The position numbers and the translations under genes are program-made. 64,000 nt of DNA from Cytophagaceae bacterium (GTDB taxonomy: Bacteria > Bacteroidota > Bacteroidia > Cytophagales > Spirosomataceae), in contig SXXW01000020.1 of assembly GCA_005791165.1 (NCBI GenBank), forward strand, positions 1 through 64,000, given 5' to 3'. Under the pieces are notes generated by a model. It made no database searches and was not told the DNA's origin. It saw only the letters and a list, made by a program, of their open reading frames with translations. Below, in pieces: positions 1 to 64,000 of the stretch. Positions within the stretch are counted from its first letter, which is position 1, and each line of letters begins with the position of its first letter.

Positions 1-847
1 ACTGATTCCAAACGTACATGGTGTTTTTAATAAGCTGGGGTTTATTCCCTTTAATGTTGTAACACTGAACGCCAATGGGCTTTTTATATTTGATTGTTTT
101 GACCATGTATTTCAACAAGTCATATGTGTCAAAGCTGCCTGCGCCTAGGGGTAAAATGTAATCGTCAAATATGGTTTTTTTCTGAGAAATGATGTCGTTT
201 GCACCAGAAATGGTTATCATTTTTAAGTAAGGGTTTATTTCCTTCAAATGATTTTTCAAATAAGCGCGTTCAGCCAAACTAGTTGTTGCCAGCCAATGAC
301 ATAGGTTAAAAGCTAATCCTACATTTTTGCGATTTATTTTTTGGGCCAATTGTAACGCATGATCCGTTCGCTCAACATAAAAACCCAAATGTGGATAAAT
401 GGCTACCTGCAATCCAGACTTTTTTGACCACATGGAAATGAGCTGCAAAAGCTTTATGGCCTCCGAATCACCCTCAGGAGAATTTGGTTTAAAACGTTTG
501 GTATCCGCCAGAATATAAGGAGCAACGATGGTATTTGTGCCTTTCAGTTTGTTGATGGCACTTTCCAATCGATTGTCAATGGGGTCGCCCAATTGGAGTT
601 TTACATAAAAATAGGACCCCTTGAATTGGAACTGGTCAAGAGCTGATTTCATGCCATCAAAGCTTTCAATTTGATTGATTTCAATCCCATCAAAACCCGC
701 ATTTTTCACTAATTCAACTTGCTTGTCAAAAGTATTATACGTGCTATCGCCTCTGATAATATTGTGTAAGGCAAAAAACTCATTTTTAACTTTTTGAGCG
801 AAAAGACTATTGGAACAAATCAAAATCAATAAGAGGTATGTACGCAT
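1..847 (-). CDS. Secreted sugar phosphate isomerase/epimerase-like TIM-barrel protein (partial, 3' end outside window)
   Basis: The minus-strand frame is open from an ATG at 847 to the left edge, about 282 residues, with the C-terminus outside the window. It starts with a signal peptide (MRTYLLLILICSNSLFAQ) and continues with a domain resembling the AP-endonuclease-2/xylose-isomerase-like TIM barrel, including the stretches NAGFDGIEINQIESF and VAIYPHLGFYVERTDHALQL. Exported members of this superfamily often lie beside Gfo/Idh/MocA oxidoreductases and DUF1080 proteins, as here. The likely role is isomerisation, or elimination/hydration, of an oxidised sugar outside the cytoplasm; this is inferred from context. 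It is probably the last or a late gene of the minus-strand operon starting at 2971. The exact reaction is not known. Confidence 0.75.
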   Translation of the reverse strand, partial: MRTYLLLILICSNSLFAQKVKNEFFALHNIIRGDSTYNTFDKQVELVKNAGFDGIEINQIESFDGMKSALDQFQFKGSYFYVKLQLGDPIDNRLESAINKLKGTNTIVAPYILADTKRFKPNSPEGDSEAIKLLQLISMWSKKSGLQVAIYPHLGFYVERTDHALQLAQKINRKNVGLAFNLCHWLATTSLAERAYLKNHLKEINPYLKMITISGANDIISQKKTIFDDYILPLGAGSFDTYDLLKYMVKTIKYKKPIGVQCYNIKGNKPQLIKNTMYVWNQ

Positions 848-935
848 GGTTTAATGTGATTATTTGATTTTTACAAGGATCTATCATTTAAAATCATAGA
901 AGTTTTATGTCTATTTCGACCAGTCGATGAAATCC

Positions 936-2258
936 CTACAACCATTTATCTCTCAAAATAGGCGCTGCTAAAAGCGCATTTGCGACATTATTACCAACAA
1001 AAAGCTCTTTTTCTGGCTGCCATATTAGTTTTTCACCGATTTGGCAAGCGATTAAACCGATTTGAGAAATCGTAATGCCCCGATGGCCGACTTCAATAGG
1101 TATAAGTGTTTCTTGCTGGTTGCGAACCCCTTGAATAAAATCATTTTTGTCCCACAAAACACCTGATAAATCCATTTCCTCCTTTTTAGGTTTAAGATCC
1201 AATATGGCGGGATTACTGCTCGTTGCCTTTCCCGGATAGCCATCTATTTTCACCCATTCCTTTGAACCGAAATACGTAATCGAAGGCGCGCTGGTGGGCG
1301 ATTGTTCGCAAGTCATTTCAACCCCATTGGCATATGTATACTGAACCTTGAAGTTGATCATCGAATTCCAAAGACTTTTAGGAAAAACGCCCGATCCCTC
1401 AACCTCTACAGGTCCTGAATGCTCACTATTATTGGCCCACTGCGCCATATCAAAATAATGCGCACCCCAATTGGAAATCATACCTTGCGCATAGGTGTCA
1501 ATTCGCATCCAATTTGGCCGTTTATTGGTTTGATTTAGGTCATGTACCCGCATTTGCGTATAAGGCACAAAAGGAGCGGGTCCTAGCCACATATCATAAT
1601 TTAATCCAGTAGGAACGGGCATATCTGCTTGCGTTGCCACTGGTGTTGGGTCCGAAGGAAATGTAATCTCGATGCGCTTTAAATCCCCTAAATATCCGTT
1701 ACGAACTAATTCTACGGCAAAATTTTGTTTACGAACAGATCTAAATTCACTATCAGTCCGAGCAATAACACCGTATTTTTTGACCGCATCGGCCAGCTGT
1801 CTTCCTTGTTGGACACTTAAACTCAATGGTTTTTCGATCGCAAAATGTTTTTTAGCTTTTGCAGCCAGTAAGCCCATTGGAATGTGCCAATGGTCAGGAG
1901 TAGAAATCATCAGGGCATCAATTTTGTTATCGTTAATGACATCCCGATAATCGCCAACCGTTTGGCAACCCTTGTAAGCATTTACGCCATTTTTTTTGGT
2001 GTAAAATTCATTGACAAATTTTTGGGCCTCAGTTTGTCGCCAGATGTCCACATCACAAACAGTCGTCACTTGGACGCCCTCTACTGCCAACATTTGAGGT
2101 AAATTAGAGGAAAAAACTTGTCGGCCTGTGCCAATAAAACCCACTGTAATTCGATTAGATGGTGCATTTTTACCAAAGACAGAAGAAGGAACAATGGAGG
2201 GAATACCAATCGCAGCGGTTGTCAATGCTGTATTTTTCAAAAAATCTCGACGCTTCAT
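936..2258 (-). CDS. Tat-exported Gfo/Idh/MocA family oxidoreductase
   Basis: A 440-residue protein with a twin-arginine signal (MKRRDFLKNTALTTAAIG), a Rossmann nucleotide-binding loop GFIGTGR at residues 40-46, and the family EKP motif at about 142-144, whose Lys is the usual catalytic residue. The C-terminal half is the alpha/beta domain that binds the sugar. Such enzymes oxidise or reduce sugar hydroxyls with a bound or diffusible NAD(P). The Tat signal means it is folded with its cofactor before export to the periplasm. Its ATG overlaps the stop of the upstream DUF1080 gene by 4 bp (ATGA), so the two are translationally coupled. The pairing suggests oxidation of a glycoside to a keto-sugar for the neighbour to cleave (inference). 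Confidence 0.88.
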   Translation of the reverse strand: MKRRDFLKNTALTTAAIGIPSIVPSSVFGKNAPSNRITVGFIGTGRQVFSSNLPQMLAVEGVQVTTVCDVDIWRQTEAQKFVNEFYTKKNGVNAYKGCQTVGDYRDVINDNKIDALMISTPDHWHIPMGLLAAKAKKHFAIEKPLSLSVQQGRQLADAVKKYGVIARTDSEFRSVRKQNFAVELVRNGYLGDLKRIEITFPSDPTPVATQADMPVPTGLNYDMWLGPAPFVPYTQMRVHDLNQTNKRPNWMRIDTYAQGMISNWGAHYFDMAQWANNSEHSGPVEVEGSGVFPKSLWNSMINFKVQYTYANGVEMTCEQSPTSAPSITYFGSKEWVKIDGYPGKATSSNPAILDLKPKKEEMDLSGVLWDKNDFIQGVRNQQETLIPIEVGHRGITISQIGLIACQIGEKLIWQPEKELFVGNNVANALLAAPILRDKWL

Positions 2259-2971
2259 AGTTCTTTTATTTTAATATTTTTAAATGCGATGCGATGTCCA
2301 TGATCTTGCAATAAAATATGCCCCTCAGTAATTGCAGCGAAATTTGGATAGTCGTTATATTTGCTATTTAAAACCCCATTTTTGAAAACATCTGATGATC
2401 TGTTGACCGCCAACACTTGTTTGCCATCGAGCCAATGTTCAATGTAATTATCTTTAACTAGGATGCGGGAGGAATGCCAAATGTCAACTTTTGCATCGGG
2501 TTTATCTGCAGCAATAACATCATAAATGGAGGCTGTTTTTAGATCTTGAGGCAAATGCTTGTTATTGTAAATGTATTCGGCATCGTCAATTAATTGATAT
2601 TCATATCCAGCTTGAGATCCCTGAGGTTTGGGCAGAAGTTCTTCGATAAAATATTTGACACCTGAATTACCCCCTTGGCCTAATTTCCATTCAAAAACCA
2701 ATTCGAAATTTCGGTATTTTTTCAGCGTCACAATATCACCTGCATCGCTGGATTCTACGCCTGCTGATAATTCGCCGCGAAGTTCTCCATCTTGTACAAC
2801 CCAACCGTTTTTAGGAAAATCTGTTCTGTATGCCCCGCGCCAACCTTTTGTCGTTTTGCCATCAAAGAGTAAAACCCATTTCCCTTTTTGATTAGGTTTT
2901 GCTATGGCATTGGGAAGAAAAAAACTTGTTAATAATAGGGCAAAACTGATTTTTTTAAAATATGTAAACAT
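2255..2971 (-). CDS. DUF1080 protein, 3-keto-disaccharide hydrolase-like
   Basis: A 238-residue exported protein with signal peptide (MFTYFKKISFALLLTSFFLPNAIA) and a single concanavalin-like DUF1080 domain (Pfam PF06439). Visible hallmarks are LFDGKTTKGWRG near the N-terminus, GGNSGVKYF in the middle and the closing stretch GHILLQDHGHRIAFKNIKI. The family is now associated with hydrolysis of 3-keto-glycosides. It is the first gene of a minus-strand operon running through the Gfo/Idh/MocA oxidoreductase to the TIM-barrel gene at the window edge, and it overlaps the oxidoreductase by 4 bp. It is divergent from an AraC-type regulator. The substrate cannot be read from the sequence. Confidence 0.85.
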   Translation of the reverse strand: MFTYFKKISFALLLTSFFLPNAIAKPNQKGKWVLLFDGKTTKGWRGAYRTDFPKNGWVVQDGELRGELSAGVESSDAGDIVTLKKYRNFELVFEWKLGQGGNSGVKYFIEELLPKPQGSQAGYEYQLIDDAEYIYNNKHLPQDLKTASIYDVIAADKPDAKVDIWHSSRILVKDNYIEHWLDGKQVLAVNRSSDVFKNGVLNSKYNDYPNFAAITEGHILLQDHGHRIAFKNIKIKEL

Positions 2972-3126
2972 TGAATCTTATCTTTTAAAAATTTATACGA
3001 ATTAAAATGTAAATATTAATATTAAACCGATCAATAGTACAAAAATATGGAATAATTTCATCCTTTTTTTTATGAAAATTTGCTAAAACTTTAGATATAT
3101 TTGCAATTGTATTAATAAAAAAGCAA
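2972..3126. promoter_or_regulatory. Divergent promoter region between the DUF1080 operon and the AraC-type regulator
   Basis: This AT-rich 155-bp gap separates divergent genes. On the plus strand a TATATTTG at 3096-3103 matches the Bacteroidota -7 element TAnnTTTG ahead of the regulator. On the minus strand TATTTTTG (3047 down to 3040) matches it ahead of the DUF1080 gene. Neither has a good -33 TTG at the usual 19-nt spacing, so these are weak or activator-dependent candidates. The layout suggests that the AraC-type protein controls the operon and itself. Confidence 0.4.
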
Positions 3127-4017
3127 ATGATTAGGCCTAAGTTGTTGAAAGTTGTAGAGAATATTGCAGCTTCGTTCGATATAAGAAATGAAAAAGTGCC
3201 TTATTTTGATAATCCTTGGCACTATCACCCTGAAATAGAACTAACATTAATAACTAAAAGCAAAGGTACCCGATTTGTTGGTGACCATGTAGAACGATTT
3301 AAGGAAGGGGATTTAGTTTTATTAGGTTCCAATTTGCCACATTATTGGCGAAATGATGCATTGTATTATAAGCCCAATTCAACTGAAAAGGCAGAGGCAA
3401 TGATCCTCCGTTTTCGCCTCGATTTTTTAGGAAAGCCATTGTTGTTGATTCCCGAAATGCAAGAGATAAAGCGATTAATTGAGGAGGCATCACATGGTAT
3501 TTCATTTGGCCAAATAACCTCAGATCGAGTTAAATCATTTTTACAAAAAATGCATTTGGCAAAAGGGATTGATCCATTAATTAATTTTTTGCAAATATTT
3601 AAAATTCTGTCGCTGGCCAAAGATGGTCGGCCCCTTTCTAAGAAATTTTTTGGAGAGTCAAATCCAATTAATGATTCTGATCGAATGAATCAAGTTTTGA
3701 ATTATATTCATTTGCATTTACAGGAGAATATTACCCTTGAAACAGTATCAAATCTATCAAATATGAATGCAATAGCATTTTGTAGATACATAAAGGCTAA
3801 AACCAATAAGACTTTTATTGAATTGCTCAATGACTTTCGCATTGCATATGCATGCCGATTACTTATTGATGGCCCACGAAATATTTCAGAAATTTGTTAC
3901 GATTGTGGCTTCAACAATCTCACGCATTTTAACTATATTTTTAAAAAAATTACGGGGACAAATCCTTCCAATTATCGAAAATCAAAAGGTGAGATTATGA
4001 ATAAAGTGTTTGTTTAA
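3127..4017 (+). CDS. AraC-family transcriptional regulator
   Basis: A 296-residue cytoplasmic regulator. Residues about 20-110 form a cupin-like sensor domain (WHYHPEIELTLITKSKGTRFVGD). The last 100 residues form the paired helix-turn-helix DNA-binding domain, with QENITLETVSNLSNMNAIAFCRYIK as the first and ISEICYDCGFNNLTHFNYIFKKITGTNPSNYRK as the second recognition unit, the latter matching the AraC signature. It probably senses a sugar and activates the divergent minus-strand operon at 1-2971, from which it is separated by 155 bp. The ATG at 3127 is used because it follows a -7-like element at 3096-3103 and gives the usual family length. Confidence 0.9.
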   Translation: MIRPKLLKVVENIAASFDIRNEKVPYFDNPWHYHPEIELTLITKSKGTRFVGDHVERFKEGDLVLLGSNLPHYWRNDALYYKPNSTEKAEAMILRFRLDFLGKPLLLIPEMQEIKRLIEEASHGISFGQITSDRVKSFLQKMHLAKGIDPLINFLQIFKILSLAKDGRPLSKKFFGESNPINDSDRMNQVLNYIHLHLQENITLETVSNLSNMNAIAFCRYIKAKTNKTFIELLNDFRIAYACRLLIDGPRNISEICYDCGFNNLTHFNYIFKKITGTNPSNYRKSKGEIMNKVFV

Positions 4018-4376
4018 ATTAATACTTTAACTCAAAAGCTCAATAGATCACATAAGAGATTAACTTTTGATTCATTTGAATTGAATATACCAATATTCTT
4101 GAATTGTAAAATTTGGGTTTCGTCTTGATTCATAATCCAATCGTATAATGATCGACTCGACCTTTGGGTACAAAAAAAATCCATCTCAAATGGGTGAATT
4201 CTTTTATTTTACGGGAGTGGTAGTAAATCGGATAGCAGGAGTGGGGTTTTCGACCCAAATGTGACTTTGTTTAATTTTAAACGCTACTAGAATTAAACTT
4301 TATCGGTCCAATTTTTGCTGAGGATTTACAAGCTAGCCATTGAAGCTTTTATAAATCATAATGCATAAAAACATGT
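4018..4376. other. Intergenic region, no recognisable gene
   Basis: A 359-bp AT-rich gap lies between the convergent AraC-type gene and the MFS remnant. No frame of useful length was found; the longest noticed is a 33-codon minus-strand frame at 4032-4133 that resembles nothing known. Two short inverted matches (ATTTGGGT near 4112 and ACCCAAAT near 4255) are about 140 bp apart and have no hairpin or T-tract character. I see no tRNA, terminator or mobile-element end that I can support. Confidence 0.5.
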
Positions 4377-5597
4377 TTAATCTAGCGCTTGTTTTGGCTT
4401 TAAAAATAAGAGTTGGACCGCAATAACTGCCGCCACAATAAAGGCTAGAGCAGCAAAATCTTGATTTAAATTTCCAGCATCCGAAGATCTTCCCAAATAA
4501 TCGGTAATGAAAGCTCCTGCAAAAATGCCTGCCGTATTTAAAAATCCATAGGCCGTCGCCCGTTTATTCACCGGAACGAATTGACAAAGGATAGGCATAT
4601 TATTCGTATCAAACATACCAAATCCAAAACCAAAAAGAGACGCAGCCACAAAAACAAGGCCTATTGAATTACTATAACCCAACAATAATAATGCCGGAAT
4701 CATGAGTGATAAACCCATGGCGCCAATATAAATCCGACCACGTACATTTTTTTATACCCAAGTATCTGAAAAATATCCGCCAATGATTACCCCACATATT
4801 GAAGACATGGATATGGATATCGTCGTGAGAGGACCCGCCAAGGACATGTCAATGTGTAATTTATTGGCAATTAACGTAGGCGCCCAATTTTTAATTGCCC
4901 AGCCCGGAAAACTAGGCACCGCGAAATATAAAATGATAATCCAAAAAGAAAAGGAAGAAAGTAAGCTTGACACACTAGTAAAAACAGATTGATATCCTTT
5001 TTGCGCATTTTTCGGCAGATTTCTCTTAATCCTGTCCTGCAGAAACACAATCAATACCACGGCATACAACATCCCAAACCCACCAAAAAACATAAAAGTA
5101 TATTGCCATGAATATAGTTTGGCAACAGTAGCGCCAAATCCCCCCAAGGCCTGTCCTATATATATGCCAGACATATGTAGTCCTACCGCCAAAGACCTCG
5201 TTTTATCAGAATGATAATCTGCAATCAACGATAAACCCGCAGGTATATAAAGTGCCTCGCTTAAACCCATAATGGCTCTTAGCCAATATAAGGCATTAAA
5301 ATTTGTCGCAAAGCCCATCGCAAAAGTTACCATGGACCACACAAATAGACTTCCAATAATGAGCCCTTTTCTGTTTATCCGATCTGCAATCAAGCCAGAA
5401 AAAGAACTCACAGATCCATATACCCACAAAAATACAGCCATTAAATACCCATAATTAGTGGCTTGCTTTAATTCAACAATATCTATTTGCATAGACGGAC
5501 GCATTGTAGCAATCATTTGTCGGTCCATGTAATTTAAGAGCGCTACCACAAATAATAAACCAACAACAACCCATGAATATTTTTTTGAAGCCATCAT
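4377..5597 (-). pseudogene. MFS sugar/organic-anion transporter interrupted by an in-frame stop codon
   Basis: Two same-frame segments together encode one major-facilitator transporter. Residues 1-281 (ATG at 5597) run from an N-terminal MMASKKYSWVVV through about eight membrane helices to GGYFSDTWV. A TAA at 4752-4754 stops translation, and the same frame resumes with KNVRGRIYIGAMGLS and four more helices to 4377. The two halves join into the usual conserved loop (a D-x-W-V-x-x-N-x-R-G-R pattern), so a sense codon, probably Lys, changed to TAA. Full length would be about 406 residues, normal for the ACS/hexuronate-type MFS. It lies 2 bp after the kelch gene and would import the sugar handled by the upstream lyase and mutarotase. 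A sequencing error cannot be excluded. Confidence 0.8.
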
Positions 5598-5599
5598 CC

Positions 5600-6757
5600 T
5601 TATTTATTTACTAAACCTACCCATATTTTATGGGTTCGAATTCCTGGTTTAATTTCGCCAGTTGGCAGAAATAGTCTATTATTCCACTTAATTGCATGGG
5701 TTGTCACAGGTACCAAAAATTTCATGTGCGATGTGAGTTCCCACCTATTTGGAATTGCCTGATAGCGCAACACATCTCTACTAAATCCTAGATGGTTTTT
5801 TTGCAAGTTATTTTTCTGAGTCGTTAATTCCTTGATCACAGCAGTATCCGTAGAAGACGAAATTTTTGCAGTGAGCAATTCTACCTCATGAAAAATTGAC
5901 ATATTGTCTCCCCCGATCAATAAAAATTCCGCATCTCCTATGCAAAGAGCCGTGGTCGCTGAAAGCGTTTCGGGTAATTCCGCCTTTTCAAACCAAGTAT
6001 TGCTAGCTATATTCCAAGCATACACCTGCTTGTACATTTTACTAATTCCATCCTTACCTTTACATCGGCCTCCTATCACATAGATTTGATTCCTTAATAA
6101 GGCTGAAGCGGCAAAAGCGGTCGGTTGAGGCATAGTGGAAACGAATTTCCAGCCAGCTTTTATTTTGTCAAAATAAAGTGCCCATACTTTATCCGATACC
6201 CCTTCTTTATAGGCTCCTCCAAATACATAGACCGCATTATTGGTGGCCATCGCAACTGCATTTGTAACTGCCTCCGGTAAATTAGGCCATTTGATTATTT
6301 CAAAACGATTTGCATTTGCACTTTTTTTAATACAATACACGTGATTCACGGGGCCTGTTTCATTTTCGCCGCCCGCATAAAAAATCGCATCTTTTAACTG
6401 TGCAACGGCAGCATAGGCTACTTTGGAAGGAAGTGAAAATTTGAAAATAGGATTGACAACTAGGGTGTCTTTTTTGATATCATAAATAAATACATCCTTA
6501 TAATATTTTTTGGAGCCACCTTCCCAAGGCAAGCCCATCGGAAAATTATTACCTCCTGCAAGGATACATTTATCGCCAATGAAGCCTGAAATTAAGCCTG
6601 ATAAACCCAGATGGGGCTGTTCTTGGGTAGTAACTGGCAATAAACCAGCCTCGCGCCACGATATATTAGGGACGGAATTGGTTTGGGCCATCGAAAAGGT
6701 AGAAAGGAAAATCACAAATAATCCAATTTTATATTTTTTCCAACGAAGCAAATTCAT
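5600..6757 (-). CDS. Kelch-repeat sugar mutarotase, N-acetylneuraminate epimerase-like (cyclically permuted mutarotase family)
   Basis: A 385-residue exported beta-propeller with signal peptide (MNLLRWKKYKIGLFVIFLSTFSMAQ). Kelch-type blades repeat through the protein: GDKCILAGGNNFP, DAIFYAGGENE, NAVYVFGGAYKEG, NQIYVIGGRCKG and AEFLLIGGDN. Together with GLPWEGGSKKYYKDVFIYD these are typical of the cyclically permuted mutarotase family that includes NanM, which interconverts sialic-acid anomers in the periplasm. Its ATG overlaps the stop of the lyase gene by one base (TAATG), and the MFS transporter follows 2 bp downstream. Mutarotase, lyase and transporter together fit use of sialic acid or a related keto-sugar acid. 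Confidence 0.8.
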   Translation of the reverse strand: MNLLRWKKYKIGLFVIFLSTFSMAQTNSVPNISWREAGLLPVTTQEQPHLGLSGLISGFIGDKCILAGGNNFPMGLPWEGGSKKYYKDVFIYDIKKDTLVVNPIFKFSLPSKVAYAAVAQLKDAIFYAGGENETGPVNHVYCIKKSANANRFEIIKWPNLPEAVTNAVAMATNNAVYVFGGAYKEGVSDKVWALYFDKIKAGWKFVSTMPQPTAFAASALLRNQIYVIGGRCKGKDGISKMYKQVYAWNIASNTWFEKAELPETLSATTALCIGDAEFLLIGGDNMSIFHEVELLTAKISSSTDTAVIKELTTQKNNLQKNHLGFSRDVLRYQAIPNRWELTSHMKFLVPVTTHAIKWNNRLFLPTGEIKPGIRTHKIWVGLVNK

Positions 6758-7680
6758 TAAACAGGCATTTTTGAGGCATATGTACTAAATCCTAAAGCAT
6801 CAACATCTTTACAAAATACATCAAACTGGGCTGTTGACATATTCGAAACAGGAAGCCTAAAAGCCCCACAATCTAAACCTATTTTTTTCATATAGGCCTT
6901 GCCTGTTGCAATACCCCCATATTTTCCTAATAATTGAATCATATCAATGGATTGTTGCTGTAACTTTCTTGCCTTTATTAAATCATTCGTAGTATAAGCG
7001 TCAATTAATGCATGATATAGGGGTGCTGCATAATTATAGGTACTGCCGACAGCGCTTTTAGCACCAAGCACGAGTGCCGATAACATATTTTCATCTCTGC
7101 CCCATAGCATATCATAAGCCCCCTCGGCAAAATTAAGACACGATAAATAGTCCATAAAATCTTCATGGGTATATTTAATACCGGCAAAGTTTTCGAGTTT
7201 CCCATGAATCGCTTGAAGCAAATCATACATTGGAATGTGGACCCCGGTTAAAACAGGTAAATGATAATAATAAAAGGCTAAATCAGGAATCAATTCACCA
7301 ATTTCAATACAAGCCTTTGCTATTACCTCCGCATTGGTAGGTTTAAAATAAAAGGGCGTTGTAAAGGCGACAGCTTTTAATCCAATATGCTTCGCATAGA
7401 GCGCCAACTCTTTGCAATCTTCTATACAAGTGCCTCCTAAAAATGGAATGACGGTGAAATTTGGATTAGCCCCTACTGCAGTAGCCCAAGCTTGCATGAC
7501 TAATTTTTTTTCTTTTTGGGTCAAAGAAACCCCCTCCCCGGTAGTACCACAAATAAAGGCACCGGCAACTTGATTGTTTTTTAGCATTTGGTAATAGGCT
7601 GGAATTTGCTCCAGATGTAAAGAGCTATCTCGATGAAATGGCGTAAAGGGTGCCGCAATTAATCCTTCTAAATGTTTCAT
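6757..7680 (-). CDS. DapA/N-acetylneuraminate lyase family aldolase
   Basis: A 307-residue class I aldolase of the dihydrodipicolinate synthase/N-acetylneuraminate lyase family, with no signal peptide, so cytoplasmic. GTTGEG at residues 45-50 is the carboxylate-binding loop, YYYHLPVLTG around 137-146 holds the conserved Tyr, and K169 in FAGIKYTHED is the Schiff-base lysine. The length is normal. The neighbouring NanM-like mutarotase and MFS transporter favour N-acetylneuraminate lyase over lysine biosynthesis. No ManNAc kinase or epimerase gene is nearby, so a different 2-keto-3-deoxy sugar acid remains possible. Confidence 0.8.
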   Translation of the reverse strand: MKHLEGLIAAPFTPFHRDSSLHLEQIPAYYQMLKNNQVAGAFICGTTGEGVSLTQKEKKLVMQAWATAVGANPNFTVIPFLGGTCIEDCKELALYAKHIGLKAVAFTTPFYFKPTNAEVIAKACIEIGELIPDLAFYYYHLPVLTGVHIPMYDLLQAIHGKLENFAGIKYTHEDFMDYLSCLNFAEGAYDMLWGRDENMLSALVLGAKSAVGSTYNYAAPLYHALIDAYTTNDLIKARKLQQQSIDMIQLLGKYGGIATGKAYMKKIGLDCGAFRLPVSNMSTAQFDVFCKDVDALGFSTYASKMPV

Positions 7681-7753
7681 ACAATAATTTTTTAATTACT
7701 TATAAATTAAATATACTTATTAAATCATAATGGAATGCTAGGAATGGGTTTAT

Positions 7754-7954
7754 TTAAAATAACGACCTAATCCTTAATGCAACAGAATGACCATGGTAAA
7801 CTAAATTGATCGTCCTGTTTTTAGGCCATTCGACCAACATTTCTGCTTTGATTTTTTCCAAGTAATTGGCCTTCAAAGCAATTTCTTGTCCATTCAATTG
7901 GGACACAGCAAACATCAGAAAGGTAAAAATCAAGTATCGGAATTTCATGATCAT
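7754..7954 (-). pseudogene. N-terminal remnant of a secreted SGNH/GDSL hydrolase
   Basis: A 66-codon frame with a clear signal peptide (MIMKFRYLIFTFLMFAVSQLNGQ) and the opening of a Bacteroidota GDSL hydrolase (EWPKNRTINLVYHGHSV, where the block I nucleophile motif should lie). The protein then runs into ALRIRSLF and a stop. Reading on in a different frame gives GRYFK followed by a stop, recalling the GYFK-type continuation of intact relatives, so frameshift plus deletion is the best explanation. Catalytic Asp/His blocks are absent. It overlaps the end of the upstream cytochrome gene by one base (TAATG), so it was once a coupled operon member. Confidence 0.6.
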
Positions 7955-10170
7955 TAATTTAAAAAGATTTCATCTACTAGAAGTAATGCTCTTTTATCTT
8001 TAGCCACAGCACGAGTACGTACTCTTGCTTTATCTTTAGAAGCATTCAATTCTGGGATTTTTTCAAGTGGTTTTGCGATGATTTTCATTTCGCTAAATAG
8101 GGTTGGCTTGAATTTTACATCGATCGCATATAACTCGTGGAATCTCGTTTCCTTAGGAACGGGAACTTTAAATACATGAATTCGCTTGAATGTGCCATTC
8201 ACGCTTGTTTTCCCCCATATCTCAATGGATTGAGGTGGGAAAATTCCGGTGGTCAACTCTTCCATAATCCGCAAAGAAACAATGGAAATGGTTTTTAGAG
8301 TTTTGAAATTTAAATTTAACTCCATGTCATTATTTCGTACGCCGGTCCAAAAATTAGCCCATGCAGGAGCATTGGCACTAAAGGTTCCTAGGTTCCGGTC
8401 GAAAAATGATTTTGGCCCATTGGCTTTATGCACCCGATTTAAAGGCAATACGACCGTTACACTATCAGGCGTAATCGCACATTTATAATATTCGAAAACC
8501 GCTTCATCACTTCCGATCCAGCCTGCTTTAAACGCTCTCGCTCTAATTCTTGTGTTTGAATTAATTAAAATATTTCCATTAAAAATAGGAGATTTAGAAC
8601 TGTCGATAGGTGTTCCATCCATCGTATACCGTATCTCAACGCCCTTAATCGTATGGAATAAGGTGAGCGGCGCCTTCGTGTCAAAAATGGTCGATGTATT
8701 TTTTAACTCAGGTGGATTAAGCTTTATGGGGCTTTTACCATCATCTTTAAATCCGCCTATAATTTGGACCGATTTAAATTTAGCCGATAAAACTTTGAGG
8801 TCATCTGTAGTGAGTGGTGTATCCCAAAGATAAATGGCCTGAAGTTTTTTCAATCCTTGCATGGCTATTTGTAAATCTGGGTAATTCATCTGCGTTCCCG
8901 AAAGCGAAATGCTTTTTAAATGGGTTAACTTATTTAGCGCCAAAAGACCTTTAGCCGTAATATTGCTAAAGTTTAATTCCAATCGTTCTAAGTTTTCAAA
9001 TTGGGCGATGGTCAACAAATCCGAATCTTTGACAGGCATTTTAGCTACACTTAGAAAAACGATTTGTTTTTTTATGGCCACTAATTCCTCCAGCTTTTTA
9101 GAATTAAATTCATTTTTATTGAAGATATGAACACGCAAAGCCGGTGAGTTTTTGGCCAGCTTGGCAATCGTTCGGTATTCGTTGGTTAATTCGTCGATGG
9201 TTTCCTGACTCGCTTCTGAAAAGTCATAATTTGTGGCCTCGTCGAGAACAGAATTGAATAAGGTGTTCCCCATGATTCGGAGTGAATCTGTTGCAGGTAA
9301 TTCTAATACTTTTTTAGTAAATGTTGCGTTTCCTTTGATCCAAAGCGATAAAATCATTTTCTCTTCATCGGTCAACTGTGGTTGGCCTGAGACAGGCATG
9401 TGTTTTTTGTCTTCTAAAGGAAGGTGAATTCGCTCTAATAATAGGCTTATTTCAGGTTTCCCAGTGACAAATAATTTGCCAGATTTACCCCCTTTTAAAA
9501 TACCTTGAATAGTAGACAAATCAAGCTCCCCTTTTTTCTTTTCAGGGTTATGGCAGCTCATGCATTTTTTTTCAAAAATAGGCTTGACCATATGATCAAA
9601 AACAATGGCATCTTCTAGGTAGATCTGTTTTCCTTGTTGGAAAGGCTCCAAAACAAAACCATCTCCATGTGTAAGCTCTGATCCAAAATGGCCGGTCGAG
9701 ATCAGTAAAATGGACATGAAGCCTATCAACAATCTCGAGTTCAGCTTTTGGTAAAAGGATAAATTTCTGAGCCAATAGGTTCCACTAAAGACGATAAATA
9801 AAGTAACGGCTGCCCACTTATGCCAGAACAAAGTGTCTCCCGAATAACCAGATTCCTTCGAAAGAAATAAGCCAAAAATAGTAGTTATTCCTGTGAGGGC
9901 CGCGCCTACAATCCAAGCATCAGAAACCCATTGCTCCGCGGTGTTAATCCAAGGGCTAGTTTCTCGGGTAAATCTGAAAAACTCCCAAGCCATTAACAAA
10001 ATCAATAAAACGATTGGGAAATGTAGGACTAGTGGGTGTAATCGTCCAAAAGACTGCAGCCAGTTAGGAACAACGATTTGATCCTCAAAGGCCAATAAAA
10101 ACACTAGAAATACTGCAGATATGAGTACAAATTGTTCAACAATCCCCCTCCATTTTTTATTCATACTCAA
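7954..10170 (-). CDS. DUF2231 membrane protein with c-type cytochrome, leucine-rich repeat and chitobiase-type domains
   Basis: A 738-residue multidomain protein. Residues about 1-180 hold several membrane helices of a DUF2231 type, with the motif GRLHPLVLHFPIVL. One heme c site, CMSCH, lies near residue 202 in a planctomycete-type cytochrome domain ending about residue 285. Leucine-rich repeats occupy about 390-470 (LERLELNFSNITAKGL). A chitobiase/hexosaminidase C-terminal-like module follows (EIRYTMDGTPIDSS), then a discoidin-like tail. It lies in one orientation with DUF1501 and DUF1549/DUF1553 genes upstream, the standard partner set, so it probably carries electrons for their extracytoplasmic oxidation chemistry. 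The substrate is unknown. Confidence 0.8.
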   Translation of the reverse strand: MSMNKKWRGIVEQFVLISAVFLVFLLAFEDQIVVPNWLQSFGRLHPLVLHFPIVLLILLMAWEFFRFTRETSPWINTAEQWVSDAWIVGAALTGITTIFGLFLSKESGYSGDTLFWHKWAAVTLFIVFSGTYWLRNLSFYQKLNSRLLIGFMSILLISTGHFGSELTHGDGFVLEPFQQGKQIYLEDAIVFDHMVKPIFEKKCMSCHNPEKKKGELDLSTIQGILKGGKSGKLFVTGKPEISLLLERIHLPLEDKKHMPVSGQPQLTDEEKMILSLWIKGNATFTKKVLELPATDSLRIMGNTLFNSVLDEATNYDFSEASQETIDELTNEYRTIAKLAKNSPALRVHIFNKNEFNSKKLEELVAIKKQIVFLSVAKMPVKDSDLLTIAQFENLERLELNFSNITAKGLLALNKLTHLKSISLSGTQMNYPDLQIAMQGLKKLQAIYLWDTPLTTDDLKVLSAKFKSVQIIGGFKDDGKSPIKLNPPELKNTSTIFDTKAPLTLFHTIKGVEIRYTMDGTPIDSSKSPIFNGNILINSNTRIRARAFKAGWIGSDEAVFEYYKCAITPDSVTVVLPLNRVHKANGPKSFFDRNLGTFSANAPAWANFWTGVRNNDMELNLNFKTLKTISIVSLRIMEELTTGIFPPQSIEIWGKTSVNGTFKRIHVFKVPVPKETRFHELYAIDVKFKPTLFSEMKIIAKPLEKIPELNASKDKARVRTRAVAKDKRALLLVDEIFLN

Positions 10171-10262
10171 CCTAGCTTAAGATATCTCGCACCACTTTTC
10201 CTGAAATATCCGTTAATCGATATCTCCTTCCCAAATGCTTGAAGATTAATTTTTATGTTTCA

Positions 10263-11693
10263 TTAGGTCAAAAGATCTTGTACTGCTTTTCCTTTTCCAT
10301 CCGGCGTGGTATAGAAAGGTCGTTTTTCAATTTCATATTGAGTATCCGGTTTGATACCTAGGGCATGGTAAATGGTTTGATGAATTCCGTCGATTTTGAC
10401 TGGGTTTATAATGGTCTTGCATGGACGCTCATCGGCTGTTTTGCCATACACGTGACCTTTCTTGATACCCCCACCCCACATTAAAATCGAGCATCCATCC
10501 GTAAAGTGACGATGCATTCCGTAAAACTTAATGTCATTCAGGATTTCAGGTTGTTTCACTTGTTCCTGAACTTTAAGGTCTGGTCGGCCTTCCACCATCA
10601 TATCCCGACTAAATTCACTGGCTAAAATCACCAATGTACGATCCAAATGGCCCGTTTTATCTAAGTCTTTGATCAATTGGGCAATGGGTCCGTCAATCAT
10701 CCGCTTCATTCCTTCTAACCTGGTATGGCCATTTTCATGGGTATCCCAACCGAAAAATGGTTCGTATTCTGTCGTTACACTAATGAATCTCGCTCCTTTT
10801 TCAGTCAATCTACGCGCTAATAAACATCCAAGCCCAAAACGACCAGTGTTATAAACATCATAAATTTCTTTTGGCTCAGTGCTCAAATTGAAAGCCTTTG
10901 ACTCAGGTGAATTCAATAAAATGTAGGCCTGCTCCATGGAACGACGTAAGGATTCTTTTTGGTAATCACTTCCAAATTCTCCATGCGCGCTTTGCGAGAT
11001 TAAATTATTGTATAATTGATTCCGACTTTCAAATCGCTTCATGTCCATTCCCACCGGTGGACGCACACTTTCTAAACCTTGACTAGGATCCGGAATCAAA
11101 AATGGTCCATGCTCATTGCCTAGAAATCCTGCTGTATGAAATGCTTTTAATTCTTCGGCCTCGCCAACGGTAAAGCGTTGACCTATGTCGATAAAGGAAG
11201 GAATAACAGGATTTTTAGGTCCCAATTCTTTTGAAATCCATGCTCCAATGTGAGGTGCGGCTACAGATTGTGGGGGTTCGTAACTGGTATGCCAGTGATA
11301 CTGATGACGAGAGTGAAGTATATGGCCTAAATCTGCAGCCACATAAGACCTAATCACGGTCCCTTTATCCATCACACTTCCTACCGACTGAAGGCCTTCT
11401 GAAAAGTTAACCCCATCGATGGCCGTTGGCATAGATTTGAAGGTACTTAATACCCGATTACCCTCCATTCCTTTTTCATAAGGAGTATATCTTTTCGGGT
11501 CAAAGGTTTCTGTATGCGCCATACCACCGGCCATCCACAACAAAATAACGGTATCTGCTGTGGCCGCTTTTTTGGCTAATGGGCTCGTTGGGTCCGCCAT
11601 TAAACTCGCAATAGGAGAGCCCAAACCCAAAGCTGCTATGGTAGCAGTGCTGGTATTTTGTAAAAACTCTCTTCTATTCCATTGATTTTTCAT
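10263..11693 (-). CDS. DUF1501 family exported protein (sulfatase/alkaline-phosphatase-like fold)
   Basis: A 476-residue DUF1501 protein with an N-terminal export signal (MKNQWNRREFLQNTSTATIAALGLGSP) of twin-arginine type (RREF). Family hallmarks include ADTVILLWMAGGMAHTETFDPK near residue 45, TEYEPFFGWDTHENG, and HLDRTLVILASEFSR. The fold resembles the alkaline phosphatase/sulfatase superfamily, but its biochemical function is not established. DUF1501 genes nearly always sit next to DUF1549/DUF1553 cytochrome proteins, and here the partner ends only 11 bp upstream. The two probably form one exported system, with the cytochrome/LRR gene third in the row. Confidence 0.85.
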   Translation of the reverse strand: MKNQWNRREFLQNTSTATIAALGLGSPIASLMADPTSPLAKKAATADTVILLWMAGGMAHTETFDPKRYTPYEKGMEGNRVLSTFKSMPTAIDGVNFSEGLQSVGSVMDKGTVIRSYVAADLGHILHSRHQYHWHTSYEPPQSVAAPHIGAWISKELGPKNPVIPSFIDIGQRFTVGEAEELKAFHTAGFLGNEHGPFLIPDPSQGLESVRPPVGMDMKRFESRNQLYNNLISQSAHGEFGSDYQKESLRRSMEQAYILLNSPESKAFNLSTEPKEIYDVYNTGRFGLGCLLARRLTEKGARFISVTTEYEPFFGWDTHENGHTRLEGMKRMIDGPIAQLIKDLDKTGHLDRTLVILASEFSRDMMVEGRPDLKVQEQVKQPEILNDIKFYGMHRHFTDGCSILMWGGGIKKGHVYGKTADERPCKTIINPVKIDGIHQTIYHALGIKPDTQYEIEKRPFYTTPDGKGKAVQDLLT

Positions 11694-11704
11694 CGCAATA
11701 AAAA

Positions 11705-14503
11705 TTAAATAATTAATTGAAATTCAGGGAGTAAAGTTACTGCCCACACTAAATCTTGTATCCCTTCCACACTTGGCTTTTTCCCGATATATTTAACCGC
11801 TAAGGTCATTTCTTTAAGACTAGGCTCTCTTCCTAAAGCCTTCAAATATAAGGCTTTAACAAGAGATTCTCCTGTTTGATATTTTTGTGCCCAAATCTCT
11901 GCTCCCTTTCGCAAGGATAAATTGAATTTGTTGCCATTAGTCAATTCCAGCGCCTGAAGTAAATTGGCCTGTGAAATACGGCTAGTGGAAACATTCTCTC
12001 TATTGGGTCTTCCTAAGGCAGTTAAAAAAGGATCGTTTTTGACTAAGGACGCTCGGGCAAATGGAATGTCATTTTTAATATCGGCAGGCAACATTTTTTT
12101 AACTAGAGCCGAATCCGTGTAAAGTGGAAAGAAGGATTGACTTACTGCATCTGCAAATTGTTCTGCTGTAATTCTGCGTTTCATAATTCCTTTGAACACA
12201 AAGTTTGAAGCGGTCAGCATTTGTGATTCTTTAAGACCCATCGCTGGTGTTTGATAGGTTTTAGATATCAAAATTTGTCTCATTAATCGCTTCATGTCAT
12301 ATCCATTCGCTGTAAAGTCAGAAGCTAGCCAATCTAATAAATCTTGACTCCAAGGTTCGTTATCCATCATATCGACTGGCTCCACAATTCCTCTTCCCAT
12401 TAATTGGGCCCACACACGGTTAACCAACGTTCTGTATAAACGTCCATTTTTCTTTTGAACTAAAATATCAGCTAAAGACACTAAGCGCTCTGCGGTGATG
12501 GTTGTTTCTTTTATTTTGCCTAGTGAACTATACAACACCCCATATCCAGCCATGCGGCCTGTTGGCAAATCACAGCGGTGAATTTCTAAGGTTTTGCTTG
12601 AGAATACGTTGGCAAATGCATAGGCGTCGTCCAACTTCCAATCACTGATAAAACTATCATGGCATGAAGTACATTTTAAATTCAATCCTAAAAGGACTTG
12701 GGATACGTTTTGTGCCGCTTGCATCTCAGTGCTTTGACTCGAATTAATGGTTCCTCTCCATTGGATACCTCGTATAAAACCTTCTGATTCTTTGGTCGGA
12801 CTTATTAATTCTTTAACAAAAGTATCATATGGTTTATTGTTTTTTAATGAACCATAAAGCCATTTGGTTATTCCAAAGCGGCCATTCGTAATATACCCCG
12901 TTCCTGAATAATCATTGCGAAGGGCATCATTCCAGAAAGTCAACCAATGTTGGGCATACCCTTCATTGTTGGCTAGGAGTTTGTCAACTAAAACTTCTCT
13001 TTTATTCGGTCGAGTATCACTGACAAAAGCGCTGATGCTTTCTGGGCTAGGTAATAAACCAGTAACATCTAAATAAACCCGTCGAATATACGTTTTGTCA
13101 TCCACGGACTTTTGCCAAGAAATTTTATTCTTCTTGAAATAGTCATTGACAAACAAGTCAATTGGCTGATTTAATCCTGACATAGCTTTAGGAATAGTCG
13201 GCATCCGCGGCTCTAATGCAGCCACTCGATACAAACTTTTTTCTGGACCTGAAGGCCAAGGAGCACCTTGTTGAATCCAGTATTCCAACATAGCTACATC
13301 CTCTTTACTAAGACGCTTGCCTTTGGTTGGCATCGCATCATCATGGCCAAAAGGAAGTTTAACTCGGCGGATCATATCACTTTTTTCAGGATTTCCAGCA
13401 ACTAAAATCGGTCCATTTTCCCCACCTTTAAATATAAATTCTTTTTTGTCTAAGCGTAATCCCCCTTTGGTTTTGGTAGCATTGTGGCAAGCATAACAGT
13501 TGTGGGCCAATATCGATCTTACGTTGATATTTAATTCTTGTAATTGGTTCGCGTTTAAAACCTCTGGTGCCTTAGTTGGCATTTCAGATGTATTCATGAT
13601 TCGATCTTCTGAAGAAGCTGATTTTTTAACCACACTACTATTTTCTTCAATTTTCTCTTCTTGATCGATAGCGGCTGTTGGCGGTGCGGATTTCAAAGCT
13701 ACACCAGGCCAAGGAGCCCCTTGTTTCACCCACAATTCTAATATTTCAATTTCTTTTTTGCTTAACCTTTTACCTTTGGTAGGCATGGCGTCATCATCAC
13801 TTGCAGGAAGTTTAATCCGACGAATCATTTCACTTTTTTCAGGACGGCCAACGACCAAGGCAGGACCTTCTTTACCCCCTTTTAAAACATATTCTAAAGC
13901 ATCTAAGCGTAATTTCCCTTTTGATTTTTTGATGCTGTGGCAATCATAGCAGTGATTTGCTAGGATATTTCTAGCTTCAATACCTAAATCTTGCTTTTGA
14001 TTAAGGTCAATTTCACCTTGTAATTTCTCCTCATGGAGTGAAGGATTCAAAGCAATTTTTTGAGTTTTTTCTTCTTTGGTTAGATCTAAATAGTCTTCTC
14101 CGTGGGTTAACATGGCGCCATAATGCCCCGCAAAACTTACCCCTAAAACAGTTAGAAATAAGAGTAACCGGTAGCTTTTTGTTTCTTTAGAGATGAATGC
14201 ATACAGCGTTAATCCCGAAAAAATAGCGGTTACAATGCCAGACCATTGGTGTATGGTGATGGTTTTTCCTGTGTATTCGTCTTGATTAATTAAAATAAAA
14301 CCTAGGCCAACGGCCAAAGCTGCGGTGATGGTACCCACCCATAATATAATGCCAATGGCAGATTGAAATTGGTCTGATTTTTTTCTCCATGCAATGCATT
14401 CAAGCAATAGACCTACCCAAAGCAAACTAATGGGAAAATGAACGACCAAAGGATGTAGCCGGCCTGAAATTTGCCAAAGTTCGTTAAGTAAATTATTTTG
14501 CAC
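11705..14503 (-). CDS. DUF1549/DUF1553 protein with DUF2231 membrane domain and duplicated cytochrome c domains
   Basis: A 932-residue protein. It begins with a DUF2231-like membrane region of four or more helices carrying GRLHPLVVHFPISLLW. Two planctomycete-type cytochrome domains follow, with heme sites CYDCH near residue 180 and CYACH near 335. Both continue into almost the same sequence (PEKS-MIRR-KLP and DDAMPTKGKRLSK), so they arose by internal duplication. Then come DUF1549 (about 430-640, with a third heme site CTSCH near 608) and DUF1553 (about 680-930, with NRVWAQLMGRGIVEPVDMM). It is the probable multiheme electron-transfer partner of the DUF1501 protein 11 bp downstream. The reaction is unknown; oxidation of a sugar or sugar acid outside the cytoplasm is a guess from neighbours. 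Confidence 0.82.
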   Translation of the reverse strand: MQNNLLNELWQISGRLHPLVVHFPISLLWVGLLLECIAWRKKSDQFQSAIGIILWVGTITAALAVGLGFILINQDEYTGKTITIHQWSGIVTAIFSGLTLYAFISKETKSYRLLLFLTVLGVSFAGHYGAMLTHGEDYLDLTKEEKTQKIALNPSLHEEKLQGEIDLNQKQDLGIEARNILANHCYDCHSIKKSKGKLRLDALEYVLKGGKEGPALVVGRPEKSEMIRRIKLPASDDDAMPTKGKRLSKKEIEILELWVKQGAPWPGVALKSAPPTAAIDQEEKIEENSSVVKKSASSEDRIMNTSEMPTKAPEVLNANQLQELNINVRSILAHNCYACHNATKTKGGLRLDKKEFIFKGGENGPILVAGNPEKSDMIRRVKLPFGHDDAMPTKGKRLSKEDVAMLEYWIQQGAPWPSGPEKSLYRVAALEPRMPTIPKAMSGLNQPIDLFVNDYFKKNKISWQKSVDDKTYIRRVYLDVTGLLPSPESISAFVSDTRPNKREVLVDKLLANNEGYAQHWLTFWNDALRNDYSGTGYITNGRFGITKWLYGSLKNNKPYDTFVKELISPTKESEGFIRGIQWRGTINSSQSTEMQAAQNVSQVLLGLNLKCTSCHDSFISDWKLDDAYAFANVFSSKTLEIHRCDLPTGRMAGYGVLYSSLGKIKETTITAERLVSLADILVQKKNGRLYRTLVNRVWAQLMGRGIVEPVDMMDNEPWSQDLLDWLASDFTANGYDMKRLMRQILISKTYQTPAMGLKESQMLTASNFVFKGIMKRRITAEQFADAVSQSFFPLYTDSALVKKMLPADIKNDIPFARASLVKNDPFLTALGRPNRENVSTSRISQANLLQALELTNGNKFNLSLRKGAEIWAQKYQTGESLVKALYLKALGREPSLKEMTLAVKYIGKKPSVEGIQDLVWAVTLLPEFQLII

Positions 14504-14590
14504 TGCTATGTAATTGTTTAATTAGGCTTTGAAAAGGTAATTAATCGATGTTTCAATGACGATTTACAGTTACTATGAATTTATTTTTTT

Positions 14591-14911
14591 TTAAGGAAGG
14601 TAAAACAATTCAATTAAAGGATGCTCTAGTGGATAATTATCAGGATCTACCTCCATGATATCAGCCATATAATCCAACCATTTGCGAACGACCGGATTAT
14701 TTGGGTTTTCTAGGTTCGGAAGATTCCCGGTTTGCTTCTGATAGGCAAAAAGAAGGTTTGTTTCCCTGTCCAGAAAGATTGAATAATCAGAAACTCCCGA
14801 ATCTTTTAACAGTTTAAGTAATTCAGGCCAGATTTCATCATGACGTCTTTTATACTCTTCTTCGAAACCATCTTTTAACTTCCATCTAATAGCAATGCGT
14901 TTTGTTTCCAT
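14591..14911 (-). CDS. rhaM: L-rhamnose mutarotase
   Basis: A 106-residue cytoplasmic protein matching L-rhamnose mutarotase in length (E. coli RhaM has 104) and in motifs: KRIAIRWKLKDGFEEEYKR, the proposed catalytic His at residue 24 in RRHDEIWPEL, and YSIFLDRETNLLFAY. It interconverts the alpha and beta anomers of L-rhamnose after import so that the isomerase receives its preferred form. It begins 24 bp after the GH78 gene upstream and so is probably the last gene of the rhamnosidase operon. The DUF1553 gene starts 87 bp further on. Confidence 0.92.
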   Translation of the reverse strand: METKRIAIRWKLKDGFEEEYKRRHDEIWPELLKLLKDSGVSDYSIFLDRETNLLFAYQKQTGNLPNLENPNNPVVRKWLDYMADIMEVDPDNYPLEHPLIELFYLP

Positions 14912-14935
14912 GTGTATTTTGTTTTTGACTCGCCG

Positions 14936-17704
14936 TTATTTACGATTATTATTCGTTTTGAAGTGGTATTCCCCCGACCCTGTATCGAATGTAACATAGT
15001 CGACTTCCTGTTTTCCTCCTGATATTCCTTCAACTCCACTGACATAGGCACCATCTTTCCAAACGACTTTGCCGCTCTCGGTGATGGTTATGTTCTTCAA
15101 CCCCATTACCTGAACACTCACCTTGACAGTTGCGTTTGCTGGTATTATAACATCCAGAGTTAATGATTTATCTGTCTTTTTCCAGCTTGAAGATATGATA
15201 CCTCTAATCGTTTTTATTGAGGTATTGGCATAGGTCAGATCACCAAGTATGTGCGGCTTGATGCCGATTCGGCTGTAACCCGGAGCGAACTCTCGGGTTC
15301 CATAGAAATTTGGTTCCTGTATACCGGCAAGACTCTCATAGAAAAACCTGCTGACACCGGTCAGCATAGTCATGCTCTCTTCTGCCTGGTAAGTACCATT
15401 AGCCAGACTCCAGCCTTCCCACACCGTAGTAGCTCCCCGGGAAACCATATATCCCCATCCAGGAAATTCTGTGGTGTTTACCGCGTTGTAAACCACCTCA
15501 CCTAGTCCGTGGTCAACCAGCGACTCCATAAAACCTGGCAGACCAAGATGGCCAACCCTTAATTTGCCCCCATTTTCTCTGATAGTCCTAGCAATATTGT
15601 CGATCACCTGTTGACGGCTTTCCTGCTGAACAACCCCAAGGGCGAGTGGCAGGATATCAGACGTTTGTGAGCCGGTGGCATAATGCCCGGTAGTGGTATT
15701 GAACCATTCCCGGTTAATTGTCGCTCTGATCGTTTCAGCCAGTGCCATATATCTGTTCGCCTCTTCTTTACTGCCTAATACCCTACCCATATCAGCAAGT
15801 ATTCTGATGTTTTGATAATATAAGCAGGTCCAGAGGAAATCCTTTGGTGTTTCTTTACTGATAAAATCCCAGCCAAGCAGGCCTCCTGGCTTCGGTAACA
15901 TGTGCTCACCTAGCCAGCCCTTCCTAACTATATGATTAGAATCGCCCATTTCACGTCCTATGAAATCGACCCATGCCTTAACCGTCCCGTAATGCTGCTC
16001 CAACAGTTGAGTACTGCCGTAACATTCGTACAAATACCAGATTAGCATAGGATAAGCAGCATTCTGAGAAACATCACTTGATCTTTTCATACCCGGAAGA
16101 ACAGGAACGATATCAGAAAGGTCGCCGTTACTAGAACTTCCAAGTTGGATATTGCGGGCCTCCCTTAGCCACAAATCTGGCATAAATTTACGGGTCGCTA
16201 GGGATCCGAAAAGACTAGCCGGCTCATTATAGGTAATTGGCTCCCTATGAATGCAGTCAAGGATGAAGCCCTTCAGTCCAACCTTCAGCGAACGCTGAAT
16301 ATTTTCATGTATCCGGTTCAAAAGCTCGTTGGAACAATTGAAACTTCCATACAGATCGACGTTGGTGTAGACTTCCCTTCCTTCAAGTGTCTCAAGTGTT
16401 GGCTCTTTTTCGAGTCCCTCCACATACACAAACCTCACGGGATGAAAAGTGAAACGTGGTTCATAGGTTTCCCCATCAGGGGCGCCTTTGAGAATATAAG
16501 TATCCCTTTCACCTCCATGAGAAACTATCCTGCCTTTTTCATAGGTCAAGGTGATCTTAGTACCAGCCTTGCCCTTGACATTCAGCCGTACCCAGCCTGA
16601 GAAAAAATGGTCAAACTCAAAAACCCAGCCACCCTTGCCATCTTTAGTCACCTTTATTGGTCGTATGGTATCGAGAACTTTCATTGGAGGGATGGTCTGA
16701 CTAATCAAACGACCTTTTGGAGCTGGAAAAACCGAAACAGGGCGCCAACTACCATCATCGCAGTCCACTATATTCCAATTTGGCTTCTCAAGCCTTGCGT
16801 CGTACTCTTCGCCGGGCCTCTTCTCATTTGAGCCAATTGGTCCACGGGCTGCTTTCCAGGTCTGGTCCGTTAAAAATTGTTTCTCTATTCCGTCATCATA
16901 GGTAACTATCATCTGAAGAATTGCTTGTGGCCGGTCTGCCCATCCATCCAAATTTTCAAATACGTCTGTAGTACTAAACCAGCCATTGCCCAGCATAATG
17001 CCGACAGCATTCGATCCCTTTTTGAGTAAGGAGGTCACATCGTAAGTGCAATAGAAGACCTCATGATCATAATCCGTAAAAGCAGGCGATAGCACATCAT
17101 TAGAGACCTTCGTCCCATTAATGTAAAGTTCACTCCATCCAATCCCGGACATATACACCCTGGCAGACCTTACCTTCCTGGTGACCTCTATCTCTTTACG
17201 CAGAAGCGGCGAAATCTTTTCGTCTGTTTGCAGCCCGATCCATTCAGCATTCCAGTCCGACTTTGCGAGCAAAGCCATCTCAAACCGGGAAGGCTTACTC
17301 CACTCGCTAACCGATCCCTTTGCATCCCAAGCACGAACCTTCCAATAGCAAATCTGCCGACTTTGAAGAGGTTTTCCATGATACTGTATACTAAAAGATT
17401 GGTCAGAATCAATTTTATCAGAATTCCATAGATCGCCATTGTTCTTATTGAGCTCTGTTAAGCTGCTTGAAACAAGCACCTGATATGCCGACTGACGCTG
17501 CCCACGTTTATTAGTCTCGAACTGCCAGCCAAATTCCGGGGTATCTGATTGTATGCCAACAGGTTCCGACTGATACTCTGTTGTTAACCCGGATGGTACA
17601 AGTAGACCTTTTTTATCATTCTTCGAAAAGCCAGAAATAACAGTTAAAGCTAAGAAGCTCAAGAAATAGACTCGAACCATTAAAAAATTTCTGTAAATTT
17701 TCAT
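14936..17704 (-). CDS. Secreted alpha-L-rhamnosidase, GH78
   Basis: A 922-residue GH78 enzyme with an N-terminal signal peptide ending near ISGFS. Its order is fibronectin-like beta domain (EFGWQF, GQRQSAYQVLVSSS), the Bac_rhamnosid_N beta-sandwich (about 150-320), a second beta domain, the (alpha/alpha)6 catalytic barrel (about 440-790) and a C-terminal beta domain. The acid motif is degenerate, DCIHREP with Glu near 488, rather than the common D-C-P-x-R-D-E-R. The base motif GATTVWE is intact with Glu near 763. It releases L-rhamnose from glycans in the periplasm. A second GH78 lies at 19301-22084, so this one may have a different linkage preference. The DNA looks more GC-rich than the flanks. 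Confidence 0.88.
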   Translation of the reverse strand: MKIYRNFLMVRVYFLSFLALTVISGFSKNDKKGLLVPSGLTTEYQSEPVGIQSDTPEFGWQFETNKRGQRQSAYQVLVSSSLTELNKNNGDLWNSDKIDSDQSFSIQYHGKPLQSRQICYWKVRAWDAKGSVSEWSKPSRFEMALLAKSDWNAEWIGLQTDEKISPLLRKEIEVTRKVRSARVYMSGIGWSELYINGTKVSNDVLSPAFTDYDHEVFYCTYDVTSLLKKGSNAVGIMLGNGWFSTTDVFENLDGWADRPQAILQMIVTYDDGIEKQFLTDQTWKAARGPIGSNEKRPGEEYDARLEKPNWNIVDCDDGSWRPVSVFPAPKGRLISQTIPPMKVLDTIRPIKVTKDGKGGWVFEFDHFFSGWVRLNVKGKAGTKITLTYEKGRIVSHGGERDTYILKGAPDGETYEPRFTFHPVRFVYVEGLEKEPTLETLEGREVYTNVDLYGSFNCSNELLNRIHENIQRSLKVGLKGFILDCIHREPITYNEPASLFGSLATRKFMPDLWLREARNIQLGSSSNGDLSDIVPVLPGMKRSSDVSQNAAYPMLIWYLYECYGSTQLLEQHYGTVKAWVDFIGREMGDSNHIVRKGWLGEHMLPKPGGLLGWDFISKETPKDFLWTCLYYQNIRILADMGRVLGSKEEANRYMALAETIRATINREWFNTTTGHYATGSQTSDILPLALGVVQQESRQQVIDNIARTIRENGGKLRVGHLGLPGFMESLVDHGLGEVVYNAVNTTEFPGWGYMVSRGATTVWEGWSLANGTYQAEESMTMLTGVSRFFYESLAGIQEPNFYGTREFAPGYSRIGIKPHILGDLTYANTSIKTIRGIISSSWKKTDKSLTLDVIIPANATVKVSVQVMGLKNITITESGKVVWKDGAYVSGVEGISGGKQEVDYVTFDTGSGEYHFKTNNNRK

Positions 17705-17757
17705 ACTATTTAATTTTAACGCGGACTATTTATCAATTTCAAATAAAAACCAAAATT

Positions 17758-19179
17758 TTAAATTCTTACGGTTTTAAAATTCATCGCCTCGGCAAAAGTC
17801 TCAATTGATTCTGAATGATCCCCTATTCCAAGTGCCATATGATGAGAGGGACCCTGCTGGCACCAATCATTGAAGAATTCATGAATTGGCCTGTTAATCT
17901 TTACCCTGCAATTCGGATTACCTATGTTTAATACATCACCGGGCACAATTTCGCCGAGGGTATAAACAAGTTTAAAGGTATCACCTGCGTCAAACTGACT
18001 TAAATTCAAGATTGTTACAGGACCTTTGATGACATCAAAGTCAATTCCAAGGCCATGACCTGATTTGCCATGATGAACTTCAAGATGCTGAATTTTGGGT
18101 TTACCCTCACTCATATTAATATTGCAAGGGCCGTCATGTCCCATTAGGAGGAAATCTTTATCGTAATCAACGGCAAAAATTTCAACGAACATACCACCTC
18201 CTCCTAATAGATCAAGTATTTTCATGCCCATAGCAGTTCTTACATCACCCTCTGTGACGCCGGGCCGGCCTAAGGCAGCAAGCCTTGATACCGCCAGGCT
18301 CGATTGTGCCCTCAGTTGGGTGATTATTTCTTTCTCTCCCCACCAATAATACCCAAAAGCATGGATATTATGTTTGAGTATTATCTCTTCATAGGCAATA
18401 GCCAGTTGTGCTGATATCGTCAGGTCCTCATCGGTGACGGTCTTATCAACATCATACATCTCACGGAATTGTTTATACATATCCTGAAGTTGTGCTGGTT
18501 TAACCCGGTGAAATGCTTCTTCAATCTCCTCTATCTCGGGACGAATGATAAGATTTCCAGTAGCTTTCAGCCAGCGGTGTTCATCCGTAGGCATATCTAC
18601 CATGCCGGTATATGTATTCCCTATTATGCCAATATTCATTAATCTAAAAGCCCGGGCGGTTGCAGCACCACTACAATCAGCATTAATTTCATTCCAGAGC
18701 CTTTCAGAGTTAAATGGTCCTGTGCGAATTTTGAATTTTTTACCAATGCTGATCAACCCTGCTGCATATTCGGGAATACAACAGGGTCCTTCGTGATACA
18801 GATAAACAGTTGTATCCGCCGTCTTATAGTCATACGAAGTATCAAGATGTGTATTGAGTATCCGAATCGGAACGTCTAGTTGTCTGACACAGGGAATTAC
18901 TACCATACCGGTTGTATATCCAAGGGGGAGAACAAATAAAATGTCTACTTTTTCATTTTTAAAAAAGGCACCGGCGTTTATAGCTTTTTCGCTGGTATCT
19001 ACCAGTCCGGGAGATACAACCTCCCCTATTTGACCAAGTCTCTCAACCATCTTATCATGCATATTCATGCACATGTCCTTCAGACCCGGGAACTGATCCC
19101 AGTAAAATAAATGCCCCGTTGGTATTAATCCAATTTTAGGACGGGGTTTCCTTGATTTTAAATCATTTTTGTAAATCAT
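17758..19179 (-). CDS. L-fucose/L-arabinose isomerase-like protein
   Basis: A 473-residue cytoplasmic protein of the fucose/arabinose isomerase superfamily (COG2407-like). The N-terminal half has Rossmann-like segments (KIGLIPTGHLFYWDQFPGL, VDILFVLPLGYTTGMV). The C-terminal half has the metal-site candidates GYYWWGEKEII, EIFAVDYDKDFLLMGHDGP and HHGKSGHGLGIDF. It would interconvert an aldose and a ketose using a divalent metal. It lies between two GH78 genes, so its substrate should be a deoxy sugar freed by them, but a dedicated L-rhamnose isomerase exists elsewhere in the window (47516-48775). A more diverged paralogue is at 23566-25047. The true substrate is open. Confidence 0.75.
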   Translation of the reverse strand: MIYKNDLKSRKPRPKIGLIPTGHLFYWDQFPGLKDMCMNMHDKMVERLGQIGEVVSPGLVDTSEKAINAGAFFKNEKVDILFVLPLGYTTGMVVIPCVRQLDVPIRILNTHLDTSYDYKTADTTVYLYHEGPCCIPEYAAGLISIGKKFKIRTGPFNSERLWNEINADCSGAATARAFRLMNIGIIGNTYTGMVDMPTDEHRWLKATGNLIIRPEIEEIEEAFHRVKPAQLQDMYKQFREMYDVDKTVTDEDLTISAQLAIAYEEIILKHNIHAFGYYWWGEKEIITQLRAQSSLAVSRLAALGRPGVTEGDVRTAMGMKILDLLGGGGMFVEIFAVDYDKDFLLMGHDGPCNINMSEGKPKIQHLEVHHGKSGHGLGIDFDVIKGPVTILNLSQFDAGDTFKLVYTLGEIVPGDVLNIGNPNCRVKINRPIHEFFNDWCQQGPSHHMALGIGDHSESIETFAEAMNFKTVRI

Positions 19180-19300
19180 TAATTATTATTTTTTATGAAC
19201 AGAAGTTAAAAATGGCAAATGGAGAATAGTTAATAATAAAATCAGCATTATACCAGATATACTATTAATTAATTCAAGGTTATTTGGGAAAGTTTTCTTG

Positions 19301-22084
19301 TTATTGGGCTTGACCAGATAGCTGGAACAGATAATTACCTGAACCAACGTCAAAGGTTACATAATCTTCAGTTTCACTGCCACCGTTTATCCCCAATACT
19401 TTACCAACATATAATCCATCCTTCCACAACGTATTGCCGCTCTCTGTTATGGTGACATTTTTAAGCTGTATCTTGGGAATACTCACCTTGCCCTTGCTGT
19501 TTGTAGGAAGGGTTACTTGCATATCGAGCAAATGATCAGCTACCTTCCAATCGACAGCAATCACCCCTCGGACAGTCTTCAGTGACGCTTTGGCATATGT
19601 CAAATCACCGACTATACATGGCCGGATAATGATCTGTTTGAAGCCAATGTCGCCCCGGCCAATACCGGCCAGGTCTCTGAAGAAAAATATTTCGGTACTG
19701 CCGAACATTTTCATATTCAAACTGACGGTATATGGCTTTTTGCTTTCAATTTCGAAAGCTTCCCAGACCGTAGTAGCTCCTTTTGAAATGGTATAACCCC
19801 AGCTTGGATACGTAGTTTGAGTAGCAATTTTAAACATTACATCAGCTCTGCCCAACTTTCCAAGAACCTGCTCTAGGGCATTTGTTCCTAAAATTCCCGT
19901 GGAAAGATGACCTTCGTTTTTAATCATAATGTCGTCAACCAGATTTGCAAGCACAGCTTTCTCCCTTTCTTTCGGAACTAGACCAAGCTGGAGTGACATG
20001 GCATTTGAGGTCTGACTACCAGTCGAATATTGATTCGTTTCTTTGTTGAGGAATTTCTCGTTGTAGGCTTTTTTGATATTTTCAGCCAGTAAGGAGTAAC
20101 GTTTGTAATCTTCAGTCTTACCGAGAACCTTAGCTACCTGAGCAAGAATCCAGGCGTCGAAATAATAGAATCCGGTTGCAGTAATCTCAGGCGGCGTTCG
20201 TTTCGGAGCAAAATTACTATAGCCTGCTGCACGGTCAGGTTCCATATGGTCACCGAGATCTTTGGCAATTATGTAATTATCTGCCTGTTTACCCAGGAAT
20301 TCTATCAATTTAGCAATTCCATCATAATGGGTTTCTAAAACACGCTCGTCACCATAATACTGATACAAATACCAGGCTACTAGCGGATAAGTACTTTTCC
20401 AAGTAGGCCACATATCATATGTTTTCCGCCAATGTAGCGGGCTAACAACCGGAAGATCACCATCGGTCTTCTGGGAATCCTTAATATCATCAAGCCATTT
20501 GGACCAAAAAGACGCGGTATTTAGAACAAACAGGTAATCTTCCAAATTAAAGCCTGTATCTCCTAGCCAGGCAACGCGTTCACTCCGCTCGGCCGCATCC
20601 TGGGGTATGCCTTGAAGACTACTCTTAAATGTCCATAAAACATTGCTATGAATCTGATTTATTAATTTATTGGAACTCTCAAAACTGCCGCTTGTCTCAA
20701 CTGCGTTATATACAAAACGCCCTTCGAGGTTCTTTAAAGTTGGCGTACCAGGGAATCCAGTTACCTCAACATATCGAAATCCGTGAAGTGTAAATCTAGG
20801 CTCCCACACCTCTGTACCTTTCCCATTTAGCGTATAAGTATCAGTCTGTGTTGCAACACGCTGGTTTCTTGTGTCGAGACGCCCGTCATCATACAGTATC
20901 CCTGCATATCTCATCTTTACTTTAGTACCTTCGGGGCCGCCCACACTTAGTTTGGTCCAACCTGAAAAATGCTGACCGAAATCATAAATGTATACCCCCT
21001 TTTCTATCTCTGTGATCTTAATAGGCTTCATATTCTTAATAACTTTGACAGCGGGCAATATCTGGGCAACCATTTTACCCGATGGAGGAGCAACAACACC
21101 AGCATTAGCCCATTTTGAATCATTATAGCCAGGACTATCCCATCCAGTCATTTCTAGCCGGGCATCGTAATCTTCACCAAGGCATATCTCATTAGCTCTG
21201 ATAGGACCATCGGAAACCTTCCATTTATCTTCAGAAACGATGCTCTCTATTCTTCCATCAGTGTATTCTATATCCATTTGCAAACGAAGAATTGGAGTCT
21301 TTCCAAATGACTGCCTTCCAATTAATTCCTTTCCTAATACTCCTTCATCATTACTGTACCATCCATTTCCCAGCATAACACCCAGTGCATTTTGACCCTT
21401 TTGCAAATATTCTGTTACATCATGGGTAACGTATAATACCCGGGTACCTAATTCAAATGGCTGGTCATTATTGTAGTAGCTTGTCGCCGGATCTAGAACA
21501 TGGTCGCTTACCTTTTTACCGTTAATATAAAATTCGTTCCAGCCAAGACCTGATATATACGCCTTGGCTCGCTTTATACTTCCGGAGATGGCAAACTCCC
21601 TGCGTAAAAGAGGAGAGGAAATGGAGGAGTCGGCTCCAATCCATTGCCCCCGCCAGTCACTTTGTTTCAATAGTCCCATTTCAAATGTAGCCGGCTCACT
21701 GAATGCTCCCGCCTTACCATTCTTATCCCAAACGCGTACCTTCCACCAGCATTTTTCACCACTCTTTAGTTCCTTGCCCTGATAGACCACGGTGACCGAT
21801 TGGTCGGAGGCCAGCTTTTTACTGTCCCACTTGTCACCTTTCCCTTTAGAGAGGTTCTCTAGACTGCTCGCAACAAGGATTTGATAAGCCGTCTGCATCT
21901 GTCCACGCTGGGAAGATGTCAGGATCCAACTGAATCTTGGCCGTTGCGTTTCCAATCCTAGAGGATTTTCAGTATACTCACATCTGATCTCAAATGGAAA
22001 AAGAACTTGACTTTTTTTCACTACCTGAGCAAGAGATGCTACCTGAGTAAGCATCAGCAGGATTAATACATTTTTGAATTTCAT
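19301..22084 (-). CDS. Secreted alpha-L-rhamnosidase, GH78
   Basis: A 927-residue GH78 enzyme with signal peptide (MKFKNVLILLMLTQVASLAQ). It has the same domain order as the paralogue at 14936-17704, with which it shares GQMQTAYQILVASS-type and GLGWNEFYINGKKVSD-type segments. The catalytic motifs are nearer the family consensus: AERSERVAWLGD, with the probable acid Glu near residue 502, and GATTVWE, with the base Glu near 775. It removes terminal alpha-L-rhamnose. It is the first complete gene after the decayed fecR remnant at 22142-22390, which suggests that this block was once controlled by a sigma/anti-sigma pair. The gap to the isomerase-like gene downstream is 121 bp. Confidence 0.92.
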   Translation of the reverse strand: MKFKNVLILLMLTQVASLAQVVKKSQVLFPFEIRCEYTENPLGLETQRPRFSWILTSSQRGQMQTAYQILVASSLENLSKGKGDKWDSKKLASDQSVTVVYQGKELKSGEKCWWKVRVWDKNGKAGAFSEPATFEMGLLKQSDWRGQWIGADSSISSPLLRREFAISGSIKRAKAYISGLGWNEFYINGKKVSDHVLDPATSYYNNDQPFELGTRVLYVTHDVTEYLQKGQNALGVMLGNGWYSNDEGVLGKELIGRQSFGKTPILRLQMDIEYTDGRIESIVSEDKWKVSDGPIRANEICLGEDYDARLEMTGWDSPGYNDSKWANAGVVAPPSGKMVAQILPAVKVIKNMKPIKITEIEKGVYIYDFGQHFSGWTKLSVGGPEGTKVKMRYAGILYDDGRLDTRNQRVATQTDTYTLNGKGTEVWEPRFTLHGFRYVEVTGFPGTPTLKNLEGRFVYNAVETSGSFESSNKLINQIHSNVLWTFKSSLQGIPQDAAERSERVAWLGDTGFNLEDYLFVLNTASFWSKWLDDIKDSQKTDGDLPVVSPLHWRKTYDMWPTWKSTYPLVAWYLYQYYGDERVLETHYDGIAKLIEFLGKQADNYIIAKDLGDHMEPDRAAGYSNFAPKRTPPEITATGFYYFDAWILAQVAKVLGKTEDYKRYSLLAENIKKAYNEKFLNKETNQYSTGSQTSNAMSLQLGLVPKEREKAVLANLVDDIMIKNEGHLSTGILGTNALEQVLGKLGRADVMFKIATQTTYPSWGYTISKGATTVWEAFEIESKKPYTVSLNMKMFGSTEIFFFRDLAGIGRGDIGFKQIIIRPCIVGDLTYAKASLKTVRGVIAVDWKVADHLLDMQVTLPTNSKGKVSIPKIQLKNVTITESGNTLWKDGLYVGKVLGINGGSETEDYVTFDVGSGNYLFQLSGQAQ

Positions 22085-22141
22085 AAGTTTATTATTTATT
22101 ATTTGTATTTACTATTTGTGGTGGAGAAGAGTTTCGGATCG

Positions 22142-22390
22142 ACTTTCATAACAATAATTCAAAGTCGAGCTTCCTCTATCAATTTTGCAAATTAAGGATT
22201 TTCAATAGTTCATTCGCTCCAATTTAAAAGATTTTTATTCCCTTTTATTCATTTTTTAAAAGACTCATCTGATAAAAAATTTTCTACCTTTTCGTCCGAA
22301 TTTTGTTTCCTCATCTGCATTGTTTTTCAAATATGGAGAGGCCAAGAATTAATTTTGGTACTCAATAAATTGTACTTTTTTTTAAAATTT
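22142..22390 (-). pseudogene. Decayed 5' end and leader of a FecR-type anti-sigma gene
   Basis: This otherwise empty stretch is an imperfect copy of the start and leader of the intact anti-sigma gene (33767-34015). Shared blocks include 23 identical bases (22258-22280 versus 33883-33905), ATTCGCTCCAATTTAAA, and AGTCGAGCTTCCTCTA. On the minus strand the old ATG is at 22320, and translation gives FLSDESFKK-stop-IKGN, LNWSE-stop-TIENP-stop-FAKLIEEARL, matching the intact protein but with at least three stops. The homology covers about 60 codons plus 70 bp of leader and then ends. No sigma gene accompanies it. It marks an old duplication or recombination point inside the rhamnose locus. The rest of the gap (22085-22499) holds nothing else recognisable. 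Confidence 0.85.
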
Positions 22391-22499
22391 GTACGATGTA
22401 CAATCAATAGTGAATTTCTATTCATAAGACTATGGATTGAATGTAGGTATCATCTTTATATTTATATTTCAGTATCACGTTTTGATATTATCACTCCAC

Positions 22500-23546
22500 T
22501 TAAGCAATAAATGATAGATAATTGCCGTAAGCCATCACCACGACAGAAAGTATAAGTACAAGAATGCCAATAATGATCATTGTTACAGTACGCTTGCTGC
22601 TTCCTTTGAACTCAAGAGTAATCCATCCCCACATGGTACTGAAAATAATTATAAATACCAGGTGGATGCTAAAACTTACGAAATCATTTTTACCCATTTT
22701 AGTTATTCCCATCCCATAGAACAGGAACTCAAGGTAAGCGATAATACCAGCCTCCGCACAAAAAAGGTAATTGATCCAAATTGAGGCATCTCCGCCATGC
22801 CAATAATTACTTATACTCTTATTCTTGATGTTCATTGCCAAACATAAAATCGCATTGGAAATAAAACTACCTGCCGTTATGAAAACGAGACCAACATTGT
22901 TTTTCCATAATTCAGAGATGCCATGTTTCACCGCAACATCAGCTATTGGCTTACTGGCGTCAAAAGCAAATGTAAAACAAGCACTCAATATTCCAGAGAG
23001 GACTGTAACAATGATTCCTTTTTTGAAATTATATTCTTTTATATATTTCTGTTTATTGTCGGGGGATGAATCGTTCTCTTTTAATATCCCAGCAAATCCG
23101 GCTAAAAAAGTTCCGATTATACAAACAACCAGGCCCGCCATTATAACCTGACCGGAGAGACTCCGTATCAGGCTCTGAAATGTTCCCATAAAAATTGGTG
23201 GAGCAAGTGTACCAGCAATATGCGTCATACCCAAAGCAATTGCCATGCCGAGAGACATTCCCAGGTAGCGAAGAGAAAGCCCAAAGCTGTGGCCTCCTAT
23301 CCCCCATAGCATTCCAAAAATAAATGTCCATAGAATACTGAGGGGAGGAGACTCCCTAATGATAATCAAAAGATTGGGTATGGTAAAAGCAGCAATCAAG
23401 CAAGGCAGGATGACCCAAGTAAAAAAACCAGCAACAATCCAATAGCTTTCCCACGACCAATTTCTTACCTTCCTGAAAGGCAAATAGAAACTAGCTCCTG
23501 CAAAACTCCCAATAATATTTAAAAAGATTCCTAAGACATACTCCAT
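22500..23546 (-). CDS. rhaT: L-rhamnose/proton symporter RhaT
   Basis: A 348-residue inner-membrane transporter with about ten hydrophobic helices, close in length to E. coli RhaT (344). Family-like segments are GSFAGASFYLPFRKVRNWSWESYWIV at the N-terminus, MLWGIGGHSFGLSLRYLGMSLGMAIALG in the middle and SIHLVFIIIFSTMWGWITLEFKG near the end. It imports L-rhamnose with a proton. It ends a run from the SusC/SusD genes through the 798-residue protein and the isomerase-like gene, only 19 bp after the latter. It carries rhamnose released in the periplasm to the cytoplasmic mutarotase and isomerases. Confidence 0.92.
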   Translation of the reverse strand: MEYVLGIFLNIIGSFAGASFYLPFRKVRNWSWESYWIVAGFFTWVILPCLIAAFTIPNLLIIIRESPPLSILWTFIFGMLWGIGGHSFGLSLRYLGMSLGMAIALGMTHIAGTLAPPIFMGTFQSLIRSLSGQVIMAGLVVCIIGTFLAGFAGILKENDSSPDNKQKYIKEYNFKKGIIVTVLSGILSACFTFAFDASKPIADVAVKHGISELWKNNVGLVFITAGSFISNAILCLAMNIKNKSISNYWHGGDASIWINYLFCAEAGIIAYLEFLFYGMGITKMGKNDFVSFSIHLVFIIIFSTMWGWITLEFKGSSKRTVTMIIIGILVLILSVVVMAYGNYLSFIA

Positions 23547-23565
23547 AAAATATTTTTCCCCACCA

Positions 23566-25047
23566 TTAAATCCAGTTTACTTCAATATCAAGTTGACGAG
23601 CAAACCATGAAAGCTGCTTTCCAATATGGCCTGGAATGGCAATCGCATGATGACTGAAACCGTAGTGCATCAATTCAGTTAAAAATTGCTTTACAGGTTT
23701 ATCGATCTTTACAATCAATGTACATTCATTGATTTTCAAAGGAGGTGAATCAACCAATTCTCCTTCACTGATCAGTAACCGCCAGCCTTTGGCATCTTGA
23801 ATGAAATGCGTCATCGTAAGCGGGCCAGTTGAATAGGTTGCTTCAAACCCAACTGAATTGCCTGTAAAGCCCCAGTTTTCACAAGCCGGCTTAACATATA
23901 CCGGGCGGTCAGGGCGGCATTCACGGGCGTCAATAAAACCATGGCCCAACAGCATAAGCGTATTCTTAGATGTATCAAATTCCTGCCATTCTCCGAAAAA
24001 TGGACTACGCCCAGTAAAGTCCTTGACTATTTTGCTCATGATACACCCAAGCACATCGCCTTCAGTCACTACCGCAGCAAGATCATTTTTCAAAATTTCG
24101 GAGAGGCCAAGGTGACAAGTAGAGCCTGCCTTGGCTTCAATCAGATGTTGCCCAAGCACAACGAGCCCATTGAGTTTATAACGTTCGATCAGATCTTGGA
24201 AGGCAATAGCAAGTTGGGCTGCTTTCGTGATTTCTTCATCTTTCAGACCAACAATAGTATATTCCGATTTAGCTGAATTTAAAAGTTTCTTAATCCGTGG
24301 ATCGGTAGTCCCGTTTTCTTCATGAATACTCATCAGGTGATCGATATTGATATCCATGATATGAGGTCCCAACTTACCCGTTACAGCAGTTTTTTCATAT
24401 TCGAAATCATACATACCCCTAAATACATGCCCAACAAGACCAAAAGTCATATGCTTCAAGTTCTTTATCGTTGTAAAAACCTGAATCATCTGGTCGAACG
24501 TATCATATACCTCATCGTCCTCGATACCGCCAATAATAACCTCGTATTTAGAATGCTTGTTCATTTTTTTGAAGCCGGCGGTTAATTGGACCAAGCCCAT
24601 CATACCGCTATTTCGAAGACTTATTTGATAGTCACTGTCGAAGTCGATTTTACCCGTAAGGGACGTTCCATAGCAAATAATAGGTATATCATCAGGCAAA
24701 TTGTTGAGCGTCTGATGCATAAAATAATCAGGACAATAGGTTCCTTCGGCAAAAATCAGCAGATCAATATGATTGTTACTGAATAACTTGCCCGCCTCAT
24801 CCGATGCATCCAGGGTTTCAATCATCCCCGGATAAATAATATCATGATTCTTACTTAGTCTGTTGGCAATAATTTTCATGTCAGCAATTACTTGATCTCT
24901 GAGACCTTCATACATCCGCCAGTATTCAAAATAGCCATAGGCTGCAAAACCGATTTTAAGTTTTTTTTCTTGACGCAGTTCACTTAAAAGGTCACCACTT
25001 TTGCGACCCTTTGTTACTTCGAATGATTCAATCTGTTGATTCATCAA
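23566..25047 (-). CDS. L-fucose/L-arabinose isomerase-like protein (second, diverged paralogue)
   Basis: A 493-residue cytoplasmic protein with the same superfamily layout as the gene at 17758-19179. It has KIGFAAYGYFEYWRMYEGL at the N-terminus, LVVLGQHLIEAK in the middle, and the C-terminal segments TLMLLGHGFIDARE and HYGFSHHAIAIPGHIGKQL. The first copy's WWGEKE is replaced here by GQHLIEAK, so the metal-site region differs and the activity may too. It lies 19 bp upstream of rhaT. It is a probable sugar isomerase for a rhamnose-linked sugar, or a protein of changed function; the sequence does not decide between these. Confidence 0.7.
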   Translation of the reverse strand: MMNQQIESFEVTKGRKSGDLLSELRQEKKLKIGFAAYGYFEYWRMYEGLRDQVIADMKIIANRLSKNHDIIYPGMIETLDASDEAGKLFSNNHIDLLIFAEGTYCPDYFMHQTLNNLPDDIPIICYGTSLTGKIDFDSDYQISLRNSGMMGLVQLTAGFKKMNKHSKYEVIIGGIEDDEVYDTFDQMIQVFTTIKNLKHMTFGLVGHVFRGMYDFEYEKTAVTGKLGPHIMDINIDHLMSIHEENGTTDPRIKKLLNSAKSEYTIVGLKDEEITKAAQLAIAFQDLIERYKLNGLVVLGQHLIEAKAGSTCHLGLSEILKNDLAAVVTEGDVLGCIMSKIVKDFTGRSPFFGEWQEFDTSKNTLMLLGHGFIDARECRPDRPVYVKPACENWGFTGNSVGFEATYSTGPLTMTHFIQDAKGWRLLISEGELVDSPPLKINECTLIVKIDKPVKQFLTELMHYGFSHHAIAIPGHIGKQLSWFARQLDIEVNWI

Positions 25048-25221
25048 ATTTATATTTTTGATTTAGTTTTTGTTTTTTGATAGCACTAAAAAATCTGCTT
25101 TGAACTGATGCTAAGTAATGAGGCAAGCTTGTTTTAACTGCAATACAACAGCCACTCATTTACAAAATTCATTGCACCAATTTGTCTTTTGAAAAAGCCT
25201 CAAGGGTTAATTCAGTCTCTG

Positions 25222-27618
25222 TCAATTTTCTGTAACGCTCACCTTTACGAGATTCTTGTCGTGTTTGAGTTTGAGTAAAAGTAGTCCGTCAGCATTCGCT
25301 TTCCAGCCCTCCTGGACAGTGTCAAGATTATCAGCCCGGGCAAGAACACGACCGGCTTTTCTGACCTCGGTGTTGGGTCCAAGGCCGGCGACCGTCGCAT
25401 AGCTAGTTTCGCCGATGGGATATTCCAGCTCAAATGAAGCGCCACGGCCCTGACTGGCTAGTATGGTGGATTTGAGAATGGCGGCAGTGCTGACATGAAT
25501 GCGTTTGCTGTCTGTCTGCAAAACTTTGCTATTGATATCTACTCCCTGGCCGCGCATTAGAAAGATTCCCTTCATATACAATTCCGGCTCCCACCCAGGG
25601 CCAGCTAATTCATTCGTTATAAGATCTAGAGCATCCGCTACCAATCCCTTTCTCTCGCCGCCCCCAACCATTATCATTTGCTCAATGCCGCTATCCATTA
25701 TTCCTTCGCCAATGGCGCGCCACGGTAAACTCTGGTCGTATTCGGCCAGTTTGAGGATCCAGTATCCGTAGGGAAAACCGCACCATTGCACCGGCCTACC
25801 AAACCATTCAATGACGTTATACCACGTGGTTCCCAAGCAGGCGATCGTGCCGAACTTCATGACCGGTCGGTCCGGAGCTTTCCACATATACACAAATGGA
25901 ACACCCGTTTTCGCCCAGTATTTGGCCTTCTCAAGATACTGCTTCTCACCGGTAATCTCATAGGCCTCCAGAGAGCACCAGACATGTAAGCCTGCAGCCT
26001 GGATATCGGGTGCGTACTTGGGAACCTCCCAGGTATTCATACCGCGGGGCACAACAAACCGATCCATATATTGCAGTCCCTTTAGTCCTGCCTCCAACGC
26101 CCGCTGATCACCCGTTATACGGGCATACATCAAAACGCTACCAACCAATTCTACCATCGTTCCATCGACAATATCATCGCCCTGCCTGATCCTTTCCGTC
26201 ATGTCGCCAAGGTATGCCCAGCTGCCATCATCGCGCTGCTTATCAATGAGTTCTTCATAGACACGCTTTTTCCAAGCATCGAGGCCGTCTTCCATGTACC
26301 CGATGTAAAACGGCAACAAATGGTTGCGAACGGCACAACTGGCGGGAAATTTTGTACTAAAAGGCAAATCACGACCGTCAAGCCAGTCGGTCAGCCCCTT
26401 AACCCCTTCCCGTTCCAGCGCCTTGTTCACCATTAAGTCAACACGGTCTCTTATCATCTTCTTTTTGGCCGGATCTTTGACATCCAGAGACAAACGCCAC
26501 AAAAGTGCGCTTGGGCCAGGTGCTGGATAGGCTGGAGAAATTTCCCAAAGCTTTGTACCCTGGGCCTTCGCATCGTAAAGGGTTTCCATGTAACCTATCC
26601 GCGCCGTTTCCAGCGCTTCGTCATAAGTTATTGGGAGTTTAATTTTCTCTGGCATACCATAGACAGCCAGGTAGTGGTCAATCATATTGAGCACTTTAGC
26701 GTTAGCCTCCGCTACGATATGAGCTTCAATTTCGATCTTGTTATTTGCCTTGAGGGGATAAGCCTTTTTGGTAGCCCGGGTACCGTTCTCTGGTACAAAC
26801 TCAGGTATAGACGGCAGGAACAGACCCATCAAGTGGTTGTTCTGCTTAGAATCGAGATTAGGCGAGGCAAACCTGGCAGCAGTAGTCACATGTTCACCAT
26901 CCCACTTTTGCAGCATATCCCACATCACGCCAATTAAGCATTTATCTGCCTCGACAGCCATAAACGGTATGGTAATTTTATATGGATGCGGCGCATAGCG
27001 ATTGGCAAACTTTGGACCATTATCACGGTCGGATGACGACTTTTCGTGTGCTTCAAGATATTCCAGCCCAGGGAAAACAGCCTGATGCTTGCGAGTTCCA
27101 AAGCTGCCTTCGCCAGCATACAAGGTAGGCCCCTGAAAGTATAGCAACTGCCTGTCTTTGTTGGCCCAGGCCTGGTAGTTAGTCTTAACTGTCTGTTTTC
27201 CCGATTCAATCTCAAAAGTATAGACGAAATTCCAAATGGCATCGTCCTCATCAACCCTTTCGGCTGAGAATCGTACCTTCGCGAGAGGCCCGCCAGATTT
27301 AAGAATCTCATATTTGGTCGGAATAATGTTGGATTCAAAAGTCTTGCCGCTTGCAGTACTGTAGGCGACTTGGCCGATTGGCCGACTGACCGCCATCTGC
27401 CGCCATTGGTTGCCGTCATTAACCGAAATGACAGCAGCAGTATAGCCGGCCTTGCTTCGTTTAAAGACCATGCGGACATTCTGGTTCTCGAGGATGAGAT
27501 TCTCGTCCGCATCAATCCTTACTACAGCCGCTTTCTGAGAATAGCCGGCAATGGAAAAACTAATCAAGAAAAACAGAAACCCCCCCAGATTCTTTAAAAA
27601 ACGTTTGTAATCTTTCAT
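25222..27618 (-). CDS. Exported protein of unassigned family, probable glycoside hydrolase or polysaccharide lyase
   Basis: A 798-residue protein with signal peptide (MKDYKRFLKNLGGFLFFLISFSIAGYSQ). I cannot place it in a named CAZy family. The first 300 residues look like a beta-sandwich (NQNVRMVFKRSKAGYTAAVISV). The next 350 or so are helix-rich with toroid-like repeats (DGSWAYLGDMTERIRQGDDIVDGT, AGLHVWCSLEAYEITGEKQYLEKAKYWAKTG), as in (alpha/alpha)6 or (alpha/alpha)7 glycosidases and lyases. The last 100 residues look beta-rich. Candidate acidic and aromatic residues are plentiful but no catalytic motif is certain. Its place between SusD and the isomerase/RhaT genes, and a base composition visibly richer in GC than the flanks, support a transferred enzyme acting on the same glycan. 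Confidence 0.7.
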   Translation of the reverse strand: MKDYKRFLKNLGGFLFFLISFSIAGYSQKAAVVRIDADENLILENQNVRMVFKRSKAGYTAAVISVNDGNQWRQMAVSRPIGQVAYSTASGKTFESNIIPTKYEILKSGGPLAKVRFSAERVDEDDAIWNFVYTFEIESGKQTVKTNYQAWANKDRQLLYFQGPTLYAGEGSFGTRKHQAVFPGLEYLEAHEKSSSDRDNGPKFANRYAPHPYKITIPFMAVEADKCLIGVMWDMLQKWDGEHVTTAARFASPNLDSKQNNHLMGLFLPSIPEFVPENGTRATKKAYPLKANNKIEIEAHIVAEANAKVLNMIDHYLAVYGMPEKIKLPITYDEALETARIGYMETLYDAKAQGTKLWEISPAYPAPGPSALLWRLSLDVKDPAKKKMIRDRVDLMVNKALEREGVKGLTDWLDGRDLPFSTKFPASCAVRNHLLPFYIGYMEDGLDAWKKRVYEELIDKQRDDGSWAYLGDMTERIRQGDDIVDGTMVELVGSVLMYARITGDQRALEAGLKGLQYMDRFVVPRGMNTWEVPKYAPDIQAAGLHVWCSLEAYEITGEKQYLEKAKYWAKTGVPFVYMWKAPDRPVMKFGTIACLGTTWYNVIEWFGRPVQWCGFPYGYWILKLAEYDQSLPWRAIGEGIMDSGIEQMIMVGGGERKGLVADALDLITNELAGPGWEPELYMKGIFLMRGQGVDINSKVLQTDSKRIHVSTAAILKSTILASQGRGASFELEYPIGETSYATVAGLGPNTEVRKAGRVLARADNLDTVQEGWKANADGLLLLKLKHDKNLVKVSVTEN

Positions 27619-27705
27619 AATACAATACTTTATTATTAGATGGATGAATCTACTTTAGCACTAAATCGTGTAGTTCAAATCCAATACAGATTCAAATTAT
27701 TTAAA

Positions 27706-29256
27706 TTAATAGCCGGGATTCTGTTTAAGTTTACCGATTTCCACTTCACGGTTAGGAACAGGGTATATCAACTTATCAGCGGTAACAGCATAACTCACGG
27801 GTGGCAGGTAGCCTAGCGAGCCATATTCCTTTTTAATATATTGTCCGTGTGCAGTCATTACCTCAATGGCTTTACCTGTTCTCAACAAATCAAACCATCT
27901 GCGATTCTCAAAAGCCAACTCGACACGCCTTTCATGAGCAATGATGCCTCTTAATGAATTCGGGTTAGTTTCAGTCACAGCAGGTAAACCTGCCCTGCTT
28001 CTTACCTGGTTCAGATAAGGTAAGGCTTCTGAAGATTTATTTTGTTCATTCAGGGCATCTGCCAACAAAAGCAGGGCATCTGAATACCGGTAAACATGAG
28101 TATTATCAGCCTGGTTGCGTTGTTGGCTATGAGCACGAAACCGCTTTTTTATATAAGCATAAGATTTTTTATTAGAAGGAGTAATATAGCCTAAAGGGCT
28201 TTTTATCGCCTCTATTTTAAAACTTCCACTACTTTGAATGGAGCCTTCGGCAATAGCTATTGAAGCATCTAGTCGTGAGTCTTTGGATTCAAAGGCTCTA
28301 ATTATTTCACCTGTCGGAGTATTAAATCCGATGTCACATGGTCCATTTGACGACTTAACTCCGGTTATCAGAAAAAGATCACTAGTATAAGGTAGGAAAG
28401 CGTAAAAATTGCTTTGTTGTCCCTGATTTCCTTGGGCATATTGAACCTCAAAAATGGACTCCCGACTGTTTTTATTAGCTAAATCAAAAACTGAAGCATA
28501 ATTAGGGAGTAAATTGTAACCCATCTGTGTGATGCTTTTTAATTCCTTCTCTGCCAATGGAAAATTCTTTTGAAACAAATAAACTTCAGCAAGCACCATT
28601 CTGGCAGACCCCTGTGTTGCTCTTCCATCCTGAGGAAAAGCCGGGGCTTTCAATTGGGATACGGCATTTGTTAAATCCTGAACTAAAGCTTTATAAACAT
28701 CATCTACAGTTGACCGTGGAACAAAGGCATCTTTAGTACCCAATACCGGACCAAGATGAAGAGGTACACCTCCAAAATATCGGACAAGATCAAAGTAATA
28801 TACCGCACGTAGAAATCTGGCTTGTCCCTCGATCATACTCTTATCCTCCGGACTCAACTGGATTAATGAAGCATTTGCAATTACATTATTGGCACGTGCT
28901 ATACCCTCATAAAGGCTTCTCCACATAGCAACTACTACAGGATTAATACTTGACTCGTTAAAAAGATCAATATTATAAGGCGAACCATCCGCCCCAGGAC
29001 GGCAGGTTGGATTATTCTCAAAATGAGTGTTGTCAGCCCGCATTTCGGCCATTGCATAACCCGGATATCCACCTGACTTAGTGTTTCTAAGGCTTTCGTA
29101 AGCCCCATTTAGAGCTTGTAGTAATTGATCCTTTGTTTTAAAGAAATTACCAGAAGTAAGGGAACTTTGAGGCGTGAGTTTCAAAAAGTCATCCGAACAG
29201 GAGTCTAAGAAAAAAGACGTTACTAAAATTAAAATTAAATATAATAGCTTTTTCAT
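27706..29256 (-). CDS. SusD/RagB-family glycan-binding lipoprotein
   Basis: A 516-residue outer-membrane lipoprotein. The signal peptide ends in a lipobox with Cys near residue 20 (FFLDSCSDDFLKLTPQSS), and the SusD N-terminal region follows (NFFKTKDQLLQALNGAYESL). TPR-like helices and the C-terminal motif GIIAHERRVELAFENRRWFDLLRTG are typical of the family. It caps the SusC channel and binds oligosaccharides for uptake. It starts 21 bp after susC and is followed by the unassigned 798-residue enzyme. Neighbouring genes suggest a rhamnose-containing ligand. Confidence 0.95.
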   Translation of the reverse strand: MKKLLYLILILVTSFFLDSCSDDFLKLTPQSSLTSGNFFKTKDQLLQALNGAYESLRNTKSGGYPGYAMAEMRADNTHFENNPTCRPGADGSPYNIDLFNESSINPVVVAMWRSLYEGIARANNVIANASLIQLSPEDKSMIEGQARFLRAVYYFDLVRYFGGVPLHLGPVLGTKDAFVPRSTVDDVYKALVQDLTNAVSQLKAPAFPQDGRATQGSARMVLAEVYLFQKNFPLAEKELKSITQMGYNLLPNYASVFDLANKNSRESIFEVQYAQGNQGQQSNFYAFLPYTSDLFLITGVKSSNGPCDIGFNTPTGEIIRAFESKDSRLDASIAIAEGSIQSSGSFKIEAIKSPLGYITPSNKKSYAYIKKRFRAHSQQRNQADNTHVYRYSDALLLLADALNEQNKSSEALPYLNQVRSRAGLPAVTETNPNSLRGIIAHERRVELAFENRRWFDLLRTGKAIEVMTAHGQYIKKEYGSLGYLPPVSYAVTADKLIYPVPNREVEIGKLKQNPGY

Positions 29257-29277
29257 ATCAAATTTATTTTGAAGAGG

Positions 29278-32200
29278 TTAAAATTTAAAATCCAGACCAA
29301 TTGCGTATGTCCGTGGAACAGGATAAGCAGAATCGTCTATGCCTTCTCTAAGACCAGTCAATCCAAATTGGCTTGCCTCAGGGTTAGGACCCATATAATT
29401 GGTTAGCATCAGAGCTTGCTGAACACTTAGGAAAAGACGGACTTTATTGATGTTTTTAATCTTTGGCAGGGTATATCCTAACGTTATATTTTTTACAGCC
29501 AAATAGCTTGCCTTTTCAATCCAATCCGCTTGACCCATCGAAGACCATGCATTTGTTCCCGATAATGTCCGGCCAATTTTGCCTGCGCCAGGTTTTTCAG
29601 GCGAACGCCACCTATTAATCACATATTTTTCAACATTAAAATTTCCTTCGACTATCTCACTCCATTCATATAGTGTTCGGGCCTTATCCTGATCGTAAGC
29701 ACCAGAAATAACAATATTCAAATCAAAATTTTTATAATCAAAAGTATTTGTAAAACCATAAACGAATTTAGGATTTGGGTTGCCAACATACGTTCTGTCA
29801 TTTAGATCGATTTTCCCATCACCATTTAAATCCTTAAATCTTTGAGTCCCGACCTGAGAGTCCTCAGCTTTCGCCCCTTTATCAAATTCCGCTTGGGTCA
29901 TATAAACGCCATCATTTAAAAACACATAAAACTGGCCTATAGGTCGACCTACTTCTGTTCTGTTAACTTGAGAAATCCAACCATCTTGAGCTCCTATCGG
30001 CTGGTCGTTAACTCCTAATTTAATTACTTTGTTACGATTTATACTGAGATTAAAGTTCGAACTCCATCTAAAAGAACCTTCTAGGTTTACCGTATTTAAA
30101 TTAAACTCATGTCCCCACATATGAAACTCACCAATATTATCCTGAACATTAGCATAACCTGTAGTCCATGGAATATTTACCTGGTACAGCATACCTTTTG
30201 TCGTTTTATCATAATAATCGTAATTAAAACTCACCCTACCTTTAAAAGCAGCAATATCCAACCCAATATCCACTCCCCTTGAAGTCTCCCATGTCAGATT
30301 ATTATTACCTAAGGTAGTTTGTCTACGGCCTGCAGCAAGTGACCCACCAAAAACATAATCAGTACCAGAAATATTTCCAAACTGGGTATAATTACCAATA
30401 TTAAAATTACCGACCTCTCCATACTCAGCTCTTAATTTCATGAATGAAATTGCAGATAAGTTAGACATGAAAACCTCATCAGAAACAACCCAACCCGCAG
30501 ACAATGATGGAAATAATCCCCACTGGTTATCCCAACCAAAACGTGAAGAACCATCTCGGCGAAATGATGCAGATAGTAAATATTTATTTTTGTAATTATA
30601 ATTAAAACGGGTAAACATGGAAAGCAATGACCATTCGGCTATTGCATTCTGATTTTTCCATGAAGTTATATTATTAGCTGCAGATAGATTGCTAATCAGG
30701 TTATCTGGATATTGATTTCCATTCAAACCACTAGATTCACTATTAAATGACTGAGCTGAATAACCTATAAGGGCATTTACATTGTGGTTTGAGCCAAATG
30801 TTTTAGTAAAATCAAGGGTGTTTTCTGCCATCCATGAAGCAGAATTAGATGTTAAGTAAGATCCTGTTGCCAAGCGCGGAGGGGCATCCCAAATAGTTGG
30901 GCCGATAGTCGAGGGATAAAATGTTCTTTGGGTGGTATTGTTAACATCCGCAGAAAATGAAGTTCTGAATTTTAAATTTTTCAGAAAATCTAGTTCGGCA
31001 TAAACGCTGGAAAGCAACCGAACTTGTTTCCCGACATTCTCCTGATTTCTAATTGTATTTGCCCAGTTAGGAAATACAAATAGCCCGGGACCATCAAAAT
31101 ATTGCTTAACTGAACCGTCGGGGTTTTTATCATTCGGTGAAAAAATAGGTGGAGTTACCGTTGCTGCATAGACAATATTATACATTCCAGTTGTATTATT
31201 CAGATTATTGTTCACCTGAAATGTTGGTGCCACACTAATGCCAATACGCAGCTTATCATTTACCTGATAATCATTATTGCTCCTCAAAGAATAGCGTTTA
31301 TAGGAGGAGTTTATTACTGCCCCTTCTTCATCATAATAACCTAGTATGGTTGCAGAACTGAATTTACCTTTGCTAGACAATAAGGAAAGATTGTAACTTT
31401 TTAAATTAGCTGTTTGCAATACTTCATCAAACCAATCCGTATCCGGACCTGTCCATTTTTCGGGATTCTGGTACAACTCCGGAATTCCGTCGGTATAATC
31501 TTCATATCTAATCTTGTCTTCCCAAAAAGCTTTACGATCTGCGAGAAATTCCTTCGCATTCATTAAATTAGGCCGACCCTTTTTAGGTACCTGTGCGATA
31601 CCAGAAGTATGGTTAAACTGAATGCTGGTCTGACCTTCCTTAGCTCTTTTGGTAGTAATTAAAATCACTCCATTGGCAGCTCTGGAACCGTACAAAGAGG
31701 TTGCTGAAGAACCTTTTAATACAGTTAAATTGTCGACTTCATTAGGGTTAATCATACTCAAGCCACCTGTAAGAGGTAAACCATCCACAACGTAGAGCGG
31801 TGCATTGCCTGCATTAATTGAAGCGGCACCCCTTATGCGGATAGCGATATCTTGTCCAGGTATTCCGTTACTTTGAGTTATTTGTACACCGGGTATCTGT
31901 CCTTGGAGTTTTTGAGTGATCTGCCCTACAGGAATATCTGCCAGTTTAGATGCATCTACTTTAAACATCGAACCGGTAACGTCTTTCTGCTTTTGAGAAC
32001 CATATGCAGTGACAATTACTTCCTGCAGTCCAATAGCAGATTCAGCCATGGTTACATCGATCTTAGTTAATGCCCCGATAGTAATTTCCTGTGACTTATA
32101 TCCAACAAAGCTAAATACTAAAGTTGCTTTATTGTCTGGAATAGCTATCGAATAATCACCATTTGAATTAGTAGAAGTACCACGATTTGTACCTTTAATG

Positions 32201-32694
32201 GCAATACTTACACCTGGAAGTTTTCCTCCCTTTTCATCAGTAACAGTACCATTAATAGTAATATCAGCGAGGGCATTTTTAATGGCATTAAATACTAATT
32301 CATTTTCTGAATTTTTGCTACTCTCTATCAAATTATTATTACGTAAAACAATTCTATTGCTTACTTCAAAGTATTGAATATTGAGCGGTAGTAGTAGCCT
32401 ATCTAATACACTGGATAAGGCTTCGTTATTCGCACTTATATTTACTTTTTGACTAAGATTCAAGGCGCGTGAATTATAGGAAAACTTCACTTGAGCTATT
32501 TTTTCAAGTTCTAGTATAGAATTTTCCAAGCTAACATTGCCGAGAGCTATAGACACTTTGGTTTCAAGTATTTTTTGTGCCTTTCCTGGCAAAGCAAAAG
32601 CTATGCTAGAAAATACAAGAACAACGGCTAATTGGGTTAAGGTCATTTTCAAGATCTTATACAAGAAATGTCGTTTAATTAAACTTATTTTCAT
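29278..32694 (-). CDS. SusC/RagA TonB-dependent transporter with STN signalling domain
   Basis: A 1138-residue outer-membrane receptor. After the signal peptide an STN domain (about 45-115, FSYNSRALNLSQKVNISANNEAL region) marks it as a signal-transducing receptor that contacts an anti-sigma factor. A carboxypeptidase-D-like domain follows (about 147-220), then the plug (QKLQGQIPGVQITQSNGIPGQD, SATSLYGSRAANGVILITTKR) and the beta-barrel ending in a terminal aromatic (GLDFKF). It imports oligosaccharides using TonB energy. FecR and ECF sigma lie directly upstream, so binding of the ligand should release the sigma factor. The 144-bp leader contains unusual hairpins, described separately. Confidence 0.95.
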   Translation of the reverse strand: MKISLIKRHFLYKILKMTLTQLAVVLVFSSIAFALPGKAQKILETKVSIALGNVSLENSILELEKIAQVKFSYNSRALNLSQKVNISANNEALSSVLDRLLLPLNIQYFEVSNRIVLRNNNLIESSKNSENELVFNAIKNALADITINGTVTDEKGGKLPGVSIAIKGTNRGTSTNSNGDYSIAIPDNKATLVFSFVGYKSQEITIGALTKIDVTMAESAIGLQEVIVTAYGSQKQKDVTGSMFKVDASKLADIPVGQITQKLQGQIPGVQITQSNGIPGQDIAIRIRGAASINAGNAPLYVVDGLPLTGGLSMINPNEVDNLTVLKGSSATSLYGSRAANGVILITTKRAKEGQTSIQFNHTSGIAQVPKKGRPNLMNAKEFLADRKAFWEDKIRYEDYTDGIPELYQNPEKWTGPDTDWFDEVLQTANLKSYNLSLLSSKGKFSSATILGYYDEEGAVINSSYKRYSLRSNNDYQVNDKLRIGISVAPTFQVNNNLNNTTGMYNIVYAATVTPPIFSPNDKNPDGSVKQYFDGPGLFVFPNWANTIRNQENVGKQVRLLSSVYAELDFLKNLKFRTSFSADVNNTTQRTFYPSTIGPTIWDAPPRLATGSYLTSNSASWMAENTLDFTKTFGSNHNVNALIGYSAQSFNSESSGLNGNQYPDNLISNLSAANNITSWKNQNAIAEWSLLSMFTRFNYNYKNKYLLSASFRRDGSSRFGWDNQWGLFPSLSAGWVVSDEVFMSNLSAISFMKLRAEYGEVGNFNIGNYTQFGNISGTDYVFGGSLAAGRRQTTLGNNNLTWETSRGVDIGLDIAAFKGRVSFNYDYYDKTTKGMLYQVNIPWTTGYANVQDNIGEFHMWGHEFNLNTVNLEGSFRWSSNFNLSINRNKVIKLGVNDQPIGAQDGWISQVNRTEVGRPIGQFYVFLNDGVYMTQAEFDKGAKAEDSQVGTQRFKDLNGDGKIDLNDRTYVGNPNPKFVYGFTNTFDYKNFDLNIVISGAYDQDKARTLYEWSEIVEGNFNVEKYVINRWRSPEKPGAGKIGRTLSGTNAWSSMGQADWIEKASYLAVKNITLGYTLPKIKNINKVRLFLSVQQALMLTNYMGPNPEASQFGLTGLREGIDDSAYPVPRTYAIGLDFKF

Positions 32695-32707
32695 AATTTT
32701 GATTGTT

Positions 32708-32815
32708 AAGGTTGATACTTTTTTACGGGTTTCGACTAATTTCCAAACCTTTACAGAGGCTTTGGGAAATTCTTTTGAGCGTCCGAAATGTTACAGCATT
32801 TCGGCGCTTTTTTTT
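32708..32815 (+). ncRNA. Candidate antisense RNA opposite the susC leader
   Basis: No gene is read on the plus strand here, yet a strong plus-strand terminator ends at about 32815. A TAATTTTG at 32694-32701 fits the -7 element and would start an RNA near 32708. The -33 element is poor. The product would be about 108 nt and complementary to the susC leader. PUL-linked antisense RNAs next to susC genes are known in Bacteroides fragilis (DonS-type). This assignment is inference. Confidence 0.35.
32778..32815 (+). terminator. Rho-independent terminator on the plus strand
   Basis: AGCG-(T)-CCGAAATG pairs with CATTTCGG-CGCT across the loop TTACAG, giving 12 pairs with one bulged T. A run of T residues follows from 32808. 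On the opposite strand the hairpin is followed by CAAAAG, so it is not a minus-strand terminator. No plus-strand gene precedes it, which points to an antisense transcript. Confidence 0.7.
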
Positions 32816-32838
32816 ATTTTTTATTTTTTCATGAGCTG

Positions 32839-33939
32839 TTATTTACATCCATTTGAAATTATTTTAATATAGTTGCCATTCATCTCATAGCGGCTATTAT
32901 TGCCCAAACTTTCACATATAATTTTCAACTTTTCAGGTAATGGTACATCGATTAATGATGTAGTCAGATAACATTCTTTCAATTTGTCTTGTGGAAAGTC
33001 GATGGTAATCAAATAGGCCTGTTCTAAGGTTTTAAAGATTTGTTTAACAGGGATATCCTTAAAATCGAAGCTTAATTGCTCCATCGTATTTGTCGAAGCT
33101 AGTAAAGGTTTATCTTGTGTGATATCCAATATTTTTTCAAAAAGTTGTTCTTTTCTAACAAACCTGGCCGCTTGGTTAGGTAAAAGCATGACTTCTTCTA
33201 AAGTGGCATTGCGAATATTTTGATTTGAACTCACTTTTACTTTACCCGTACGCACCAATACTTGAACGTTTGGTTGATTCGCATATGCGATAACCCTAAA
33301 ACTTGTTCCATATACTTTCGTGACAGTTTCATTAGCATAGACATAAAAGGCTCTATTTTGATCTTTGCTAATTTCAAAAAAGCCTTCACCAGAAAGATAA
33401 ATTTTGCGTTCATTTCCTGTAAATATTTTAGGATAACTAAGTTTACTATTGGGCTGAAGTAAAGCAGAACTTGCATCAGATAATGTAATGAGTTGGGGTT
33501 TATCCGAATTATTGGTTTGTTCAATTAACCCATTTGAATCACTTTTGATCAACTCTTGATAAGTAATGGTTGTAATTTGAGTACTTGACAAATTAGCGTA
33601 ATATAAAAGTGCAGCCAAACCCACAACAAAAACGGCAGCTGCAGTTCTAAACCAGGTATTATGCCAAATCAATTTATCAGGACGCTCCTCATTAGACCGT
33701 CCGATTTTTTTCCAAACTTTTTGAAGTGACTTTTGTGTTTCTTGATTAGTTAAGGGTGTCTGCTCAACTTTCATTCCGATAATCCATAGTCGAGCTTCCT
33801 CTACCAATTTGGCACGATATGGATTTTCCACAGTCCATTCGCTCCAATTTAAAGGATCATCATTTCCTTTAACCCATTTTTGAAAAGACTCATCTGATAA
33901 AAAATCTTCTATATTCTCGTAGAAATCTCGTTTTTGCAT
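32839..33939 (-). CDS. FecR-family anti-sigma factor
   Basis: A 366-residue inner-membrane regulator. The N-terminal cytoplasmic part (1-95) binds the sigma factor and contains FLSDESFQKWVKGNDDPLNWSEW. A single membrane helix follows (about 97-116, AAAVFVVGLAALLYY), then the periplasmic FecR domain (LITLSDASSALLQPNSKLSYP, VYGTSFRVIAY) and a C-terminal STN-contacting region with DUF4974-type FDFKDIPVKQIFKTLEQAY. It holds the ECF sigma factor until SusC signals that ligand is bound. Its 5' end exists as a decayed second copy at 22142-22390. The sigma gene ends 74 bp upstream. Confidence 0.93.
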   Translation of the reverse strand: MQKRDFYENIEDFLSDESFQKWVKGNDDPLNWSEWTVENPYRAKLVEEARLWIIGMKVEQTPLTNQETQKSLQKVWKKIGRSNEERPDKLIWHNTWFRTAAAVFVVGLAALLYYANLSSTQITTITYQELIKSDSNGLIEQTNNSDKPQLITLSDASSALLQPNSKLSYPKIFTGNERKIYLSGEGFFEISKDQNRAFYVYANETVTKVYGTSFRVIAYANQPNVQVLVRTGKVKVSSNQNIRNATLEEVMLLPNQAARFVRKEQLFEKILDITQDKPLLASTNTMEQLSFDFKDIPVKQIFKTLEQAYLITIDFPQDKLKECYLTTSLIDVPLPEKLKIICESLGNNSRYEMNGNYIKIISNGCK

Positions 33940-34015
33940 TTGTATTGTGTTTTCAAATATAGAGAGGCCACGAATTTATTTTGGTACTCACGAAATTGAA
34001 CTTTTTTTTTAAATT
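33767..34015. repeat. Intact member of an imperfect direct repeat (fecR 5' end and leader)
   Basis: The first 60 codons of fecR and its leader match 22142-22390 in the same orientation with few gaps, by eye about three quarters identical, including one 23-base identical block. The two copies bracket an 11.6-kb block holding rhaT, the second isomerase-like gene, the 798-residue protein, susD, susC and most of fecR. This suggests tandem duplication or recombination at this site. Confidence 0.8.
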
Positions 34016-34628
34016 AATTTAAGGAAAAGTTCAAGAGTAGAAATAAAACTGAAATTGGGAAATCTTTACGGAGCTGAAGAATCGCCCGATGAATAAGATT
34101 TTTTGTAGACTGGTAATTTAAGTTTAGCACTTCAGCTACTTGATCGACCGCAAGGCCATATTGGTAACGCAAATAAATGGCCTCCTTTTGTCGATCCGAA
34201 AGCTGATTAATGCTTTTATTTAATTGTTCCACTTTTTTAGCTGTTGTCTCATCAGCTATCAAGCGGTCTTCAATGGAAAAATCAAATAAAAATTCTAGGG
34301 AATCAATGTTTTTGATATTTGAAAAAATATGTTCGCGATGATGAAGCCTAGCTATTCTCTTTCGTACACTCGAAAGTAAATACGCTTTAACTAAGATGGC
34401 CTCATTTAGTTTGTATAGTTTATAGCGATACGTCCAAATATTAACAAATACATCTTGTACGCAATCCTTTACTCGATCTTCTCCAGTCATTAACGTTTTA
34501 CCGTAATTAACTAGCGTACTATAATACCTTTCAAATAACGAGGAAAATGCCTCTTCGTTTCCCAACCTTAATTGGTTCCAAAGTGCGATATCACTTGAAT
34601 TATCCTTACGTTTTCTTAATTCATTCAC
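34014..34628 (-). CDS. ECF RNA polymerase sigma factor (sigma-70 family)
   Basis: A 204-residue ECF sigma factor of the Bacteroidota FecI-like group. Region 2 spans about residues 25-95 (EEAFSSLFERYYSTLVNYGKTL, VKDCVQDVFVNIWTYR). Region 4 spans about 135-190 (NQLSDRQKEAIYLRYQYGLAVDQVAEVLNLNYQSTKNLIHRAI). No region 1 or 3 is present. It would drive transcription of the susC locus when released by the FecR protein encoded 74 bp downstream. The start ATG at 34628 follows an AT-rich 284-bp gap shared with a divergent amidohydrolase gene. Confidence 0.93.
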   Translation of the reverse strand: MNELRKRKDNSSDIALWNQLRLGNEEAFSSLFERYYSTLVNYGKTLMTGEDRVKDCVQDVFVNIWTYRYKLYKLNEAILVKAYLLSSVRKRIARLHHREHIFSNIKNIDSLEFLFDFSIEDRLIADETTAKKVEQLNKSINQLSDRQKEAIYLRYQYGLAVDQVAEVLNLNYQSTKNLIHRAILQLRKDFPISVLFLLLNFSLN

Positions 34629-34912
34629 GCCTTTATATTTTTTAGTAAAAAAAGAAGAGTTACAACAGGGTTAATTACATTTTAGTAAAAGAATGAATCT
34701 AAAGATATTATTATTTTTATATAAAAGGGGTATTTTATTTGAAAATTTTGATTTGCTAAGATGGATTAAAATTGATGGTAATGTATCAAGCTATATGTTT
34801 TATAGGAATCTGTTTTTTTGCTTTGGACTAATTTTTATTTATAAGCCTATTTCATAGCAGATTTATTTTTATTGTATATTGATATCTTTAAAATCAAAAC
34901 CAGTCTACTATA

Positions 34913-35872
34913 ATGAATAGAAAAAAATTTCTGGCTTCAGTATCTGTGCTAGCCATTGCTTCAATCAAAGGAAGCTCCGTCCTAAAAGCATCCCATTCAT
35001 TAAAGAAAATACCACTTGTAGATACTCACCAGCACCTTGCCGACCTGCTACGATTCGGCAAAGACTGGACATCAACACCAGTGCCCGGCAATTATGACTT
35101 GAAGGCTTATTTGGAAGCCACTCGAAATGTCAATATGGTGAAAAGTATTTATATGGAAGTGGGGGTACCCGCAGCCCGACGCCATGAGGAAGCTCTTTAT
35201 GCCATTGAAATATGTAAAGACACAAAAAACCCAACAAGAGGTGCTGTTATTAGTGGAGATTTGAAAAGTCCGGAGTTTGAAACCTACATCTCACAGTTTA
35301 AAGACTCACCTTATATCAAAGGAGTTAGATGTGGTTTCAGCTCAATAGCAGATATGAAGAATCCGCAGATCATTAAAAATATAAAATTACTGGGCAAGCT
35401 TAATTTGAGCCTCGACTTCGAAATTTCACCAGCCTGGCTGCCTTCGATGGCCAAACTCATCAAGACATGTCCCGGTACAAAATTCCTAGTAAACCACTGT
35501 GGCAATGCTGACCCAAGAGCATTTTTTGATCCATCCTCAATAAGCGAAAAACCGAATCATGATGCCAATGAATGGATCACTGCCATGAAAACTGTGGCCG
35601 AGAACGAAAATGTGGTTTGTAAAATTTCAGGTATAATTTCTACTTCATCTGGCTACCCTAAAACTGCCAAAACATTGGCTCCAGGAATCAATCATTGTCT
35701 GGATATTTTTGGCCCTGACCGGGTCATGTTCGCAAGCGACTGGCCTTGGTGCCTCAAAAGCAACAAACTTGAAGAATGGGTCAATATTCTAAAAGAGATC
35801 GTAAAAAACAGGCCTTACATAGAACAAAAGAAAATGTTTCATGATAATGCCATTAAATTTTATTCTATTTAA
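34913..35872 (+). CDS. Amidohydrolase-2 family protein, lactonase-like
   Basis: A 319-residue metal-dependent hydrolase of the COG3618/amidohydrolase-2 type. The N-terminus (MNRKKFLASVSVLAIASIKGSSVL) resembles an export signal, though RKK rather than RR makes Tat uncertain. VDTHQHL holds the metal-binding HxH, KGVRCGFSS and FLVNHCGNADP the middle strands, and MFASDWPWCL the terminal Asp. Relatives include L-rhamnono- and L-fucono-lactonases. It is divergent from the ECF sigma gene at the edge of the rhamnose locus, so a role in deoxysugar lactone hydrolysis is plausible. No matching dehydrogenase is adjacent. Confidence 0.8.
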   Translation: MNRKKFLASVSVLAIASIKGSSVLKASHSLKKIPLVDTHQHLADLLRFGKDWTSTPVPGNYDLKAYLEATRNVNMVKSIYMEVGVPAARRHEEALYAIEICKDTKNPTRGAVISGDLKSPEFETYISQFKDSPYIKGVRCGFSSIADMKNPQIIKNIKLLGKLNLSLDFEISPAWLPSMAKLIKTCPGTKFLVNHCGNADPRAFFDPSSISEKPNHDANEWITAMKTVAENENVVCKISGIISTSSGYPKTAKTLAPGINHCLDIFGPDRVMFASDWPWCLKSNKLEEWVNILKEIVKNRPYIEQKKMFHDNAIKFYSI

Positions 35873-35922
35873 TCATCAAAATTAATTTGAATGTATCGAG
35901 TTATTGAACCGTTCAAGTTATT

Positions 35923-37155
35923 TCATCTCTCGTATTTGATTTTTAAATGATCCAATTTAGGCGAATATTTTTTAGGCCGTTTCATTTCATAAGCATGAAT
36001 TTCCTGCCCTAATTGTTTAAAAAATGGGAATCCAATCTGATAATACTCATAGCGGTCATCATTAAATATTTCATCTTCATTACACAAAATAACAGCCGAA
36101 ACCATAAATTCTATTTGGTTTTCAAAGTCGACCACATAGGCATTGTCCAACAAAAATCCATAGGCATCCCCAACTTTATTGAAAATTCTAAGGTTCTTAT
36201 TTAAGGGCTCATTTGTATCGGCACCGTAATAAATAAATTTACAATACGTTGAATGGAAGGTCGAGTCTATGAGGTAGTTGGGATACCTGGTTTCCGTGGG
36301 ATATTGCGACATGTATTGATATAGGAATGCATAATCTTCTTTCGTTAAATTAAATTTTTTCTTTGTCGGAAAGGCCTCTGGCAACATAAGTCTCTGCAAA
36401 AATTCATGCTGAGTCGCTAAAGGAAATGCATTTTTTAAGGTAAAATCATAGGGTGTTTGCTCAATTTGACCCTGTGAATTCATGAATCCTTGACCCAATA
36501 AAATGGGTTTTTTTGAAAAGATGGCTTGATCATTAAACGCGGCTTCTTGAAAATATCGTGTGCGACCTGTCGTGTCCACAATCTCGACCGGATTCGTAAA
36601 TTGATTCTCAAAAGGCGTCATGGGAACTTGCAGTCGATGCGTAAATCTCACCCCTTTAAATCCCTTTGATTTCATGGATTGGTTAAATTTTTTTTGCCCC
36701 AGAAACTCATAAAGCCGATTGTACGCTTCATTATCCGAAACGAGTAATATCTTTTTGATGTAATGCGCCACGCTGGGTTTTCCGCTTTCAGCGCTAAGGT
36801 CCTGAGTTATTTCTTGTTGGCCCTCCCGACTTTTCTGCGTATACATGAACCAATTTTTGTCTAATTTCAACGCATTTATTTTCTCTAAAGCCAAGACACT
36901 CGCGGCTAATTTAACGGTACTAGCCGGGTAGAAATATTCTTTGGAATCTGTTCGATAGGAATACGTTTTGAGTGAGGGTTTGTTATGCCTGTCCCGATTG
37001 ATTTCAGTATACAATATCTGAACTCTATATTTTAATGGATTTTCTGTAATCTGTTTGAATTTCTCCGATTTCAATATCGAAGCTAAAGGATTATCCTGTG
37101 CTTTTACGAGCATACTATTGATCAATAAACTAATCAGAAATATGTTTTTAAGCAT
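35923..37155 (-). CDS. Exported serine hydrolase, class A beta-lactamase/DD-peptidase-like
   Basis: A 410-residue protein with signal peptide (MLKNIFLISLLINSMLVKAQ) and a beta-lactamase-2/transpeptidase fold. The nucleophile motif is S79-T-V-K82 in FYPASTVKLAAS. An SDN motif lies at 140-142 in LLVSDNEAYNRLYEF, and a K-x-G element appears in FNKVGDAYGFLLDNAYVVD. It is longer than classic class A enzymes, and true antibiotic hydrolysis is not implied. Its start overlaps the upstream PLP-enzyme gene by 8 bp. With the dipeptide epimerase further upstream it may act on peptidoglycan peptides. Confidence 0.8.
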   Translation of the reverse strand: MLKNIFLISLLINSMLVKAQDNPLASILKSEKFKQITENPLKYRVQILYTEINRDRHNKPSLKTYSYRTDSKEYFYPASTVKLAASVLALEKINALKLDKNWFMYTQKSREGQQEITQDLSAESGKPSVAHYIKKILLVSDNEAYNRLYEFLGQKKFNQSMKSKGFKGVRFTHRLQVPMTPFENQFTNPVEIVDTTGRTRYFQEAAFNDQAIFSKKPILLGQGFMNSQGQIEQTPYDFTLKNAFPLATQHEFLQRLMLPEAFPTKKKFNLTKEDYAFLYQYMSQYPTETRYPNYLIDSTFHSTYCKFIYYGADTNEPLNKNLRIFNKVGDAYGFLLDNAYVVDFENQIEFMVSAVILCNEDEIFNDDRYEYYQIGFPFFKQLGQEIHAYEMKRPKKYSPKLDHLKIKYER

Positions 37156-38167
37156 CTTTGAAGTTTATTAATGCGTCAATTAACTCAACCATATCCTCAT
37201 CAGTTAATGAACTGCTAACGGTGGCTCTACAAATGGCGGGTGCGTTAATATTGGGATAAGAAAATTGATTAGTCAAAAATCCTTTGCCTTTTAAATACTC
37301 AAATAAGTCGGGTGAAGAAGAACAAAATGTCGGATACCCATGCAATCTTTTGATGGACTTGTTTATTTCTTTCAGCCCCTCATCCATTAATTTGATGGAA
37401 TGTTTTAATTGGCCCAATTGTTCCTCGTAGGCCTCTTGTGCATGTAAACATGCATAGCAAAATGCCGGATTAGGTGGGGACGAACCTACCCAAAAAGGAT
37501 CTGATTTTAGTTGGTCTATTAATGCCACGTCTCCCAAAATGATCCCGGCTGGAATTCCATAAGCTTTTGATAAGGAGGCAGTTTGAATCAAATTGGCTTC
37601 CGTTGTTATACCAATATCTTGGATGCCAATTCGGTGAGATTCGTCGACCAGTAGAAAATTCTCCTTTGCCAAAGAAGCCGCAAAGTCGAAATCGATTCCT
37701 TCCACCCAAGGGGATCCGGTACCATCTATGGCAATAATATCAGTGGGTACCAAGGTGACTTCCCACTTATTAAAAGTCCCATTAAATGGCTGGTAGGGCC
37801 TGTTCCATAATGCTGGGTGCGTATTAGGCGCAATGTTTAATAAAGCCTTTGGGTTTAGTTGGAACGCTATTTGGAGTGCCGTTTGTCCGGCCAACATCCC
37901 CGATGAACTTAATGCGGCCGCTGGCCTATCGTATTTTTTGGCGAATAAATCTTCTAGCTCTTCCCAAACGGATAGTTGTAAATTATTTCGCCTGGAGCTT
38001 CCCCAATTTTGCAAAAACTTTTTTATTCCCTCGTTTAACTTTTCCTGAAATAATGGATGTGTCCCGATAGAAAGATAGTTGGTACCCCCGAGCCAACGAA
38101 GTTTTTTGCCTTCGTGTTCGACCCATCTTCCGGGAATGTGGTCACTATGTAATTGGTAGCTTGTCAA
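37148..38167 (-). CDS. PLP-dependent fold-type I enzyme, aminotransferase/oxoamine synthase-like
   Basis: A 339-residue cytoplasmic enzyme. The cofactor site is visible: D175 in LLVDESHRIG contacts the pyridine nitrogen, and K201 in QTASLSKAYGIPAG is the Schiff-base lysine. YLSIGTHPLF and GSSRRNN near the N-terminus resemble alpha-oxoamine synthases such as BioF, but the protein is shorter than those (about 390) and the context is not biotin synthesis. It overlaps the epimerase gene upstream by 4 bp (ATGA) and the serine hydrolase downstream by 8 bp, so all three are coupled. The substrate is unknown, possibly an amino acid from dipeptide turnover. Confidence 0.75.
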   Translation of the reverse strand: MTSYQLHSDHIPGRWVEHEGKKLRWLGGTNYLSIGTHPLFQEKLNEGIKKFLQNWGSSRRNNLQLSVWEELEDLFAKKYDRPAAALSSSGMLAGQTALQIAFQLNPKALLNIAPNTHPALWNRPYQPFNGTFNKWEVTLVPTDIIAIDGTGSPWVEGIDFDFAASLAKENFLLVDESHRIGIQDIGITTEANLIQTASLSKAYGIPAGIILGDVALIDQLKSDPFWVGSSPPNPAFCYACLHAQEAYEEQLGQLKHSIKLMDEGLKEINKSIKRLHGYPTFCSSSPDLFEYLKGKGFLTNQFSYPNINAPAICRATVSSSLTDEDMVELIDALINFKDA

Positions 38168-39186
38168 TTGCGCTTTATTAATTCAGCCCCGGTACCGGCG
38201 ATTTTAGAATAAATAATTTTTCCGTAATCAATGCGAATGCCTCTTGAAATGACATCGTCGACCAAAAGGCAACCGTCCATGTCCACAAAATCTAATTGAG
38301 GAACTAATTGGGCTATCGCCGAACAGCCAATCGTCGATTCTGTCATGCAACCCACCATCACTTTTAACCCTAATGACTTGGCTTTTTTGATCATTCTTAA
38401 GGCCGGCGTGAGGCCCCCACATTTCATCAGTTTAATATTCACTCCATGGAAATAGCCTACGCATTTCTCCACATCTTGTTCTAATATACAACTTTCATCA
38501 GCCATGATGGGTAGCGCAGATTGTTCAAAAACCTTTTTCATGCCAGCCCAATCATCCGCTTTTAATGGCTGCTCGATGAACTCTACTCCCAAATCTTTCA
38601 AGACGGATGAAAAATAAATGGTTTGTTCAGGTGTCCAAGCCGTATTGGCGTCAACCCTAAAAATCGCATCCGTTTCCTTTCGCAAAGCCTCGATGATCTC
38701 TAAATCAAGATCAGTACCTAATTTAATTTTATATAATGGGAAAGGTACCTCATGCATTTTTTCAATCATTTTCTCGATGGAATCCATGCCGATCGTATAG
38801 TCAGTAAGGATGTTTTTTGCAGTCGAATAACCCCACATTTCATACAAGGGTTTCTCATGCATTTTGCCCCATAAATCCCAATAAGCCACATCTATGGCAC
38901 ATAAGGCAAAAGGATGATCATCCAATAAATGCTGCGACATTAATTTCCAAAAATCATGCGGATGTGGTAAAATATCGGTTGGTAGAATTCCTTTAATGCT
39001 CGTCAACTGATCAATCATTTTTTCCATGCTGACGCCATAATAGGGCGTTTCTGTGGCTTCGCCGAATCCACTTTTGCCGTGCCAACAAAGCTCCACGATT
39101 AAGGTCGGTTGAACATCCCTTGATTCATGTGTGATGGAAAAGGTATGTTTTAACTTTAAGTCAAAGGCATGTATTTTTATTTCCAT
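38164..39186 (-). CDS. Enolase-superfamily dipeptide epimerase, L-Ala-D/L-Glu epimerase-like
   Basis: A 340-residue enolase-superfamily enzyme of the muconate lactonising/dipeptide epimerase branch. The expected residues are present: the KxK acid/base pair at 153-155 (LYKIKLG), metal ligands D179 (RVDANTAW), E205 (EFIEQPLK) and D230 (MADES), and the opposing Lys at 252 (VNIKLMKCGG). The C-terminal DMDGCLL segment is typical of Ala-Glu epimerases. It would recycle murein dipeptides in the cytoplasm. It starts 1 bp after moeA and overlaps the PLP-enzyme gene by 4 bp. Confidence 0.87.
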   Translation of the reverse strand: MEIKIHAFDLKLKHTFSITHESRDVQPTLIVELCWHGKSGFGEATETPYYGVSMEKMIDQLTSIKGILPTDILPHPHDFWKLMSQHLLDDHPFALCAIDVAYWDLWGKMHEKPLYEMWGYSTAKNILTDYTIGMDSIEKMIEKMHEVPFPLYKIKLGTDLDLEIIEALRKETDAIFRVDANTAWTPEQTIYFSSVLKDLGVEFIEQPLKADDWAGMKKVFEQSALPIMADESCILEQDVEKCVGYFHGVNIKLMKCGGLTPALRMIKKAKSLGLKVMVGCMTESTIGCSAIAQLVPQLDFVDMDGCLLVDDVISRGIRIDYGKIIYSKIAGTGAELIKRN

Positions 39187-39187
39187 A

Positions 39188-40351
39188 TCAGGGTCTTAAA
39201 GGAAAAAATGGAAGTGATTGGTCTGTTGACCCCGCTTTTTGCCACACCAAGCCATCTGCAAATTTCCAATGAAATAAATCCCCTGATCCATTATTTTTCA
39301 GGGTTTCTGCTTGGCCCCCTTTTATTTTTACGGGCAGCCATTGATCTAATTTTGGATTTGAGGCAGGCAAATTAACCACCGGTATCGTGGATAGAATCAA
39401 TTTATTTCCAAGCAACCAAGGTAAAAAATAAATCCAGAAACAGGTTAATGTGGATATTGGATTTCCAGGAAATGCAAATACCAATCGCCCATCGGCTCTA
39501 TTTCCCACATAAAGTGGTTTGCCCGGTTTTTGGGCTATTTTATGAAAGACAGGTTTAAAGCCAAGTTCTGCTAAAACTTCCGGAATAAAATCTTTTTTGC
39601 CGGCGGATACGCCCCCTGAAAGCAATAGGATTTCATGCTTTTCTAAAGCAGATTCCAAAGATTTCTCGACGACGCTTTTTTCATCTTTTATATGAGCGAC
39701 TGTCGTAGAAAAGCCATGTGATTTCAGGACAGATTCCAACATAACAGAATTGGAACTGCGTATTTGATGTGCCTCTGGCTTTTCATGGATGCCGACAATT
39801 TCATCGCCTGTCGAAAAAATAGCGATACCAGGTTTTTTTAAAACGCTTAATTCCGATTTCCCAATAGTCGCTGCAATGGCAATTTCCACAGGACCTATTT
39901 TAGTGCCAGAGGAAAGAATGAGGTCGTTTTGCTTGCAATCACTCGCTTGGGCGTGGACGAATTGGCCTTGTTTTATGGTATCTAGACCTACATATTCCGC
40001 CCATTTTTCTCCGGCTAATTCAAAAAATACAATATCCTCAATTTTAATAATACTGCTGCATTCTAATGGAACCGGAGCCCCTGTCATAATTTCGACGGCA
40101 GCATCTGAATTGCTTAATTGTTTTTGAGGTTCTCCCGCGAACGCAATGTCCTCAATCAACCATTTTTTTATCGCGGTATTATTGATGGCAATGCCATCCA
40201 TCATCGCCCGATTAAAAGGAGGGAAGTCTCTGTCGGCCGATAAATCTTCTGCAAGGATCAACCCTATGGCGTCTTGAATCGCTACATTTTGTACCTGTTG
40301 GGGTACAATTAAACCTTGAATCAAATTAAGAGCCTCGTTTGGGTTAATCAT
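39188..40351 (-). CDS. moeA: Molybdopterin molybdenumtransferase MoeA
   Basis: A 387-residue MoeA. It has the N-terminal linker/domain (DRDFPPFNRAMMDGIAI), the ITGAPVP-type segment as IMTGAPVPLECSSII, the MPT-binding domain with GIAIFSTGDEIV and LLLSGGVSAGKKDFIP, and the C-terminal AFPGNPIS motif followed by a beta domain. It inserts molybdate into adenylated molybdopterin. moaC is divergent 86 bp away, so the locus serves molybdenum cofactor synthesis, and a molybdopterin dehydrogenase is encoded at 56853-59446. It also heads the operon with the dipeptide epimerase. Confidence 0.95.
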   Translation of the reverse strand: MINPNEALNLIQGLIVPQQVQNVAIQDAIGLILAEDLSADRDFPPFNRAMMDGIAINNTAIKKWLIEDIAFAGEPQKQLSNSDAAVEIMTGAPVPLECSSIIKIEDIVFFELAGEKWAEYVGLDTIKQGQFVHAQASDCKQNDLILSSGTKIGPVEIAIAATIGKSELSVLKKPGIAIFSTGDEIVGIHEKPEAHQIRSSNSVMLESVLKSHGFSTTVAHIKDEKSVVEKSLESALEKHEILLLSGGVSAGKKDFIPEVLAELGFKPVFHKIAQKPGKPLYVGNRADGRLVFAFPGNPISTLTCFWIYFLPWLLGNKLILSTIPVVNLPASNPKLDQWLPVKIKGGQAETLKNNGSGDLFHWKFADGLVWQKAGSTDQSLPFFPLRP

Positions 40352-40437
40352 TTTGGAAACGCTATTTCTATAAATTTCTAAAAAAATCGTTAAAATGAAA
40401 CATAGTCATGTATTTTTGTTGACAAATTTATTTTAAT

Positions 40438-40911
40438 ATGTCAAATTCCTTCTCTCATTTAGATGAAAATGGCCAACCAGGCATGGTGGATGTAAGTGCT
40501 AAAAATGAAACGGTTCGTGAAGCTCGCGCTCAATCGATCGTTTATTTAGGAGAGGAAGTCGCATCCCAATTATCTTTAGCGGGATGGCAAACCAAGAAAG
40601 GGGGTATTATTCAAACCGCGACTATTGCCGGAACTATGGGAGCCAAAAAAACAGCTGACCTGATTCCTTTGTGTCACCCATTAGGCCTAGATTCCTGTAA
40701 ATTTGAATTTGAAACCAGCGAAGATCAGGTGATTATCACATGTATTTGCCGACTAGAAGCTAAAACAGGAGTGGAGATGGAAGCGTTGGTGGGAGCCAGC
40801 ATCGCGGCCTTAACGGTGTATGATATGTGTAAATCGATTTCCAAAGGAATTGTCATTAAAGAAACGAAATTGATCTCTAAAACAGGAGGTAAATCTGATT
40901 TTAAGTCTTAA
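40438..40911 (+). CDS. moaC: Cyclic pyranopterin monophosphate synthase MoaC
   Basis: A 157-residue MoaC of normal length. Conserved motifs are MVDVSAKNETVREARA at the N-terminus, LIPLCHPLGLDSCKFEF with the active-site His, and TGVEMEALVGASIAALTVYDMCKS. It makes cyclic pyranopterin monophosphate, the first stable molybdopterin precursor. A TATTTTTG at 40411-40418 fits the Bacteroidota -7 element, 20 bp before the ATG, without a clear -33 element. It is divergent from moeA and is followed 1 bp later by the thiamine pyrophosphokinase-like gene. Confidence 0.96.
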   Translation: MSNSFSHLDENGQPGMVDVSAKNETVREARAQSIVYLGEEVASQLSLAGWQTKKGGIIQTATIAGTMGAKKTADLIPLCHPLGLDSCKFEFETSEDQVIITCICRLEAKTGVEMEALVGASIAALTVYDMCKSISKGIVIKETKLISKTGGKSDFKS

Positions 40912-40912
40912 T

Positions 40913-41572
40913 ATGTCCTCTCATCACATCATTCGCGACAAGCAAGAACCGGCGCTTATTATTGCCAATGGGGAAGAATGTTCCATGGATTTATTGGAGC
41001 AATTGTTGGAATGGTCGCCCACCGTCGTCGTTTTAGATGGCGCCATTCAGCGCGTTATTGATTTAGGGATTAAAGTCGATGTGTGGCTGGGTGACTTTGA
41101 CCATGCGACAAATCATTCTCATGAATTTGATCATTATCCTTTGAAAAAAATTCATACTCCAGATCAAAATAAAACGGATTTAGAAAAAGCCTTTGATTAT
41201 TTATTAGAGGAAGGTTATCCTGCGGTGAATGTGGTATGGGCTACGGGAAAGCGAATGGATCATACCTTAAATAATTTTCATTCATTGGTTCGTTATGGGG
41301 AGCAATTGAAAATTGTCTTTTTTGATGATTATTCCACGAGTTATTTACTGCCCAAACATTTCGAAAAGTGGTATCCTGCAGGAACGCCCCTGTCATTAAT
41401 TCCGTATGGAGAAGCCAAGGAGGTTAAAAGCCAAGGTCTAGTGTATGAATTAAATCACCCGGTATTAGTGTTGGGCCAACAAACTAGCTCCAGCAATCAA
41501 TCCAAATCAGATGGAATCGTGAAAATTTCCTATCAATCAGGCGCTTTGCTTATGATGGAGTGTCACGATTGA
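40913..41572 (+). CDS. Thiamine pyrophosphokinase-like protein
   Basis: A 219-residue cytoplasmic protein with a thiamine-pyrophosphokinase catalytic domain. It has an early nucleotide-binding segment (PALIIANGEECSMDLLEQLL), VVLDGAIQRVIDLGIKVDVWLGDFDH with the acidic cluster, and HTPDQNKTDLEKAF, the typical D-Q-x-K-T-D motif. It would transfer pyrophosphate from ATP to thiamine. A C-terminal beta-domain is present. It starts 1 bp after moaC and its 3' end overlaps the convergent rarA gene by 23 bp. Confidence 0.85.
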   Translation: MSSHHIIRDKQEPALIIANGEECSMDLLEQLLEWSPTVVVLDGAIQRVIDLGIKVDVWLGDFDHATNHSHEFDHYPLKKIHTPDQNKTDLEKAFDYLLEEGYPAVNVVWATGKRMDHTLNNFHSLVRYGEQLKIVFFDDYSTSYLLPKHFEKWYPAGTPLSLIPYGEAKEVKSQGLVYELNHPVLVLGQQTSSSNQSKSDGIVKISYQSGALLMMECHD

Positions 41573-42806
41573 TTTTTGCCAACTTATCTTCGTTTGCATT
41601 TTTTCCAGGGCTATAAAAAATCGGCTTTTTGTCCACCTCAGGAAAATAATTTTGTTCGACAAAATTGCCCGGAAAATCATGCGGATATTTGTAATCGGCC
41701 CCATAATTCAAATCCTTCATTAACCTGGTGGGCGCATTTCGCAAATGCAGAGGTACAGGTAAATTTCCAGTTTTCTGCACATAATCCATCGCTTGATTAA
41801 TGGCTTTATAAGCCGAATTACTTTTTGGGGAAGAAGCTAAATAGATAACGGTTTGGGATAAAATAATTCTAGACTCCGGATTTCCAATCACACGAATAGC
41901 CTCGAAACATGTTTGTGCCATCAAAAGCGCATTTGGATTAGCTAGGCCAATATCTTCGGAAGCTAAAATTAATAGTCGGCGTCCAATAAACTCCAGGGAT
42001 TCTCCGCCAACCAACATGCGCGCAAGCCAATAAACAGCCGCGTCTGGATCGGAACCTCGGATGGATTTGATAAAGGCGGAAATGATGTCATAATGTTGCT
42101 CGCCATCTTTATCGTATAAGGCCAAATTTTTTTGAAGCCTTTCCGTGACGAGCGCATTAGTGATTTCTAATTTATCTGAATTCTCAGAGGAAATTAATAA
42201 CTCAAAAAGGTTGTATAATTTCCGTCCATCGCCTCCAGAAAAATGAAATAGGGCATCTGTTTCTTTTAAATCTATTTTTTTAGATTTGAAGAGTGGATCT
42301 TTTTCGATGGCCTTTTCTAACATTTGTTGGAGATGTTTCGACTCCAAAGATTCCAGCACATAGACTTGGCAACGAGACAATAAGGCCGATATAACTTCAA
42401 AAGAAGGATTTTCCGTGGTTGCCCCGACTAAAGTAACCACTCCTTTTTCGACGGCATTGAGCAAGGAATCTTGTTGGGATTTAGAAAAACGATGAATCTC
42501 GTCTATAAATAAGATGGGAGATTGTGGATTAAACATTCGGTTTTTCTTCGCCATTTCTAGCGTTTCGCGGACCTCTTTTACTCCGGATTGTACAGCGGAA
42601 AGAGTATAAATGGTTCGCTTTAAGGCACCAGCTAATAAGGTAGCTAAAGTTGTTTTTCCTACCCCCGGTGGACCCCAAAGAATGCATGAGGGTAAATGAC
42701 CTGCGTCAATCGCTTTTCTTAAAGGAGCGTTTGGGCCAATGACCTTTTCTTGGCCAATATAATCCTCCAAAGAGGTGGGACGCATTCGTTCAGCGAGAGG
42801 TTGCAT
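41550..42806 (-). CDS. rarA: Replication-associated recombination protein A (AAA+ ATPase)
   Basis: A 418-residue RarA/MgsA. The N-terminus PLAERMRPTSLEDYIGQ is characteristic. Walker A is GPPGVGKTT (about 44-52), Walker B LFIDEIHR (about 98-105), and sensor 1 is in LVGATTENPSFEV. The C-terminal tetramerisation region has DPDAAVYWLARML and RLLILASEDIGLANP. It remodels stalled replication forks. The ATG at 42806 is 72 bp from the divergent TIM-barrel gene. The 3' end overlaps the thiamine pyrophosphokinase-like gene by 23 bp on opposite strands. Confidence 0.96.
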   Translation of the reverse strand: MQPLAERMRPTSLEDYIGQEKVIGPNAPLRKAIDAGHLPSCILWGPPGVGKTTLATLLAGALKRTIYTLSAVQSGVKEVRETLEMAKKNRMFNPQSPILFIDEIHRFSKSQQDSLLNAVEKGVVTLVGATTENPSFEVISALLSRCQVYVLESLESKHLQQMLEKAIEKDPLFKSKKIDLKETDALFHFSGGDGRKLYNLFELLISSENSDKLEITNALVTERLQKNLALYDKDGEQHYDIISAFIKSIRGSDPDAAVYWLARMLVGGESLEFIGRRLLILASEDIGLANPNALLMAQTCFEAIRVIGNPESRIILSQTVIYLASSPKSNSAYKAINQAMDYVQKTGNLPVPLHLRNAPTRLMKDLNYGADYKYPHDFPGNFVEQNYFPEVDKKPIFYSPGKNANEDKLAKINRDTPS

Positions 42807-42878
42807 GGTCCGAAGTTACGCGATTTTTGTAAAATTGAAATAGAATTGTTAAGTTTAAACCTATAAAAAAACCTAATT

Positions 42879-43796
42879 ATGAATTCATCAAGACGATCTT
42901 TTTTAAGAAAAAGTGCTTTTGGCCTTGGAGCTATCGCTATCGCCTCTCCGGCCTTACAATCTTTGGCTGCAGCCAAATATAAAAAACTAGTAGGTATTCA
43001 ATTGTATTCCATTCGCGCTGAAATGAATACAGATCCCATGGGGACTTTGACGAAATTGGCCGAGATGGGGTATAAGTTTGTGGAACACGCAAACTACGTT
43101 AATCGCAAGTTCTACGGTTGGTCCGCGCAGGAATTTAAAAAACGCTTAGATGGTTTAGGATTAAAAATGCCATCGGGTCACACGGTTATGGGAAAACCAC
43201 ACTGGGATGATTCGAAAAAAGACTTTACTGACTTATGGAAAAATACCGTGGAAGATGCGGCTACATGTGGTCAGGAATTTGTCATTAGCCCATCGATCGA
43301 CATGGGAATTCGAAAAGACAAAAATTTGCTTTTGAAATACATGGACATATTTAATAAGTCTGGAGAATTATGTCAAAAATTTGACATGAAATTCGGGTAT
43401 CACAACCATGATTTCGAATTTTCTGAAAAATTAGAAGGCGAATTGCTTTATGATATCATGTTAAATAACACGGATCCTAAATTAGTGACGCAGCAATTAG
43501 ACATAGGTAATATGATTAATGGAGGTGGTGTTCCAGCCGAAATTTTGAAAAAATGGCCGGGCCGTTTTGTATCCATGCACGTGAAAGATGAAATTGTTTC
43601 TAAAGCGGGTGAGGATAAATACGAAAGTACTATTTTAGGCAAAGGAATCATTAATGTGTTGGAAATGGTGAAGTTGGGCGACACTTTGGGTGGAACTAAA
43701 CATTTCATTATTGAACAAGAAGCATACCAAGGAATTGCTCCGATTGATTGTGTAAAAGAAGATTTACAAATCATGAAAAAGTGGGGGTATAAATAA
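42879..43796 (+). CDS. Tat-exported sugar phosphate isomerase/epimerase-like TIM-barrel protein
   Basis: A 305-residue protein with a twin-arginine signal (MNSSRRSFLRKSAFGLGAIAIASPALQSLAA) followed by an AP-endonuclease-2/xylose-isomerase-like barrel. Candidate metal ligands are in FGYHNHDFEF, QLDIGNMINGG, FVSMHVKDEI and HFIIEQEAY. Such exported barrels are common in glycan-degrading Bacteroidota and often act with Gfo/Idh/MocA oxidoreductases. Here it stands alone between rarA and an amidohydrolase, ending before a terminator-like inverted repeat. Its substrate is not known. Confidence 0.85.
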   Translation: MNSSRRSFLRKSAFGLGAIAIASPALQSLAAAKYKKLVGIQLYSIRAEMNTDPMGTLTKLAEMGYKFVEHANYVNRKFYGWSAQEFKKRLDGLGLKMPSGHTVMGKPHWDDSKKDFTDLWKNTVEDAATCGQEFVISPSIDMGIRKDKNLLLKYMDIFNKSGELCQKFDMKFGYHNHDFEFSEKLEGELLYDIMLNNTDPKLVTQQLDIGNMINGGGVPAEILKKWPGRFVSMHVKDEIVSKAGEDKYESTILGKGIINVLEMVKLGDTLGGTKHFIIEQEAYQGIAPIDCVKEDLQIMKKWGYK

Positions 43797-43820
43797 TACC
43801 TTCATTTAATTTTAATATTG

Positions 43821-43905
43821 AGTCCTAAGATTAGTTGCACAGCGGAAAATCGAATTTAATTCTGAGATAAATCTAAGCTTTGTACTTTATTCTTAGGACT
43901 TTTTT
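43821..43905 (+). terminator. Long-loop inverted repeat with T-tract, probable terminator
   Basis: AGTCCTAAGA at 43821-43830 pairs exactly with TCTTAGGACT at 43891-43900, and a run of six T residues begins at 43900. The loop is 60 nt, unusually long, with only short internal pairing. It may terminate the TIM-barrel gene ending at 43796, or may be the closing stem of a small RNA of about 85 nt. Confidence 0.5.
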
Positions 43906-43951
43906 ATTCGCAATTAAAGTGAAATAAATTTTTGAATATCAACGACATAAA

Positions 43952-45286
43952 ATGAAAAAACAATTTCTATTACTCGCGTCATTTATTTTGCATTTTTCAC
44001 TGGTCAATGCGCAAACGGCTTTGAAGCCTGTCATTAATCAAAAATCTGATGCGCTCAAAGATCAAGTAATTGCTTGGCGCCGCGATTTTCATGAGCATCC
44101 TGAATTAGGAAATCAAGAGTTTAGGACGGCTGGGATTATCGCAGCACACTTAAAATCGTTAGGTTTAGAAGTACAAGAAAAAGTGGCTATCACGGGTGTA
44201 GTTGGAATTTTGCGAGGTGCTAAACCAGGTCCGGTGGTTGCGTTGCGTGCTGATATGGACGCTTTGCCCGTGACTGAACGTGGAAATTTGCCGTTTAAAT
44301 CGAAAGTGGAAGTAGTCTACAACGGTCAAAAAACAGGCGTTATGCATGCCTGTGGTCATGATTCACATGTGGCGATGTTGATGGCGGTAGCTCAAATTTT
44401 AGCTTCAGAAAAGGCTAATTTAGCCGGTACGGTTAAGTTTATTTTTCAACCATCAGAGGAAGGAGTGTATAATGAAAAAGGAGAGAAAATTATCTCAGGG
44501 GCAGAATTGATGGTGAAAGAAGGGGTTTTAGAAAATCCTAAAGTCGATGCTATTTTTGGTTTACATATTGAAGCGCAGTCCGATTTAGGTTTAATCGAAT
44601 ATAAACCTGAAGCGACGATGGCTGGCGTGGACCAATTAGATATTAAGGTCAATGGAAAGCAAGCGCATGGGGCTTATCCTTGGGCGGGAGTAGACCCCAT
44701 TGTTATTTCATCTCAAATTGTTTTGGGTTTGCAGACGATTGTTTCAAGGAGTGTTAATATTTCAGAAAATCCTGCTATTGTGACTGTAGGGGCTATTCAC
44801 AGTGGTATTCGTCAGAATATCATTCCAGAAAGTGCTCATATGATTGGTACAATTCGGACCTTCGATCCCGCTCAAAGAGAGTTAGTACATCGCCGAATCA
44901 ACGAAATTGCCACTAATATTGCCCTAAGTGGGGGAGGGAAGGCCGATGTTACGATAGGTACGGGATATCCAGTGACTTACAATAATCCTAAATTAGTTGA
45001 AAACATGCTGCCTACTTTGGTTAGTATCAATGGAAAAGAAGGCGTTAGTTTAATTCATGCGCACATGGGGGCGGAAGACTTCAGTTATTTCCAAGAAAAA
45101 GTACCTGGTATTTTCTTCTTTTTGGGGGCAAGGCCTGCGGGCAAAAAGGCCACCGAAGTAGCTGCGCACCACACGCCTGACTTTTATTTAGACGAATCAC
45201 AATTTCAAGTTGGCGTAAAAGCATTGAGTCATTTGGTCGTGGATTATTTCGATCAAGCAATGAATGTTAAGAAATTGAAAAAATAA
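43952..45286 (+). CDS. Exported M20-family amidohydrolase (hippurate/IAA-amino-acid hydrolase-like)
   Basis: A 444-residue protein with signal peptide (MKKQFLLLASFILHFSLVNAQ) and an M20D metallopeptidase fold. Motifs are WRRDFHEHPELGNQEF, the metal-binding MHACGHDSHVAMLM, FIFQPSEEGV with the catalytic Glu, and HAHMGAEDFSYF near the end. The dimerisation domain lies in between (DQLDIKVNGKQAHGAYPWAG). It would remove acyl or aminoacyl groups from N-acyl amino acids or peptides in the periplasm. It has its own gap on both sides and is probably monocistronic. Confidence 0.9.
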   Translation: MKKQFLLLASFILHFSLVNAQTALKPVINQKSDALKDQVIAWRRDFHEHPELGNQEFRTAGIIAAHLKSLGLEVQEKVAITGVVGILRGAKPGPVVALRADMDALPVTERGNLPFKSKVEVVYNGQKTGVMHACGHDSHVAMLMAVAQILASEKANLAGTVKFIFQPSEEGVYNEKGEKIISGAELMVKEGVLENPKVDAIFGLHIEAQSDLGLIEYKPEATMAGVDQLDIKVNGKQAHGAYPWAGVDPIVISSQIVLGLQTIVSRSVNISENPAIVTVGAIHSGIRQNIIPESAHMIGTIRTFDPAQRELVHRRINEIATNIALSGGGKADVTIGTGYPVTYNNPKLVENMLPTLVSINGKEGVSLIHAHMGAEDFSYFQEKVPGIFFFLGARPAGKKATEVAAHHTPDFYLDESQFQVGVKALSHLVVDYFDQAMNVKKLKK

Positions 45287-45309
45287 GACTATCCTTATGC
45301 CTATTAGGA

Positions 45310-45339
45310 TTGTTGGGCTTTAATTTCTACTTATTTTTG
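45310..45339 (+). promoter_or_regulatory. Bacteroidota-type promoter of the rhamnose catabolic operon
   Basis: TTG at 45310-45312 is followed by exactly 19 nt and then TATTTTTG at 45332-45339, matching the consensus TTG-N19-TAnnTTTG. Transcription would begin near 45346, about 44 bp before the ATG at 45390. This is the clearest promoter found in the window. No obvious palindromic operator was seen between it and the gene. Confidence 0.65.
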
Positions 45340-45389
45340 ATACCAATTTATTGTTATACTACTTCGTATTAAATAATTAATTTAAGACA

Positions 45390-47513
45390 ATGTCAAAAAA
45401 ATACAATCACGTTTCATACCTCTGGGACGACGCAAAAGCCGAAGCGATGAAAGGCAAAGAGGTGGATTTGTTTATTTACCGATCTAATTTATTGGGTGCT
45501 GATTTGCGCCTAACAAATTATGGAGGAGGAAACACTTCCGTTAAGATAAAAGATAAAGACCCTTTGACTGGTTCTGAGACGGATGTGATGTGGATAAAAG
45601 GATCTGGAGGAGACATTGGTACCTTAAAAAAGTCGGGTTGTGCGGCATTGTACATGGACCGATTCAATTCTTTAGAAAATGTATATCGCGGTTTGGAACA
45701 TGAAGATGAAATGGTTGAATTGTTCAATTATTGCATTTTTGATTTAGCGTCAAAAGCCCCGTCCATTGATACCCCATTACATGGATTTTTACCATTTAAA
45801 CATATAGATCACCTTCATCCAGATGCGGCTATTGCCATAGCAGCAGCGAAAGATGGTAAAAAAATAACGGATGAGTTGTTTGGTGGGCAAATTGGTTGGG
45901 TCGGCTGGCAACGACCAGGATACGATTTAGGTTTGCAGTTGAGAGCATGTCTTTCAGAAGCGGCTTCAAGAGGTGTTGCATTGAAAGGAATTATGTTAGG
46001 TTCCCATGGGTTATTTACCTGGGCTGATACTTCTTATGATTGTTACATCAATACCTTAGAAGTCATTGAAAAATGTGCTGAATATATAGCTTCCAAAGAG
46101 GGTGTTGCTCGTCCTGTTTTTGGTGGATCAAAAATCTCAAGTCTTGCTCCAGAAGCGCGCAAGGCTCAAGCATCAGCTTTAGCGCCTATTTTGAGAGGTT
46201 TCTGTTCATCTCATGTACAGATGATTGGTCATTTTTCAGATGATGAGCGTATTTTAAAATATATCAATTCAAATGATTTGGATCGTTTAGCACCATTAGG
46301 TACGTCTTGTCCAGACCATTTCTTGAGAACGAAAATTTCTCCTTTGGTTTTGAACCTTACACCGGATCAAGATCTTAGTGATTTAAATGCCATTAAAGCT
46401 CAGTTAGAGCCATTATTTGTGGCATATCGCGATATGTATGCCTCATACCATGAGACATGTAAACATCCGAATAGTCCAGCCATGAGAGATCCAAATCCTG
46501 TGGTTATTTTATATCCCGGAGTCGGAATGTTTACTTTTGCGAAAGATAAGCAGACCTCTCGTGTGGCAAATGAGTTTTATTTAAATGCCATTAATGTGAT
46601 GCGTGGAGCGGAGGCGATTTCTTCGTATACGTCATTGCCACGCCAAGAAGCATTTGATATTGAATATTGGCTGTTAGAAGAAGCTAAATTGCAACGAATG
46701 CCTAAGCCTAAATCTTTGTCGGGCCGAGTGGCTTTTGTTACGGGATCTGCGGGAGGTATCGGAAAGGCGATTGCCAAGAAAATGGCTGAAGAAGGAGCTT
46801 GCATTGTTTTAAATGATGTCAATCCGGATCGTTTGGCTGAGGCTAAAGATGAGTTTATTGGTTTATTTGGCCGTGATTCAGTGACCACGGTGATCGCCGA
46901 TGTGACGAGTCAAGCATCGATCGAGCAAGCTTTGAAGGATGCTAGTTTAGCTTTTGGCGGGATAGATTTGATTGTTAATAATGCCGGAATAAGTATTTCA
47001 AAAGGAATTTTAGAGCATACCCAAGAAGATTGGGATCGCTTGTATGATATTTTAGTGAAGGGTCAATATTTGGTATCTCAGGCAGCCGTTGCCATCATGA
47101 GAAAGCAAGGCTTAGGGGGCGATATTATCAATATTGTTTCTAAAAATGCATTTGTTGCCGGACCTAACAATGTGGGGTATGGATCAGCCAAAGCTGCTCA
47201 AGCACACATGACTAGGTTGTTGGCCGCTGAACTTGGCGAAGATCAAATTCGCGTAAACACGGTAAATCCAGATGCTGTTATCGCTGATTCCAATATTTGG
47301 GCAGGCGGTTGGGCCGAAGGAAGAGCGAAAGCTTACGGAATTACCGTGGCTGAATTACCTTCTTTTTATGCCAAAAGAACTATTTTAAATAAGTCGGTAT
47401 TGCCAGAGGACATCGCCAATGCATGTTTTGCTTTTGTGGGTGGTTTATTGAGCAAGTCGACTGGAAATGCCTTGAATGTAGATGGTGGAGTGGCCGCTGG
47501 TTTTTTAAGATAG
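45390..47513 (+). CDS. Bifunctional rhamnulose-1-phosphate aldolase / short-chain alcohol (lactaldehyde) dehydrogenase
   Basis: A 707-residue two-domain enzyme. The N-terminal class II aldolase domain (about 1-420) has NYGGGNTSVKIKD, WIKGSGGDIG and the metal-site segment DTPLHGFLPFKHIDHLHPDA. The C-terminal short-chain dehydrogenase domain (about 440-707) has the NAD loop VTGSAGGIGKAI, NNAGIS and the catalytic YGSAK. It splits L-rhamnulose-1-phosphate to dihydroxyacetone phosphate and L-lactaldehyde, and probably oxidises the latter to L-lactate, as in the RhaEW-type fusions. It heads the operon with the isomerase 2 bp downstream. Confidence 0.9.
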   Translation: MSKKYNHVSYLWDDAKAEAMKGKEVDLFIYRSNLLGADLRLTNYGGGNTSVKIKDKDPLTGSETDVMWIKGSGGDIGTLKKSGCAALYMDRFNSLENVYRGLEHEDEMVELFNYCIFDLASKAPSIDTPLHGFLPFKHIDHLHPDAAIAIAAAKDGKKITDELFGGQIGWVGWQRPGYDLGLQLRACLSEAASRGVALKGIMLGSHGLFTWADTSYDCYINTLEVIEKCAEYIASKEGVARPVFGGSKISSLAPEARKAQASALAPILRGFCSSHVQMIGHFSDDERILKYINSNDLDRLAPLGTSCPDHFLRTKISPLVLNLTPDQDLSDLNAIKAQLEPLFVAYRDMYASYHETCKHPNSPAMRDPNPVVILYPGVGMFTFAKDKQTSRVANEFYLNAINVMRGAEAISSYTSLPRQEAFDIEYWLLEEAKLQRMPKPKSLSGRVAFVTGSAGGIGKAIAKKMAEEGACIVLNDVNPDRLAEAKDEFIGLFGRDSVTTVIADVTSQASIEQALKDASLAFGGIDLIVNNAGISISKGILEHTQEDWDRLYDILVKGQYLVSQAAVAIMRKQGLGGDIINIVSKNAFVAGPNNVGYGSAKAAQAHMTRLLAAELGEDQIRVNTVNPDAVIADSNIWAGGWAEGRAKAYGITVAELPSFYAKRTILNKSVLPEDIANACFAFVGGLLSKSTGNALNVDGGVAAGFLR

Positions 47514-47515
47514 AT

Positions 47516-48775
47516 ATGGATATTTCGAGTCATAATGAAGGTTTAGTAGGGAGGCATAAACGCCAACTTGAATTTCTGACCAGTGAGGTGAGTGTGCCTT
47601 CTAGTCTTGTTCAAAAATTGAAAGATTTTCAAATTGCGATTCCTTCTTGGGCTCTAGGCACAGGAGGGACACGATTTGGGCGTTTTTCAGCGGGAGGTGA
47701 GCCTAGAAATTTAGAGGAGAAAATCGCTGATGTTGGTTTGTTGCACTCGTTGAATAAATCTTCAGGTGCCATCTCATTGCATATTCCATGGGATATTCCC
47801 TCGGATCCTAAGGCCATTATGACCTTGGCTGCTCAGCATGGTTTAGCCTTTGACGCAGTGAATTCAAATACGTTTCAGGACCAATCGGGCCAAGCGCTTT
47901 CGTATAAATTCGGGTCTTTGCAACACGTTTCTAAGGCAACGCGTAAGCAAGCCATCGATCATAATATTGAAGTTATTAAACATGGTGTAAGTTTGGGTTC
48001 TAAATCCTTAACGGTTTGGTTGTCCGACGGCTCTTGTTTTCCTGGCCAATTGAATTTCAGAAAAACATATCAAAGAACGGTTGAGAGTTTAGAAGAGATT
48101 TATGCGGCATTGCCTTCTGATTGGAAATTATATTTAGAATATAAAGCCTATGAGCCTAATTTCTATTCGACGACCGTAGGTGACTGGGGTGCTTCCTATT
48201 CCATGGTAAATAAATTAGGTCCGAAAGCGTATACTTTAGTAGATTTAGGCCATCATTTACCTAACGCAAACATTGAGCAAATTGTATCAATCTTGTTGAT
48301 GGAAGGTAAATTAGGTGGATTCCATTTCAATGATTCCAAATATGGAGATGACGATTTAACTGCTGGATCTATTAAGCCTTATCAGTTGTTTTTGATTTTC
48401 AACGAATTAGTGGAAGGAATGGATGCGAATGGAATGAACCACGCAAAAGACCTTGGTTGGATGATCGATGCTTCACACAATGTGAAGGATCCCTTAGAAG
48501 ACTTAATGCAATCTGTTGAAGCCATTCAAATTGCCTATGCTCAGGCTTTATTAGTGGATCAAAAAGCATTGGAAATTGCCCGTGACGAAAATGATGTCGT
48601 AAAATGCCAAGAAATTTTACAAGCCGCTTTTAGGACAGATGTACGTTCACTCGTAGCTCAGGCTCGTTTGGAATTAGGGGGAGCTTTGGATCCTTTGGCA
48701 TATTTTAGAAATACAAATGCGCGTGCAAAATTGATCGAAACGCGCGGAGAAAAAACGCAGGCTACTGGATTATAA
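47516..48775 (+). CDS. rhaI: L-rhamnose isomerase (RhaI type)
   Basis: A 419-residue TIM-barrel isomerase of the Pseudomonas-type L-rhamnose isomerase family, not the E. coli RhaA type. Metal ligands are visible in LYLEYKAYEP, TLVDLGHHLPNA and GGFHFNDSKYGDDD. The ATG at 47516 (MDISSHNEGL) was chosen because it lies 2 bp after the aldolase stop. An upstream in-frame ATG at 47423 would add 31 residues overlapping the aldolase gene and lacks family character. It converts L-rhamnose to L-rhamnulose. The stop overlaps the kinase ATG by one base (TAATG). Confidence 0.93.
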   Translation: MDISSHNEGLVGRHKRQLEFLTSEVSVPSSLVQKLKDFQIAIPSWALGTGGTRFGRFSAGGEPRNLEEKIADVGLLHSLNKSSGAISLHIPWDIPSDPKAIMTLAAQHGLAFDAVNSNTFQDQSGQALSYKFGSLQHVSKATRKQAIDHNIEVIKHGVSLGSKSLTVWLSDGSCFPGQLNFRKTYQRTVESLEEIYAALPSDWKLYLEYKAYEPNFYSTTVGDWGASYSMVNKLGPKAYTLVDLGHHLPNANIEQIVSILLMEGKLGGFHFNDSKYGDDDLTAGSIKPYQLFLIFNELVEGMDANGMNHAKDLGWMIDASHNVKDPLEDLMQSVEAIQIAYAQALLVDQKALEIARDENDVVKCQEILQAAFRTDVRSLVAQARLELGGALDPLAYFRNTNARAKLIETRGEKTQATGL

Positions 48776-50142
48776 TGGGGGATCGCATGAAGGTCATGGC
48801 AGTTTTTGACATTGGTAAAACAAATAAAAAAGTTTTCCTTTGGAATGAATCGTACCAGATTGTCTTTGAACGCCAACAAAATTTCAATGAAATTCCTGAT
48901 GAGGATGGTTTCCTAGGGGAGGATCTACCAGCCGTTCGTTCGTGGATGTTGCAGACTTTTGCTGAAATCAATGCCCTTCCTGAATATAAAATATGTGCAC
49001 TTAATTTTTCTGGCTATGGGGCAACCGTCGTGTTTGTTGACGAAAAAGGTCATGCGGTTAGTCCTCTCTATAATTATTTAAAAGCTTTTCCTGAGGGGCT
49101 TTTCCCCTATTCAAACTATGGGGGAGATGATGAATTTGCTCGTGCAACTGCTTCACCCATTTTAGGTAATTTGAATTCAGGACTTCAGGCCTTCCGAGTG
49201 TCTAAAGTTGGCCCTGATGTTTGGAGTAAAACCAGGTGGGTTATGCATTGGCCTAATTTTTTATCGTCCATTTTTACAGGAAATTTTGTTTCTGAAATCA
49301 CGTCGATTGGCTGTCATACTGCCCTTTGGGATTTTGATAAAAAAACGTATCACGATTGGGTGACCGATTTTGGCCTAAGAAATAAATTGCCCGAAATAGC
49401 GCCCTCAAATACATCCTATCTGAATGAGGAAACAAATATTCCAGTGGGTTTAGGTTTACATGATTCTTCATCCGCATTAGTTCCTTATTTGCGTGTAATG
49501 GATTCTCCTTTTTTACTGTTATCTACGGGGACTTGGTGTATTGCTATGAATCCCTTTGATGAAAAACCATTGTCAGCAATCGAGTTGAAAAATGATGTCT
49601 TATGTTTTTTACAAGGGAATGGGAAACCTGTAAAGGCGGCTCGTTTATTTGCAGGAAATACCCATGAGATTCAAATTAAGAGATTACAAGAGCATTATCA
49701 AGTATCGCCAACTCACTATAAAACTGTGGAATTTGAAACTTCTTATCTAGCGATTTTGGATGATCAAATGAAAAATATTCCTTCGGTTGAGCAAGCGCAT
49801 ATGGATTATTTGGTGGATTGTGCTTTTAATGTTAGAGATCTAAACAAATTCCCGACATACGAGTTAGCTTATGTGCAATTGATGATTGATTTGGCGTGCC
49901 AACAAATATTTTCATTGAGGTTGTTGTTGAAAGCAGGTACTCCAGTGACCAAGATATTAGTCGACGGAGGATTTAGTAAAAACCCATTATATATGAATTT
50001 CTTAGTGCATGCTTTTCCTTCATTTGAAATTTATGGGGCGGAAGTTGCTCAGGCGAGCTCATTAGGAGCCGCATTGATGATGCATGAAACTTGGAATACC
50101 AATGAAATCCCAATGGATCTCGTAAAAATTAAAAAATTTTAA
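48775..50142 (+). CDS. FGGY-family carbohydrate kinase, probable L-rhamnulokinase
   Basis: A 455-residue kinase with the FGGY two-domain actin-like fold. Phosphate loop 1 is AVFDIGKTNKKVF at the N-terminus, LLLSTGTWCIAMNP is the second-domain loop, and ILVDGGFSKNPLYMNFL is the adenosine-binding motif. It would phosphorylate L-rhamnulose at C1. Its position between rhaI and lutABC and after the aldolase makes rhamnulose the best substrate. The ATG at 48775 overlaps the rhaI stop; a second ATG at 48787 (MKVMAVFD) is an alternative start. Confidence 0.87.
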   Translation: MGDRMKVMAVFDIGKTNKKVFLWNESYQIVFERQQNFNEIPDEDGFLGEDLPAVRSWMLQTFAEINALPEYKICALNFSGYGATVVFVDEKGHAVSPLYNYLKAFPEGLFPYSNYGGDDEFARATASPILGNLNSGLQAFRVSKVGPDVWSKTRWVMHWPNFLSSIFTGNFVSEITSIGCHTALWDFDKKTYHDWVTDFGLRNKLPEIAPSNTSYLNEETNIPVGLGLHDSSSALVPYLRVMDSPFLLLSTGTWCIAMNPFDEKPLSAIELKNDVLCFLQGNGKPVKAARLFAGNTHEIQIKRLQEHYQVSPTHYKTVEFETSYLAILDDQMKNIPSVEQAHMDYLVDCAFNVRDLNKFPTYELAYVQLMIDLACQQIFSLRLLLKAGTPVTKILVDGGFSKNPLYMNFLVHAFPSFEIYGAEVAQASSLGAALMMHETWNTNEIPMDLVKIKKF

Positions 50143-50143
50143 C

Positions 50144-50857
50144 ATGCGTGTAGCTCTATTTGTACCTTGTTATGTAGACCAATTTTACCCTCAGGTGGCG
50201 ATAGCTTCGCTTGAGTTATTGGAAAAATTAGGGATAGAAGTGCACGTGCCTTCCAATCAAACTTGTTGCGGCCAACCCATGGCCAATTCTGGTTTTGCTT
50301 CCTCCACGGAAGGTTGTGATACCAATTTTTCTAAAAACTTTGACGGGTTTGATTACATCGTGGGTCCATCAGGATCCTGTATTTTGCATTTAAAGGAACA
50401 TCATCCTTCCGAAAAGATTAGAAAAAGTGTATTTGAAATTTGTGAGTTTTTAGTGGATGTACTTAAGGTAAAATCGTTATCAGCTAATTTTCCGCATAAA
50501 ATTGGTTTGCATCAGAGTTGCCATGGCCAGCGAGGCTTACACCTAAGTTCGATGACCGAGTTAAATGAAAAGCCATTTTCCAAACTAGCTTCTTTATTGG
50601 ATTTAGTTAAGGGCGTGGAATATGTGTACCCTGAGCGAGCGGATGAATGTTGTGGTTTTGGGGGTACTTTTTGCGTGACCGAGGAGGCTGTCTCTGTGCG
50701 AATGGGGCAGGATCGAGTGGAATCGCATTTGAAAAACGGAATCGAATTTATTGTGGGCGGTGATACTTCCTGCTTAATGCACATGGAAGGTATTTTAAAA
50801 AGACAAGGGTCAAAAGTTCAAGTGAAACATATTGTAGAAATATTAAATCATGCTTAA
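50144..50857 (+). CDS. lutA: L-lactate utilisation protein LutA (CCG-domain Fe-S oxidoreductase)
   Basis: A 237-residue cytoplasmic protein with two CCG-type cysteine-rich domains: TCCGQPMANSG near residue 40 and ADECCGFGGTFC near 165, preceded by GLHQSCHGQRGL. This matches LutA/YkgE, one of three subunits of the LldD-independent L-lactate dehydrogenase. It lies 1 bp after the kinase and overlaps lutB by 8 bp. In this operon it would oxidise the L-lactate made from rhamnose. Confidence 0.93.
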   Translation: MRVALFVPCYVDQFYPQVAIASLELLEKLGIEVHVPSNQTCCGQPMANSGFASSTEGCDTNFSKNFDGFDYIVGPSGSCILHLKEHHPSEKIRKSVFEICEFLVDVLKVKSLSANFPHKIGLHQSCHGQRGLHLSSMTELNEKPFSKLASLLDLVKGVEYVYPERADECCGFGGTFCVTEEAVSVRMGQDRVESHLKNGIEFIVGGDTSCLMHMEGILKRQGSKVQVKHIVEILNHA

Positions 50858-52208
50858 TCACGCGGAGGCTTCCGAGAAATTTATAGAAGATGCTGAGCGC
50901 ACGACTTGGCATGATGAGACCCTTTGGTTTGTAAGATCCAAACGGGATAAAGTTTCTAAATTATTGCCTGAGTGGGAGGCTTTGCGCGAGCAAGCGTCAC
51001 AAATAAAGGACCATACTTTGGCAAATTTGGGTCAGTATTTAGAGGAGTTTGAGGCGAATGCTAAGAAAAATGGAATCATCGTTCATTGGGCCAAAGACGC
51101 CCAGGAACATAATGAAATTGTACATTCGATCATTTCAAAACATGGAGGAAAGGCATTAGTGAAGAGTAAATCCATGTTGACGGAAGAATGTCATTTGAAT
51201 GATTTTTTGACCAAAAAAGGGGTGGAGGTAGTGGATACGGATTTGGGTGAACGCATAGTCCAATTTAGAAATGAAGTTCCTAGTCACATTGTATTGCCTG
51301 CCATTCACTTGAAGAAAGAGGATGTTGGCGAAACATTTCATGAATTTTTAGGAACGCCAAAAGGAAATAAAGATCCTCAGTTTTTGACTGAGGCGGCACG
51401 CCAACATTTACGTGGGTATTTTTTAGGAGCCAATGTAGCCATCACAGGCGTTAATTTTGCTGTGGCGGAGACGGGTGAATTTGTGGTGTGCACGAATGAG
51501 GGGAATGCCGATATGGGAGCGCATTTAGCCAAAGTTCATATCGCTTGCATGGGCATAGAAAAAATGATTCCCAAGCGGAAGGATCTCGGTGTATTTTTGA
51601 GATTGTTAGCTAGAAGTGCTACGGGCCAATTAATCACCACGTATTCAAGTCATTTTGCGAAACCTCGCGAGGGACAAGAAATGCATATTGTTTTGGTGGA
51701 TAATGGTCGCACGCGCCAATTGGCCCGCGACGAGTTCCGTAATTCCTTGAAGTGCATTCGCTGTGCTGCGTGTTTTAATACCTGTCCTGTATATCGTAGG
51801 AGTGGGGGTCATAGTTACCATCAGCCAGTGGCTGGACCGATCGGTTCTATTTTAGCACCTAATTTTGATAAGTCGGCGAATGTCGATTTACCTTTTGCCA
51901 GTACACTTTGTGGATCATGTTCCAATGTGTGTCCCGTGAAAATTAATATTCATGAGCAATTATGGTTTTGGCGTCAGGATTTAATGAAAGATGGATTAGC
52001 GCCATTAGGTAAGTCCTTGTCGATGAAGGGAATGGCCTTTGTGTTTTCCAATCCAACTATTTTCAAGATGGCCGGATATATGGGTCGTATGGTGATGCGT
52101 TTTGCTCCTTTCATTGTAAATAATAGCTTGAATCCTTGGTTCAAACAAAGAGAAATGCCAGAAGCACCTAAAGAGAGTTTTCAATCTTGGTATAAAAATC
52201 GAAAATAA
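50850..52208 (+). CDS. lutB: L-lactate utilisation iron-sulfur protein LutB
   Basis: A 452-residue LutB/YkgF. The N-terminal LUD domain includes GANVAITGVNFAVAETGEFVV. The ferredoxin-like part has two cysteine clusters, CIRCAACFNTCPVYR and CGSCSNVCPVKI, fit for two [4Fe-4S] centres. A C-terminal helical region follows. It passes electrons from lactate oxidation to an acceptor, probably quinone (known of the family, not shown here). The start overlaps lutA by 8 bp and lutC begins directly after its stop. Confidence 0.94.
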   Translation: MLNHAEASEKFIEDAERTTWHDETLWFVRSKRDKVSKLLPEWEALREQASQIKDHTLANLGQYLEEFEANAKKNGIIVHWAKDAQEHNEIVHSIISKHGGKALVKSKSMLTEECHLNDFLTKKGVEVVDTDLGERIVQFRNEVPSHIVLPAIHLKKEDVGETFHEFLGTPKGNKDPQFLTEAARQHLRGYFLGANVAITGVNFAVAETGEFVVCTNEGNADMGAHLAKVHIACMGIEKMIPKRKDLGVFLRLLARSATGQLITTYSSHFAKPREGQEMHIVLVDNGRTRQLARDEFRNSLKCIRCAACFNTCPVYRRSGGHSYHQPVAGPIGSILAPNFDKSANVDLPFASTLCGSCSNVCPVKINIHEQLWFWRQDLMKDGLAPLGKSLSMKGMAFVFSNPTIFKMAGYMGRMVMRFAPFIVNNSLNPWFKQREMPEAPKESFQSWYKNRK

Positions 52209-52757
52209 ATGAGTTCTAGATCAGAAATTTTTGGGGCTATTCAAGCGTTGGAGAAAAGAGAAATTGCTCATCCTGGTGATTTCAAGAGCTATAAGGCCAC
52301 TCAAGATGTTGTGGGAGATTTTAAAAATTCCCTGTCGATTGTTGGCGCAATCTGTGTAGATGCCGAAAATAAGCAGGAAGCGGCCACTCGCTTAAGTGAA
52401 ATTTATCCAGATTTGCAGCGTTATACTTCGCAGGATGTGGTGGCTAATGGCCTTGATTTAGAAGCCGTTGACGTATTAGAAATTGACGGAATGTTTGGTG
52501 TTGCGGAGAATGGTGCTATTTGGTTATCGGATCAGTTTTTACCTAATCGAGTGGCACCCTTTATATGCCAACATTTAGTAATTTATGTTGCTAAATCGGA
52601 GATTGTAGCTACGCTTCATGAAGTTTATGAGCGTTTGGATGGGAATTACGCCGATTTTGGCCTGTTTCTTTCAGGTCCTTCAAAGACAGCTGATATCGAG
52701 CAATCCTTGGTCATAGGAGCCCATGGAGCACGTAGTTTGACTGTCATTCTTGTCTAA
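52209..52757 (+). CDS. lutC: L-lactate utilisation protein LutC
   Basis: A 182-residue LUD-domain protein matching LutC/YkgG. It has GMFGVAENGAIWLSD with the conserved ENG segment and LVIGAHGARSLTVIL at the C-terminus. It is the third subunit of the lactate oxidation complex and the last gene of the six-gene operon from 45390; the ATG follows the lutB stop with no gap. The 119-bp gap downstream leads to a new transcription unit and shows no clear terminator hairpin. Confidence 0.92.
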   Translation: MSSRSEIFGAIQALEKREIAHPGDFKSYKATQDVVGDFKNSLSIVGAICVDAENKQEAATRLSEIYPDLQRYTSQDVVANGLDLEAVDVLEIDGMFGVAENGAIWLSDQFLPNRVAPFICQHLVIYVAKSEIVATLHEVYERLDGNYADFGLFLSGPSKTADIEQSLVIGAHGARSLTVILV

Positions 52758-52876
52758 TATTTAGGCTTACATTAAGATTTTATTATTTTGTGGTTTTGTC
52801 TTTTATTCACTTAGAAGAAAAGGATTATTTTTTGCATTTTTTTTTATAACTTGGTATCTCAACCTATTTAATCAAA

Positions 52877-54133
52877 ATGAGTGTATCAAGAAGAAAATTT
52901 CTAGGACAATCAGTCCTTGGTTTGACCGCCTTTAGCATTGTACCCCGTCATGTGTTAGGTAAAGGTTTTTTAGCTCCTAGTGATCAATTAACAAAAGCGA
53001 TTGTAGGAACTGGAGGCATGGGCCGCGGACATATACCCTATGCCGGTACTCGCGTGGTGGCTATGTGTGATGTAGATAAAAAAAATCTACAGTTGGGCCT
53101 CGATAAGGTAGAAAAAGGAGTCAAAGCTTTTAGTGATTATAGAGAATTAATCCAATTGCCTGAAGTGGACATCGTTCACGTCGCAACTCCTCCTCACTGG
53201 CACGGAATTATTGCAGCTGACGCGGCCCGTGCAGGGAAAGATGTTTGGTGTGAAAAACCGATGACGCGTACGATTGGAGAAGGAAAAAGGTTAGTGGAAG
53301 CTGTTCAGCAACACGGCAGAATTTTTCGGTTAAATACCTGGTTTAGGTTTGAAAGTAATTTTTACGGGATGAATACGCCCGTGAAACCCATAAAGAAATT
53401 AGTGGATTCAGGATTATTAGGTTGGCCTTTAAAGGTGACAATTAGTAAGCATACTGGATTTGATTGGAAATTTTATTGGATTGGAAAAACGGATTTGACA
53501 CCTCAGCCGGTTCCATTGGAATTGGATTACGAATCATGGCTGGGACCAGCACCTTATAAACCATATCATGTTCACCGTACGCATGGTACATTTAGAGGGT
53601 ATTGGGATTATGATGGAGGTGCTTTGGGTGATATGGGGCAGCATTACATGGATCCAGTTCAATATTTGTTGGGAAAAGATAATACAAGTCCGATCTTTAT
53701 TGAAGTGGATGCACCCGTTCAGGATAAAGACGCGGTTGGGATCTTTAATCGCATTACCTACACGTATGCGGATGGATGTCAAATCGTGTTAGATGGAGAA
53801 GGAAAAGATGATAAGGTAGCTTATATCGAGGGACCTAAAGGAAAATTATATAAGAATTTCAAAACGGACATTCCAGACTTGGATCGTAAGTTGGCCGAGT
53901 TCCCTGAACCAGCAGCCCAACAAACTGATTTTGTTGATGCGGTTAAAAACAGAAAAACATTTGCCTTAAATGAGGCTAATGGACATAAATCTTGTACGCT
54001 TGTTAACCTTGGATTGATTGCCATGCGTGTGCATCGCAATCTTAAGTTTGATCCAATTAAGCAGGAAATCGTAGGTGACGAAGAAGCTAAACAGCTGATG
54101 GACCAACCGATGCGAGCTCCCTATATTCTTTAA
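52877..54133 (+). CDS. Tat-exported Gfo/Idh/MocA family oxidoreductase
   Basis: A 418-residue protein with a twin-arginine signal (MSVSRRKFLGQSVLGLTAFS), a Rossmann loop AIVGTGGMGR at 41-50 and the EKP motif at 126-128 (VWCEKPMTR). The C-terminal domain carries SWLGPAPYKPY and GGALGDMGQHYMDP, typical of exported Bacteroidota members. It oxidises or reduces a sugar in the periplasm. It is followed 11 bp later by a protein with two DUF1080 domains, and the same pairing occurs at 936-2971. The start is separated from lutC by 119 bp. Confidence 0.88.
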   Translation: MSVSRRKFLGQSVLGLTAFSIVPRHVLGKGFLAPSDQLTKAIVGTGGMGRGHIPYAGTRVVAMCDVDKKNLQLGLDKVEKGVKAFSDYRELIQLPEVDIVHVATPPHWHGIIAADAARAGKDVWCEKPMTRTIGEGKRLVEAVQQHGRIFRLNTWFRFESNFYGMNTPVKPIKKLVDSGLLGWPLKVTISKHTGFDWKFYWIGKTDLTPQPVPLELDYESWLGPAPYKPYHVHRTHGTFRGYWDYDGGALGDMGQHYMDPVQYLLGKDNTSPIFIEVDAPVQDKDAVGIFNRITYTYADGCQIVLDGEGKDDKVAYIEGPKGKLYKNFKTDIPDLDRKLAEFPEPAAQQTDFVDAVKNRKTFALNEANGHKSCTLVNLGLIAMRVHRNLKFDPIKQEIVGDEEAKQLMDQPMRAPYIL

Positions 54134-54144
54134 TTTTGAAGAAA

Positions 54145-56856
54145 ATGAAGACAAATAAAATAATTTATATGATGCTGATGGGTATTTTAATCCCAATCAG
54201 TTTGCTGGCTCAAACGCCCATCGATAAGCAGAAAGAATCTCGTGAGACTCAAATTCAGTTACGAAAACTGTCCAAAGAAGGAAGTGTTGAGGATGGGAAA
54301 AAATTGAAGAATTTAGCTTTACAAGCAAAGGGTGCATATGATCCAACTCAGGCTACAGAAGCTTATTTGGATTATTTAAAACGCCAAAAAGATGGTTTAG
54401 CTGAATTGAAATCGTTTCTTTCAAATGATTTGCCACCAGCTATTCAGATTCGAGTGGTCGATTTAATCATTCAAAAGGAAGTAAATCCAGGAGCTTATCT
54501 AGTAGGTAAATTTGCCAAAGCGAATCCTGAATTATCGGGATATATGTTGAAAAAAATATTGTCAAATCCTCAACCAGCTTTGTTGCCGATATTAGCCAAG
54601 TCTGTAAAAACCTGGGATGAGGCACATCAAAAAATGTTTGTCGTTGCTGTAGGTAATTTAAAAGCAAAATGGGCTTTGCCTGTGGCCTTATCTACATCAC
54701 CGAGTTTAAAAACGGAGGTAGTCATTAGTCATATTAAGGCTTTGGGTTTACAGGCATTACCGAAAGCATGGGATTTAGCGGCCGTTGGGAGTGTCGATGT
54801 CATCGCGCTTGGGGAGGCATTTTCAACGCTTTCTGCCAATACATTTTTTATGAAATTTGTAAAGGACTTTGCTAAGTTGGGCCCGAACCAACAAGCAATT
54901 CTGATGATTTATGGTTCTTATAGGCATTGGGATGGCATTCGTCCCCAAGTTTGGCGGGCTGTACAATCGAATGGTTTTACAAGAGCCGCTGGATTTCAAA
55001 GCTTAATTCATTGGTCTACTGCCCAAGATTTCACATTGATTGCGGATAAATTATCCAATGCCATGTTGGAAAATGAAGTGGCTGCGCTTCAAGCCTGCGT
55101 AACGGTTATTCTTAAAAGTAATCCTGAGCTGGGAGTACAGATAAATAAAATGGCTCTCAAGGCAAATAAAAAAGAAAATTTTGTCCCGTTTGCTCAGGAT
55201 GTAGAAAATTTGAATTGGCTTTATGCGGCTGCGAAATTAAAAAATGAAAATGCATTGCGTGCCTTTGTTCGTATTAATGGGAAGACGGGCTCGAATGTAA
55301 CCCAACAAGTTCTTCGATACAGAAATGCGCTAGCATTGACTGAAAACAAGGAAATCCGCGATCAAATTTATAAGGGTTTAGGGAAGTGCAATACATTAAA
55401 TGCGATGAGAACTTTGCATTTGGGATTAAAGGAGCCTAATTCTAAGTCGACTGCTGCGGACGGACTGGCGACTATATTTTTGGCATCTCCGGAATTTCAG
55501 GGTCAAATGACTTGGGAGTGGATGCAAGAAGCTATGTCGGCTGTATCAGAAGCAGATCAAAAATCAGCCGTTCAAAAAATATTGGCTAAAGGTGGAATGC
55601 CTACCGGTTTTTACACCATGTTTAGTGGTCAAGATTTACGCGGTTGGAAAGGTTTGGTTGACAATCCGGTGAAAAGAAGAAATATGTCGGCGGATACTTT
55701 GGCTAAAAAACAAATGAAGGCGGATGCCGTGATGCGTACGGGTTGGTATGCCAAAGACGAGGAATTGCATTTTACGGGTCATGGAGAAAACCTGTGTTCG
55801 GTAAAAGACTATCAGGATTTTGAGATGTATGTGGATTGGAAAATCGAGAAAGATGGCGATGCTGGAATTTATTTAAGAGGATCTCCTCAAGTCCAAATTT
55901 GGGATTTAGCAAGAACCAATGTGGGAGCTCAAGTAGGTTCTGGAGGTTTATACAATAATATTAAAAACCCTAAAAACCCCTTAAAAGTAGCGGATAACCC
56001 GATCGACGAGTGGAATACCTTTCGAATTATCATGAAGGGTGAGCGAGTAACGGTTTATTTGAATGGGGAGTTGGTGGTGGATCAATCAATATTAGAAAAT
56101 TTTTGGGATCGTAAAATTCCAATTTTTGTAAAAGATGCGATTGAATTACAAGCTCATGGAAATCACATTACGTATCGCAATATTTATGTAAAGGAATTGA
56201 CACCTGAACCTGCGTATCAAGTTTCAGACCAAGAAAAATCTGAAGGTTTTGAGCCCATGTTTGATGGATCAAGTTTGTTTCATTGGACTGGAAATACGAT
56301 TGATTATGTTCCTGAAAATGGAGAGTTAGCTATTTATCCTAAAAGAGGAGGTAAAGGAAATTTATATTCGAAAAAGGAATACGGCGATTTTCATATGAAA
56401 TTTGAGTTCCAATTAACTCCTGGAGCCAATAATGGCTTAGGCATTCGTGCGCCATTGGAAGGTGATGCGGCTTATGTGGCGATGGAATTACAGATTTTGG
56501 ATAATACGGCACCTATTTACGCAAAATTACAACCGTATCAATATCATGGATCGGTTTATGGGATCATTGCTGCTAAGCAAGGATTTTTAAAACCTGTTGG
56601 CGAGTGGAACCAACAAGAAGTTATTGCCGTAGGAAATAAAATCAAAGTTATTTTAAATGGTGAGGTGATTTTAGATGGAGATATTGCAGAGGCAACTAAG
56701 TCGGGAACTGCAGATCACAAAGAACATCCAGGATTATTAAACAAAACGGGACATATTGGGTTTTTAGGTCATGGTGACTCGTTGAGATTTAGAAATTTAA
56801 GAATTAAAGATATTGTTGAACCTATTTTACCAGCAAAAAAGAAAAAAAAGTCATGA
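54145..56856 (+). CDS. Exported protein with two DUF1080 (3-keto-disaccharide hydrolase) domains
   Basis: A 903-residue protein. The ATG at 54145 gives a proper signal peptide (MKTNKIIYMMLMGILIPISLLAQ), preferred over an upstream TTG at 54136. Residues about 30-490 are helix-rich and may form HEAT-like repeats. The first DUF1080 domain starts with MFSGQDLRGWKGL (about 490-690). The second starts with FEPMFDGSSLFHWTGN (about 705-890), with GANNGLGIRAPLEGDAAYVAMELQ and GHGDSLRFRNLRIKDI. It probably binds or hydrolyses a 3-keto-glycoside made by the oxidoreductase upstream. Its stop overlaps the next ATG by 4 bp. Confidence 0.85.
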   Translation: MKTNKIIYMMLMGILIPISLLAQTPIDKQKESRETQIQLRKLSKEGSVEDGKKLKNLALQAKGAYDPTQATEAYLDYLKRQKDGLAELKSFLSNDLPPAIQIRVVDLIIQKEVNPGAYLVGKFAKANPELSGYMLKKILSNPQPALLPILAKSVKTWDEAHQKMFVVAVGNLKAKWALPVALSTSPSLKTEVVISHIKALGLQALPKAWDLAAVGSVDVIALGEAFSTLSANTFFMKFVKDFAKLGPNQQAILMIYGSYRHWDGIRPQVWRAVQSNGFTRAAGFQSLIHWSTAQDFTLIADKLSNAMLENEVAALQACVTVILKSNPELGVQINKMALKANKKENFVPFAQDVENLNWLYAAAKLKNENALRAFVRINGKTGSNVTQQVLRYRNALALTENKEIRDQIYKGLGKCNTLNAMRTLHLGLKEPNSKSTAADGLATIFLASPEFQGQMTWEWMQEAMSAVSEADQKSAVQKILAKGGMPTGFYTMFSGQDLRGWKGLVDNPVKRRNMSADTLAKKQMKADAVMRTGWYAKDEELHFTGHGENLCSVKDYQDFEMYVDWKIEKDGDAGIYLRGSPQVQIWDLARTNVGAQVGSGGLYNNIKNPKNPLKVADNPIDEWNTFRIIMKGERVTVYLNGELVVDQSILENFWDRKIPIFVKDAIELQAHGNHITYRNIYVKELTPEPAYQVSDQEKSEGFEPMFDGSSLFHWTGNTIDYVPENGELAIYPKRGGKGNLYSKKEYGDFHMKFEFQLTPGANNGLGIRAPLEGDAAYVAMELQILDNTAPIYAKLQPYQYHGSVYGIIAAKQGFLKPVGEWNQQEVIAVGNKIKVILNGEVILDGDIAEATKSGTADHKEHPGLLNKTGHIGFLGHGDSLRFRNLRIKDIVEPILPAKKKKKS

Positions 56857-57347
56857 GTATTCAACTAACTGTAAACAAGAAAAAGATGTCTTTGGACATC
56901 GATCCGAATACACCACTTTTGTGGGCATTGCGGGATCACATGTCTCTAAAGGGGACTAAATACGGCTGTGGCATTGCACAATGCAGTGCTTGTACCGTTT
57001 GGGTGAATGGAGAAGCTACACGTTCATGTGTGCTACCCATTTCAGCGGTGGCAAATGCCGATATCACGACGATTGAAGGGTTAAGTGATCATGGAGATCA
57101 TCCGGTCCAAGTGGCTTGGGATGAGTTAGATGTTCCGCAGTGTGGTTATTGCCAGGCTGGACAAATAATGACCGCGGCTTCCTTGTTGAAAAAGAAGCCT
57201 AATCCTTCTAAGACAGAAATTGTCGATGGAATGTCTGGAAATATATGCCGTTGCGGTACGTATCACCGTATTCAAGAAGCTGTGAAATTAGCTTCTGAAA
57301 TAGCCTCAAAGAAAAAGACTAAATCAACTGTTAAAAAATCAGCCTAA
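56853..57347 (+). CDS. (2Fe-2S) small subunit of a molybdopterin dehydrogenase, IorA-like
   Basis: A 164-residue iron-sulfur protein. The plant-type 2Fe-2S centre is GTKYGCGIAQCSACTVWVNG with a fourth Cys in TRSCVLP. The second centre is CGYCQAGQ and CRCGTY. This is the usual small subunit of xanthine-dehydrogenase-like enzymes such as isoquinoline 1-oxidoreductase. It has no signal peptide, so it would be exported together with the Tat-tagged large subunit. It overlaps the double-DUF1080 gene by 4 bp and precedes the large subunit by 2 bp. Confidence 0.92.
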   Translation: MSIQLTVNKKKMSLDIDPNTPLLWALRDHMSLKGTKYGCGIAQCSACTVWVNGEATRSCVLPISAVANADITTIEGLSDHGDHPVQVAWDELDVPQCGYCQAGQIMTAASLLKKKPNPSKTEIVDGMSGNICRCGTYHRIQEAVKLASEIASKKKTKSTVKKSA

Positions 57348-57349
57348 TC

Positions 57350-59446
57350 ATGAAAAGCACAAGAAGATCTTTTATACAGAAAACGGCTTTATTTAGTGGA
57401 GCCTTTTGCCTAGGTTTTGATTGGTTTCAAGCCAACGGCAAAGAAGTTTCTATGGTTCAAACAACCATGGAATCAGGACGGTTTAATGCTTTTTTAGCGA
57501 TTGACCCAAGCGGTAAAATAATTTTATATTCTCCAAATCCAGAAATAGGACAAGGAATTAAGACTGCCTTTCCTGTGGTTGTGGCTGAGGAACTAGATGT
57601 GGATTGGAAGGATGTTGAGGTTCGTCAGGCCAATTTAGATACTCAAAATTTTGAGCGTCAATTAACCGGAGGAAGTGGTGCGTTAAAGCATTCATGGGAG
57701 CGTTTGCGCAAGGCGGGCGCGACGGCTAGAAAGATGTTCGTTCAGGCAGCTGCACAAACATGGAATGTGGATGCCAGTACTTGTAAAACGTCAAAAGGAT
57801 TTGTTTTAGGACCAAAAGGTCAGAAAGCAAGTTATGGTTCTTTAGTTGCCATTGCTTCTAAATTGCCAGTACCCACGGAAGTGACGTACAAGAATAGAAA
57901 GGATTATCAGATTATTGGAAAGCGTACGAAGGGAGTTGATAATCAAAGTGTTGTCACTGGAAAGCCGGTTTTTGGTTTGGATATTGAAAAGCCAGGGATG
58001 GTGATTGCGCAAATCATTCGTCCTCCTTTTGGAGCTACATTGAAATCTTTTGATGCGGCTGATGCCCTTAAGATGCCAGGGATTGTAGATGTGGTTTCAT
58101 TTAAGAATAAAGTAGCCATCGTAGGAAAGAGCACATGGGAAGTGATGAAAGCTCGTGGTACTGTTTCATGTAAATATAACTCAGGCGATTTTGATAGTGA
58201 TTCAACACATCAGAAATGGTTTGATGAAGGGATGAAGACTGATAAGGCGACGGTTCAACGAAAAGATGGCGATTTTGCAGCGGCTCTTGCTCGTTCTGCT
58301 AAAGTGGTGGAAGCTACGTACGAATGTCCTTTTATTTCTCATAGCCCGATGGAGCCGATGAACTTCTTTGCAGATGTTCGTGCTGACGGAACGGTTATAT
58401 TAGCCGGTCCTACTCAAGTTCCTCAGTCTGCCCAAAAAGCGGTTGCGTCTTTATTGAAGATCGATGAGAAGAAAGTTGAAGTAGAGTTATCCAAAATGGG
58501 TGGAGGTTTTGGCCGTAGATTAAACAATGATTTTGCATTGGATGCGGCTGAACTATCGAGCATTATCAAAAAGCCTGTCAAAGTTATGTGGACACGTGAA
58601 GATGACATGGGGGGTGGAATTTATCGTCCAGCCGCTAGGTATCATTTTAAAGCAGGTTTAGATGCTTCAGGTAATATGATTGCTTTCTATTTACGTGGAG
58701 TAGGTATTAATGCTGGTAATGCGACAAGACAGGATAATTTTCCTGTGGGAGCCATTGAAAATGTGTTAGTTGAGTCAGTAAACCAAGTGTCTGCTGTGAC
58801 TACTGGTCCATGGCGTGCTCCTATTACCAACTTCTTAGGCTATGCTGAACAAGCATTTTTAGACGAAGTGGCTGAGGCTGGCGGTAAAGATCCTGTGCAA
58901 ATGCGTTTGGATTGGTTGGCCCGTGCTAAATCAAACCCAGTAGGTAAAATCACGTATGAGCCGGATCGTTTTATCGAGGTGATTAAGCAAGCTGCAGAAA
59001 AATCAAATTGGAAGAAAAAACCGGGTATATATCAAGGATTTAGTGTTTATTTCTCTCATTTGTCTTATGTAGCCCAAGTAGCTGATGCGCAAATGGTGGA
59101 TGGGAAAGCCAAAATTACACATGTAACAGCGGTGACTGATTGCGGGGAAGTAGTAAATTTAAGTGGTGCAGAAAACCAAATTAAAGGAGCTATTATCGAC
59201 GGAATGGGTCATGCCTTGTTTGCCAAATTAAGGTTTAATGATGGTGTTGCTTCGCCGACCAATTTCAATGGATATCGATTAATAAAAGGAAATGAAATCC
59301 CGACGATTAATGCTTATTTCGTTGACAATGGTATTGAGCCGACAGGTTTAGGAGAGCCAGCTTTGCCGCCAACCGGTGGATCCATAGCGAATGCACTTTA
59401 TGCCGCTACGAAGAAGCGACTTTACAAACAACCTTTTGAAGTTTAG
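57350..59446 (+). CDS. Tat-exported molybdopterin-binding large subunit, IorB-like (xanthine dehydrogenase family)
   Basis: A 698-residue large subunit with twin-arginine signal (MKSTRRSFIQKTALFSGAF). The molybdopterin-binding domain includes GSGALKHSWERLRKAGATAR, KMGGGFGRRLNNDF, PMEPMNFFADV and the C-terminal GLGEPALPPTGGSIANAL. The terminal GEP element corresponds to the catalytic Glu of the family. It hydroxylates or dehydrogenates a small molecule using molybdenum cofactor. Being in an operon with a Gfo/Idh/MocA oxidoreductase and DUF1080 protein suggests an aldose or keto-sugar substrate. No dedicated cytochrome subunit lies beside it. Confidence 0.9.
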   Translation: MKSTRRSFIQKTALFSGAFCLGFDWFQANGKEVSMVQTTMESGRFNAFLAIDPSGKIILYSPNPEIGQGIKTAFPVVVAEELDVDWKDVEVRQANLDTQNFERQLTGGSGALKHSWERLRKAGATARKMFVQAAAQTWNVDASTCKTSKGFVLGPKGQKASYGSLVAIASKLPVPTEVTYKNRKDYQIIGKRTKGVDNQSVVTGKPVFGLDIEKPGMVIAQIIRPPFGATLKSFDAADALKMPGIVDVVSFKNKVAIVGKSTWEVMKARGTVSCKYNSGDFDSDSTHQKWFDEGMKTDKATVQRKDGDFAAALARSAKVVEATYECPFISHSPMEPMNFFADVRADGTVILAGPTQVPQSAQKAVASLLKIDEKKVEVELSKMGGGFGRRLNNDFALDAAELSSIIKKPVKVMWTREDDMGGGIYRPAARYHFKAGLDASGNMIAFYLRGVGINAGNATRQDNFPVGAIENVLVESVNQVSAVTTGPWRAPITNFLGYAEQAFLDEVAEAGGKDPVQMRLDWLARAKSNPVGKITYEPDRFIEVIKQAAEKSNWKKKPGIYQGFSVYFSHLSYVAQVADAQMVDGKAKITHVTAVTDCGEVVNLSGAENQIKGAIIDGMGHALFAKLRFNDGVASPTNFNGYRLIKGNEIPTINAYFVDNGIEPTGLGEPALPPTGGSIANALYAATKKRLYKQPFEV

Positions 59447-59461
59447 ATTTTAATTGATTAG

Positions 59462-59494
59462 AAAAGAGAGGCGCTGTAAAAGCGCCTCTCTTTT
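59462..59494. terminator. Strong rho-independent terminator, probably bidirectional
   Basis: GAGAGGCGC (59466-59474) pairs perfectly with GCGCCTCTC (59482-59490) around a 7-nt loop. Flanking A and T runs extend the stem by up to four A-T pairs and supply a T-tract on the plus strand and a shorter one on the minus strand. It sits between the convergent dehydrogenase gene (ends 59446) and the GH127 gene (ends 59507) and serves both. Confidence 0.9.
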
Positions 59495-59506
59495 TTGTGC
59501 CTAGAT

Positions 59507-61504
59507 CTAATTAACAACGGGAAAGGCCACCACTCGTAGTCGGGTAAAGCCAAAAGGAATTAGGCTTATCGTTTCTGATTCTTTGTTTACACTTCCTTCA
59601 TAAACCCCAGTTCTTGTGGTGATTGGTTGGTGTGCCACACCATCTTGGGTTTTCCAGTCAGGAATTTTTTTACCTAAAGTCGTTATTTCAAATGGGCTGC
59701 TCATGGAATTCCATTTGAAATCTTTTGGAAAAGGAACGGTATGAAAACTGGTATTGGGGATGGGATTTGCAATGGTGGTTTTTAGGAGTCCAAAATTCCA
59801 ATCACTTTTGGGCATGATTTCTAGGTACTCGCCTTCTTGTGGATGTATTTGTTTAGTCACTTCCTCTTTGATTTTTAGGGCATAAATCAACGCTCCTTTT
59901 TCGATGGATCTTGAGTTTTTCGCCCAGTTTTTTGTTGTAATTTCGTTTGGAAAGAATAGGTCAACTTGATCATTTTTGTTCCATGTTCTTTTGATTCGAA
60001 CGATCAGGCCTCCTTTTTCTCTTTTTATTTCTTTTCCATTGACATGTACGATCGCCTCTTTGCACCAAATGGGTATCCTGAATTCTATCGGGAAATCCGA
60101 GGGTTTTGAAGGTTGGACGATAAACTTAATTTGATCTTCAAATGGATATTGTGTTTGTTCGTCGATCGTTAATCCCACTCCATTGGGCAATGTAGTTTGT
60201 AGTTTATTGGGTCCATAAACAAGTGCCGCTACGCCACCGTCTGTCGTCGCATACCAAAGGTGAGAAATGTATTTGGGCCAGCCTTGGTGCATATTTGCGG
60301 TGCAACAAGTATATCCGGCAAAAGGTCCATACACATTATTCATTTTTCTGGAGAAGGGGAGGGAGAAGTTATAAATTCCTTTTTTGACTTCTACTTGGTT
60401 TGCGATTCCAAAATACTGTCGGTGATAAAAATCCTCCGTTGTCTGGGCAGGAAGGGCATTAAAAGTCATTCTTTCTAAGGCATCCATGTAATGTGTTTCG
60501 CCCGATATGCTGATGATTTGTTCCAATGAGTACATCGCTTCCACCGTTGCACATAACTCGGTTCCTTGAACAGGATCATTTCCATGAATATCTTCATCGC
60601 CAGAAAACATGCCGTGTGGCAAACCATGCAGGGTCATTAAATCTTTAAATCCAGTGCGCAAAGAATTTAAAAAGTAAGGGTCGTTTTTAACTTGATATTG
60701 AATGGCGGGCATTTTTATTCCCATGCCTACGTTGACAGCATGCCTTTCCATCCACCTTTCTCCCGTTTGATTGTAGGCTGCCGCGATCGCCCAATCTCTT
60801 TTTCCCAGCATATCAGTCCATTGAAAGGATTGGCTGTAGATCAAATCACCCAGCGTAATCAAGTTGGGGTCTTTGGTGATGTTGTAAAGCCAATATACGA
60901 TTAGTAAATTGTCTCCGCCTCTTGCTTTGGCCCATTCGGTCCATTTTTCTAGGGGATTTTCCTTTAAGTTTTTCAATTGGTATGCAAAATATTTTTGCAT
61001 GAATGGAATCACTCTCGGGTCATTCGTCGCTTGATAATATTGTTGGAGTACTTTCAACATCACCATCCTCGGCCACCAGTCGGCACCTTGAGAACCTATT
61101 TCAACAGGCTTGCCCGTTTCAGTTTCATATTTTGAATAGGGCCCAAAAAAACCTGAGGGTCTCTGGGTATTTAATGTCCATTGGACATATTTGTTGACTT
61201 TTTGAATGAGAGCGGGGTCCTTTGTTATGTAGGCCAAAGGCAATGCTCCGTCGAGCCAATAGGGAGTTTCTTCCCAATCGTCACCTTTGCCACCCAGCCA
61301 GCCGTTATCTATTTGTATTTTTTTGTGGAACTCATCTAAATGCCCAGTAGAACCATTTTTCAAAATATCACTTTGCTGCTTAAGCCAATTTGTAGGCGTT
61401 ATTTGGCCTAAGGGAATTTCAGCATATTTAAATTGCAATGATTGACTTTGAATATTGAAAATGAAGGTCAACAGGATACTTCCTATTAGGTATAAATTTT
61501 TCAT
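59507..61504 (-). CDS. Secreted GH127-type beta-L-arabinofuranosidase (DUF1680)
   Basis: A 665-residue protein with signal peptide (MKNLYLIGSILLTFIFNIQSQS). The DUF1680/GH127 catalytic barrel is recognisable by GWLGGKGDDWEETPYWLDG, GTELCATVEAMYS with metal-site Glu near 316 and Cys near 318, and YTCCTANMHQGWPKY with Cys 400-401. These match the zinc-bound cysteine set and catalytic Cys of characterised GH127 enzymes. A beta-sandwich follows. It releases beta-L-arabinofuranose or a related sugar in the periplasm. It stands alone and is convergent with the dehydrogenase operon. Confidence 0.88.
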   Translation of the reverse strand: MKNLYLIGSILLTFIFNIQSQSLQFKYAEIPLGQITPTNWLKQQSDILKNGSTGHLDEFHKKIQIDNGWLGGKGDDWEETPYWLDGALPLAYITKDPALIQKVNKYVQWTLNTQRPSGFFGPYSKYETETGKPVEIGSQGADWWPRMVMLKVLQQYYQATNDPRVIPFMQKYFAYQLKNLKENPLEKWTEWAKARGGDNLLIVYWLYNITKDPNLITLGDLIYSQSFQWTDMLGKRDWAIAAAYNQTGERWMERHAVNVGMGIKMPAIQYQVKNDPYFLNSLRTGFKDLMTLHGLPHGMFSGDEDIHGNDPVQGTELCATVEAMYSLEQIISISGETHYMDALERMTFNALPAQTTEDFYHRQYFGIANQVEVKKGIYNFSLPFSRKMNNVYGPFAGYTCCTANMHQGWPKYISHLWYATTDGGVAALVYGPNKLQTTLPNGVGLTIDEQTQYPFEDQIKFIVQPSKPSDFPIEFRIPIWCKEAIVHVNGKEIKREKGGLIVRIKRTWNKNDQVDLFFPNEITTKNWAKNSRSIEKGALIYALKIKEEVTKQIHPQEGEYLEIMPKSDWNFGLLKTTIANPIPNTSFHTVPFPKDFKWNSMSSPFEITTLGKKIPDWKTQDGVAHQPITTRTGVYEGSVNKESETISLIPFGFTRLRVVAFPVVN

Positions 61505-61570
61505 ACTTTTTAACGGTTTAGTTGGGATAAATGTAAGTAAAATTTACAATGTTTGAAATCGTTGATGATT

Positions 61571-61587
61571 AGTTGGCCGTGCCAACT
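61571..61587. promoter_or_regulatory. 17-bp palindrome between divergent genes, possible operator
   Basis: AGTTGGC-CGT-GCCAACT is a perfect inverted repeat with 7-bp arms and a 3-bp centre. It lies 67 bp upstream of the GH127 start (minus strand) and 57 bp upstream of the glycosyltransferase start (plus strand). Size and symmetry fit a repressor site. A TAATTTTG at 61610-61617 is a weak -7 candidate for the glycosyltransferase. Confidence 0.35.
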
Positions 61588-61643
61588 TAATATATTGGGT
61601 ATTATTACTTAATTTTGGGCTCTATTTATCGAAGATTTTATTT

Positions 61644-62366
61644 ATGGTTATTTTGACAACCACATATAATTGTGAGTTTTTCATTGAAAAGTGTATTCAA
61701 TCCTTGTTGGATCAGACTTTCAAAGATTTTGTCTGTTACATAACCGATGATATGTCTACGGATAGGACCGTGGAAATGGCCAGGTCGATCATTAAAAATG
61801 ATCCACGATTTATTATCATAGAGAATAAGGTCAAAATGTTTCAGCCTGGAAATTACGATCAAGTCATTCGAAATAATGACAAAATTTCAGATAACGAAGT
61901 GTGTGTAGAATTGGATGGAGATGATTGGTTTTCGGATCGGGAGGTACTTCAACGTATTGCCAATGTGTACCATAATAATTTCATTTGGTTGGCCAATGGT
62001 AGTTTTCAGTATCAAGATGGTCGATCAGGTTTTGCCCAAAAGCCCAGTATTTGGAAGTCGATTAGAAAACAGGATTTCACATTGACACATATCAGAACTT
62101 GGCGTGCTTTTTTATGGCGTAAGATCTTGTTGGACGATCTGAAAGATGCCAATGGTCAGTATTATGACGTTGCCGGTGATTTGGCCTTTATGTTTCCTAT
62201 GTATGAAATGGCTGGCATATTGCATTATCGTTTTTTGAAGGAAATAAACTATGTTTATAATGAGTCGAATCCATTAAATGATCATAAAGTGCACATGGAG
62301 AAAGTGAACCGATTGGTTAAAGAAATTCGATCAAAAAAACCATATAAAATGCTTTGGTTACGCTAA
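61644..62366 (+). CDS. Family 2 glycosyltransferase
   Basis: A 240-residue GT-A glycosyltransferase with no signal peptide. The N-terminal nucleotide-sugar domain has VILTTTYNCEFFIEKCIQSLLDQTF, ITDDMSTDRTVE and the metal-binding acidic motif VELDGDDWF. The C-terminal part has DVAGDLAFMFPMYEMAG. It adds a sugar to a polysaccharide or lipid-linked glycan on the cytoplasmic face. Its stop overlaps the ATG of the next glycosyltransferase by one base (TAATG), so the two act together, perhaps in surface polysaccharide synthesis. Confidence 0.9.
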   Translation: MVILTTTYNCEFFIEKCIQSLLDQTFKDFVCYITDDMSTDRTVEMARSIIKNDPRFIIIENKVKMFQPGNYDQVIRNNDKISDNEVCVELDGDDWFSDREVLQRIANVYHNNFIWLANGSFQYQDGRSGFAQKPSIWKSIRKQDFTLTHIRTWRAFLWRKILLDDLKDANGQYYDVAGDLAFMFPMYEMAGILHYRFLKEINYVYNESNPLNDHKVHMEKVNRLVKEIRSKKPYKMLWLR

Positions 62367-63181
62367 TGGATACCAAGACGCCATTTTTTAGTATTTGCAT
62401 TCCTACTTATGAGATGAAAGGCTTAGGCGCATCTTATTTAAAAAGTACATTTGAAATTCTGGCGATTCAGTCATTCACAGATTTTGAAGTAGTTATTTCA
62501 GATCATTCGGTCGATGATGCAATAAAGGATGTGTGTGTTGAATTCGAAAAATCATTTGAGATACTTTATATTAAAAATACCTCAAATAGGGGCAGTTCCT
62601 CTGCTAACATCAATCATGCCATTAAATCTGCCCGCGGGCTTTGGATTAAAGTGTTATTTCAAGATGATTATTTGTTGGGCTCAAATGCGTTACAAATCAT
62701 TCATGATAAAATAAGTAATGGTGATGGGGGCTGGCTTGTCAGCGCATGCCAACATACCAATGACGGAAAGCTTTTGTTCGATTCGCATTTTCCAAGCTAC
62801 CATGCAGATATTCATTTAGGTCAAAATACGATTGGAGCCCCATCGAATATTGCTTTTAAAAATAAAGGATCTATTTTTTTTGATCGGAATTTAATTTGGT
62901 TAATGGATTGTGAGTTCTATAAGCGACTTGAATTGACGTTAGGGCTTCCTTTGATTCTAGATGAGCTTTGTATCGTTAATCGAGTGGGTGCTCATCAAGT
63001 AACGAATACTTTGATTCACGATGATTTAGTACGAAATGAGCTTAGATATGTTAAAAATAAATATAAAATCTTCGATTTTTTAAGCTCAATCCATTTACGT
63101 GATCTGTTTTTAATTAGCTTTATGGACGTAATTACTCGATATTTAATGTTTGTAAAAGATCGACTTAGGAAATTATTATAG
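62366..63181 (+). CDS. Family 2 glycosyltransferase
   Basis: A 271-residue GT-A protein starting at the ATG at 62366 (MDTKTPFFSICIPTYEM). An upstream TTG at 62354 is also in frame but unlikely because the ATG overlaps the previous stop. The nucleotide-sugar domain has FFSICIPTYE, VVISDHSVDDAIKDV, SNRGSSSANINHAIKSA and the acidic motif VLFQDDYLL. It probably extends the same glycan as the preceding enzyme. The pair is followed by an unrelated small T9SS cargo gene 53 bp later. Confidence 0.88.
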   Translation: MDTKTPFFSICIPTYEMKGLGASYLKSTFEILAIQSFTDFEVVISDHSVDDAIKDVCVEFEKSFEILYIKNTSNRGSSSANINHAIKSARGLWIKVLFQDDYLLGSNALQIIHDKISNGDGGWLVSACQHTNDGKLLFDSHFPSYHADIHLGQNTIGAPSNIAFKNKGSIFFDRNLIWLMDCEFYKRLELTLGLPLILDELCIVNRVGAHQVTNTLIHDDLVRNELRYVKNKYKIFDFLSSIHLRDLFLISFMDVITRYLMFVKDRLRKLL

Positions 63182-63234
63182 CGGACTTCTTTAACATTCA
63201 TAATTTTACCACCTTAGTTCTAAAATCGTTAACC

Positions 63235-63756
63235 ATGAAACATATACATAGAATTTGTATAATCGGCTTGTTTTTTTGTTCGAGTGAAATTCTGGCGCAA
63301 GCCGTGGAATCATCTACAATCGCTTCTGGTGGTTCAACCACCGTGATTAATGGTAAATATTATTCCCATGTGATAGGCCAATCAAGCGTAGTTGCTGGTA
63401 CGGCTACAAAATCAGGAGTTACCATGCGCCAGGGCTTTAAGCAACCTAATTTAGTAGCTAGAACAATTCAAAAATCAGGTTTGAAAATTCAAGTAGCGGA
63501 AGAAAATCCAATGACCTATACCGTTTTCCCTAATCCCTTTTCGGATAAAATTAAAATTCAGTTTTCAGAGATTAGTAAATCGCCCACTTTTATAGCCATC
63601 TACAATATTTCAGGCCAATTAATTTGGGAGAAAATGTATCCTGAAAAAATGGATGAAGTTAATTTGACTGATTTCGAAAACGTTCGTATCGGAAAATACG
63701 TTTTACATATTGTTTACAAAGGAAAACCTTTTGTAGCGAGCATTGTAAAAGAATAA
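63235..63756 (+). CDS. Small secreted protein with type IX secretion C-terminal sorting domain
   Basis: A 173-residue protein with signal peptide (MKHIHRICIIGLFFCSSEILAQ). A short glycine/serine/threonine-rich middle includes SVVAGTATKSGVTMRQGFKQPN. The C-terminal domain of type A is clear: YTVFPNPFSDKIKIQF, IAIYNISGQLIWE and IGKYVLHIVYKGK. The last domain directs export by the type IX system and attachment to the cell surface, so the organism has T9SS. No catalytic domain is present; the GFKQP repeat-like middle is seen in many gliding Bacteroidota proteins of unknown role. Confidence 0.87.
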   Translation: MKHIHRICIIGLFFCSSEILAQAVESSTIASGGSTTVINGKYYSHVIGQSSVVAGTATKSGVTMRQGFKQPNLVARTIQKSGLKIQVAEENPMTYTVFPNPFSDKIKIQFSEISKSPTFIAIYNISGQLIWEKMYPEKMDEVNLTDFENVRIGKYVLHIVYKGKPFVASIVKE

Positions 63757-63757
63757 A

Positions 63758-64000
63758 TTACATGCGTATGATTTGCCCATCCTCCATTTCGATGATTCGT
63801 GTGGTTCTAGCGGCAAATTCGTTATCGTGAGTTACGATTAAGAGAGTTTGTTTGAATTCCTGCGCTAGTTCTTGGAAAATATCAAAGACTATTTCAGAGT
63901 TTTTCTTGTCCAAATTTCCAGTGGGTTCATCCCCCATAATTAACAATGGATCATTGATCAATGCCCTTGCAATCGCGACGCGTTGTTTTTGGCCACCGGA
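63758..64000 (-). CDS. ABC transporter ATP-binding protein, LolD/MacB-like (partial, 5' end outside window)
   Basis: The minus-strand frame runs from the right edge to a stop at 63758, giving the last 80 residues of an ATPase. Visible are the signature SGGQKQRVAIARAL, Walker B LLIMGDEPTGNLD and the switch His in LLIVTHDNEFA. The DEPTGNLD sequence is typical of the LolD/MacB/FtsE branch, which drives lipoprotein export or envelope efflux. The Walker A part and any permease gene lie outside the window. Confidence 0.92.
   Translation of the reverse strand, partial: SGGQKQRVAIARALINDPLLIMGDEPTGNLDKKNSEIVFDIFQELAQEFKQTLLIVTHDNEFAARTTRIIEMEDGQIIRM

Follow-up and report, generated by a model that had tools for sequence, protein, structure and literature searches.

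A decayed partial duplicate of a sigma-fecR leader upstream of a GH78 rhamnosidase operon: a candidate propagated ECF-type promoter

Results

Structure of the duplicated unit

The window, that is, the whole 64,000-nucleotide stretch of DNA analysed here, corresponds to positions 1-64000 of contig C14 in a genome assembly (G000) of 2.57 Mb and 84% completeness. All genes from an ECF-type sigma factor to a GH78 rhamnosidase lie on one strand, and a short decayed sequence is found just upstream of the rhamnosidase. The relevant features are as follows.

34014..34628, minus strand: ECF-type sigma factor, 204 aa (Pfam Sigma70_r4_2, Sigma70_ECF)
33940..34015, minus strand: intact sigma-fecR leader, source-type copy
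33960..33987, minus strand: ECF-type promoter-like core before the intact fecR, zero mismatches
32839..33939, minus strand: intact fecR-type sigma regulator, 366 aa (Pfam FecR, FecR_C)
22389..22403, no strand: palindrome TTGTACGATGTACAA directly at the copy's upstream edge, the only exact copy in the own genome; may be chance
22127..22389, minus strand: partial duplicate (the remnant) of the sigma-fecR leader and the first ~62 fecR codons, 81% identical to 33752-34015 and tested with a shuffle control
22315..22389, minus strand: copied leader, non-coding, identical at 64/73 positions to the window fecR leader and at 62/75 to the fecR leader on contig C21
22334..22361, minus strand: ECF-type promoter-like core of the remnant (GTACC at 22357-22361, CTCTCCA at 22334-22340), one mismatch
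22129..22314, minus strand: dead fecR start, 62 codons, stops at codons 22, 35, 41 and 52
19301..22084, minus strand: GH78 alpha-L-rhamnosidase, 927 aa (GH78-927; Pfam Bac_rhamnosid domains), first gene downstream of the putative copied promoter

A search of the whole own genome matched the remnant (22127-22389, minus strand) to 33752-34015 with 81% DNA identity (E 1.6e-66); both pairs of borders were set by repeat finding and BLAST and are approximate. The original prediction, a decayed direct copy of the fecR start and leader carrying in-frame stops, was thus upheld by this match and by the four stops. The alignment of the two 249-bp segments that it had proposed as a check gave the same answer. 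The local alignment contained 204 identical columns out of 249 with 1 gap and scored 271, while 500 dinucleotide shuffles reached a mean of 22.4 (sd 3.0) and a maximum of 35. The copied unit of ~263 bp comprises the 75-bp intergenic leader between sigma and fecR and the first ~62 codons of fecR. It starts at the stop codon of the sigma gene and ends near fecR codon 62.

The prediction had further called the remnant the only sizeable gap in the locus, and this did not hold: a gap of 432 bp (14504-14935) separates the second GH78 gene from a PSD1 gene. Nor is the pair of copies unique. A third copy lies at C21:191403-191667 in the own genome, 80% identical to the remnant. It forms the beginning of an intact fecR paralog with 93% protein identity to the window fecR, preceded by its own sigma gene (88%) and followed by a susC gene that is cut by the contig end. 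The SusC paralog there (L005, G000:C21, 9725-10880) is close in DNA to the window SusC over its first ~130 residues, after which the similarity drops; the contig ends inside the gene. The remnant was about equally far from both intact copies and did not discriminate between C14 and C21 as donor. At the sites where these two differ, it sided with C14 at 7, with C21 at 4 and with neither at 1 in the leader, and at 5, 5 and 2 in the coding part.

The palindrome at the upstream edge (TTGTAC-N3-GTACAA) was rejected as a shared operator, having one exact site in the own genome and, at up to 2 mismatches, 2 sites in the window where 2.1 were expected. A phage origin was likewise rejected, with no match in 50,697 phage records.

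Decay of the fecR fragment and state of the leader

Read in the fecR frame, the remnant runs for 62 codons without an indel and is 60% similar to the intact fecR over codons 1-62 (E 6.8e-17). The frame is disabled by three TGA codons and one TAA, which replace three TGG and one TAT. Reading TGA as Trp was ruled out: one of the in-frame stops is TAA, the 798-aa gene of the locus ends in TGA, and 18 of the 20 window genes checked end in TAA.

The two parts of the copy differed in their divergence. Over codons 13-62 the remnant differed from C14 at 28/150 positions, compared with 3/150 between C14 and C21 (p = 1.5e-6), a contrast that gene conversion between C14 and C21 may have inflated. The leader of the remnant differed from that of C14 at 9/73 positions, and that of C21 at 12/74 (p = 0.64). 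These comparisons indicate that the coding tail has decayed and that divergence of the leader does not exceed that seen in an intact copy. Within the remnant itself, the leader (9/73) and the coding part (40/186) differed at a borderline level only (one-sided p = 0.061). The substitutions fell on codon positions 12/9/19, and a uniform distribution was not rejected (p = 0.14).

The promoter-like core

The leaders share a core of the form GTACCAAA-N9-TNNNCTCTNTA. GTACC and CTCT.TA, about 16 bases apart, have a shape that we take to resemble ECF promoters, and the leader core looks like a promoter of an ECF sigma factor, a prediction from sequence comparison. The remnant retained 14 of the 15 specified bases, with the mismatch in the second box, and within the window only the remnant and the site at 33960 matched the core at up to 2 mismatches. 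Two features count against the promoter reading: the leader of the intact C21 copy departs from the core at two positions, and the core of the remnant lies ~250 nt upstream of the GH78 start codon. Ordinary sigma-70-type boxes between 21950 and 22650 were at chance level (4 found, 3.7 expected).

Across 38 genomes of the genus, the core at up to 1 mismatch had 23 matches, and its reversed control had 12. Exact matches numbered 13, namely 6 sigma-fecR leaders, 6 kelch/PSD1 sites and one site in G018; the pattern had in part been built from them. The 10 one-mismatch matches comprised the fecR leader of G012, the remnant, a PSD1 site in G032, and 7 located elsewhere. A narrower pattern had 11 exact sites in 8 of the 38 genomes and 0 in the reversed control. 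A pattern search of the own genome at up to 2 mismatches gave 8 matches, and the control 9. Since the patterns were drawn partly from the sites then found, these counts are not independent tests.

The same core was found between sigma and fecR, upstream of the partner gene of the sigma factor, in two distant families, one represented by C14, C21 and G012, and the other by C8, G025, G026, G029 and G032. In the C8-type family, whose sigma and fecR were 35-38% and 30-32% identical to the window proteins (tblastn), the boxes and their spacing are shared. At sixteen loci belonging to other fecR families, no such core site was present.

Recurrence of the leader in the genus

A search of 99 genomes with the remnant gave matches in 12, the own genome included. 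Eight same-genus genomes (G004, G009, G010, G012, G018, G026, G029, G032) had short matches to the leader only, and the matches in G025, G042 and G094 were short and apparently unrelated. In seven genomes (G000, G004, G009, G010, G026, G029, G032) the leader occurs at one and the same junction between a kelch gene and a PSD1/cytochrome cluster, the PSD1 side being cut by the contig end in G026. The leader precedes a DUF1501 gene in G018 and is again a sigma-fecR leader in G012. Pfam supports the kelch, PSD1/PSCyt1 and DUF1501 labels for the cluster on contig C34 of the own genome and the DUF1501 label for G018; the kelch/PSD1 labels in the other genomes rest on the same protein starts.

The sites at the kelch/PSD1 junction and before DUF1501 imply that the leader has been redeployed without fecR. 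Promoter-like DNA of this kind therefore precedes non-homologous genes, namely fecR, GH78, the PSD1 cluster and the DUF1501 gene, as in propagated promoters. Three of the genomes with a redeployed site, G009 (79% complete), G010 (98%) and G018 (92%), had no fecR of either family at E <= 1e-20, which counts against the promoter reading.

At the kelch/PSD1 site the putative promoter is flanked by a direct duplication of ~25 bp of the kelch 3' end (ATGGAATATCTACAATGGTAATTT; L004 1440-1620, L013, L018, L019, L020), possibly a mark of promoter insertion or duplication. In the window, PSD1, DUF1501 and DUF2231/PSCyt1 genes follow the GH78 genes (7954-14503), a gene set like that after the same putative promoter on C34.

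Gene context and origin of the GH78 gene

The interval separating the copy from GH78 is free of genes, and a search of its GH78 strand for a TANNTTTG box found none. Upstream of the copy, at the end of rhaT, there is a weak indication of a terminator-like hairpin (1 found, 0.2 expected). The 798-aa gene of the locus (25222-27618) had no Pfam match at E <= 0.001. Its GC content is 49% and its GC3 53%, against a GC3 of 27-39% for the neighbours from rhaT to sigma, and it may be a recent arrival.

The best match of GH78-927 in the 38 same-genus genomes was 36% identical (E <= 1e-50), the own second GH78 (41%) being set aside, and that in 222 family genomes was 42% (E <= 1e-200). None of these genomes held a close relative that could represent the state before the copying. 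One scan of GTDB r220 contigs, of low sensitivity since exact 8-residue matches were required, found two relatives, both in Planctomycetota MAGs (62 and 69%). GH78-927 grouped with these two sequences in a 22-row tree with support of 100/100; the other branches were long and the sampling thin. The two GH78 proteins were the only ones among 17 window proteins with matches in the Planctomycetota loci (L129 and L130), and L130 has only 271 bases upstream of its GH78 match. The GH78 operon was probably acquired, judging from these comparisons, and the grouping with Planctomycetota fits the arrival of genes that need a promoter.

The closest version of the locus is in G004 (91% complete). Relative to the window, its amidohydrolase is 87% identical (128 residues), sigma 90%, fecR 89% from codon 67, susC 94% and susD 91%. 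The gene order is amidohydrolase, GH32 and sigma, with fecR, susC and susD on another contig. The GH32 gene (L141, 985-2559) lies between the amidohydrolase and sigma, where the window has none, so different enzymes accompany the same regulatory core in the two genomes. G004 has this core and no GH78 match; the sigma-fecR-susCD core therefore looks older in the genus than GH78. The ends of the sigma contig (C324, L141) and the fecR contig (C104, L095) leave out ~33743-34002 in window terms, which agrees with the repeat unit to within ~12 bp. This hints that the unit is repeated in G004 as well; a second copy was not found in the assembly.

Discussion

We lean towards the view, as the most economical one, that the remnant is a copied promoter placed ahead of an acquired GH78 operon and retained for that role, with the fecR tail as a fossil of its source; its promoter function is predicted from sequence. 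The sequence shows that a ~263-bp piece of leader plus 62 fecR codons was duplicated, by tandem duplication and deletion or by ectopic copying, to the site directly upstream of GH78. It also shows that the coding tail then decayed and that the promoter-like core stayed almost intact. Either the sigma factor encoded here or that of the C21 paralog would still recognise the core, and the GH78 operon, probably acquired, would be turned on along with susCD when the sensor detects its glycan. The partly decayed copy thus probably survives as an on-switch for GH78, tied to the nearby sugar-sensing regulator. That the genome has three related versions of the unit, counting the remnant, supports this explanation. 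The decayed duplicate also marks duplication or recombination in the assembly of the locus, in agreement with the original prediction.

A serious alternative, given the borderline constraint test, is that the remnant is an inert scar, a partial duplicate left by recombination that has no present function, with GH78 read through from the upstream operon. For example, the 11.6-kb block may have been duplicated in tandem and most of the second copy then deleted. We consider a scar, by whatever route, a real possibility, if a somewhat unlikely one. In its favour, all genes from sigma to GH78 share one strand, the leader constraint is borderline (p = 0.061), and the spread of substitutions over codon positions does not depart from uniform (12/9/19, p = 0.14). 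However, the core keeps 14/15 specified bases, the copy contains the whole leader, and the leader has been redeployed elsewhere in the genus. The original prediction went in another direction and proposed that the GH78 block was formerly under a sigma/anti-sigma control of its own. The piece does have the right orientation and place upstream of GH78 to be the relic of a complete second pair, but no trace of sigma was found beside it, which makes this reading weak. A tblastn search with sigma over 22085-22560 gave a best E of 0.27 over 13 residues, a DNA search with the fecR start plus sigma matched only the remnant stretch there, and the homology starts at the sigma stop codon. Moreover, the best-kept part is the leader, which recurs in the genus as a promoter-like element, and none of the 38 genus and 222 family genomes had a close GH78-927 relative with such an arrangement. 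A complete pair at this site therefore appears very improbable.

Instead of acting as a sigma promoter, the leader could bind a dimeric transcription factor or form a structured RNA leader, a reading to which we give little credence. The cores of the C14/PSD1 type do form an imperfect inverted repeat: across the 7 strings examined, 5-10 of 13 positions pair about one axis. However, four C8-type strings keep the asymmetric GTACCAAA and CTCT boxes while their symmetry at the same axis is 4-5/13. As for an RNA leader, 8 sequences yielded no consensus structure, and the window had no Rfam match.

The duplicated-promoter explanation can be extended to a broader one, which we offer as speculation and regard as rather unlikely as a whole. 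The leader might be a recurrently copied control cassette of the genus, wiring newly arrived operons, such as the GH78 rhamnosidase and the PSD1/cytochrome clusters, into one glycan-sensing ECF regulon. The GH78 copy might at birth also have made a soluble FecR fragment of ~70 residues that bound sigma, since the 62 codons roughly correspond to the FecI-binding segment of FecR; this is impossible today, the fragment being dead.

How an acquired enzyme gene gained its regulation is usually invisible afterwards. Here the copied putative promoter carries a piece of its original gene, so that its source can be read. If it is functional, it shows a way in which one partial duplication could bring further enzymes under a sugar-sensing sigma circuit in Bacteroidota, and the core would offer a specific candidate motif for the promoters of a set of ECF/FecR systems.

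Several known systems bear comparison. In the FecI/FecR cell-surface signalling system, as outlined in the available part of PMC9249621, sigma, fecR and an outer-membrane transporter gene likewise stand in a row. Residues 9-59 of E. coli FecR bind FecI according to that text, and the 62 copied codons roughly cover this segment. The present case differs in that the copy can no longer yield a protein and sigma and fecR are separated by a promoter-like core. Bacteroides SigW-1 resembles the proposed circuit in that one ECF sigma factor controls glycan genes outside its own cluster, in a distant PUL, whereas the accessible portion of the report does not describe promoter duplication (PMC12596196). 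The same excerpt gives a TGTT motif near -10 for ECF-linked promoters of Bacteroides thetaiotaomicron; the window core does not match it, which counts against the promoter reading. Duplication can turn on an acquired gene, as described in a study in which tandem duplication activated horizontally transferred genes (PMC11111574). That work concerned laboratory selection for copy number, whereas here a natural partial copy lies beside an apparently acquired gene. Among the titles listed in searches of open-licence PMC papers, none concerned a promoter copy tagged with fecR. There is also a likeness to mobile or propagated promoters of prokaryotes (Matus-Garcia et al. 2012 and van Passel et al. 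2014, as cited in the parts of PMC9208149 and PMC8049555 available to us), in which short promoter sequences are repeated before different genes. The present promoter-like element differs from these accounts in being apparently ECF-specific and in having one copy tagged with part of the original gene, fecR. Promoter propagation as such is already known, and this locus is apparently a fresh example of it, with an apparent alternative-sigma promoter and a fossil of the source gene.
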